A DNA stretch of 36,894 nucleotides. Origin: Ignavibacteria bacterium. Its GTDB lineage: Bacteria > Bacteroidota > Ignavibacteria > Ignavibacteriales > SURF-24. The stretch covers positions 14,591-51,484 of the forward strand of contig JAAXKN010000010.1 in NCBI GenBank assembly GCA_025612375.1. Reading direction: 5' to 3'. The position numbers were made by a program, and so were the translations under genes. The notes beneath the pieces are model-generated. The model was given only the letters and a program-made list of their open reading frames with translations. It was not told where the DNA came from and did no database searches. Positions 1 through 36,894 of the stretch are shown one piece after another (within the stretch, counting starts at the first letter, position 1; each line of letters begins with the position of its first letter).

Positions 1-167
1 TTAAGTCCCTCAAAGAAGGAAAGAAATTTAATCAGACAAAAGTGCTTCTGGCTGACTTATACGGAACAGGAACATTAAATCTGATCTTTATGATAAACAA
101 AGAGAAACTTAAGGTCTTTGAGCTTTCTGACATAAAGGTTCCTAAGAACTTTGTTTCAACCTTCTAA
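1..167 (+). CDS. C-terminal end of an unrecognised protein (partial)
   Basis: An open frame enters from the left edge (first full codon at base 3) and ends with TAA at 165-167, giving 54 visible residues. The segment is rich in Lys, Leu and Phe and ends in KNFVSTF. No motif or domain can be recognised from this tail. The ABC-transporter gene follows after only 14 bases on the same strand, so the two may be co-transcribed. Its function cannot be stated. Confidence 0.6.
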   Translation, partial: KSLKEGKKFNQTKVLLADLYGTGTLNLIFMINKEKLKVFELSDIKVPKNFVSTF

Positions 168-181
168 AAAGCGGATAAAGT

Positions 182-1036
182 ATGCTTGAACTTAACAATA
201 TATCCAAGTCCTTCGGTGAAAAGAAAGTCCTCGGTAATATATCGGCCTCCTTCGGTTATGGTATAACAGGAATTGCAGGCGCTAACGGCTGCGGAAAAAC
301 AACACTGCTTAAGATCCAGACAGGCCTGCTAAAGCCTGAAAGCGGGAAGGTCTTCTATAACAGTAAAGAGATAAATACACAGAGCGCGCTTTGGAGGTCA
401 AAGATAGGATACCTGCCGCAGGCAATTGGGCTCTACAACAGGATGACAGTTTATGATCTTCTTGATTACATGCTTGTCCTAAGCAGCATAAAAGATAAAG
501 CGCGCAGAAAAGAAAGGATTGAATACTTTACAGGTGAACTTAATCTTAAAAGCTATCTGAAGATCCCTTGCGGGTACTTGTCGGGAGGTGTAAAGCAAAG
601 GGCCGGCATTGCACAGGCTTTAATTCATGATCCCGAGATTATTTTACTGGATGAACCCACAAACAATCTGGATGCTGAAGAGCGCGAGAGATTCCACAAT
701 TTCCTGGACAAGTTCAGGCATAATAAGACAATACTTTATGTGGGGCATATTATTGAAGAGATGGGTTATTTGAGTGACCGGATGCTGATTTTTAAAAATG
801 GGGAAATTGCGTTTCAGGGTAAGCCTGCAGAACTATTGAGTGACAGCAGATATTCTGTAAAGCAAATACTTCTTAGTAAAAGTGAAGCCTTGATGGTTGA
901 ACCGCAAAGGATACTCCGCAAAATAGCTATTGATGGAAAAACGAGGATAATCTACAGCTCCGGGCAGAATGATAACATTGGTGAAGAGGCAGAAGCCCGT
1001 TTTGAAGATGTTTACAAAATAATCACGCGGGGCTAA
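182..1036 (+). CDS. ABC transporter ATP-binding protein (ABC-2 exporter type)
   Basis: This 284-residue protein is a cytoplasmic nucleotide-binding subunit that would power the membrane protein encoded next. The motifs are complete and in order: Walker A GANGCGKTT at residues 33-41, Q-loop Gln80, signature LSGG at 133-136, Walker B ILLDEP at 154-159 with catalytic Glu158, and the switch His189. The order and size fit the CcmA/DrrA-like exporter ATPases. About 60 residues after the catalytic core form a variable C-terminal extension. The ATG at 182 lies 14 bases after the previous stop, and the permease ATG follows the stop after 4 bases, so the two are an operon. The substrate cannot be read from the sequence. 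Confidence 0.93.
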   Translation: MLELNNISKSFGEKKVLGNISASFGYGITGIAGANGCGKTTLLKIQTGLLKPESGKVFYNSKEINTQSALWRSKIGYLPQAIGLYNRMTVYDLLDYMLVLSSIKDKARRKERIEYFTGELNLKSYLKIPCGYLSGGVKQRAGIAQALIHDPEIILLDEPTNNLDAEERERFHNFLDKFRHNKTILYVGHIIEEMGYLSDRMLIFKNGEIAFQGKPAELLSDSRYSVKQILLSKSEALMVEPQRILRKIAIDGKTRIIYSSGQNDNIGEEAEARFEDVYKIITRG

Positions 1037-1040
1037 GAGC

Positions 1041-2441
1041 ATGCACGGCTTCATTTACAATTCTTTAAAGCAGATGCTTAATTCCACATACTTAAGCCTC
1101 CTCTTCCTCTATGGCGTTATATGCTGGATGGTTACAGATATGGCAATTAAAAGCCAGGGGTTTGTTTCCGGTAAGGCAATACTTAAATCGTATGATACAA
1201 TTGTTCTTTTCCTGGTTCTCATCAACTGCATCTATTTTATTATTACTCATTTCAGGGAGAGCCTGAACAGCCGGGTGCGGGATGCAGAGGTTGTGAGGCT
1301 TGGTAAATTCAGGTATTTCTGGGGGCTTATCGCCACATATTTTATTTACTTTGTGGTCTTTAATGTTTTACCTCTATATCTGACGGCATTTGTGCAGAAT
1401 ATTATCAGCAGCACTTCCGCATTCCAATTTTCAGATTATATTTTTGCCTTACTTTCAACGGCACTCAGAGCCGGATTCTGGCCGATAGTTTTATCGGTCA
1501 TTTTAATTGTCTGGATAAAAAATGACCTTATGACACTCATTGCCTGGACAGCAGTATACCTGATGGTTACGGCAATCAGCGTAATCTCCGGGCTCTACAA
1601 AACAGGTGACGGGAGCACTCCCCTTTCAACAGTTCCTCTAATTGCTAATATTGCTGTTTCCATCCTTACTATTGGTGGAGGATTTATTATCAGCCGCAGG
1701 CTTACCGAATATGATTACAATGAAAAGATATCGGGCGGAATATTCCCATATATAGCTCACAAATTAAGATTTGTGCTTTCAGAATTTCATTATAAAATGC
1801 TGGGATTAAAAACTCAAAGCCTGTACCTCATATTCGGATTACTGGGTTTTGCTTTTGTTTTAAGCTTAACGGCAGGCATGGGTGCAAATAACACGGTGAT
1901 ATCGAAGATATATGTTGCGGTCTTTTTTCCGCTGCTCTTTTCTTTTAATCAGTACAATCTTCTGGCGGTGGACATTGAATCTGGGATGATTGTAACCAAT
2001 GTTTTAAGAAAGACCGGTTATTCCAGGGTTGTTATGAACAGGTGGTTTACCATGCTTTTGCCGCAGGCTGCTTTTGCAGTAATATTTTCATTCTTTTTAG
2101 CAAGCTCATTTGACGGCCTTAACATATCATTTTTAGTACTGGTAGTAATGCTGAATTTACTGTTCAGTTCCATGAATTTTTCATTATCAGTATTTTTTAT
2201 GAGGCCGGGTTTTGCCAATTTCACCGTGGGGTTCATTGCATATTTAATGCTGCGGGAAGATGTTCAGACAGTTATAAGTTCAAGCAAGCTAATGAGTTAT
2301 GTTAATGTATTCGGCAGCATAACGAGTTTTACAAACAATACTCCGGCGCTAAGCCACATTCTTATTGCTCTTTTCTTTTCAGTAATGTTTATTCTGCTGG
2401 CTTTTAATAAATTGAAGAAAATTGATATAACAGCGGTATAA
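1041..2441 (+). CDS. ABC transporter permease (ABC-2 type), multi-span membrane protein
   Basis: The 466-residue protein is dominated by hydrophobic segments, roughly twelve candidate membrane spans. They are broken by a polar loop in the middle (about residues 225-255) that could be the join between two six-span halves. No soluble domain is visible. It starts 4 bases after the ATPase gene, so it is very likely the membrane half of the same exporter. Twelve spans in one chain would suit a fused pair of six-span ABC-2 permease units. The cargo is unknown; lipids, drugs or peptides are all possible. Confidence 0.82.
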   Translation: MHGFIYNSLKQMLNSTYLSLLFLYGVICWMVTDMAIKSQGFVSGKAILKSYDTIVLFLVLINCIYFIITHFRESLNSRVRDAEVVRLGKFRYFWGLIATYFIYFVVFNVLPLYLTAFVQNIISSTSAFQFSDYIFALLSTALRAGFWPIVLSVILIVWIKNDLMTLIAWTAVYLMVTAISVISGLYKTGDGSTPLSTVPLIANIAVSILTIGGGFIISRRLTEYDYNEKISGGIFPYIAHKLRFVLSEFHYKMLGLKTQSLYLIFGLLGFAFVLSLTAGMGANNTVISKIYVAVFFPLLFSFNQYNLLAVDIESGMIVTNVLRKTGYSRVVMNRWFTMLLPQAAFAVIFSFFLASSFDGLNISFLVLVVMLNLLFSSMNFSLSVFFMRPGFANFTVGFIAYLMLREDVQTVISSSKLMSYVNVFGSITSFTNNTPALSHILIALFFSVMFILLAFNKLKKIDITAV

Positions 2442-2443
2442 GC

Positions 2444-2464
2444 ATCCGATTATAATTGTCGGAT
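2444..2464 (+). other. Short stem-loop after the ABC permease gene
   Basis: ATCCGA (2444-2449) and TCGGAT (2459-2464) form a six-base stem with a nine-base AT-rich loop, two bases after the permease stop. No T-run follows, so it is only a weak candidate for a transcription end or 3' stabilising structure. Confidence 0.35.
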
Positions 2465-2530
2465 CTCACATAAGGCCGGTAAAATTGGCACAAATCCGGC
2501 ACAAATAATTTTTCATTATGGTTTAAAACG

Positions 2531-2564
2531 AAAAAAGCCCGATTTTGTGTTAAAATCGAGCTTT
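2531..2564 (-). terminator. Rho-independent terminator of the tRNA-Ala gene
   Basis: On the minus strand an imperfect hairpin (AAAGCTCGATTTT pairing with AAAATCGGGCTTT) is followed directly by a run of six T. It starts six bases past the 3' end of the tRNA, so it should end that transcript. It also lies between the ABC operon and the tRNA, on opposite strands. Confidence 0.8.
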
Positions 2565-2569
2565 AATTG

Positions 2570-2642
<73 letters not shown>

Positions 2643-2646
2643 ATGC

Positions 2647-2673
2647 GTATGATTTAGTTGTACCAAATCATAC
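2647..2673. repeat. Nine-base inverted repeat in the tRNA leader
   Basis: GTATGATTT (2647-2655) and AAATCATAC (2665-2673) are perfect inverted arms with a nine-base spacer. They cover the predicted start of transcription and the 5' leader of the tRNA. It could be an operator or a hairpin in the tRNA precursor. Confidence 0.5.
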
Positions 2674-2677
2674 CACA

Positions 2678-2706
2678 AATTTAAAGAAGTTTAGTCCCTT
2701 TGTCAA
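2678..2706 (-). promoter_or_regulatory. Sigma70-like promoter for the tRNA-Ala gene
   Basis: On the minus strand, TTGACA (2701-2706, a perfect -35 box) is separated by 17 bases from TAAATT (2678-2683, a -10-like box matching four of six consensus bases). Transcription would start near 2671, about 29 bases before the mature tRNA 5' end. The spacing and position fit, but this is a sequence-only assignment. Confidence 0.6.
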
Positions 2707-2739
2707 CCTGCTTTTTGCTTTGTGAGCATGTTTTTTGTG

Positions 2740-4032
2740 CTAAACAAACTTTGAACAGTAAGCCGCGGCCTTGTACAGCTCGTTCTGCGGACCTTTTAAG
2801 CCAACCTCAATATCCCATTCGTAACTAAGCTTGTTCTCAAGACGGTTATTTACCTTGAAAGACTGCGGATTTAAGGTTATTCCGCTCTGGGATAATACAT
2901 GATTTATCCTGTCGCTTATCCCTGCTACTACCCCGCCGATTGCTTCAATTGCCTGACCGCTAAAAGGGACAGGAGCCCCTGTTACTTTCTCCGCAATCAG
3001 AAGCATATCCTTTGAGCTTCCAAAGAGTCCTACGGTAACGGATATCTCCTTTTTATCATCTATCAGTTCTACAGATGCCAGGATCTCATTTGCAATCTTT
3101 ACTTCACTGCTCTGTGAAATCAAAGAAATCTCCATCCCAATTGCACGCTTGAACTCACCCGCCGAAATTGAACCGATCTGAGAAGCCAGTTCACTCCTGA
3201 GCACTTTGCCAACCTTCTGGAAAAGACTGGTTTCTTCCCCGAGGACAACTTTACGGAACTCCTTGTTGAAAGTCTCCATTGAAGCAGACTTTTCCACCAC
3301 ACCGTTAAAAAGGTTAGATTTCATGGCAGTGGATTTCAAAACGGTGGAGAAAAAGTAAATTTTTACTTCCGTGCCTCCCGGAATAGCCCTTATCTTCTGC
3401 GCCAGGGCTCTTTCATTAATAATCTTTATCTGCTCACTGACAAAAACAAACCCGGGCCGTAACTTTTCAAAAAGGTTCAGGCCCTCCTGCCCGTTATCGG
3501 CAATTGTAATGTCATATTTATCACCATAAAGCCTTGTGAACTGCGAACGGAACTGCTTATCATGCTCAACCAGGAGGAATTTTGTTTTTCCTGAAGAATC
3601 CTGAGACTCTTCGGCTTCATCAGAAGTTTCTTCCATCTGGCTGTCCGGTTTCTTATCGGAAATAACTTTCAGCAGACCTTTTAATTTGTCTGATGCCGAA
3701 TTCTGATAGATGGGCTTCAGAATTATGTCGGCAATACCCAGTTTTAAGAGGCTTATTATCTTTTCTTTATCCAGAGCACTTGCCAGTACAACAAGCGGCA
3801 GCTTATCGTTCGAATGAACCGATCTGATAACGCTGATAATTTTATCAGTATTCTGCGGCTGTATATCCAGGTCAAGAATTGCCATATCAAAATCCTGGTT
3901 TATAGCCGCAGTAATAAAATCTCTTACTTCTTCTATCTCCGTTATTTTACACTTACAAGAACTGCTTAATATCCGTTTTATAATATCTCTGGTGTCTTTA
4001 TCTCTGTCGCCTATTAGTATCCTTATGGACAA
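2740..4032 (-). CDS. Tandem receiver-domain protein with C-terminal CheX/CheC-like domain
   Basis: The 430-residue protein has no signal peptide and should be cytoplasmic. Residues 1-120 form a receiver domain with the acidic pair near Asp9-Asp11, phospho-acceptor Asp54 and Lys106 in the conserved LKP motif. After an acidic linker (129-147), residues 149-265 form a second receiver-like fold in which Ser199 stands where Asp is expected, so it probably cannot be phosphorylated. Residues 283-430 resemble the CheX/CheC phosphatase fold, with an EAIGGVVAGISDRIN segment like the CheX active-site helix. The start codon is TTG, supported by GGAGGG just upstream. It might dephosphorylate a response regulator or act as a signal adaptor; no chemotaxis genes are nearby. 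Confidence 0.75.
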   Translation of the reverse strand: MSIRILIGDRDKDTRDIIKRILSSSCKCKITEIEEVRDFITAAINQDFDMAILDLDIQPQNTDKIISVIRSVHSNDKLPLVVLASALDKEKIISLLKLGIADIILKPIYQNSASDKLKGLLKVISDKKPDSQMEETSDEAEESQDSSGKTKFLLVEHDKQFRSQFTRLYGDKYDITIADNGQEGLNLFEKLRPGFVFVSEQIKIINERALAQKIRAIPGGTEVKIYFFSTVLKSTAMKSNLFNGVVEKSASMETFNKEFRKVVLGEETSLFQKVGKVLRSELASQIGSISAGEFKRAIGMEISLISQSSEVKIANEILASVELIDDKKEISVTVGLFGSSKDMLLIAEKVTGAPVPFSGQAIEAIGGVVAGISDRINHVLSQSGITLNPQSFKVNNRLENKLSYEWDIEVGLKGPQNELYKAAAYCSKFV

Positions 4033-4101
4033 ATACCCTCCAAGTCAAAAATAATCATATAATCATTATCGTTAAAGTTTGCCGAAAATTAACCTCTGAA
4101 A

Positions 4102-5892
4102 TTAATTTTCTTCGCAGTGTTCCAAAAAGTCTTTTACACCTTTAACGATCTTTTCGGCCAGTTCTTTACGGAAATTGTCGTCTGTAAGTTTCATCTCGTC
4201 TTCAGGATTAGACATGAATGCCTGCTCGACAAGCACGTTAGGCAGTTCTGTCGGTGAATTAAGCGTAAAGTTGAAGCTTCCCACGTTCCCATTTGGTTCA
4301 AGTCCCGTCTTAAGCACCTGGTTATAGATAGAAGTTGAAAGGGGCCTGAAGCCAATGTACTTGTAGTAAGTACTTATGCCTTTAATTTTTTCAGGATCTG
4401 AAGAAGCACCCGGAGCATTTGCATGTATGCTTATAAGTATATCGGCTCCGGAGTTGATAATTGTCCTTACCCTCTCGCTGTTAAGCACATTACTGTCGTC
4501 TTTACGCGTTAGAATAACTTTAGCTCCTTCATTTTCAAGAAGCTCCTTCAGGTGCATGACAGTTGAAAGATTTATGTTCTTCTCCAGTGAGCCCGTTCCT
4601 CCCACAGCGCCAAGACTTGCGCCGCCGTGGCCTGCATCGAGAACAAATGTGAGTTTATCAATGTCCAGTTTTTCAGGCTGTCTTTTAACCTTAATTACAA
4701 GGCTGCTGCCCCTGTAATCTATTCCGTAGCCCCAGCTTTGATTGTGCTTAAGTTCAATTATAATCCTGAAGACGTCTTTTTCAGGCTGTTCATAGTATAC
4801 GTTTTTAATTTCTTTTGTAGTCAAGTGCTGCGTGATCCAGTTGGAGTTTGCAACAGCACCGTAAACGTCCACAATAAGCCTGTGGTTTAGAGGGTCCTGG
4901 ACTGAAGTATAAGGGAGTTTTTCATTAAGTCCGATGGAAATGTAGTCATATTTATTATCCCCGTAAACGCTCCACGATCCCGTCAGTGAATAAGGCATAA
5001 AGGTACCCTCAGGCAGAATGTCCACCTCGTCTTCAGGGATCCATGCCTCCAGGTTTTGGCTTAGCATAACCCTGTACTGTTTTCCAGCTTTGCCGTTAAT
5101 TTTAAGCCTTATGCCGGGGTTTAAGAAGCCCATTTTAGCTCCTCCCAGGCGGTCTTCACCAAGTCCGAAATTAAGATAAGGGCGGTCGCCTTTTGTAACG
5201 GCAACCAGGGGGAAATCGCCTGTTCTGACTGAAAACAATCCTTTTGAAACCTTTGTAATGCTTTTCCCCGTAGAATCCTGCAGCTTGAAAGTCACTGCAA
5301 TCGGGGGAACAGTTTCTGTAGGCCTTATTTTGTAAATGCCGTGATAGATGCCGCGTATGCCGTTAGTCTCAGAGTCAGGCAGTTCAGTCATAGGAAGCCA
5401 GCTTCCCTTTCCGCTCCCAAAGAACGCCTGGCGTCCCGGAGTGCCCTTAAAGCTAACGTTCAGAATGTCGCCGGTCTGAAGCCATAGTTCGCGCGAAGGC
5501 TCCATTAAGGCGTCTTCAATTACAAGAGAATCCTGAGGTGTGGTCTCAAGCGGCTTTCTCCTAATTATAAGGAACGATTTCGTGAGCGTCTCCCCTGAAG
5601 GGGTGACGGAAGTAATTGTAAAAGGATTTTCTCCTACCTGAAGGTCGAGCAGTCCTGCAAAAACGCCTGAAGGGTAAACCTTAAAGGCTCTGCCGTTAAT
5701 AGTAACCCTGCTGCCCGGAACGGTGTTGGCAGAAATGCCTAAATGTTCAGATGATATTATTGTTGTATCCCGGTCAGGGTCTATCATGGTTATTCCGGGT
5801 TTTTTATTATCTGTTTTCTGTGCCGGAACCGGGTTTGTAAAACTAAGGACGAATGCTAAGATTACCGCTGAAGAAAGTAAAAAGGACTTCAT
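4102..5892 (-). CDS. Secreted N-acetylmuramoyl-L-alanine amidase (Amidase_3)
   Basis: This enzyme would cut the bond between N-acetylmuramic acid and L-alanine in peptidoglycan. The ATG at 5892 has GGAG eight bases upstream and opens a clear signal peptide (MKSFLLSSAVILAFVLSFT); a TTG 33 bases further out is not supported. The 596-residue product has beta-rich domains with an AMIN-like segment (about 335-405). The zinc-amidase domain (about 413-593) has ligands His422 (DAGHGG), Glu437 (EKN) and His490 (SIHAN), plus catalytic Glu556 in VEQAFMSN. The family is normally shorter, so the 400-residue N-terminal part is an elaboration, perhaps for cell-wall or division-site targeting. The TTG-initiated receiver gene follows after 69 bases. 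Confidence 0.92.
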   Translation of the reverse strand: MKSFLLSSAVILAFVLSFTNPVPAQKTDNKKPGITMIDPDRDTTIISSEHLGISANTVPGSRVTINGRAFKVYPSGVFAGLLDLQVGENPFTITSVTPSGETLTKSFLIIRRKPLETTPQDSLVIEDALMEPSRELWLQTGDILNVSFKGTPGRQAFFGSGKGSWLPMTELPDSETNGIRGIYHGIYKIRPTETVPPIAVTFKLQDSTGKSITKVSKGLFSVRTGDFPLVAVTKGDRPYLNFGLGEDRLGGAKMGFLNPGIRLKINGKAGKQYRVMLSQNLEAWIPEDEVDILPEGTFMPYSLTGSWSVYGDNKYDYISIGLNEKLPYTSVQDPLNHRLIVDVYGAVANSNWITQHLTTKEIKNVYYEQPEKDVFRIIIELKHNQSWGYGIDYRGSSLVIKVKRQPEKLDIDKLTFVLDAGHGGASLGAVGGTGSLEKNINLSTVMHLKELLENEGAKVILTRKDDSNVLNSERVRTIINSGADILISIHANAPGASSDPEKIKGISTYYKYIGFRPLSTSIYNQVLKTGLEPNGNVGSFNFTLNSPTELPNVLVEQAFMSNPEDEMKLTDDNFRKELAEKIVKGVKDFLEHCEEN

Positions 5893-6042
5893 TATAATTT
5901 CTCCGGTTTTATTCTCTTTTAACAATGCTTGAAGGCGGCAGGCTTCACAAGGCCACCGCCGGGAAATATGGATTTAAGTGCAAAAGCATGGCAAAAGTAA
6001 ATAAAATTGAAGAGAATTAAAACGTTTCAATGAAATGTTTTG

Positions 6043-6092
6043 AAAAAAGAAAACCGGAAGCAGGCCTGGTTTAATTTCAGGCTTACTTCCGG
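6043..6092 (-). terminator. Strong terminator after the TonB/YwqK gene
   Basis: On the minus strand CCGGAAG (6086-6092) pairs with CTTCCGG (6054-6060), with an inner GCCTG/CAGGC pairing, and the hairpin is followed by TTTTCTTTTTT. It begins 28 bases past the stop of the upstream minus-strand gene and separates it from the amidase gene. Confidence 0.85.
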
Positions 6093-6119
6093 CAAATTTC
6101 CATGAGCTTTTGAAGAGTC

Positions 6120-7007
6120 TTAGAGTTTGAACTTTACAGGGAGCACTATCTGCACTTTAACTGGCTTTCCGTCAATTCTTCCCGGCTGGAACATGGTCTG
6201 TTTTACAGCATCCTGAGCCGCTTCATTAAGGCCGAAACCGATCCCTTTTACGACTTCCGTCTTAGTGACTGCCCCAGCCTCATCAACGTAAGCTCTTACA
6301 ATAACTTCCCCTTCAATCTTTGCATTGCGGGCGTTCGTGGGATAAACGAGCTTAGAGGTAATGGCATCCATTCCGCCTACAGGCTGCGGGTACTCCTCGG
6401 CAGCAAGTAAGAATTCCTCAGGATCACTTTTAGGAGGGCTTCCTTTAATAATATTTTCGGCGCCCGGTGCAGAAGTATTATCATTTGAAGCAATATTCTT
6501 CTTTGCTCCGCCCCTCATAAGCATGTCGTTGGTCTTTCCTTCAGGCGCAGGAGGCTTAAGCGTAACGTCGTAGCCGTAGTCTTTCTTTTCCTTCAGCACG
6601 CCTTCCACATAGACCAGATAAGTCTTAAGGCCGCCGTTGTCGTAATATTCCTTGGCTATACCGTCGCGTTTACCGTCTTTAATAAAGAGTTCCATCCTGG
6701 GGGCGCTGTTATCATAATAAGTTTTAATCCAGCCGTTCAGCTTCCCCATTTCGTAGTTTTTTTCTTCCTTGAGGACACCATTTTCATAGAACCACCTTGC
6801 AGTTCCGTGCAGAATGTCGTTGGCGTAATAAATGGCCGATCTCATGTGCCCGTTGTCGTAATAATCTCTAATTAAACCGTCCTGAGCCTTTATATGAAAA
6901 AACGGAATTAAGAATAGGATTAAGAGGTATCTTATTTTCACTTTTAAACACAACCCGATAATTTTCAAAATTAGGTAGTAAATATAACAATTTTTGCCTT
7001 CACTCAT
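6120..7007 (-). CDS. YwqK/MORN-2 repeat protein fused to a TonB C-terminal domain
   Basis: Residues about 49-140 hold four degenerate repeats of roughly 23 residues with the YYDNG...G core, the pattern of the MORN_2/YwqK family. After a linker rich in Pro, Gly and Asn (150-200), residues 205-295 match the TonB C-terminal domain, including YPQPVGGMDAI, VKGIGFGLNEAA and the closing PVKFKL. The first 42 residues are hydrophobic. A GTG at 6941 would give a tidier signal peptide ending HIKAQ; the ATG at 7007 is kept here but the start is uncertain. The usual TonB membrane anchor plus long proline spacer is absent. It may be periplasmic and contact outer-membrane or envelope partners; its exact role is unknown. 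Confidence 0.82.
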   Translation of the reverse strand: MSEGKNCYIYYLILKIIGLCLKVKIRYLLILFLIPFFHIKAQDGLIRDYYDNGHMRSAIYYANDILHGTARWFYENGVLKEEKNYEMGKLNGWIKTYYDNSAPRMELFIKDGKRDGIAKEYYDNGGLKTYLVYVEGVLKEKKDYGYDVTLKPPAPEGKTNDMLMRGGAKKNIASNDNTSAPGAENIIKGSPPKSDPEEFLLAAEEYPQPVGGMDAITSKLVYPTNARNAKIEGEVIVRAYVDEAGAVTKTEVVKGIGFGLNEAAQDAVKQTMFQPGRIDGKPVKVQIVLPVKFKL

Positions 7008-7043
7008 TAACCCAAATTTTATTCACTCTTTTTCTGAAAAAAG

Positions 7044-7583
7044 CTAAACCGCCTTTCCCATTTCGAATGCCTGCGTCATCGCCTTGTTTCTAATGATATC
7101 GCCTGTTTTCCAGGCTCCGGTTCCATATACAGTTCCCTTTTCCTGGGCCCCGTTGAGGCAGGAAGTAAAGCCCCTGAATCCTTCCAGGGTTCTTTCCATT
7201 GCTTTTTTAGTCCTGTCGGCAGCAGCCACAATGCAGTAGAATTCCTTATTGTTTATTTCCGTATAGCGTGAGCAGGTTCTGTCGATCAGAGTTTTCATCT
7301 GTGCGCTCATAGTGTAAAAGTAAACAGGTGTTGCCATTACAATAACGTCGGAGGCTATCATTTTCTCCAGTATTTCAGCCATATCGTCTTTCTGGGGGCA
7401 GTTTTTTCCGCCGTCAAAGCATTTGCCGCACCCGGTGCAGTAGTTTATTTTTTTATTCTTCAGGAATATCTTTTCCGGATTATGCCCCGCCTGCTGTGCC
7501 CCCAAAAGAAACTGATCACACAGAAGATCTGAGTTTCCTCCCTTGCGGGGGCTGGAGGATAGTACTAAAACTTTTTTATTCAT
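7044..7583 (-). CDS. Flavodoxin-fold iron-sulfur flavoprotein / NAD(P)H-dependent FMN reductase-like
   Basis: The 179-residue protein starts with a flavodoxin-like strand and the FMN phosphate-binding loop SSSPRKGGNS (residues 9-18). A compact cysteine motif follows with Cys49, Cys52, Cys55 and Cys62, typical of iron-sulfur flavoproteins of the Isf type. ATPVYFYTMSAQMKTLIDR (about 89-107) matches the family's flavin/dimer segment. The ATG at 7583 is preferred over an upstream in-frame GTG. It lies 109 bases downstream of the CcdA gene on the same strand, so it may be the last gene of the arsenic/redox island, but the gap leaves this open. It lacks the motifs of ArsH. Confidence 0.85.
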   Translation of the reverse strand: MNKKVLVLSSSPRKGGNSDLLCDQFLLGAQQAGHNPEKIFLKNKKINYCTGCGKCFDGGKNCPQKDDMAEILEKMIASDVIVMATPVYFYTMSAQMKTLIDRTCSRYTEINNKEFYCIVAAADRTKKAMERTLEGFRGFTSCLNGAQEKGTVYGTGAWKTGDIIRNKAMTQAFEMGKAV

Positions 7584-7692
7584 TATCTCATTTTCTTTAA
7601 ATATCACAGTCTGAATTTTTGCCGTACAAACATAAGAAAAAACCGCAGAACTTATGCTCTAATTATTTAAGGACATTATAATTTCTGGTTTT

Positions 7693-8394
7693 CTAATACT
7701 GATTCATGATAATATAAAGTCCGCCTAAAATAACCAGGACTCCGCAGGCTCTTTTCGTATAAGTCATAAGCCTCGAGCTTTCAGTCCAGTTAAGATACTG
7801 CTGAACCGCCCTGCTCAGGGTTCCTGCCCCGGCAATTACAGTGCAGTGGCCGAGTGCAAAACAAGTCAGAAGAGTCACAGACAGCATAACCTCTGAAGAA
7901 GCCGCCTGAAAGACCACTCCGAGAACGGGCGCCATAAAGGCGAATGTGCACGGCCCAAGCCCAATGCCGAAAAGGAGCCCGAGCAGGAATGCAGCCGTGA
8001 GCCCCTTATATTTTGTTGAACTTACACCAAGGGCATTCCAGGGAAGTTTAATTAAGTCTAGCAGGTAGAGCCCCATTGCAAAGAATACGGCAGCAACAAG
8101 GTAGTTGCCCGTTGAACCTATATCCCCCATCAGGCGCCCAAGCAGCAGTGTTATTAACCCCAACATGGCTATTGTAATTAATATCCCGAAGGCAAATGTA
8201 AGGGATATGCTGAATGTTCTCTTAAGAGAAATGCCGCCCTGAGTTGTTATGTAGCCTACGACAAGAGGAATACTTGATAAGTGGCAGGGACTTAAAAGTA
8301 TGCTTAATATACCCCAGGTAAAAGAGGCAAATGAAGCCAGGTAAATATTGCCATAAAGAGCTGAGTTTAACCAGGTAAAAATTTCATTCAGCAT
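7693..8394 (-). CDS. CcdA/DsbD-type transmembrane thiol-disulfide transporter
   Basis: The 233-residue protein has about six membrane spans and two cysteines in conserved positions: Cys37 in LSPCHLSS and Cys149 in LGPCTFAF. These match the redox-active pair of CcdA and the DsbD central domain, which carry electrons from cytoplasmic thioredoxin across the membrane. It lies 27 bases after a gene for a secreted thioredoxin, its expected acceptor. In this island it probably supplies reducing power to periplasmic thiols. A role in cytochrome c maturation is the alternative, but no heme-handling gene is near. Confidence 0.9.
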   Translation of the reverse strand: MLNEIFTWLNSALYGNIYLASFASFTWGILSILLSPCHLSSIPLVVGYITTQGGISLKRTFSISLTFAFGILITIAMLGLITLLLGRLMGDIGSTGNYLVAAVFFAMGLYLLDLIKLPWNALGVSSTKYKGLTAAFLLGLLFGIGLGPCTFAFMAPVLGVVFQAASSEVMLSVTLLTCFALGHCTVIAGAGTLSRAVQQYLNWTESSRLMTYTKRACGVLVILGGLYIIMNQY

Positions 8395-8421
8395 ATTAAA
8401 CCCGCAGGAATTTGTGATAGT

Positions 8422-8805
8422 TTAGTTTAGAATTTTCAGGCCTTTGGACTGAAGGAACTTATCAATTTCTTTTTCGGCAAAGAACCCTTCATGCCTGAAT
8501 ATCTCTTTGCCCGTTTCATCCAGAAAAACCTGAGTCGGTATGAGCTTTATGCCGTACTGCCGGCTGTATTTTTTCTGATCCTCTTTCCAGACGTCGTAGA
8601 AAACAACTTTTATCTGTCTGCCGTATTTTTTTTCAACTGATTTCATAACCGGCTGCATCTGTTTGCATGGTATGCATCTTACAGACCCGAGTTCCACGAA
8701 AGTTATCCGGGGCTTAAGCTCAGGAGAACTTTTCCCGCCCGGGCTCTGGGCATAATTTAATGAAAAGGCTAAGAGAGCAAGTATCAGGACAAAAGTCTTT
8801 TTCAT
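8422..8805 (-). CDS. Secreted thioredoxin-family protein
   Basis: The 127-residue protein opens with a signal peptide (MKKTFVLILALLAFSLNYAQ), so it should be periplasmic. The thioredoxin fold carries the active site CIPC (Cys44 and Cys47) in SVRCIPCKQM, and the cis-proline is seen in KLIPTQVF. AAGGAG lies just upstream of the ATG. It sits between a small CxxC protein and the CcdA homologue, so it is the likely acceptor of electrons from CcdA. Its final target could be metal-binding or sulfur-containing proteins in the envelope; this is inference. Confidence 0.92.
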   Translation of the reverse strand: MKKTFVLILALLAFSLNYAQSPGGKSSPELKPRITFVELGSVRCIPCKQMQPVMKSVEKKYGRQIKVVFYDVWKEDQKKYSRQYGIKLIPTQVFLDETGKEIFRHEGFFAEKEIDKFLQSKGLKILN

Positions 8806-8820
8806 TTTAATTCTCCTTAC

Positions 8821-9057
8821 TTAAGCTTGTTTTAACCATTGAAGGATCTGTTCACTTTTAGGAATTATACCGCTCGAAACGACTTTTTCGTTTACAACGA
8901 GGCCCGGCGTCATAAGGATACCGTATTTCATTATCTCCGGAATATCGGTTACTTTGACCACTTCGGCCTCAATATTATTTTTTTCAATTACATCTTTTAC
9001 TGACGATTCAAGATTTTTGCATCTTGCACAGCCCGTTCCAAGTACCTTTACAACCAT
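8821..9057 (-). CDS. Small thioredoxin-like redox-active disulfide protein (TM0996/MTH895 type)
   Basis: This 78-residue cytoplasmic protein has CARC (Cys10 and Cys13) near its N-terminus, in GTGCARCKN, and the thioredoxin cis-proline region LMTPGLVVN. Length and motifs match the small redox-active disulfide protein family found beside CcdA and arsenic genes in many bacteria. AGGAGATC precedes the ATG. It may reduce ArsC or pass electrons to CcdA; which of these holds cannot be read from the sequence. Confidence 0.88.
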   Translation of the reverse strand: MVVKVLGTGCARCKNLESSVKDVIEKNNIEAEVVKVTDIPEIMKYGILMTPGLVVNEKVVSSGIIPKSEQILQWLKQA

Positions 9058-9122
9058 TTTTGTGATCTCCTGTAATTATTAAGTCAAAAACAAATTCAAT
9101 ACTATATTTCCGTATTATCAAT

Positions 9123-10181
9123 TTAATAGACCAGATTAAACAGATAGCCTACAATGATTATTCCCAAAGCCACAACCCCGATAAATGTCAGGATAAGAGG
9201 AAGCTTTAATACTTTTTTAAGTATTATCGTTTCAGGAAGAGAAAGCCCGATTACAGACATCATAAATGCCAGTACAGTGCCAAGCGATGCCCCCTTTTCA
9301 AGAAGCGCCTGCACTATTGGAATTATTCCTGCGGCATTCGAGTACATCGGCACACCTATCATAACCGATAATGGCACCGACCACCAGGCACTTTTGCCCA
9401 TAAGGCCTGCCATAAAGTTTTCAGGCACATATCCGTGAATTCCGGCGCCTACGGCAATACCTAAAACTATATAGATCCAAACCTTCGATACAATTTCCCT
9501 TACAGCCTCAAAGCCTGAGGTAATCCTTTCTGTAAAAAGAGGCTTTGCCTCAGAGAGTTCAAGCTTCCCGGCTTTGACCTGATAGACCCAGTCCTCAACA
9601 TACCGTTCCAGCCTGAGGCGGCCTATTACGTAGCCTGAGAACATTGCAATTATGAGTCCTGTTGACATGTAAAGCAGGGCTGTCTGCCAGCCGAAGAGCC
9701 CGAACAAAAGCACCAGAGCGACCTCATTTATCATGGGAGCTGCAATCAGAAACGAGAATGTAACGCCAAGAGGAACGCCTGACTCTATAAAACCAAGGAA
9801 AAGCGGAATAGCCGAACAAGAGCAGAAAGGAGTTACAATACCCAGAATGCTGGCAAGAACGTTACCGGTAAAAAGGGATTTCCCCTCAAGCATCTTTCTT
9901 GTCCTTTCCGGCGAGAAGTACGTCCTTATTATACCCACGGCAAAAACAATCAGCACCAGAAGAAGCAAAACCTTGGGTACTTCATAAATGAAAAATCTGA
10001 CGGCTTCAGTAAGATGAGAGTCTCTGTTCATTAAAAGGACATTATATGTAATGAAACCGGTAAAGGATTCAAGGCTAAAGTATGCAAGAGCCCATAAGGG
10101 AAGAAGCACTATAAGCAGTATGGTGTTCTTTCTTCCTTCCTGTGCCGCTATTAATTGTTCCGCATTTTCCGCATTTTCCAC
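9123..10181 (-). CDS. arsP: ArsP-like permease (DUF318/YraQ family)
   Basis: The 352-residue membrane protein has about eight to ten spans and the family motif FCSCS at 119-123 (Cys120 and Cys122), in the sequence TPFCSCSAIP. Members include ArsP, which exports trivalent organoarsenicals such as methylarsenite, and related permeases of unknown substrate. The start codon is GTG with AGAGGTT upstream; no ATG lies close by. It follows arsM after 91 bases that include a strong hairpin. A neighbouring methyltransferase makes methylarsenite a plausible substrate. Confidence 0.82.
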   Translation of the reverse strand: MENAENAEQLIAAQEGRKNTILLIVLLPLWALAYFSLESFTGFITYNVLLMNRDSHLTEAVRFFIYEVPKVLLLLVLIVFAVGIIRTYFSPERTRKMLEGKSLFTGNVLASILGIVTPFCSCSAIPLFLGFIESGVPLGVTFSFLIAAPMINEVALVLLFGLFGWQTALLYMSTGLIIAMFSGYVIGRLRLERYVEDWVYQVKAGKLELSEAKPLFTERITSGFEAVREIVSKVWIYIVLGIAVGAGIHGYVPENFMAGLMGKSAWWSVPLSVMIGVPMYSNAAGIIPIVQALLEKGASLGTVLAFMMSVIGLSLPETIILKKVLKLPLILTFIGVVALGIIIVGYLFNLVY

Positions 10182-10231
10182 GTTTTTAACCTCTTTGGTC
10201 TATAAAGTAATGTCTGCCAGGTACAGTCACC

Positions 10232-10265
10232 TAAGGCCGGGGGATTAACCTCTCACCCGGCCTTA
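10232..10265. repeat. Perfect ten-base stem-loop between arsM and the ArsP-like gene
   Basis: TAAGGCCGGG (10232-10241) and CCCGGCCTTA (10256-10265) are perfect complements with a 14-base loop. It lies inside the island's transcript, eight bases after the arsM stop. No T-run follows on the minus strand, so a partial terminator, mRNA-stability or processing element is more likely than a full stop. Confidence 0.7.
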
Positions 10266-10272
10266 AGCCCTT

Positions 10273-11118
10273 TTAATTTATCTTTTTGTAACCAACAACC
10301 GTTATGCTAAATATGCCCTTTTCTCCCGAACTGAACGACTTTGCTTCCTCTTCCGGCATATACTTCATAAGAGTTTCCAAAGGAAGATCAATAATTTTGG
10401 ATTTTTTGATCTCAACATCAGTAAACCCGGCTTGGGATATTTTGCTTAAGTAATCCTCCTGCCTTAGGGCTCCCGCCACGCAGCCGGCGTACATTGCAGC
10501 CGACTGCCTTAAGGCTTCGGGGAGCTCCCCTTTTAATACGATGTCAGAGACGCAGAAGTGGCCGCCGGGTTTAATTATCCTGTACATCTCGCTGAATGCT
10601 TTCTTCTTATCCGGAACAAGGTTAAGCACGCAGTTGCTTACAACTACGTCTGCAGTGTTGTCTTCGAGCGGCATATCTTCAATTTCACCCAGGTAAAACT
10701 CAACATTCTTAACGCCCAGCTTTTCTTTGTTTTTATTTGCCTTGGCGATCATTTCAGACGTCATATCGAGGCCAATAACCCTTCCTTTCTCACCTGCAAT
10801 TGATCTGGCAATAAAGACGTCGTTGCCGGCGCCTGAACCCAGGTCCACTACCGTATCCCCTTCTTTTATTGCGGCAAACTGTGTGGGCAGGCCGCAGCCC
10901 AAATTTAAGTCGGCCTCAGGAACATAACCCTGAAGGTGTATATAGTCATCGCTCATTATAGTATAATTAACATCATCTGACGAACCTGAGCAGCATGAGA
11001 TCTGTACCGGCTCAGATGCTGAAGAGCAGCAGCAGGACTTTGCCGGTTTATCGGACTGGACGGCTATCTGACCGTACTTCTCTTTTACCATTTCTTTTAA
11101 CTCTTTTTCGTTATCCAT
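10273..11118 (-). CDS. arsM: Arsenite S-adenosylmethionine methyltransferase
   Basis: This enzyme methylates arsenite with S-adenosylmethionine. The 281-residue protein has the SAM-binding motif VDLGSGAGND (91-100) and the three catalytic cysteines expected of ArsM: Cys75 in NLGCG, Cys163 in VSNCVLNLVP and Cys213 in YAGCVAGAL. The N-terminal stretch holds two further clusters, Cys29-31 and Cys42-43, which could pre-bind arsenic. AGGAGG lies upstream of the ATG. It starts 24 bases after the ACR3 gene, so it belongs to the same transcript. Confidence 0.96.
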   Translation of the reverse strand: MDNEKELKEMVKEKYGQIAVQSDKPAKSCCCSSASEPVQISCCSGSSDDVNYTIMSDDYIHLQGYVPEADLNLGCGLPTQFAAIKEGDTVVDLGSGAGNDVFIARSIAGEKGRVIGLDMTSEMIAKANKNKEKLGVKNVEFYLGEIEDMPLEDNTADVVVSNCVLNLVPDKKKAFSEMYRIIKPGGHFCVSDIVLKGELPEALRQSAAMYAGCVAGALRQEDYLSKISQAGFTDVEIKKSKIIDLPLETLMKYMPEEEAKSFSSGEKGIFSITVVGYKKIN

Positions 11119-11142
11119 AGAGCAAAACCTCCTTTATATTTA

Positions 11143-12219
11143 TTATTGAGCAACTGTACTAAGTTCATTCTGCTTTTCAGATGCAAAGTATTTCCTCCTG
11201 ATCCAAAATGCCACGTTTACCAGGCTTATGAGCACCGGCACTTCCACCAGGGGGCCAATAACGGCAGCAAATGCCTCCCCTGAATTTATGCCGAAAACTG
11301 CAATTGCAACGGCAATTGCCAGCTCAAAATTGTTGCTTGCAGCCGTAAACGACAGTGTTGCTGCTTTTGAGTAAGAGGCGCCTGCCTTTTTCCCCAAAAA
11401 GAATGAGACCGTAAACATAATTACAAAATAAAATACCAGCGGGAGCGCTATTCTTACGACGTCCAGTGGAATTTTTACTATATATTCCCCTTTAAGCGAA
11501 AACATAACGAAAATTGTAAAGAGCAGAGCAACGAGTGTAACCGGGCTGACTTTTGGAATAAACACCTTCTCATACCACTCTTTTCCTTTTACCCTTAGCA
11601 TCAGAAAGCGCGTTATCATGCCGCCTAAAAACGGGATTCCGAGATAAATAAATACGCTCTTTGCAATCTGTGCTATCGTTATATCCACGGCAAACGTCCT
11701 CAGGCCCAGCCATGATGGAATAATTGTCAGGAATACATAGGCATAGACTGAGAAGAACAGAACCTGGAATATTGAATTGAAAGCCACAAGTCCTGCGCAA
11801 TATTCAGTATCCCCCTTTGCAAGCTCGTTCCAGACGATCACCATTGCAATGCATCTTGCAAGGCCGATTAGTATCAGGCCCGCCATGTATTCAGGATAAT
11901 TCTGAAGGAATATGACTGCAAGAAGAAACATAAGTATTGGTCCTATTATCCAGTTCTGTATGAGAGACAAGGACAATACCTTAAGGTTCCTGAACACGTC
12001 GGGCAGTTCCTCGTACTTCACCTTTGCCAGAGGCGGATACATCATCAGAATAAGCCCTGCGGCAATAGGAATATTTGTTGTCCCGCTTTGGAAGCTGTTC
12101 CAGAAGCTTACAATTCCAGGGAAAAGGTATCCTGAAAATACGCCCATAATCATTGCAAGGAATATCCAGAGCGTTAAATAGCGGTCAAGAAATGAAAGTC
12201 TTTTTGTTAAACTTCCCAT
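11143..12219 (-). CDS. acr3: ACR3-family arsenite efflux transporter
   Basis: The 358-residue inner-membrane protein has about ten spans and pumps arsenite out of the cell, driven by the membrane potential. The family signature [19 protein letters not shown], with its conserved cysteine, is visible, as is the downstream [18 protein letters not shown] helix. GGAG precedes the ATG. It lies 38 bases after the SO_0444-type permease and 24 bases before arsM. There is no arsA or arsD, so the pump should work without an ATPase. Confidence 0.96.
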
Positions 12220-12257
12220 TTTAGTATTTCTCCAATTAAACTAATCCTTTAGAAATC

Positions 12258-13400
12258 TTACATCGCCGGGTAAACTGCGTAATAAAGTAAACCGCTCAAA
12301 ATTGCAAAGGCCAGAGTAAAGCCAACATACAGGAAGAATACCTTTCTGTTTGCCAGATTCCATACTGCAGCCATTGCGGGAATTGTGGTTGTAGGCCCCG
12401 AGATCAGAAATGCCAATCCCGCAGCCGGAGCCATTCCCTTGCTTATCAGGCCTCCTACCAATGCAAGTGCCGGCATTGTGCTGGTATAGACCGGAACGCC
12501 GGCAACGGCGGCCATAATAATTGAAACGAAACTGTTCCCTCCCAGAAATGATGCTAAAACACTTTCCGGGATGTATAGAACTATTAAGGCTTCAAGGAAA
12601 TAGGCCAGGATCATAAATTTTACCACCATTAAGGCAGAGCTGAAAGCCTCTGTGGCGAGCTTTTTTATGAATCTTTTTTCAGGCGTTTTCACTGCTTCGG
12701 ATGAACTGACTTCGGGAATGCAGCCGCAGCCTGAAGCCTGAGCTATGCATTGACACCCGCAGGCCGGGACCTGGAATGCACTAATAACCGGGGCTGCACT
12801 ATTACACCCGCATACGTCAGACCGCCTGCTGTTTTCAGCAAAAGCCAGAGAGCTTTCAAGCTGAGTATTCCCTGGGGTAAAATATTTTTTTATCATGGCA
12901 TAGCACTCTTTTACCGGCTTCCAACTCTCCTTTGAAGGAGAATAGGTATGCGCTTTTAGTGTTGCTTCCTCTGTTATCCACCCTCTTTTTACAAGAAGAT
13001 GCGTAATCAGGCCTGACATAAAACTCATTGCAAATGCGGAGCCTATTCTCCAGATTGCCATTTGCCAGCCGAGCATTGAAACGCTTAGGAAAAACATTTC
13101 CGGATCCATTGACGGCGAAGCCAGCCAGAAAGACATTACAGGTGCTATAGGCACGCCTCCAATCAAAAGAGAAGCTACAACCGGAATTACACTGCATGAG
13201 CAAAATGGACTGAAAGCCCCGACAACTGTTGAGAGCAATATTGAAATAAGGGGCGACCTGTTGAACGCCTTACCAATATATTTGGATGCGCCCGACATTT
13301 TTACCAGTACGGCAAAAGGAACTGATATCAGCAGGTATGGCCACACGTGTATTATGCTTTGCCAGATAAATCCAGCTATTTTAAATAATTCAATGAACAT
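12258..13400 (-). CDS. SO_0444-type Cu/Zn efflux or ArsP-like permease with cysteine-rich loop
   Basis: The 380-residue membrane protein belongs to the same broad permease family as ArsP. It has SPFCSCSVIP at about 64-73, with CSCS at 67-70. Between its two membrane halves lies a polar loop of about 80 residues with seven cysteines at 197, 199, 214, 216, 218, 225 and 227, arranged as CGC, CGCQC and CGC. Such a loop is typical of the SO_0444 Cu/Zn efflux group. The second ATG (13400) is chosen because GGAGG sits six bases upstream of it and overlaps the first ATG (13412). Substrate may be arsenite, copper or zinc; ars context favours arsenic species but does not prove it. Confidence 0.83.
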   Translation of the reverse strand: MFIELFKIAGFIWQSIIHVWPYLLISVPFAVLVKMSGASKYIGKAFNRSPLISILLSTVVGAFSPFCSCSVIPVVASLLIGGVPIAPVMSFWLASPSMDPEMFFLSVSMLGWQMAIWRIGSAFAMSFMSGLITHLLVKRGWITEEATLKAHTYSPSKESWKPVKECYAMIKKYFTPGNTQLESSLAFAENSRRSDVCGCNSAAPVISAFQVPACGCQCIAQASGCGCIPEVSSSEAVKTPEKRFIKKLATEAFSSALMVVKFMILAYFLEALIVLYIPESVLASFLGGNSFVSIIMAAVAGVPVYTSTMPALALVGGLISKGMAPAAGLAFLISGPTTTIPAMAAVWNLANRKVFFLYVGFTLAFAILSGLLYYAVYPAM

Positions 13401-13425
13401 GATTTCCTCCATCTAATTTTTTTGA

Positions 13426-13441
13426 TCTACTGATAAGTAGA
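13426..13441. promoter_or_regulatory. Perfect 16-base inverted repeat upstream of the cysteine-rich permease
   Basis: TCTACT (13426-13431) and AGTAGA (13436-13441) are perfect inverted arms around GATA. The element lies 25 bases upstream of the permease start and about 50 bases after the sigma-factor stop, next to an A/T-rich run. It may be an operator or a short hairpin. Its arms differ from the TTTCG/CGAAA repeats before arsR and arsC. Confidence 0.5.
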
Positions 13442-13489
13442 CGGAGGATGCGAAAAAAGGACGCAAACTTTTTTACAGTTTTTTTGACT

Positions 13490-14044
13490 TTATGTTTTTA
13501 CTTTAGGACAGCAGCAGCAGACTTTGCAGTAATCTATTACTGTCCCATATTTATCAAATTCAAAATGGCAGCACTGAAGCAGCAGATCCCTCAGCATTTT
13601 CCTGGCCCGCTGCACACGGCTTTTGGCTCCTGTAAGCGATATATTCATCCTTAAAGCAAGTTCTTTCTGCGTCAGTCCATGGTATTCGGTAAGCAGAATT
13701 GCATCGCGGTAAATCTGCGGCAGCTCTTCAACCATATCAAATAATCCAAGGCTTGCCTTTCTGTGCGCATCATCTTCTTCATCACCTTCTTCAGAGGCGG
13801 CATGGCTGTCTTCAATTTCCACATACTGCTTTCTTTTTCTGTAGTAGTCTATGATGGCATTTCTTGTTATCTGAAATACCCAGCTTTCCAGTTTTGAAGT
13901 ATCCTTCAGAGATGCAATGCTGCTGTGTATCTTTATGAAAACGTCGTGAAGTATATCCTCGGCAGCCGCCTCATTGCCAACACGGCTGAAAATAAAATAC
14001 TTCAGCTGTTTACCAAGTCTATTATACAACTGTTCAGTAATCAT
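13490..14044 (-). CDS. sigZ: SigZ-like ECF RNA polymerase sigma factor with cysteine-rich tail
   Basis: The 184-residue protein has sigma region 2 (about 10-75, with ILHDVFIKIH and DYYRKRKQ) and region 4 (about 105-155, with helix-turn-helix LTQKELALRMNISLTGAKSR). The acidic linker (75-95) is rich in Glu and Asp. The C-terminal tail has Cys158-159, Cys173 and Cys176-179, the last four in a row, as in SigZ-type factors. Its ATG overlaps the arsC stop by one base (TAATG), so the two are translationally coupled. No separate anti-sigma gene is visible in the island. The tail may sense arsenite or thiol state; this is inference. Confidence 0.88.
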   Translation of the reverse strand: MITEQLYNRLGKQLKYFIFSRVGNEAAAEDILHDVFIKIHSSIASLKDTSKLESWVFQITRNAIIDYYRKRKQYVEIEDSHAASEEGDEEDDAHRKASLGLFDMVEELPQIYRDAILLTEYHGLTQKELALRMNISLTGAKSRVQRARKMLRDLLLQCCHFEFDKYGTVIDYCKVCCCCPKVKT

Positions 14045-14463
14045 TATTTAATTCCGGAGTAGAATTCAAGGAATTTATGACTTATTTCATCTCTTATTCT
14101 TCTGAATTCACTCAATATCTCCTCCTCATTACCCTGTGCACCAGCCGGGTCATCAAAGCCAATGTGGAGCCTTTGGCCTACGCGTCCTGTAAAGACCGGG
14201 CAGGTTTCACGGGCATTATCGCATACGGTTATGACATAATCAAAATGCTTGTCTGCAAATTCGTTTACATCTTTCGGATGTCCTTTGCTGATATCAATTC
14301 CCTTTTCAGCCATTACCTTTATGGCATTCGGGTTAATACCCGAAGAAGGTTTTGTACCGGCAGAATAGACTTCCAGTTCTGTGTCAAATGCTTTCAGGAA
14401 ACCCTCAGCCATCTGGCTGCGGCAGGAGTTTCCCGTGCAAAGTATTAGAATCCTTTTCTTCAT
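14044..14463 (-). CDS. arsC: Arsenate reductase, thioredoxin-coupled (LMW phosphatase type)
   Basis: The 139-residue cytoplasmic enzyme reduces arsenate to arsenite. It has the P-loop CTGNSCRS beginning at Cys9, which supplies the nucleophile, and a resolving pair in VCDNARETCPVF. FDDPAGA carries the general acid Asp. This pattern is that of the thioredoxin-dependent ArsC, so the island's CxxC proteins are candidate electron donors. The ATG at 14463 is chosen because AAGGGA sits just upstream; an ATG 12 bases further out is the alternative. It is coupled to the sigma-factor gene through TAATG. Confidence 0.96.
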   Translation of the reverse strand: MKKRILILCTGNSCRSQMAEGFLKAFDTELEVYSAGTKPSSGINPNAIKVMAEKGIDISKGHPKDVNEFADKHFDYVITVCDNARETCPVFTGRVGQRLHIGFDDPAGAQGNEEEILSEFRRIRDEISHKFLEFYSGIK

Positions 14464-14486
14464 AGTTCCCTTCATTGCCCCGGATT

Positions 14487-14506
14487 ATTTCGCTTTTAGC
14501 CGAAAT
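14487..14506. promoter_or_regulatory. Probable ArsR operator between arsR and arsC
   Basis: ATTTCG (14487-14492) and CGAAAT (14501-14506) are perfect inverted arms with an eight-base spacer. The same core and spacing occur in the arsR promoter. The element lies 24 bases upstream of the arsC ATG, so ArsR could adjust arsC independently of arsR. Confidence 0.6.
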
Positions 14507-14522
14507 ATTGTTTAATTTTTTT

Positions 14523-14885
14523 TTAACCGCAGCACAGTTTATTACGGTCAACAGTTATAACCTTCTCGGAATCGATGTCCAGGGTTTTGTCGCTGCTTAG
14601 CCAGAACGGGAGCATTGAGAGTAAAGATGCCACCGTAGGGTCAGAGATACGTGGATTAATCATATAATTAACCCATTTCCCTTCTTTTTCTCCCGCTATA
14701 AATCCCGCTGTTTCCAGCGTTTTCAGATGCTCTGAGACCGTTGAGGGTGCGAGATCCAGCACTGCAGTGATTTCACATACGCAGAGTTTTTTCCCCTGAA
14801 GCATCCTTATTATTCTCAGCCTGTTGGGATCTGAAAGTGCCTTAAAGAGCCTGGCTTTTTCTTCTAAAATCATATTGTCTTTCAT
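14523..14885 (-). CDS. arsR: ArsR-family metalloregulatory repressor
   Basis: The 120-residue winged-helix protein fits ArsR/SmtB. It has ALSDPNRLRIIRML (about 16-29), the metal-binding pair Cys35 and Cys37 in KLCVCEI, and recognition helix LAPSTVSEHLKTLETAGF. A second pair, Cys118-Cys119, lies at the extreme C-terminus (LCCG). Arsenite binding at the cysteines would release it from DNA. It is the first gene of the island and has its own promoter with an overlapping operator. Confidence 0.95.
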   Translation of the reverse strand: MKDNMILEEKARLFKALSDPNRLRIIRMLQGKKLCVCEITAVLDLAPSTVSEHLKTLETAGFIAGEKEGKWVNYMINPRISDPTVASLLSMLPFWLSSDKTLDIDSEKVITVDRNKLCCG

Positions 14886-14889
14886 TTCG

Positions 14890-14907
14890 TTTCGTTATAT
14901 ACCGAAA
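14890..14907. promoter_or_regulatory. ArsR operator overlapping the arsR promoter
   Basis: TTTCG (14890-14894) and CGAAA (14903-14907) are inverted arms with an eight-base spacer, matching the element before arsC. A direct copy of TTTCG stands at 14885-14889. The repeat overlaps the -10 box, so a bound repressor would block polymerase. Confidence 0.65.
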
Positions 14908-14934
14908 TATATGGCGGCAGAATTTAATTGTCAA
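14906..14934 (-). promoter_or_regulatory. Sigma70-like promoter of the arsenic island
   Basis: On the minus strand TTGACA (14929-14934, perfect -35) is followed after exactly 17 bases by TATATT (14906-14911, five of six -10 consensus). Transcription would start near 14899, about 14 bases before the arsR ATG. The leader is therefore short and carries the operator. Confidence 0.78.
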
Positions 14935-14994
14935 GTAACCGTGCATTATTTATGGATTTTAAGATTTATGTATGGAGGCAGTAAATGACAGAGA

Positions 14995-15022
14995 AACCCG
15001 GTGCTCCAGAGTGCACCGGGTT
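14995..15022 (-). terminator. Terminator-like hairpin after the chitinase gene
   Basis: AACCCGGTGC (14995-15004) and GCACCGGGTT (15013-15022) form a perfect ten-base GC-rich stem with an eight-base loop. It sits 16 bases past the chitinase stop. The T-run behind it is weak (TTTCTCTGT), so efficiency is uncertain, but it separates chitinase transcription from the arsR promoter. Confidence 0.75.
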
Positions 15023-15038
15023 ATATTCTTTTGAAGAA

Positions 15039-16109
15039 TCAGCGCTTAACCTTGTGCGCTACTGATTTTGTTTTGAGGTTCTTTGCAACAATTTCCATTA
15101 AGGGGGATTTGGTGCCGTCATAGTCCTTATGCAGTTCCCAGATAATTGCGCCCCCGAAGCCGTTTTTCTTCACATACTGGCATTTTAATTTTACTGAAGC
15201 CTGGTCATCATACGTTACAATCTGTGTCTTGGCCCTGTTCTGCAGGTATGGCGCCATTGAAGTCTTATCCCACTTGTATTGCCAGTCCGGAGACTTCTTT
15301 AAGGATTCGGCAGCTGTGTAGCTGACTGAAGGCACTACTTTGTCTGAAAGTTTCTCATAAATGTCAGAGGCATTCATCCTGTAGCCGTAGAATGACATAC
15401 CGATCATAAGCTTCGATTTAGGCACGCCTTTTACCATGTAGTACTGCATGCTGTTATTTATGGAACCCGTCTGCCTGGCCGAAGGATAAAGGGGTGAATT
15501 ATGATAGGCGTTGTTCTCCCAGGCGCCGGCAAAGTCGTATGTCATTATACTGAACCAGTCCAAAAGGCCCTTAAGTTTTGCGATATTATACCCGTTCCTG
15601 AAATCCTGTGAAGGCAGGGCTGCCGTAATAAGAGGGATGCCGGAGGCCTTAAATGATTTTCTCAACTGGCTTATAAGAGAAACATAGCTTCCGTTATCAC
15701 TCGCATCCGGATACTCCCAGTCAATATCAGCCCCGTCGTAACGGTTTGTCTTGCAGAACTTAGTCAGCTCGGAAACAAATCTTTGCCTGAGTGCCGGGTT
15801 TGCTGCAATTGTCCTGAAATTCTTTGCCGCCACGGTGTCCCATCCACCTATTGAAATAAGCACCTTTACGTTGTTTAGGTGCGCTGTTTCAACGAGCTCC
15901 CTGTAAACAAAACCGGGCTTTACAGAAAGCGAGCCGTCGCTGTTGGGACGGATAAATGCGTGGCAGATATGGGTAAGGCTGTAATACGGGACAGCTGAGT
16001 ATGGCATCGAATTATAGTCGGAGCTGTAGTATCCGATAACCTTCTGCTGCGGGTATATGTTTATGGCCGTTAACAGCACCACAACTAAGAAAAAAACGGT
16101 CTTTTTCAT
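15039..16109 (-). CDS. Secreted glycoside hydrolase family 18 (chitinase-like)
   Basis: The 356-residue protein begins with a signal peptide (MKKTVFFLVVVLLTAINIYP) and should be exported. The GH18 signature DxxDxDxE is intact at 125-132 (DGADIDWE), with Glu132 as the catalytic acid. VLISIGGWD (83-91) is the conserved SxGG strand, and MTYDFAGAW and the closing GAIIWEL match other GH18 strands. It has a single catalytic domain with no visible chitin-binding module. It stands alone between terminators and divergent promoters. It may cut chitin or other N-acetylglucosamine polymers. Confidence 0.94.
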   Translation of the reverse strand: MKKTVFFLVVVLLTAINIYPQQKVIGYYSSDYNSMPYSAVPYYSLTHICHAFIRPNSDGSLSVKPGFVYRELVETAHLNNVKVLISIGGWDTVAAKNFRTIAANPALRQRFVSELTKFCKTNRYDGADIDWEYPDASDNGSYVSLISQLRKSFKASGIPLITAALPSQDFRNGYNIAKLKGLLDWFSIMTYDFAGAWENNAYHNSPLYPSARQTGSINNSMQYYMVKGVPKSKLMIGMSFYGYRMNASDIYEKLSDKVVPSVSYTAAESLKKSPDWQYKWDKTSMAPYLQNRAKTQIVTYDDQASVKLKCQYVKKNGFGGAIIWELHKDYDGTKSPLMEIVAKNLKTKSVAHKVKR

Positions 16110-16341
16110 TTAACTGGTTTCCTTTAAACTTAATTTTCAGGGCACTAAGATATTTTTAAGTTTGCTTCTTTGCAAGATCATAATTACCGGCATTAAAAAA
16201 CTAAATAATAAAATAAATACCAGTCAGTGCAAAAATTAATAAAATTATTATTTCCTGTTTATTTTGTTAAATATTATCTTTGCAGATTTTTCTTTATCAT
16301 ATTATTTATAGCTCTGAAGAAAAATCATAAAAGGAAATAAA

Positions 16342-17580
16342 ATGAATAAACCGAGGCTTGATGACATTAAAGCCCTGATGAATATAACAATAATTGTTTC
16401 AGCTCTGGGTTATTTTGTTGATATGTACGACCTCCTGCTCTTCGGCATTGTAAGGGTGCCTTCCTTAAAGTCGATAGGGGTAACAGGCGATGCACTGGTA
16501 AGCACAGGAGTCTACCTTCTTAATATGCAGATGATAGGTATGCTGATCGGGGGCATTATCTGGGGAATACTGGGAGACAAGAAAGGAAGAATTTCCGTCC
16601 TCTTCGGCTCCATTTTCCTCTACTCTGTTGCCAATATAGCAAATGCATTTGTAAAGACACCCGACACATACGCTTTAATGCGTTTTCTTGCGGGCGTCGG
16701 GCTTGCAGGGGAACTCGGGGCGGCGGTTACGCTTGTAAGCGAAACCCTGCCGCAGCGCCTGAGAGGCTACGGAACGGCAATTGTTGCCTCTGTGGGCATT
16801 CTGGGCTCCGTTACGGCGGCACTTGTGGGGGATTTCCTACCCTGGACCACGGCCTATATCGTTGGCGGATGCCTTGGATTTCTGCTCCTCGTGCTCAGAA
16901 TTAAAATGTTCGAATCAGGCATGTATTCATCTATTAGATCGATGAACGTGCGAAAAGGGGACTTTTTAAGCCTTTTTACTTCAAGAAAAAGGCTGTTCAA
17001 ATACCTGCAGTGCATTTTAATAGGACTGCCCACATGGTTTGTAGTTGGCGTTCTAATTACCTTCTCCCCTGAATTCGGGCGTAAGCTTGGAATTACAAGT
17101 CCCATTTCAGCCGGAAGCGCCATAATGTTTACTTATCTGGGGCTTGTAATCGGGGACATACTAAGCGGCTTCGGAAGTCAGATAATTAAAAGCCGGAAGA
17201 AAGTGGTTTATACATTCCTTGCCATGACGACAGTTCTTGTAGTTGTTTACCTCAACTCATATGGGGCTTCGCCCACTTACTTTTATGCCCTCTGCCTGCT
17301 AATCGGGATATCAATCGGCTACTGGGCTGTTTTCGTTACCATAGCTTCAGAGCAGTTCGGGACAAACCTCCGCGCAACGGTTACCACCACGGTACCTAAT
17401 TTCGTCAGGGGTTCAACTGTTCCTATTACACTTTCCTTTACCGCTCTTAAGGGGCACTTCGACATAATTTACAGCGCAATGATTGTGGGCGCCATTTCGC
17501 TTCTGATAGCATTCCTGTCGCTTTATTTTATGGAGGAATCCTACCACAAGGATCTTGATTACCTGGAAGAGTACATATAA
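16342..17580 (+). CDS. Major facilitator superfamily transporter
   Basis: The 412-residue protein has about twelve membrane spans. The MFS motif between spans 2 and 3 is visible as GILGDKKGRISVLFGS (about 75-90), and a typical central cytoplasmic loop lies near residues 190-215. LAGVGLAGELGAAVTLVSETLP resembles the metabolite/H+ symporter and sugar-transporter branches. AAAGGAAATAAA precedes the ATG. It is monocistronic, and its substrate cannot be told from the sequence. Confidence 0.9.
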   Translation: MNKPRLDDIKALMNITIIVSALGYFVDMYDLLLFGIVRVPSLKSIGVTGDALVSTGVYLLNMQMIGMLIGGIIWGILGDKKGRISVLFGSIFLYSVANIANAFVKTPDTYALMRFLAGVGLAGELGAAVTLVSETLPQRLRGYGTAIVASVGILGSVTAALVGDFLPWTTAYIVGGCLGFLLLVLRIKMFESGMYSSIRSMNVRKGDFLSLFTSRKRLFKYLQCILIGLPTWFVVGVLITFSPEFGRKLGITSPISAGSAIMFTYLGLVIGDILSGFGSQIIKSRKKVVYTFLAMTTVLVVVYLNSYGASPTYFYALCLLIGISIGYWAVFVTIASEQFGTNLRATVTTTVPNFVRGSTVPITLSFTALKGHFDIIYSAMIVGAISLLIAFLSLYFMEESYHKDLDYLEEYI

Positions 17581-17586
17581 AAAATG

Positions 17587-17630
17587 AGGCTGCCCCGGGG
17601 AAGCGGTTTTCCCTGGGCAGCCTGAAATTT
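17587..17630 (+). terminator. Terminator after the MFS gene
   Basis: AGGCTGCCC (17587-17595) pairs with GGGCAGCCT (17615-17623), with further internal GGGGAA/TTTCCC pairing, and is followed by AAATTTTT. It begins six bases after the stop codon. Confidence 0.85.
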
Positions 17631-17660
17631 TTCAAGCCCACGGGAGCATTCAGGATTGAT

Positions 17661-18551
17661 TTAACCTCTGAAGGCCTCACTTAATTCTTCAATATTAAGC
17701 TTGTTCATTTTAAGAACAGCTTTTCTTACTCTGGCTGACTTCGCCGGGTCGCTGTCACTCATCATCTGCCCCAGGGCTTCGGGTACAATCTGCCATGAAA
17801 TTCCGTAAGAGTCATCAAGCCAGCCGCACTGCCCTTTTCTGCCGCCCGAGGAAAGTTTATCCCAGAAGCGGTCCACTTCCGCCTGATCTTTGCAGTTCAC
17901 GAGGAAAGAAAAAGCCGGAGTAAAAGTAAAAGGATGCGCCAGGCTGCTGTCCATGGCTATAAATTCAAGGCCCGAAAGAGAGAACCTTGCCTGTTTCAGC
18001 GTTCCTTCAGGTTCATTTTCATTTTGTCCCCAGTGTTCAACAGAAGTGATTTCCGAATTATCAAACAGTGAAGTATAGAATCGTACCGCTTCCTCGGCTT
18101 TAGCGTGCGCCTCTGCTACAAACATGAGAAAAGGAACGATCTTCTGCCTGAAAGTGCCGGATGGGCCGGCAAAGTTTACCTGCCACGAGAGGCCGTACCT
18201 GTCGTTAAACCAGGCAAATTTTTCGCTGAATGAATAATTTCCGGGTTCCATCAGGACGCGTCCCCCGTCTGAAAGTTTTGTAAAGAGTTCATCCATCTCT
18301 TCTCCCGAAGTACAGTTTACAAAGAGTGATATGGCGGGGGTTAAGGTAAACTGAGGCCCTCCGTTTATTGCCATAAATTCCAGCCCTTCCAGGTTAAATG
18401 TTACTACCATTGGCGTCCCTTTTGGGCCGGGGCCTTCTTCGCCGTAGTAGGAGATCTTTCCGGCTTTAGAATTCTTAAAGACAGATGTATAAAACCTCAT
18501 CGCCTCTTCTGCTTTTCCGTCGAACCAAAGGCTTGGGATTATCTTTTGCAT
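17661..18551 (-). CDS. Tandem VOC / PhnB-like (3-dmu-9_3-mt) protein
   Basis: The 296-residue cytoplasmic protein is an internal duplication of a glyoxalase-fold module. Residues 1-130 and about 135-270 each hold the pattern of IxPFLMF/IxPSLWF, an AEEAxRFYTSxF helix, a GxEFxAxx strand, LFVNC/FLVNC and a closing YGxSWQ. This matches the PhnB/3-demethylubiquinone-methyltransferase-like VOC group, whose members are mostly of unknown substrate. A C-terminal helix (SARVRKAVLKMNKLNIEEL) follows. AAAGGA precedes the ATG. No catalytic role is assigned. Confidence 0.88.
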   Translation of the reverse strand: MQKIIPSLWFDGKAEEAMRFYTSVFKNSKAGKISYYGEEGPGPKGTPMVVTFNLEGLEFMAINGGPQFTLTPAISLFVNCTSGEEMDELFTKLSDGGRVLMEPGNYSFSEKFAWFNDRYGLSWQVNFAGPSGTFRQKIVPFLMFVAEAHAKAEEAVRFYTSLFDNSEITSVEHWGQNENEPEGTLKQARFSLSGLEFIAMDSSLAHPFTFTPAFSFLVNCKDQAEVDRFWDKLSSGGRKGQCGWLDDSYGISWQIVPEALGQMMSDSDPAKSARVRKAVLKMNKLNIEELSEAFRG

Positions 18552-18665
18552 AATTTATTCCTTTCTATAATAGTCCGTAAAGAAATAAATTATTCTTTTT
18601 CATGATTATAAGCTCTGTATAAATCCGGCGCCATTAAAGTTTTCTCATGTTTCCTAAAATAATAA

Positions 18666-18704
18666 AAGCCCAAAACGGGCACCTGCAGCGTCCATTTCGG
18701 GCTT
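18666..18704 (-). terminator. Terminator of the RND efflux operon
   Basis: On the minus strand AAGCCC (18699-18704) pairs with GGGCTT (18666-18671), with further inner pairing (CGAAATGG with CCGTTTTG), followed by TTATTATTTTA. It starts 27 bases past the tolC stop. Confidence 0.7.
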
Positions 18705-18731
18705 CAAAAATTCAAGCTCTGATTTTAAGTT

Positions 18732-20030
18732 TTATTTTATTATCTGACCGCTCAACCTCATCAGTTCTATCTCGCTTCTTTTTGCGGCGTACTGTGCCGT
18801 AACCAGGCGGCTCTCGGCATCGAGGTACGATTTCTGTGCAATTGAGAGTTCAAGAGAAGAGTATGTTCCGTACTTGAAGCGGTCGAGTGCTATTTCGGCG
18901 TTCTGGCGTGCAACGTCCAGGTTCTCCTCTTCCATCTTAACCTGCTGCAGGTTATTGCTGTAATTTGTGTATTCCTGCTCAAATGAAGCCTCGAGCCTGT
19001 TCCTGAGGTCGTTATACTGAAGCTCACTGCTCATAAGATTGATCTTAGCATTTTCAATCTGGCGTGAAGTGTTAAAGCCGTTGAAAATATTAAAAGACAG
19101 GTTCAGGCCATAAGTAAGGCCGTATGACCGGTTGAGTGTTGTGGAAGCATAAGGAGCATCAGTACGCGTAAAGTTATAGCTTAAAAACGTTCCCAGTGAA
19201 GGATACCACAAAGACCTCAGACCGCTTAAGTTCAGTGAGGCAACTGATATATTTTTTCCTGCCGACTTAAGTGAGCTGTTTTCATTTACAATCCTGTCGC
19301 GGAGAATGTCATAATCCATCTTTGTACTGATTACTATAGTGTCTTTAATCAGAAAATCCCTTGTACTTTCAAGTCCCATAAGCTGGTTTAATGATACTTT
19401 TGCCTGAGCAAGGTTAAGCTGCTGCCTCAGGAGGTTCGACCTGTCGGCATTAAGATCCACGTTAGCCTGCAGGAGTTCAAGTTTAGAGCCTGAACCCAGG
19501 TTGTACTTATCCTGTGCAATTTTCACCCTTTCTTCGGATATTTTAAGCGCGTCCTGAATAGCTCTTATGGTCTGCTGGATGCTGACGATATTATAGTAGC
19601 CGCCCATTATTGAGGCCACGTTGTTTTCCACCGTTGCGCGGGCGTTAATTTCACCCTGGGCGCTAAGTTCGCGCAGGCGGCTGAAGTTAATGAACATGTT
19701 CATCCCGTCAAATATCGTCCAGTTGAGTGCAACGCCGGCATTTGTGGTGTTGGAATGGGCATTGCTCTGATTGCTGATGGGCCCGCTTGAATACTCCTGG
19801 TGAATATTGCTTATACTGTTACTCTCAGAGGCCGTTGCATCGAGCTTTGGGAGAAAGCCAGCATTGCCAAGCGTTACGTTATTCTGAGCAATGCTGACGT
19901 CATTCTTTGCAAGTTTTATGGAATAGTTATTTTCAAGTCCTATCTTTACCGCTTTTTCTAAAGTCAGGGCCTCCTGAGAAAAAACATTTACGCTGAAGAA
20001 AAGAACCAATGGAACCAAATATTTCAACAT
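18732..20030 (-). CDS. TolC-family outer-membrane efflux protein
   Basis: The 432-residue protein has a signal peptide (MLKYLVPLVLFFSVNVFSQ) and two repeated outer-membrane-factor halves with long coiled helices, for example LKISEERVKIAQDKYNLGSGSKLELLQA and its partner FKYGTYSSLELSIAQKSYLDAE. It would form the trimeric exit duct of the pump encoded just upstream. The ATG at 20030 gives a clean signal peptide; a TTG two codons earlier is less likely. The adaptor, pump and TolC order makes it the last gene of the operon. Confidence 0.93.
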   Translation of the reverse strand: MLKYLVPLVLFFSVNVFSQEALTLEKAVKIGLENNYSIKLAKNDVSIAQNNVTLGNAGFLPKLDATASESNSISNIHQEYSSGPISNQSNAHSNTTNAGVALNWTIFDGMNMFINFSRLRELSAQGEINARATVENNVASIMGGYYNIVSIQQTIRAIQDALKISEERVKIAQDKYNLGSGSKLELLQANVDLNADRSNLLRQQLNLAQAKVSLNQLMGLESTRDFLIKDTIVISTKMDYDILRDRIVNENSSLKSAGKNISVASLNLSGLRSLWYPSLGTFLSYNFTRTDAPYASTTLNRSYGLTYGLNLSFNIFNGFNTSRQIENAKINLMSSELQYNDLRNRLEASFEQEYTNYSNNLQQVKMEEENLDVARQNAEIALDRFKYGTYSSLELSIAQKSYLDAESRLVTAQYAAKRSEIELMRLSGQIIK

Positions 20031-20110
20031 AATCAATAATCCGTAATTTCAAATTAGAATTCAGAAGTCAGATTTAATGGTAGAATATCAAGAATTCAAA
20101 AAATTTATTT

Positions 20111-20151
20111 TCCTCTTTCAGAGGAGTTATGGGGCGAGGCAGCCTCACCCC
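20111..20151 (-). repeat. Two adjacent hairpins between the RND pump and TolC genes
   Basis: TCCTCT/AGAGGA (20111-20125) forms a six-base stem with a three-base loop. GGGGcGAGG/CCTCaCCCC (20131-20151) forms a nine-position stem with one mismatch. They fill most of the 131-base gap inside the operon and are followed on the minus strand by AAAATAAATTTTTT. Partial termination or mRNA protection could lower tolC relative to the pump. Confidence 0.55.
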
Positions 20152-20161
20152 TAATTAAAAT

Positions 20162-23100
20162 TTACTTTGTAACGAACTCGTTTTCCTCTTTTTCCTTTTT
20201 GCCTGCAAAGTCGTCAGTAACGTTGCTTACAATTTCACCCTTGGGTGACAGGTAAGAGTAAATTGCAGGTACCACAAAAAGCGTAAGGAAGGTTGAGAAA
20301 ATAAGCCCGCCAATAACTGCCACACCCATCGACACCCTGCTTCCGGCGCCTGAACCCAGGGCAAGTGCAATAGGCAGTGTGCCGAGAATTGTTGCAAGGC
20401 TTGTCATGATAATAGGCCGGAAACGGGCTACAGCAGCATCCTTAACCGCATCAAGAAGCGTAAGCCCCTGGGCTCTTCTCTGGTTTGCGAACTCAACGAT
20501 AAGAATACCGTTTTTTGTTACAAGTCCTATCAGCATGATCATTCCAATCTCGCTGAAGATATTCATGGTATGGTTTAGATACCAGAGCGACATCAAGGCT
20601 CCGGCCAGAGCCAGAGGCACCGTGAACATTATAATAAGCGGGTCACGGAAGCTTTCAAACTGTGCTGCAAGTATAAGATAGATCAGCACGAGCGCCAGCA
20701 TGAAGGTAAACATCAGGCTTGAGGAGCTTTCTGCAAAGTCCTTTGAAGGCCCGTTTAAGGCGGTTGAGAACGATGGATCGAGCACTTTTTTTGCAATTGC
20801 ATCCATCGCCTTAATGCCGTCGCCAATGGTTTTACCGGGAGCGAGATTAGCCGATATTGTTGCGGCAGTATACCTGTTAAAGCGGTAGAGCTGCGGCGAA
20901 TTAATCTGTTCCTTCAGGCTTACAAGGTTATCCAGCTGAATGAGCTCACCCTTTGAATTCTTCACAAACAGTGATTTCAGGTTCAGGGGCTCAATCCTGT
21001 CGGCCCTTTTTACCTGTCCTATCACCTGGTACTGCTTGCCGTTCATGATAAAATAGCCGAAGCGCTGCCCGCTGAAGGCAAGCGAGAGAGTCTGAGCGAT
21101 GTCAACGGCTGAAACCCCGAGGGCCTGCGCCCTGTCGCGGTCTATTGAAACCACAAGTTCGGGCTTATTGAATTTCAGGTTTACGTCCACAATGCTGAAG
21201 GTTGGGTCCTGGCTTGCAGCAAGGTAGAACTTGGGCAATACTTCCCTCAGCTTCTGCCCGTTCGGTGCCTGCAGCACGTACTGCACGGGCATACCGCCGC
21301 GCGAGCCGCCGATTGTCTGTCCCTGTATTACAATCGTCCTTGCAGCGTTAAATTTCCTGAAGGTGCTTGAAAGCTCCTCAAAAATCTGCTGCTGGCTTTT
21401 GGCTCTTCCTTCCCTGTCTTTTAAGATAATGTTAATTGAGCCCGAGTTTACGCCGCTTGAACCGAAGCCCGCGGCGGTCATTGAAATAATAGTCTGGCTT
21501 CCTGAAACCGTATCCTGCACAAAGCCCGAGAGCTGGTCCATGTAATTATCCATCATCTCATATGAAGCGCCTTCGGGCATCGTAGCCGAAACCCTGAGCT
21601 GGCTTCTGTCCTCTAGGGGTGCAAGTTCGCTCTGCAGATTAGTCCCTATAAGCACAATTACTATTGCCGAGGCCGCCATAATAACAAAGGCCAGCCAGCG
21701 CTTTTCCATAAATTTATCCAGTGCATTCCTGTATGTATCGGAAAGCCATACGAAGAAAGGCTCTGTTTTTGTGTAGAACCAGTTATGCCCTTCCTTTGGC
21801 TTCAGGATCTTTGTGCTAAGCATAGGGGTAAGCGTAAGAGCCACAAAGGCCGAGATAAGGACCGAGCCTGCAACCACAATACCGAACTCGCGGAAGAGCC
21901 TGCCCGTCATTCCCTCCAGGAAAATAATGGGTAAGAATACGGCAGCCAGTGTAATTGTAGTTGAAACAATTGCAAAGAATATTTCGGCAGATCCCTTCAC
22001 ACCTGCTTCAAGCGGAGGCATACCCTGCTCCACCTTTGAATATATATTTTCAAGCACAACAATTGCGTCATCGACCACAAGGCCAATTGCAAGCACAATA
22101 CCAAGCAGCGTCAGTACGTTGATGGAAAAGTTCATCAGGTACATGACAAAGAAGGCTCCGATAAGAGATACCGGAATTGCAACTATAGGAATGAGCGTTG
22201 TACGCCAGTCCCTTAAGAAGGCAAAGATGATGAGAATAACGAGCCCCAGGGCTATGTAGATAGTCTCTTCAACCTCTTTAATCGACTTTCTGATGTACTG
22301 TGTGTTGTCAAAGCCGACGTCAAACTTTACATCCTTCGGAAGGTCCCTTTTAATCTGTTCCAGTGACTTATAAACCCTGTCGACAATGTCAATCTGGTTT
22401 GAGCCCGGCTGGGGCACAACGCCCACGCCCACCATCGGCACCCCGTCGCGCTTCATAATAGAGCGCTCGTTCTCAGGGCCCAGGACAGCTTCGCCCACGT
22501 CCTTCAGACGGACCGGAGTCCCCCCCTCATCCTTAATGATTAGATTGTTGAAATCATCTTCAGTCTGAAGGCGGCTTAAGGTTCTTACCGTAAGCTCTGT
22601 ATTTGCTCCTTCAATTCTGCCCGAGGGAAGCTCTATGTTTTCCTTATTTAAGGCATTTCTGACGTCTAAAGCCGTGAGGTCATACGCAGCCAGCCTTGCC
22701 GGATCCAGCCAGAGCCTCATTGAAGGTCTTTTTTCACCCCAAACCTGAACGGTACTTACGCCAGGTATGGTTTGAAGCCTTTCCTTGAAAACGTTGTTGG
22801 CAATGTCGCTGAGCTCAATGAGGCTTTTCGTGTCGCTTTTTAACGTCAGAAGAAAGATCGAGCTGGCATCGGCATCCGCCTTTGCAACTACCGGCGGATC
22901 GGCATCAGGAGGCAGGTTTCTGACAGCCCTGGCCGCGCGGTCGCGCACGTCGTTGGCGGCAGTTTCCAGATCCACGTCAAGCGTAAATTCAACCGTAATG
23001 GAACTTCTTCCCTCGCTGCTTACAGAAGTAAGGGAGCGGATACCCGCAATACCGTTAATTGATTCCTCAAGAGGTTCAGTAATCTGCGACTCAATGACCT

Positions 23101-23269
23101 CGGCATTGGCACCCGTATAAGTAGTGCTAACCGTTATAATAGGAGCGTCCACGCTGGGGTACTCACGTACTCCAAGATACGTATAACCTATAAACCCGAA
23201 CAATATAATCACTATTGCCATAACAATAGCCAGTACGGGTCTTTTTATACTTAATGATGATAAACTCAT
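20162..23269 (-). CDS. RND multidrug efflux pump (HAE1, AcrB/MexB type)
   Basis: The 1035-residue inner-membrane pump exports hydrophobic compounds in exchange for protons. It begins with IKRPVLAIVMAIVIILFGFIGY (first span). The proton-relay motif GLVVDDAIVVLENI (TM4) and GLVTKNGILIVEF (TM10, with Lys) are intact. Two large periplasmic loops follow spans 1 and 7. The length is the family norm. It starts 49 bases after the adaptor gene, and no local repressor gene is adjacent. Confidence 0.97.
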   Translation of the reverse strand: MSLSSLSIKRPVLAIVMAIVIILFGFIGYTYLGVREYPSVDAPIITVSTTYTGANAEVIESQITEPLEESINGIAGIRSLTSVSSEGRSSITVEFTLDVDLETAANDVRDRAARAVRNLPPDADPPVVAKADADASSIFLLTLKSDTKSLIELSDIANNVFKERLQTIPGVSTVQVWGEKRPSMRLWLDPARLAAYDLTALDVRNALNKENIELPSGRIEGANTELTVRTLSRLQTEDDFNNLIIKDEGGTPVRLKDVGEAVLGPENERSIMKRDGVPMVGVGVVPQPGSNQIDIVDRVYKSLEQIKRDLPKDVKFDVGFDNTQYIRKSIKEVEETIYIALGLVILIIFAFLRDWRTTLIPIVAIPVSLIGAFFVMYLMNFSINVLTLLGIVLAIGLVVDDAIVVLENIYSKVEQGMPPLEAGVKGSAEIFFAIVSTTITLAAVFLPIIFLEGMTGRLFREFGIVVAGSVLISAFVALTLTPMLSTKILKPKEGHNWFYTKTEPFFVWLSDTYRNALDKFMEKRWLAFVIMAASAIVIVLIGTNLQSELAPLEDRSQLRVSATMPEGASYEMMDNYMDQLSGFVQDTVSGSQTIISMTAAGFGSSGVNSGSINIILKDREGRAKSQQQIFEELSSTFRKFNAARTIVIQGQTIGGSRGGMPVQYVLQAPNGQKLREVLPKFYLAASQDPTFSIVDVNLKFNKPELVVSIDRDRAQALGVSAVDIAQTLSLAFSGQRFGYFIMNGKQYQVIGQVKRADRIEPLNLKSLFVKNSKGELIQLDNLVSLKEQINSPQLYRFNRYTAATISANLAPGKTIGDGIKAMDAIAKKVLDPSFSTALNGPSKDFAESSSSLMFTFMLALVLIYLILAAQFESFRDPLIIMFTVPLALAGALMSLWYLNHTMNIFSEIGMIMLIGLVTKNGILIVEFANQRRAQGLTLLDAVKDAAVARFRPIIMTSLATILGTLPIALALGSGAGSRVSMGVAVIGGLIFSTFLTLFVVPAIYSYLSPKGEIVSNVTDDFAGKKEKEENEFVTK

Positions 23270-23318
23270 TTCCTGTTCACTTTTTAATTGCTATTTCCGT
23301 GTGGAATCCTGAAAAATA

Positions 23319-24404
23319 TTATTGACTAACTCTGGAAATCCTAACCGGCATATTAGGCCTTAACTGCAAAAGTCCGGTTGTAATAAGCGTGTCGCCCTGG
23401 CTGATTCCGCCGGTTATCTGTATTGTGCTCTCCTGCCTTATTCCCGTGTTAACAGGTACCGAAAGAGCCCGTCCGTTTTTGACAACAAATACCTTCTGCC
23501 CCTTAAAGTCAGGCACCAGTGACTGCGTGGGTATCATAAGAGCGTCATTCATTTCTCTAAGGACTATTTCAATATTTGCAAAGGCACCGGGATAGATCTC
23601 TGACTTCTCGTTGCGGCTTATTGCCCTTATCAGGAGTGCTCTTGAGTTAGGGTCTATTTTCGGTTCGACGGCGTAAATTTTACCGCTGAAGACCTTATCC
23701 GATCCCTGGATTCTGAAATTAATCTGTGTTCCTGTTTTAACCGTGCTATAGTACTTTTCAGGAATTGAAAAATCTATTTTTACCGGATTTATGCTCTGAA
23801 GCGTGGCTATCCTGTCCGATGGAGTAATATAGCTTCCCTCACTGACCGACTTTAAGCCGACAACTCCGTTAAAAGGAGCACGAATTTCCGTTTTATCAAT
23901 CTGTGCTTTAATGAGCTGAATATCAGCTTCCTGCGTCTGGAGCTCATTCAGTGCGGCGTCATAATCTTCCTGGCTTATGGCTTCCCTTTTCAGCATCATT
24001 TTCTGTCTGTATTCCCTGGCCTTTGCAAGCTCATACTTGTAATTTGTTTTTTTGAGCTGTGCCTGAAGGTCGGCATCATTAATTTTGACCAGAAGCGAGC
24101 CTTTTTTTACATAGCTCCCTTCCTTGAATAAAATCCTGGTGATCTTTCCGGATACTTCACTTTTAAGCTGTACTTCCTCGTTTGCAAGAACGGTACCCGT
24201 GGATACTATCCTGTCGCTAAGCTTTCCCGGCGTGACCACAAAACCTTCGACCGATATTCCTCTTCCGCCGCCTCTTTTGCCTTCAGCTCCAGGGCCCAGC
24301 TTTTTTGATTCACCCTTGAGAAATGACATTTTAGGCAGCGCAATAATTAATATTATAAGAATTACAGTTGCTGCAATAACAATTCTTTTAACTGATTTAC
24401 TCAT
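23319..24404 (-). CDS. RND periplasmic adaptor (membrane fusion protein)
   Basis: The 361-residue protein has one N-terminal membrane segment (about 8-25), then a split lipoyl domain (VQLKSEVSGKITRILFKEGSYVKKG and IRAPFNGVVGLKSVSEGSYI) flanking a coiled-coil hairpin, and the beta-barrel domain. It would bridge the pump and TolC. AGGAAAGGAA lies directly upstream of the ATG. It is the first gene of the three-gene operon. Confidence 0.95.
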   Translation of the reverse strand: MSKSVKRIVIAATVILIILIIALPKMSFLKGESKKLGPGAEGKRGGGRGISVEGFVVTPGKLSDRIVSTGTVLANEEVQLKSEVSGKITRILFKEGSYVKKGSLLVKINDADLQAQLKKTNYKYELAKAREYRQKMMLKREAISQEDYDAALNELQTQEADIQLIKAQIDKTEIRAPFNGVVGLKSVSEGSYITPSDRIATLQSINPVKIDFSIPEKYYSTVKTGTQINFRIQGSDKVFSGKIYAVEPKIDPNSRALLIRAISRNEKSEIYPGAFANIEIVLREMNDALMIPTQSLVPDFKGQKVFVVKNGRALSVPVNTGIRQESTIQITGGISQGDTLITTGLLQLRPNMPVRISRVSQ

Positions 24405-24789
24405 TTCCTTTCCTTAATTAGCTTTACCAGCCCGCTTTTTACCGTATTTTTCGATGCCGGCTGCTGGATTTTCCTTTTTTACAGTTAACACCCCATTACA
24501 GAAAATAATTATTGGTGCGGCAGTTTCTCTGACTAGCTCTCTACTGTTTCGACCGGATACTTTCTATCTGGACCTATTGGACAAATTCTAGATTATTGAG
24601 GTTTAAAAGATATTTTATACTTGTCTTATTTTCAATGCCTTTATTCAACTGAATACGTTTGTCTATCCTGACTTTTGCAGGCTATGTTTTTCCTTTTTAC
24701 TTTTTCCTTTTTACTTTGTACTTTATCCGGTGCACTTTCTATGTTTTTTCCCTGAAGCCATTTAATTAAACATAAATAAGGGGTAGTCA
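24405..24789. other. Gene-free 385-base region between divergent genes
   Basis: The region separates the minus-strand RND operon from the plus-strand OmpA-family gene and must hold promoters in both directions. It is AT-rich and no ORF of convincing length was seen. The only clear structure is the tandem pyrimidine-rich repeat at 24687-24714. No confident -35/-10 pair was located. Confidence 0.6.
24687..24714. repeat. Perfect tandem 14-base pyrimidine-rich repeat
   Basis: TTTTTCCTTTTTAC occurs twice head to tail (24687-24700 and 24701-24714), followed by a decayed third copy (TTTGTACTTT). It lies 76 bases before the OmpA-family start. The simple composition invites slippage, so it may vary between strains. 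Confidence 0.75.
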
Positions 24790-26145
24790 ATGAAATCTTT
24801 CGTTACATTATTAGCAGCAGCCCTAATCTGCCTTTTTATGCCCGGCGAGGCGTTCTCGCAGTTCGATATCCTTGGCAAAATCAAGGACAAAGTAGAACAG
24901 AAGGCCGAAGAAAAGACAGACGAGGCAATTGACAAGGGATTAGATGAAGCTGAAAAGGAAATTACAAAAACGGGCGATGATGAAAATGAGGAAGTAAAAT
25001 CAAAGAAAAAGAATACCAATTCTGAAGATGAAGAAGAACAGGCAAGCCCGAAAAAAAACAAAACTGAAGGCAATCCCAAAACCACTGAAGTCAGCCTTAA
25101 GAGCTATTCCAAATTCGACTTTGTCCCTGGCGAAAAAGTGCTCTTTTTTGAAGATTTTTCGCAGGATAACGTGGGTGACTTCCCCGCCAGGTGGAATACG
25201 AACGGTACAGGTGAAGTTGTAACAACAAATAAATATCCGGGCAAATGGCTGAAGGCAAAAAATGGCTCGCTGTATGTACCCGATTTCCCCAAACCCTTCC
25301 CGGAGAACTACACTATAGAGCTCGATATGGTTTACTATACTCCGGAAGACGTTGTTAACATCGGGAATATAAACTTCTGTATTATTTCCACCGAGGGTAC
25401 TAAAGATTATTTACAGCATGCTTATGAATTCTGTTCTGGAAGAACCGTAGGCAACTTTGATTTTGGAATAAAGAAAGAAGAATCGTCACGTTTTATTGCC
25501 AAAAACTATGTAAACGGCGGTGAATCGGGCGGCGTTGACTCTGATATTGACGATAATATAACCGTCGGGAAAATGGGCAAAATTGTAAGGCTCTCAATTT
25601 CTGTCCAGAAACAGCGCTACAGGGTCTGGATTGACAATAAGAAAATATATGACCTGCCCAGATTTATGACTCCCGCCCAATATGACATTTTCAAGATAGG
25701 CCTATGGTATTTCGACGATCAGACGCCTGATGCATATGAGGTCCTTTTCTCAAATGTCCGCTTTGCCGTTGGGGCTCCGGACATGAGAAACAAGCTCTTA
25801 ACAGAAGGAAAGCTCGTTACACGCGGAATTACATTTGACTCCGGCTCAGACAAAATAAAGCCTGAATCGTACGGCACACTAAAGGAGATTGCAGGCATAT
25901 TAAAGGAGAATTCAGACATAAGGGTTAAAATTGTAGGCCACACAGACAGCGACGGCTCTGACGGGGCAAACCTTGAACTTTCAAAAAAGCGTTCTGTTTC
26001 TGTAAAAAATGCACTCGCCCAGGAATTCGGCATCGATTCTTCACGCATGGATACAGACGGCAAGGGCGAATCTGAGCCTGTCTCGGAAAACTCAACTCCT
26101 TCCGGAAAGGCAAACAACAGAAGAGTTGAATTCATAAAGATGTAA
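24790..26145 (+). CDS. OmpA-family protein with acidic coiled segment and LamG/DUF1080-like middle domain
   Basis: The 451-residue protein starts with a signal peptide (MKSFVTLLAAALICLFMPG). Residues 27-95 are a Lys/Glu-rich helical or coiled segment. Residues about 105-320 look like a beta-sandwich of the concanavalin/LamG or DUF1080 type, with FFEDFSQDNVGDFPARW at its start. Residues 335-451 are a peptidoglycan-binding OmpA domain with the motif VGHTDSDGSDGANLELSKKR and closing NRRVEFIKM. It is probably tethered to the cell wall by the OmpA domain, with the middle domain binding carbohydrate or another partner. Confidence 0.86.
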   Translation: MKSFVTLLAAALICLFMPGEAFSQFDILGKIKDKVEQKAEEKTDEAIDKGLDEAEKEITKTGDDENEEVKSKKKNTNSEDEEEQASPKKNKTEGNPKTTEVSLKSYSKFDFVPGEKVLFFEDFSQDNVGDFPARWNTNGTGEVVTTNKYPGKWLKAKNGSLYVPDFPKPFPENYTIELDMVYYTPEDVVNIGNINFCIISTEGTKDYLQHAYEFCSGRTVGNFDFGIKKEESSRFIAKNYVNGGESGGVDSDIDDNITVGKMGKIVRLSISVQKQRYRVWIDNKKIYDLPRFMTPAQYDIFKIGLWYFDDQTPDAYEVLFSNVRFAVGAPDMRNKLLTEGKLVTRGITFDSGSDKIKPESYGTLKEIAGILKENSDIRVKIVGHTDSDGSDGANLELSKKRSVSVKNALAQEFGIDSSRMDTDGKGESEPVSENSTPSGKANNRRVEFIKM

Positions 26146-26481
26146 CTTCATTACCCCCTTTCCCCACAGAGAGACAGACAGAGAGAAAAGTGCGCGTGCG
26201 GGGAAAGGGGTTCACAAACCCGCAGATAAATATCCTTTCATTTAATATTTCAGGCATTCGTTGCATCTTAGAATCTAAAGAGCTAAGTTTGAATGGTCTT
26301 TAATTCAATCTGGGGCCCTGATGAGCCTCATACACTGAACGTCACTTATAAGTATTGAGTTAATCATGAATTTTCCGGAACTCTTTTTTACCGTTTCTGG
26401 CCTGAATTTATTTGACTTTAAGACTCCCCTCTTTTTAAGCTACAAAAGCAAATCACAAATTCTTAAAATAAGCAATAAAAT
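26146..26481. other. Gene-free 336-base region
   Basis: Apart from the stem-loop at 26155-26210, the stretch between the OmpA-family gene and the hydrolase-like gene shows no ORF, tRNA or recognisable promoter. It should contain the end of the first transcript and the promoter of the second. Confidence 0.6.
26155..26210 (+). repeat. Eleven-base stem with long purine-rich loop after the OmpA-family gene
   Basis: CCCCTTTCCCC (26155-26165) and GGGGAAAGGGG (26200-26210) are perfect complements. The 34-base loop is rich in AGAGAGACAGAC-type repeats. It starts nine bases after the stop. No T-run follows, so it is more likely a 3' stabilising or processing structure than a textbook terminator. Confidence 0.7.
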
Positions 26482-27714
26482 ATGAACGCCATGAAATACC
26501 ATGAACTATTTACATTGCTGAAACAGAAAACAAATTTTGAGGAAGATTTTATCCAAATTGATGAACAAATGGAAGTGCATAACTTCACGTTTGTTTCAAA
26601 TAATTCCAGGATACTTCCCGGCGAGACCGAGCACACGTGCATGGAACACTCTTTCAGCACAAGCGGGATGTTTCAGCCTAATAATTCAGATTTTGTCCCG
26701 AGCCTGGCTCTCGATGTTCAGGATGCACATGTAAAGGAAAACATGAAATTCCGCTATCACATCTTTAGGCCTGCGGGGACCCAAAAAAGCAAAAGCGCCA
26801 TTTTGTTTTTTCACGGTTTTAACGAGAAAAACTGGTATAAATACTACCCCTGGGCCTACCGGCTGGTGGAGCTTACGGGCAAGGCTGTTGTACTCTTCCC
26901 GATTGCATTCCACATGAACAGGGCACCTAAGGAATGGAGCGACCGCCACCTGATGTCTGAGGTCAGCAATGCGAGAAAAAGTAATTTTCCCGGTATCATC
27001 GCCTCTTCTTTGGTTAACGCCGCAATCAGTACACGCCTGCATACAAAGCCGCAGCGCTTCATATGGTCGGGCCTGCAAAGCTATTATGACGTAATTCAGC
27101 TCGTGGAGGAAATCAGGCAGGACAGGCACACTTTGATCTCGCCTGAGGCACATTTTGATATTTTTGCTTATTCAATCGGGGGGCTCCTGGCAAAGACGCT
27201 CCTGATGACAAATAAGGACAACTGCTTTGATAATTCCAGGCTCAGCCTTTTCTGCAGCGGCACAGCCTTCAGCAGGCTTACCCCTGTCTGCAAATTTATC
27301 ATGGACAGTGAAACCGAACAGGCTCTTTACAGATACATTGTGGGCTACATGGACATGCACCTGAAACAGGATGCATGGCTGGGGCACCATCTTTCACAGG
27401 AACACCCGGAAGGATGGAACTTCCTGAGCCTTCTGAATTACAATAAGCTGAGCGAGCACAGGGAGAAGATGTTAAAAAGCCTGCATGAAAGGATTTACGC
27501 AGTTGCCCTGGAAAAAGATACAGTAATACCTGCCTATGAGGTACTTAATACACTTAAGGGGCGACTCAGAAATATTCCGGTCTGTGTGGATATAGAGGAC
27601 TTTTCTTACGATTACAGGCACGAGGATCCCTTCCCTGTAAAAGAACAGATAAGCGATAAAGTGGATGAATCCTTCAGCAGGGTTTTCTCCAAACTTGGCG
27701 GGTTTTTAGCCTAG
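26482..27714 (+). CDS. Alpha/beta-hydrolase-like protein, resembling DUF6051
   Basis: The 410-residue protein has no signal peptide. ILFFHGFNEKNW (107-118) looks like the oxyanion-hole strand of an alpha/beta hydrolase. FAYSIGG (228-234) stands where GxSxG is expected and puts Ser231 as nucleophile, with Ala replacing the first Gly. A downstream Asp in EKDTVIPAYEV and a His in DYRHEDPF complete a possible triad. I recall this architecture as DUF6051, a Bacteroidota family of unknown function, from memory and without a search. The substrate is unknown. Confidence 0.72.
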   Translation: MNAMKYHELFTLLKQKTNFEEDFIQIDEQMEVHNFTFVSNNSRILPGETEHTCMEHSFSTSGMFQPNNSDFVPSLALDVQDAHVKENMKFRYHIFRPAGTQKSKSAILFFHGFNEKNWYKYYPWAYRLVELTGKAVVLFPIAFHMNRAPKEWSDRHLMSEVSNARKSNFPGIIASSLVNAAISTRLHTKPQRFIWSGLQSYYDVIQLVEEIRQDRHTLISPEAHFDIFAYSIGGLLAKTLLMTNKDNCFDNSRLSLFCSGTAFSRLTPVCKFIMDSETEQALYRYIVGYMDMHLKQDAWLGHHLSQEHPEGWNFLSLLNYNKLSEHREKMLKSLHERIYAVALEKDTVIPAYEVLNTLKGRLRNIPVCVDIEDFSYDYRHEDPFPVKEQISDKVDESFSRVFSKLGGFLA

Positions 27715-27739
27715 ACTACATTTCTTATTAGCATACAAA

Positions 27740-27772
27740 AAAAGGGAAAACCTTTTTGGGGTTTTCCCTTTT
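27740..27772. terminator. Bidirectional terminator between converging genes
   Basis: AAAAGGGAAAACC (27740-27752) and GGTTTTCCCTTTT (27760-27772) form a perfect 13-base stem with a seven-base loop. A-rich and T-rich flanks serve both strands. It lies between the stop codons of the hydrolase-like gene (+) and the TPR gene (-). Confidence 0.9.
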
Positions 27773-27794
27773 CAAAAACAATTAACAACAAATT

Positions 27795-29408
27795 TTATTT
27801 CAAAGCCTTGAGGGCTTCTTTTGCCTGTTTGTTTTCAGGATCCAGTTCCTGAACCTTTATCCAGAACTGGCGTGAAGTAGCGTTGTCCTTTTTCAGGTAG
27901 TAGAAGTATCCAAGATATGAATAAGCTTCAATAAGATGATTCTTATACTTTGCCTGCTGGTCGGGGGCCATCTTTGTTACCACATCGATGAACTTTTCAT
28001 AATGCGGCTTTGCAAGTCCCTGTTCTGATTCAGGGTCAAGCTGTGCATTGCTGAGTGCCCTGTAGTAATAGCCTATCGGCTGATCGGGGCTAAGAGCAAT
28101 CATCTTTGCATAAGTAGTGTCGGCCATTTTGAAATTGCTCATTTTGTAATAAGCCTGGCCAAGGTTGAAGTATTCAACTACTTTCAAAGGCTTGCCTGAA
28201 GTTTTCTCTTTAAGTTCATATTCCCTGGCGGCATCTTCCCACTTCTTATCCTTGAAGTAAAGTGCGGCCATATCGCCGTGCAGATCTGAACGTGAAGAAT
28301 CCATTGCAATTGCTTTTTTGTAGTTTTCAATTGCAAGTGAATCGTTTCCAGCCTTTAGCTGCAGCTTGCCAAGATAGTCGTAATCCGTTGAAGTTATTTC
28401 CTTAGGATCTGCCATCTGGAAATATTTGTCGAATGCAGGAATTCCTTTCTGTGCGTCATCAACCGAATAGTATGAATAAGCAAGAATGTGCTGAAGCTGT
28501 GCATCGGGCTTGCCGCCTTTATCTGTAACCTGGCTTATAACGTTAACGGCTGTATTATAATCCTTTGCAAGATAAAGCATTGTGGCATAGCGGGTCAGCT
28601 TTTCGTTCGTTGGTTCGGTGTTGTCGATGTACTTTTTGTACATGTCAGCAGCTTTTACGTAATCCTTGCGTGAGTAATAATATTCACCGAACTCCTTGAA
28701 TGCAGGAGCATAGGTCGGATCAACAGTAATAGCTTTTGTAAAATTTGCCTCGGCATCGGGGTAGTTTTTGATTTTTGCATAAATCTGGCCAATTCCGATA
28801 TAAGCCTTTACGTTAGCTGAATCATAATCTATGGCAGTCTGATAGTTCTGTATTGCCATGCTTCCGTTAACCAGTCTCAGATAAATATCCCCAAGGCGTT
28901 CAAAAATGGCAGGATTTTTCTTGCTGACAGCCTTTGCCTTTGACAAAAGCTGAATCGGTCTGCCGAAGTTCTTAGTGTCTGAGCCAAGGTAGGCATCAGC
29001 AATAGCAATCATAATGTTGGCATCTTTTGAGTCGGTCATATCGAGGGCCTCGTCAAACTGCTTAATTGCCGAAGTAGAGTCATTTTTAATGAGCTGCACC
29101 TGACCAAGGCCTACAAAGTTAATTGCATTTTCCTTGTTTGCGTCAATTCCTTTCTGAAAGTCAGCCTGTGCCTGGTCAGTTTTTCCTTCTTTAATATCAA
29201 GCTTTCCAAGCCAGTAGTAAGCATCAGCATTTTGGGGATTACTTTTAACCAGGTTCTCGAAGAAATTTCTGGCCTCAGTATATTTTTCCACATCCATGAG
29301 TCTTACACCCTGCTTTACGTCCTGGGCGTTTAATGCAGTAACTGCAACAAGCGTTACGAGAAGGGATTTAATGGAATCAAATATTGATAAGTTGTTGAGT
29401 CTTTTCAT
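27795..29408 (-). CDS. Secreted tetratricopeptide repeat (TPR) protein
   Basis: The 537-residue protein has an N-terminal hydrophobic signal-like segment ending near VTALNAQD (about residue 29) and then about a dozen TPR units of 34 residues, such as ADAYYWLGKLDIKEGKTDQA and APAFKEFGEYYYSRKDYVKA. TPRs form a superhelical scaffold for protein binding. It is the last gene of the seven-gene Ton operon, ten bases after the PstS-like gene. It may organise that complex in the periplasm; this is inference. Confidence 0.9.
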   Translation of the reverse strand: MKRLNNLSIFDSIKSLLVTLVAVTALNAQDVKQGVRLMDVEKYTEARNFFENLVKSNPQNADAYYWLGKLDIKEGKTDQAQADFQKGIDANKENAINFVGLGQVQLIKNDSTSAIKQFDEALDMTDSKDANIMIAIADAYLGSDTKNFGRPIQLLSKAKAVSKKNPAIFERLGDIYLRLVNGSMAIQNYQTAIDYDSANVKAYIGIGQIYAKIKNYPDAEANFTKAITVDPTYAPAFKEFGEYYYSRKDYVKAADMYKKYIDNTEPTNEKLTRYATMLYLAKDYNTAVNVISQVTDKGGKPDAQLQHILAYSYYSVDDAQKGIPAFDKYFQMADPKEITSTDYDYLGKLQLKAGNDSLAIENYKKAIAMDSSRSDLHGDMAALYFKDKKWEDAAREYELKEKTSGKPLKVVEYFNLGQAYYKMSNFKMADTTYAKMIALSPDQPIGYYYRALSNAQLDPESEQGLAKPHYEKFIDVVTKMAPDQQAKYKNHLIEAYSYLGYFYYLKKDNATSRQFWIKVQELDPENKQAKEALKALK

Positions 29409-29418
29409 GTGTTCTATA

Positions 29419-30372
29419 TTATTTAGTTATTTTGATATTTTCACTTCTAATTTCAACTAATCTGACAGGCATAGTTGCAGGAACCAGCCCTGCCTTCAGG
29501 AAAATCCTCTGTCCCCGGTCGCTGGCCATAAATGAGATGAACCCTGAACCAAGTCCTGCCCTTGCCTCGCCGCTCAAGACGTATACTTCCCTCCAGAGGG
29601 GGTAGACTTTCTGAGCGATATAGGCCTGGTAAGGCTGATAATATTCCCCTGTCTGAGCCGTATCAGAAGCCAGCGCAACAACTCTAACTTTCTTAAGAAA
29701 TCCGTGTGTGAGTGTATCCTCTCTGTTGCTTATCCAATTAACGCCGATTATACCCACAGCGTTGCGGTTTTTTGATACATAGTCAATTACCGAAGGGTTA
29801 TCCTTAACGGCAAAAGTATTTTTAGCAAGGGGTGAATTATTAATTTTTTCCTTTACGTACCTGACTGTGCTTGAATTCTGGTTATCAAAGACTATCTGAA
29901 TACCAGACAGTGAAGACCTGCCGCTTAAAGCGTTCCAGCGCGAGATTTTTCCGCTCATAACGTCGCGGAACTGCTGCATCGTCCAATTTGTATCCGTATT
30001 CGCATTGTTCACAATAACGGCAATAGCATCATAGGTGATCTTCCTGACAATAGGAACGATCTCCCTTTTTTCAAAGTAGCTTTGTTCTTCCTTTGTGAAC
30101 TTGCGGGTAAGGATAACCAGGCGTGCACTATCGGAAAGCAGGTCGGCCATTGTTTCAGCTTCAGGCCTGTAGTTGACCTTGATCTTAGCGTACTGATAGA
30201 TCTTTTCGAAAGTATCAATTTCTGAATCTACGACGGGCTTGAATGTCTCGTCGACGCTGATAGTAATTTCACCGGTTGTAGGAGTGTCAGACTCTTTCGG
30301 GTTTTCACTCCTGCAACCGAATAAAAAAGAAAGTATAAAGATAACCGGTATTGTTAGTTTAAATGTCCTCAT
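29419..30372 (-). CDS. PstS-like phosphate-binding-type lipoprotein (PBP_like_2)
   Basis: The ATG at 30372 opens a lipoprotein signal peptide (MRTFKLTIPVIFILSFLFGC), with Cys20 as the lipid-bearing residue. Upstream in-frame codons would hide this signal and are rejected. The 317-residue product has the PstS-like periplasmic-binding fold, with NWTMQQFRDVMSGKISRWN and RNAVGIIGVNW as recognisable segments. The gene overlaps the small membrane-protein gene by 14 bases. No pstC, pstA or pstB is nearby, so it may serve the Ton system rather than a phosphate ABC transporter. Confidence 0.85.
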   Translation of the reverse strand: MRTFKLTIPVIFILSFLFGCRSENPKESDTPTTGEITISVDETFKPVVDSEIDTFEKIYQYAKIKVNYRPEAETMADLLSDSARLVILTRKFTKEEQSYFEKREIVPIVRKITYDAIAVIVNNANTDTNWTMQQFRDVMSGKISRWNALSGRSSLSGIQIVFDNQNSSTVRYVKEKINNSPLAKNTFAVKDNPSVIDYVSKNRNAVGIIGVNWISNREDTLTHGFLKKVRVVALASDTAQTGEYYQPYQAYIAQKVYPLWREVYVLSGEARAGLGSGFISFMASDRGQRIFLKAGLVPATMPVRLVEIRSENIKITK

Positions 30373-30598
30373 CTTCTTCAGTTTCCTTCTGCTCGTTATA
30401 TTTCTTATAGACCCTGTAAAGTCTATAAGCACCATACACCAAAATAGCAACGCCCAAAATGATACGGTAATTTTCCTGCAATCTAAGTTGTATGAACTTT
30501 GCAAAAAGCACTAACAAACCGGCTGCAATATAAACTAAAATCATAGTAATGCCTGTAAACAGGTTTAGCTTATTTACGAAGGCATTACTTTTCCGCAT
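30359..30598 (-). CDS. Small two-span membrane protein of the Ton operon
   Basis: The 79-residue protein has two hydrophobic segments (about 15-35 and 44-62) and a highly acidic C-terminus (KETEEDEDI). Its end overlaps the start of the PstS-like gene by 14 bases, and it starts 36 bases after tonB, so it is clearly part of the operon. I do not recognise a named family. Similar small membrane proteins occur at this place in other Bacteroidota Ton clusters, to my recollection. Confidence 0.75.
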   Translation of the reverse strand: MRKSNAFVNKLNLFTGITMILVYIAAGLLVLFAKFIQLRLQENYRIILGVAILVYGAYRLYRVYKKYNEQKETEEDEDI

Positions 30599-30634
30599 AT
30601 TATTCGTAGTAATTAACTCCTGAAGTCGGGTATA

Positions 30635-31456
30635 TTACTGTAACTTAAACTGGAAAGGAATTACCATACGAACCCTGACAGGTTTACCGTTCTGCTTTCC
30701 GGGTCTCCATCTACCCATGAGCCTTGTAACTCTGACAGCTTCCTCGTCGCAACCTGCGCCGATACCTTTAACAACCCTGACGTCAGTAATAGAGCCGTCT
30801 TTTTCAACGACGAAACCGACCATTACCTTGCCTTCAACCTGAGCACGTTTTGCAATTTCAGGATAGACAACGTTTGAGCTGATAAATCTTAAAAGTTCGT
30901 CCTGTCCTTCAGGATAAGTGGGCATTTCCTCAACGAATGTAAAAGCTTCTTCCTTTGGAGCAGATTCTTTTACAATTTCTTCCTTCGGAGCGTCCTGAAC
31001 TTCAATAAGGCTGTAGTCCACGCCGCCTTCCTGGCCCTGCTGAGTTGCCTTACCAGGGTCAACGTTATGGAGTTCTTCAACCGTAGGAACGTACTCGTCA
31101 GTTACCTGATCGTCAGGTTTAACAACCGGCGGCAGGAATTTGATGGTAGACTTCAACGGTGGCGGAGCTTCAACCTGTTCGATTACCTTCTTTTCGTCGA
31201 TTGACGGAGGAGGTGCCAGGTCTGTTATGGTAACGACCTTCTTTCTGTTGACCTTAATATCTTCCTTAGGTGTAACAAAGCTGATAATCAGCGGTGATGA
31301 AACACTCAGTATAAAGAATATTACGGCAATCACAAAAGCGCGGAACAGGAATTGATGATATTTCTTTCTCAGTACGTAAGCACCATATTCCTTATTCTTA
31401 CCCTCAAAGATAATGTCGTTAAGGTCTATGTTGTACGATATTTGATGATTACTCAT
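30635..31456 (-). CDS. tonB: Energy transducer TonB
   Basis: The 273-residue protein carries proton-motive energy to outer-membrane receptors. It has the Bacteroidota-type N-terminus (DLNDIIFEGKNKEYGAYVLR), a membrane anchor at about 34-56, a Pro/Glu/Lys-rich spacer, and the TonB C-terminal domain (about 190-273) with YPEIAKRAQVEGKVMVGFVV and a closing VRMVIPFQFKLQ. It is the fourth gene of the operon, 24 bases after the second exbD. Confidence 0.95.
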   Translation of the reverse strand: MSNHQISYNIDLNDIIFEGKNKEYGAYVLRKKYHQFLFRAFVIAVIFFILSVSSPLIISFVTPKEDIKVNRKKVVTITDLAPPPSIDEKKVIEQVEAPPPLKSTIKFLPPVVKPDDQVTDEYVPTVEELHNVDPGKATQQGQEGGVDYSLIEVQDAPKEEIVKESAPKEEAFTFVEEMPTYPEGQDELLRFISSNVVYPEIAKRAQVEGKVMVGFVVEKDGSITDVRVVKGIGAGCDEEAVRVTRLMGRWRPGKQNGKPVRVRMVIPFQFKLQ

Positions 31457-31480
31457 AATTATTTTTGCCGCTTAAAGTTA

Positions 31481-32005
31481 TTATTTATTCTTAATTAAAT
31501 CCATGTCCTTAGGATCAGCATCAACCAAAGCAAAACGTTTGATATTGCATATATTCATTTCATCCAATATATCAACCATGTTTTTATACGTCGACTTATC
31601 TGTAGGTTTAATCAATACAACCATATCCTTAATCATCTGGTTCTGCTCAAGAAGGTCCTTTCTAATGCCTGCTTCAGAGAAATTGGTAATCTTAACTTCC
31701 GGATCTTCAGTAGCCATACCTTTATACCAGAAAACCTTATTAGTTTCACCAAGTAAAATGGTCATGGTCTTTGAAGCCTTGACTGCGGGAGCATCGGCCT
31801 GCTCCTTCGGGTTATCGGCTTTAACCGGAAGGTTAATTTCCATAGTCTGTGGCTTGCTGAAAGTGGTAGTCAACATGAAAAAGGTAACCAAAAGGAATCC
31901 AAGGTCAACCATAGGGGTCAAGTCGACCCTGGTGGACATCTTTTTCCCTTTTTTCTTTTTACCCTTGCCGTGTCCCCCACCTTTCGAGGTATCTAATTCA
32001 GCCAT
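31481..32005 (-). CDS. exbD: ExbD/TolR biopolymer transport protein (second copy)
   Basis: The 174-residue protein has a Lys/Gly-rich cytoplasmic tail (KKKKGKK), one membrane helix (PMVDLGFLLVTFFML) with the essential Asp, and a periplasmic domain. The Asp takes part in the proton channel with ExbB. GAGGAAATT precedes the ATG. It lies 15 bases after the first exbD. Confidence 0.93.
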   Translation of the reverse strand: MAELDTSKGGGHGKGKKKKGKKMSTRVDLTPMVDLGFLLVTFFMLTTTFSKPQTMEINLPVKADNPKEQADAPAVKASKTMTILLGETNKVFWYKGMATEDPEVKITNFSEAGIRKDLLEQNQMIKDMVVLIKPTDKSTYKNMVDILDEMNICNIKRFALVDADPKDMDLIKNK

Positions 32006-32020
32006 TTTTTATAATTTCCT

Positions 32021-32653
32021 CTATTTTTTTTCTTCTGGTTTCTTGTACTTTGTATTCGGATTTGCTTCCAAATTCGTAATCAGATTGAATTTGTTAACGT
32101 TTTTATCCTGCAGAGTTCCCATAACTTTCTTAATGACAGGATAAGCACAATTGCCGTCACCATTAATGGCTATTCTGAGTCCCGGGTTTGAAAGACGGGC
32201 CTGCATAATCCATACACCGAGCTCATTGTTGGTAGAGTCGACCGGTATGCCAGGCTGCTTGAAGTTCTTTCTGTCAAGTTCTTCAAGTCCCAGCCAGCCC
32301 TTTAAGGCGTTGATTGGAATTCCGAAGCTTGAAGTAAGGTAGAAAGCCTTCTGCTCCTGTGGAGTAAACTGAATGTTGTATTTTTCGGCAATTCTTTCCA
32401 GGAGCTTTTCTCTTGAAAAGTTCTTGTTATCGATACCGAAGAACACTTTGCCGTCTTTTGTAACCGTTATATTCATAATATCCGTATCAGGCAGCTTTAT
32501 ATCCGAAATAGATGACGGAGTAGCAACAACAATAGAATCATCACTCTTAAATTGCGTCGTCAACATAAAGAATGTCAACAAAAGAAACGCAACGTCGCAC
32601 ATCGCCGTCATATCGATTAGTGTGCTTTTACGGGGTACTTTTACTTTTGGCAT
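32021..32653 (-). CDS. exbD: ExbD/TolR biopolymer transport protein (first copy, enlarged)
   Basis: The 210-residue protein has one membrane helix (AMCDVAFLLLTFFMLTT) with the essential Asp and a longer periplasmic domain than the second copy. The insertion of about 40 residues contains FYLTSSFGIPINALKGWLGL. The two ExbD subunits may form heteromers in the ring. It starts 35 bases after exbB. Confidence 0.92.
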   Translation of the reverse strand: MPKVKVPRKSTLIDMTAMCDVAFLLLTFFMLTTQFKSDDSIVVATPSSISDIKLPDTDIMNITVTKDGKVFFGIDNKNFSREKLLERIAEKYNIQFTPQEQKAFYLTSSFGIPINALKGWLGLEELDRKNFKQPGIPVDSTNNELGVWIMQARLSNPGLRIAINGDGNCAYPVIKKVMGTLQDKNVNKFNLITNLEANPNTKYKKPEEKK

Positions 32654-32688
32654 ATTATTATATTATACTAAAAATATTTTAAAATCCA

Positions 32689-33492
32689 TTAATTATGATG
32701 AGCTGCAAAGTTCTGAACGATTGCAACACCAGCTTCATCAATTGAGTAAGTGATCTTGTCTATTTTTGTTGTAAAATAGTTGTAAGAAATAATAGCAATA
32801 GCTGAGGTACCGATACCTAAAGCTGTATTGATAAGAGCTTCAGAAATACCGTTTGCAAGAGCAACTGCATCAGGAGCACCGGCTGTAGCCAAAGCAGAGA
32901 ATGCCTTGATCATACCAAGTACTGTTCCTAACAGACCCATAAGGGTTGCAATTGAAGCGATAGTAGCAACGATAACCAGGTTCTGCTCGAGCATAGGCAG
33001 TTCCAGTGATGTAGCTTCTTCGATTTCCTGTTTGATAGCCAGAACTTTCTGATCTCTGTTTAATCCCTTCTCAGGAATCATTTCCTTGTATTTAAGAATA
33101 CCGGCCTTAATAACGTTAGCAACTGAACCTCTCTGCTTGTCGCATTCAGCAATAGCTGTATCCAGATCTTCCTGAGCAAGCTTTGTGTGAACTTTTGCAA
33201 CGAACTGGTTAACTCTTCCCTTACCTTTAGCGCGGGTAATGGTGATAAGTCTTTCGATACCGAATGTAAGAACCATCATTAAAAGTGACATAAGAATAGG
33301 TACGATGATACCGCCTTTGTAAACGACTCCAAGATAGTTGCCTGGCTTCGGATGGTTAGCCGGGTTGCCGCCCTGGAAGTTGTCGGGGTTACCTAATACA
33401 AAAATAAAAATGCAGATAGCAATAATAATTAAAAGAGGTATTACGATACCTGCAAAACCTGAAAAGGCAGATTTAACTTTCGAAGATTTCAC
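32689..33492 (-). CDS. exbB: ExbB/TolQ/MotA proton channel
   Basis: The 267-residue protein has an N-terminal span (about 12-33), a second span near 60-78, and two more in the C-terminal half, with TLMGLLGTVLGMIKAFSALA matching the family's channel-lining helix. The start is GTG with AGGAG upstream. It is the first gene of the operon and, with ExbD, forms the motor that drives TonB. Confidence 0.94.
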   Translation of the reverse strand: MKSSKVKSAFSGFAGIVIPLLIIIAICIFIFVLGNPDNFQGGNPANHPKPGNYLGVVYKGGIIVPILMSLLMMVLTFGIERLITITRAKGKGRVNQFVAKVHTKLAQEDLDTAIAECDKQRGSVANVIKAGILKYKEMIPEKGLNRDQKVLAIKQEIEEATSLELPMLEQNLVIVATIASIATLMGLLGTVLGMIKAFSALATAGAPDAVALANGISEALINTALGIGTSAIAIISYNYFTTKIDKITYSIDEAGVAIVQNFAAHHN

Positions 33493-33951
33493 GTCTTTCT
33501 CCTAATTTAAAGAATTAGTTGTTTATTGATTAATTGTTCTTGATTTATTGAATTTCTTTATCCGGAAGCGACTGTTTTCATGCTAACATATTTTAGTGCT
33601 AACTTTTTGGCCGTATATCACTGGACAAGCAATCCCATTATTTTTATAAAACAACAATAGACACAGTTATGCCTGCATCTGTTTCATCGGAATTTTATGG
33701 TGTAAAATTAGTTAAGGTTTTTCGAATTAGCAATAGATAAAATAATAATTTTTACGAACGCAGAGAACTGATAAGCTATTATAAGTAAACATCCCGGCCT
33801 GCGCTGACTGCTTCCCTCGCAATGCATAATGCACGTTTCTTAAGATACACCATAGGATAATAAAATGTAACATATTTCCTATAACTATTCAACAATTCAA
33901 TGTGCCAAGGAGTTTCCATTTTCCATATATATTTTCATTATAAAGGGTTAT

Positions 33952-33972
33952 AAGGATGTTTTAATCCTTTTT
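33952..33972 (+). terminator. Weak terminator-like hairpin
   Basis: AAGGAT (33952-33957) and ATCCTT (33964-33969) form a six-base stem with a six-base loop, followed by TTT. Stem stability is low. If real it would end a short upstream transcript before lat, or act as an attenuator. Confidence 0.35.
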
Positions 33973-34099
33973 AGGAGCTCCAAACGCCGGGTTTTACGGC
34001 CAAAAATTCTGCTTTCTGGTTCTGCGGAATATGATTGGAAATGCAAAATTAAATTTATAACTTTCATTTCAAATATTTTCCCAATTAACCCTTTAACCC

Positions 34100-34189
34100 A
34101 TGAAAACAAAATACAAAGATTTTTTTGAGCACACAGGCCTCAGGCAGCTGCGCAGCTATTTTGTTTCCCGCTTTGAGAACGTATTCTAA
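34100..34189 (+). CDS. Possible 29-residue small protein or leader peptide upstream of lat
   Basis: An ATG opens a frame of 29 residues (MKTKYKDFFEHTGLRQLRSY, then FVSRFENVF) ending in TAA. The composition is charged and amphipathic and includes three lysines in the first six residues. No Shine-Dalgarno sequence is visible. It contains the perfect 12-base palindrome AGCTGCGCAGCT (34146-34157). It lies 83 bases before lat. It may be a regulatory leader, a small protein or chance. Confidence 0.3.
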   Translation: MKTKYKDFFEHTGLRQLRSYFVSRFENVF

Positions 34190-34272
34190 GACTTTTCTCT
34201 CCACTTTCCTTGTCCGGGTATTATTTATTTTAAATAACTATTCCTTTGGTCACTTAATTTGCGGAGAGAATA

Positions 34273-35634
34273 ATGAGTACAGCTATCTTAAATACGAATC
34301 TTTCATTTGAAGGTATCAGCGCTGAAACAGTTCATGAAGTCCTGAGAAAGAAAATGCTCGTTGATGGTTTTGATCTTGTCTTTGATCACAGCCGAAGCTA
34401 CGGAAACCACCTCGTTGACGCCAGAACCGGCGAGGCTTATCTCGATTTCTTCAGCTTCTTCGCTTCCTCCCCTGTTGGCCTTAATCACCCGAAGTTAAAC
34501 AACCCCGAATTCAGAGAAAAAATAGGCTATATAGCCTCCTTAAACAAACCCTCAAACTCTGACCTTTATACCGTTGAAATGGCTGAATTTGTGGACACCT
34601 TCAGCCGTGTTGCCGTGCCGGAACATTTCAAGTACCTTTTCTTTATTGACGGCGGAAGCCTTGCCGTGGAAAACGGACTCAAGGTGGCATTCGACTGGAA
34701 AGTAAGGAAAAACCTTGCAAAAGGGATAAAGGAAGAAAAAGGTCAGCAGGTAATCCACTTCAAGGAAGCTTTCCACGGCAGAAGCGGCTACACGATGTCG
34801 CTTACAAATACAGACCCTAACAAGATCATGTATTTCCCGAAGTTCAAATGGCCCAGAATTATTAACCCGAAGATTACATTTCCTCTTTCTGAGCACCTCG
34901 ACGAGGTAATTAAGCTGGAGACTGAGGCCATAAACGAGATCTACGCGGCAATTAAACAAAACCCCGACGACATAGCCGTAATTATAATTGAACCCATTCA
35001 GGCTGAAGGGGGCGATAACTTCTTCAGAAAAGAATTCCACCAGAAATTAAGGGAAATTGCAGACGAAAACGAAATCCTCCTGATGTATGACGAGGTACAG
35101 ACAGGAATTGGACTTACAGGCAAAATGTGGGCTCACCAGCACTACATTGATCCGGATATCGTGTCTTTCGGAAAGAAAATGCAGATCTGCGGCATTATGG
35201 TCTCAGACAGGATAGACGACGTCGAGGAACACTGCTTCAGAAAATCCAGCCGCATTAACTCAACCTGGGGCGGCAACCTGGTAGATATGGTGCGCTCAAG
35301 GAGAAACCTGGAGATAATTGAGGAAGATAACCTCGTTGAAAACGCGGAGCTTGAGGGCAAACTACTCCTCGATAAGCTCTATAACCTGCAGGAAGACTAT
35401 CCAGAACTCATATCTAATGTCAGGGGGCTTGGACTTATGTGCTCTTTTGACTTTCCCACTGTTGAACTCAGGAAGGAATTCCTCAATTTATGCTATTTCC
35501 ATAAACTCCTCATTCTCCCCTGCGGCCTGCATTCGATCAGGTTCAGGCCGTCTCTTACCATCACTGGAGCGGAATTAAATGAGGGTTTGAAAATAATTGA
35601 AAAAGTATTATATTTGATGAAAGCGAATTTATAA
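34273..35634 (+). CDS. lat: L-lysine 6-transaminase (class III, PLP-dependent)
   Basis: The 453-residue enzyme transfers the epsilon-amino group of lysine to 2-oxoglutarate and gives 2-aminoadipate 6-semialdehyde, the first step of lysine breakdown toward 2-aminoadipate. The PLP lysine is Lys301 in VSFGKKMQICG. IIIEPIQAEGGDNFF and LMYDEVQTGIGLTGKMW match the lysine-specific group. GGAGAGAATA precedes the ATG. The gene is monocistronic with a strong terminator; the partner dehydrogenase is not in this window. Confidence 0.95.
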   Translation: MSTAILNTNLSFEGISAETVHEVLRKKMLVDGFDLVFDHSRSYGNHLVDARTGEAYLDFFSFFASSPVGLNHPKLNNPEFREKIGYIASLNKPSNSDLYTVEMAEFVDTFSRVAVPEHFKYLFFIDGGSLAVENGLKVAFDWKVRKNLAKGIKEEKGQQVIHFKEAFHGRSGYTMSLTNTDPNKIMYFPKFKWPRIINPKITFPLSEHLDEVIKLETEAINEIYAAIKQNPDDIAVIIIEPIQAEGGDNFFRKEFHQKLREIADENEILLMYDEVQTGIGLTGKMWAHQHYIDPDIVSFGKKMQICGIMVSDRIDDVEEHCFRKSSRINSTWGGNLVDMVRSRRNLEIIEEDNLVENAELEGKLLLDKLYNLQEDYPELISNVRGLGLMCSFDFPTVELRKEFLNLCYFHKLLILPCGLHSIRFRPSLTITGAELNEGLKIIEKVLYLMKANL

Positions 35635-35653
35635 CACAAACTAAACTACTTGC

Positions 35654-35688
35654 ATGATACGGCTCCATGGTGGAGCCGTTATCATTTT
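35654..35688 (+). terminator. Terminator of lat
   Basis: ATGATA-CGGCTCC (35654-35666) pairs with GGAGCCG-TTATCAT (35672-35685) around the loop ATGGT, with one bulged T, and TTTT follows. It begins 20 bases after the lat stop. The outermost in-frame ATG of rsmI lies inside this stem, which argues against using it as the rsmI start. Confidence 0.92.
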
Positions 35689-35725
35689 AAAGGAGCGTCA
35701 CTTTAAGGCAAAGAAGAGCAGATTT

Positions 35726-36430
35726 ATGGATCCAGCACTTTATATTGTTAGTACACCTATAGGCAACCTGAAGGACATTACCTTCCGGGCCGTTGAGACC
35801 CTGAAGGAAGTGGATTTTATCCTCTGTGAGGATACACGGGTAACCTCAGTTCTTCTAAATCATTACGAAATCAGGAAAGAGCTCGTTTCATTTAATGCAC
35901 AAAGTGAATCCTCAAAGCTGAATTATGCCCTGGAAAGGGTTGAAAGGGGCGAAGCATGTGCTCTTGTTTCAGATGCCGGCACTCCTGCCATTTCAGATCC
36001 CGGCGTAAGGCTCGTTTCGGCGGCAATTAAAAGAGGAATTAAAGTTGAAGCCGTGCCCGGTGTAACAGCCCTTGTTACGGCATTGAGCTTAAGCGGACTT
36101 CCGACCGACTCATTTATCTTTGAAGGGTTCCTGCCGCAGAAAAAAGGAAGACAAAAAAAGCTCAGGCAGCTCTCTGTGGAAGAAAGGACAATTATCCTTT
36201 ATGAATCCACCTACAGGATAGAAAAGCTTCTGGAGGAGTTAAATGAGTATATGGCTGAAAGGTACATTGTTGTTACACGCGAGCTGACAAAAAAATTTGA
36301 GGAAACCTGGCGCGGCAGGCCCAATGAACTGCTTGGTGAACTTAAAACAAAAGTTATTAAAGGGGAGTTTGTAATTGTAATTGCCCCATTGGACTGGAAA
36401 GTAGACTCACAAAAGGAATCTTATGAATAA
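35726..36430 (+). CDS. rsmI: 16S rRNA (cytidine-1402 2'-O)-methyltransferase
   Basis: The 234-residue enzyme methylates the ribose of C1402 in 16S rRNA. It starts with LYIVSTPIGNLKDITFRA and has EDTR, SDAGTPAISDPG and VPGVTALVTALSLSGLP, the usual motifs of the RsmI/SAM tetrapyrrole-methylase-like family. The ATG at 35726 fits the family's N-terminus; an ATG at 35654 would add 24 residues encoded by the lat terminator. It overlaps the next gene by eight bases. Confidence 0.95.
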   Translation: MDPALYIVSTPIGNLKDITFRAVETLKEVDFILCEDTRVTSVLLNHYEIRKELVSFNAQSESSKLNYALERVERGEACALVSDAGTPAISDPGVRLVSAAIKRGIKVEAVPGVTALVTALSLSGLPTDSFIFEGFLPQKKGRQKKLRQLSVEERTIILYESTYRIEKLLEELNEYMAERYIVVTRELTKKFEETWRGRPNELLGELKTKVIKGEFVIVIAPLDWKVDSQKESYE

Positions 36431-36647
36431 TCCGAGATCAAAATCAAAACAGATTATGTCTATGGGGATGTTTATATTATCCTCGGCACTGATTATAGTA
36501 AGCGTACTGATAACTTATTATGAAAAGGGTACAATGAACTGGGTACTGCTCTTTGCCGCCGTTGCAATTAACGGCTTCGGCATAGCCAGAACCGTAAGGC
36601 TCTACAGGGAGAAGAAAGCAGATGAAAACTCAGGTGAGGACAGATAA
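36423..36647 (+). CDS. Small two-span membrane protein downstream of rsmI
   Basis: The 74-residue protein has two hydrophobic segments (about 12-32 and 38-55) and a charged tail. It overlaps the rsmI stop by eight bases (ATGAATAA), so translation is probably coupled. I do not recognise a named family, and its function is unknown. Confidence 0.75.
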   Translation: MNNPRSKSKQIMSMGMFILSSALIIVSVLITYYEKGTMNWVLLFAAVAINGFGIARTVRLYREKKADENSGEDR

Positions 36648-36666
36648 AACCATCCCCTTTTTACCT

Positions 36667-36894
36667 TTATTCAAACTGCTTCTTAAACCGGGCAAAAGCG
36701 GACTTTAATTCCTCTATCTCCAATTTCAGGCGCTCTAATTCACCTTCGAGCGAAAATAGCCTTTCTTCCACAACAGAGGGCTTTTTCTCAACGGAAACTT
36801 CCTGTATCTCGGGCGCCCCGCTTAATAGGTGGCTGTACCGCCTTTCTTTCATTCCTGTCTGGCGTTCCAGCTTTGAAGCCAGTGCACCTTCAGC
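36667..36894 (-). CDS. YceH/DUF480 (UPF0502) family protein, C-terminal part
   Basis: The gene runs off the right edge; its last 75 residues are visible. GALASKLERQTGMKERRYSH matches the family's conserved helix-turn-helix region (pattern Q-P-G-x-K-E-x-R-Y-x-H-L-L). It is followed by a Pro-rich spacer and a coiled-coil helix (RLFSLEGELERLKLEIEELK). An internal ATG at 36852 is not the true start because the frame stays open and homologous to the edge. The family is of uncertain function, possibly DNA-binding. Confidence 0.85.
   Translation of the reverse strand, partial: AEGALASKLERQTGMKERRYSHLLSGAPEIQEVSVEKKPSVVEERLFSLEGELERLKLEIEELKSAFARFKKQFE

Follow-up and report, generated by a model that had tools for sequence, protein, structure and literature searches.

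A palindrome conserved on both sides of arsR in Ignavibacteria and their relatives: a predicted promoter operator and a putative roadblock site behind the repressor gene

Background

Why should a palindrome that overlaps the promoter of an arsenic repressor gene be repeated directly behind that gene, ahead of the genes that the repressor would control? The question is raised by a stretch of 36,894 bases from an Ignavibacteria bacterium (hereafter the window), in which an earlier note had seen TTTCG-N8-CGAAA overlapping the -10 box of the arsR promoter and the same architecture recurring between arsR and arsC. Both sites are exact matches to the pattern. The first (TTTCGTTATATACCGAAA), here O1, shares two bases with the -10 box, and the second (TTTCGCTTTTAGCCGAAA), here O2, lies between the two genes (Table 1). 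The note had taken both for ArsR operators, pointing to autorepression and to a second control point that governs the remainder of the island. We used sequence analysis and comparison with relatives to ask what the second site might do.

Results and Discussion

The arsR locus

Table 1. Predicted features of the arsenic region, in descending order of position in the window
Feature	Position	Strand	Remarks
arsR promoter, TTGACA-17-TATATT	14906..14934	-	11/12 consensus bases; -10 box overlaps O1 by two bases
O1, predicted promoter operator, TTTCG-N8-CGAAA	14890..14907	-	exact match; dyad centre about 14898.5
arsR, 120 aa	14523..14885	-	PF01022 61.9 bits (cut-off 22); NF033788 88.8 bits (cut-off 55)
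A/T-rich spacer, arsR stop to O2	14506..14522	-	A run in the window
O2, predicted auxiliary operator	14488..14505	-	between arsR and arsC, 17 nt 3' of arsR stop; exact match
arsC, arsenate reductase, probably thioredoxin type	14044..14475	-	PF01451 79.9 bits; TIGR02691 133.8 bits, under the cut-off of 174.3
ECF sigma factor, SigZ type	13490..14044	-	TIGR02959 196.2 bits (cut-off 168.65)
ArsP_1 permease	12258..13412	-	PF03773
acr3, arsenite exporter	11143..12219	-	TIGR00832 457.7 bits (cut-off 282.8)
arsM, arsenite methyltransferase	10273..11118	-	NF008823 338.8 bits (cut-off 263)
Second ArsP_1 permease	9123..10181	-	PF03773
ArsE-like thioredoxin, thioredoxin, protein with weak TsoB match, FMN reductase	7044..9057	-	probable operon tail

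All genes from arsR to the FMN reductase gene lie on one strand with gaps of at most 91 nt, and from this order and these gaps we infer that they likely form one operon, in which arsC is the first gene 3' of O2. A GH18 gene is found upstream of arsR on the same strand; between the two, at 14995-15022 on the + strand, lies a terminator-like hairpin of 10 pairs (7 G-C) with a T-rich tail. The SigZ-type ECF sigma factor encoded inside this arsenic operon has a cysteine-rich C-terminus, and its start codon overlaps the arsC stop; a search for this gene among the 80 relative loci described below gave no match at E 1e-5.

The repressor contains the winged helix-turn-helix domain of the ArsR/SmtB metalloregulator family, with both library models above their cut-offs, and its second methionine, at 14873, is a possible alternative start. 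We take the arsenite site of E. coli ArsR to be Cys32/34/37, that is, a Cys-x-Cys motif with a third cysteine in helix 3. C35 and C37 are present in all 81 ArsR rows (the window and 80 relatives), having been partly selected by the search pattern, and the third helix-3 cysteine of the E. coli-type site occurs in none of the 81. A C-terminal cysteine, C118, is present in 78 of the 81, and a mixed arsenite site formed by helix 3 and the C-terminus is possible in this ArsR group. Its gene context, namely the arsC, acr3, arsM and ArsP_1 genes, makes the protein a candidate arsenite-responsive ArsR.

The exact palindrome is rare

The two exact copies of TTTCG-N8-CGAAA are the only ones in the window, against a mean of 0.07 in shuffled sequences, and two or more were reached in none of 100 shuffles. 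A genome scan, proposed in the same note, recovered three exact sites in the 5,232,221 bases of the organism's own genome. Two of these are O1 and O2, and the third (C41:31409) falls within an open stretch of 440 codons. The exact palindrome is rare in this genome, since the control, the same pattern read backwards, gave 23 matches. When up to one mismatch is allowed, the window has 3 sites against 1.83 expected and the genome 151 places against 524 for the backward control; within a single genome, therefore, the exact form alone is informative, and these looser matches cannot be read as sites. A larger regulon was accordingly rejected, with the window at chance level for up to one mismatch and the third exact site inside an open reading frame.

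The scan for promoters gave no overall excess (3 sites versus 2.3 in shuffles), so that the call of the arsR promoter rests on a register conserved in relatives, to which we return below. By the geometry of this promoter, transcription would start near the middle of the palindrome at O1. On its sequence, the locus is thus a candidate autoregulated ars operon, with a predicted operator overlapping the arsR promoter.

Both sites are conserved around arsR in relatives

A protein search covered 39 genomes related at the level of the order or closer, and 38 of them gave ArsR matches. In the flanking DNA of 30 loci, many of the close arsR relatives proved to have the palindrome on one side or on both; the exact site was absent in the four most distant loci examined (L030-L033). 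A scan of named genomes then matched 271 arsR relatives; we retained the 80 best matches, so that the sample leans towards close relatives; by NCBI ranks these comprise 43 Ignavibacteriota and 17 Bacteroidota, with the rest in other phyla or unassigned. Of the 79 relatives with upstream DNA (L071 has none), 76 have a site there that departs from the pattern at no more than one position (66 exact, 10 with one mismatch). Downstream, within 170 bp, 20 of 78 loci have an exact site, 26 a site with one mismatch and 16 a site with two, or 46/78 with up to one mismatch and 62/78 with up to two; the other two loci, L058 and L090, stop at a contig end. In random 170-bp pieces of the same loci (n=4020) the corresponding values are 0.1%, 0.5% and 8.9%, or cumulatively 0.6% and 9.5%. 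By a strict rule (at most two mismatches, 0-30 nt 3' of the arsR stop) O2 is present in 60 of the 78 loci; L038 and L056 fail this rule because their sites lie further from the stop. The 18 loci without O2 by this rule are 7 from Ignavibacteriota, 2 from Bacteroidota, 3 from Calditrichota, 2 from Fidelibacterota and 4 unassigned.

A search that ignored genes, for two exact palindromes 370-399 bp apart in 395 genomes of the phylum, returned 9 genomes, all of the same order, and none for the backward control. At seven of the nine places the protein search had also matched arsR, and at the other two (G336, G355) the DNA resembles the start of ArsR by eye. The organism's own genome is outside the nine because its spacing, 402 bp, lies outside the allowed gap of 370-399 bp, as do 12 of 56 spacings in the named relatives.

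The motif is not general to the ArsR family. Twenty-four distant ArsR genes of related genomes have no exact site around them, and in the 22 of their downstream flanks that could be read, allowing one mismatch still gave no site; in three upstream flanks of distant ArsR-family regulators (L127, L128, L134) a one-mismatch site of the form TTTCGATGGNTATCGAAT or TTTCGACAGATATCGAAT is present. Conservation at both flanks of arsR strongly supports the proposal that an ArsR operator is likely at both places, and the absence of the exact motif around the distant ArsR-family genes adds to it. The predicted operators likewise agree with autorepression joined to a second control point over the remaining genes of the island.

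The downstream site follows arsR and not a particular next gene

Of the 78 loci with downstream DNA, 75 have their next mechanically called open reading frame in the same direction and no more than 400 bp away. This next gene varies in kind, and O2 is kept in 21/23 loci where it is of arsC type, 18/24 of arsP type, 8/8 with acr3, 4/6 with arsE and 3/4 with arsM; these classes, at least five in number, were set by sequence motifs of our own choosing and not by a library, and 15 of the 80 loci were unclassed or had no same-strand next gene. The ArsR tree requires no fewer than 26 changes of the next gene (200 label shuffles: mean 33.4, minimum 26) and no fewer than 10 of O2 (shuffled labels: mean 16.4, minimum 13), both counts being inflated by the few resolved forks of the tree. 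Outside the arsR flanks, 401 kb of these loci hold just two exact sites (L051, L059), each with a TATA-type left flank and fronting an arsM-like gene that precedes arsR; in both cases O2 is still found behind arsR. Thus, O2 goes with arsR rather than with one particular next gene.

This placement bears on the idea that O2 is a decoy that only tunes the concentration of free ArsR. Such a role would suit O2 as the weaker copy of the two, but a decoy would have no need of the position 0-30 nt behind arsR that O2 occupies in 60 of 78 loci, and we regard this role as extremely unlikely.

Upstream sites look like promoters and downstream sites do not

The two classes of site differ in their surroundings. 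Upstream sites have TTG near -27 and TTATA directly before the palindrome, and 67 of 75 of them have a joint sigma-70-like -35/-10 register, against 1 of 60 downstream sites. The best sigma-70 score is 8-11 of 12 in 69 of the 75 upstream sites and 6-8 in 58 of the 60 downstream ones, and in the window it is 11 at the upstream site versus 6 at the downstream one. These figures bear directly on the possibility that a second, internal promoter drives arsC and its downstream genes, with O2 as its operator. In the window, the sequence on the left flank of O2 is AATATTTCGG, which is loosely -10-like, and intergenic gaps can hold promoters for other sigma factors, a SigZ-like sigma gene being part of this operon; with the register and the scores both against it, an internal promoter nevertheless appears unlikely. 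The difference in register refines the earlier proposal, as the second control point would be unlike a second promoter. An antisense promoter at O2 was also considered and rejected, CAA at +42 being present in 3 of 60 sites and TA at +20 in 19 of 60.

The downstream sites are also weaker, with a mean of 0.91 mismatches versus 0.11 upstream over 56 pairs. Within a locus, O1 and O2 agree on average (55 loci) in 90% of arm positions, 53% of spacer positions and 33% of left-flank positions. At position -2, C is found in 36 of 60 downstream sites versus T in 59 of 75 upstream sites, and we read this C as a probable preference of the operator freed from the -10 box.

A second site inside the transcribed region

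Transcribed from the arsR promoter, O2 could alternatively act at the level of RNA, as an attenuator or terminator hairpin and not as a protein site. A short RNA around O2 does form a 7-bp stem (-6.0 kcal/mol, z -1.99), and the accessible part of a report on the Bacillus CDB3 ars1 operon describes a hairpin between arsC and arsD that lowers operon expression (PMC4562236). However, no U run follows the stem at O2, the terminator scan lists none there, the fold with flanks is no better than that of shuffles (z -0.09), and the same letters recur at O1, at a promoter. Given the result of the scan and the fold with flanks, we rejected an RNA hairpin or terminator at O2 as very improbable.

Pairs of operators can also strengthen repression by looping, as at the lac or gal operators. 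Bridging of O1 and O2 by ArsR, with a DNA loop of about 390 bp, would accord with two similar operators at fairly even spacing (372-442 bp, median 390, n=56), but the spacings have no 10.5-bp phase preference (Rayleigh p about 0.45, n=56), though at about 390 bp phasing may be weak. Of eleven periods tried, 13 bp alone gave a low value (p 0.007), which we take as chance. The ArsR of E. coli R773 is moreover described as a homodimer in the portion of PMC3918153 consulted, offering no obvious bridge. On this evidence a loop seems quite unlikely.

The reading that we consider probable is that of an ArsR operator pair, in which O1 would block initiation and O2 would serve as a non-promoter roadblock inside the transcribed region. 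Without arsenite, ArsR would bind both palindromes. At O1 it would cover the -10 box and the likely transcription start and thereby block initiation, amounting to autorepression; at O2 it would stop polymerases leaking past O1, once arsR had been copied and before they reached arsC-sigZ-arsP-acr3-arsM. The supply of repressor would then be sufficient while the effector genes stay silent, and arsenite would free O1 and O2 and so open the operon. Seen directly are the two sites, their conservation, the missing promoter register at sites of the O2 type and the short distance between O2 and the 3' end of arsR; ArsR binding and roadblocking are what we infer. We favour a roadblock as the most economical reading, since O2-type sites lack a promoter register, lie inside the transcribed region and show no helical phasing. 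With a promoter register at 1 of 60 downstream sites, O2 is accordingly placed as a candidate roadblock, a predicted transcribed-region site with no sigma-70-like register at it; since the downstream sites are weaker than the upstream ones, it might be a poor block.

The spacer before O2 offers a possible addition. A run of at least five T within 22 nt of the arsR stop is found in 33 of 60 loci with O2 versus 2 of 18 without, the control being 7 of 87 other co-directional pairs of mechanically called open reading frames with gaps of 20-150 nt. The spacer in the window carries an A run, so a T run is not essential here, and we rejected it as a general feature. Where present, the T run suggests, speculatively, some help in releasing the polymerase. 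O2 and the preceding T run might even constitute a hairpin-less terminator gated by the repressor, a tentative and rather doubtful extension: a polymerase halted by ArsR would pause on a weak rU:dA hybrid and then be released, giving an arsR-only transcript until arsenite removes ArsR. If that were true, promoter-operator, arsR, T run and operator would together be one transferable sensor cassette for any effector gene.

The roadblock reading itself, if true, would account for the way in which a repressor under its own control can still be made while its targets are off. Low-background sensors would gain an operator pair shaped by natural selection, and arsenic operons in uncultured Ignavibacteria could be found by a simple motif.

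Comparison with known systems

In the chromosomal arsRBC operon of E. coli (L143), as here, arsR heads the operon, but the arsR-arsB gap has no clear second copy of the upstream region (best direct 24-mer 15/24, shuffles up to 17), by a test that is weak, the window itself scoring 17/24 with shuffles up to 17. The blind comparison of upstream region and gap was dropped as too weak, because the window itself is not above its shuffle maximum. In MG1655 a 24-nt inverted repeat (L143:695-718) matches the upstream arsR region at 18/24 when reversed, a value that may be chance.

The Bacillus CDB3 ars1 operon (PMC4562236), in the part of the report available to us, likewise has a control element between ars genes, with a shorter transcript besides the full one; there, however, it is an RNA hairpin between arsC and arsD, whereas here a palindrome in the DNA, a repeat of the promoter site, follows arsR directly. 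Natural repressor roadblocks include LacI, PurR, GalR, CcpA and CodY, and E. coli ArsR is also listed as a roadblock, in the sections consulted of a review (PMC10310618). These share with O2 a repressor site downstream of the transcription start, and differ in that the candidate site predicted here separates the gene of the repressor itself from the effector genes. Among the titles and opening lines of abstracts that made up the literature searched, with most subscription journals outside it, we recognised no natural second ArsR operator behind arsR.

The closest parallel is engineered. Reporters by Stocker (2003) and by Merulla and van der Meer, as cited in the portions seen of PMC3918153, PMC10310618 and PMC5116461, belong here, and in the pPR-arsR-ABS construct, as far as the consulted part of PMC3918153 describes it, a second ArsR site behind arsR lowers the background in E. 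coli. The order in these engineered reporters is the same, with promoter operator, arsR, second ArsR operator and output gene, the second site lowering uninduced expression. They were built by hand from E. coli ArsR and its own site, whereas the present pair is natural and consists of conserved, predicted TTTCG-N8-CGAAA operators. The predicted arrangement is thus a variant, natural and conserved, of a type of control already known and, if our reading is true, the trick by which engineers lower the background of their biosensors exists in nature, conserved over a bacterial group.
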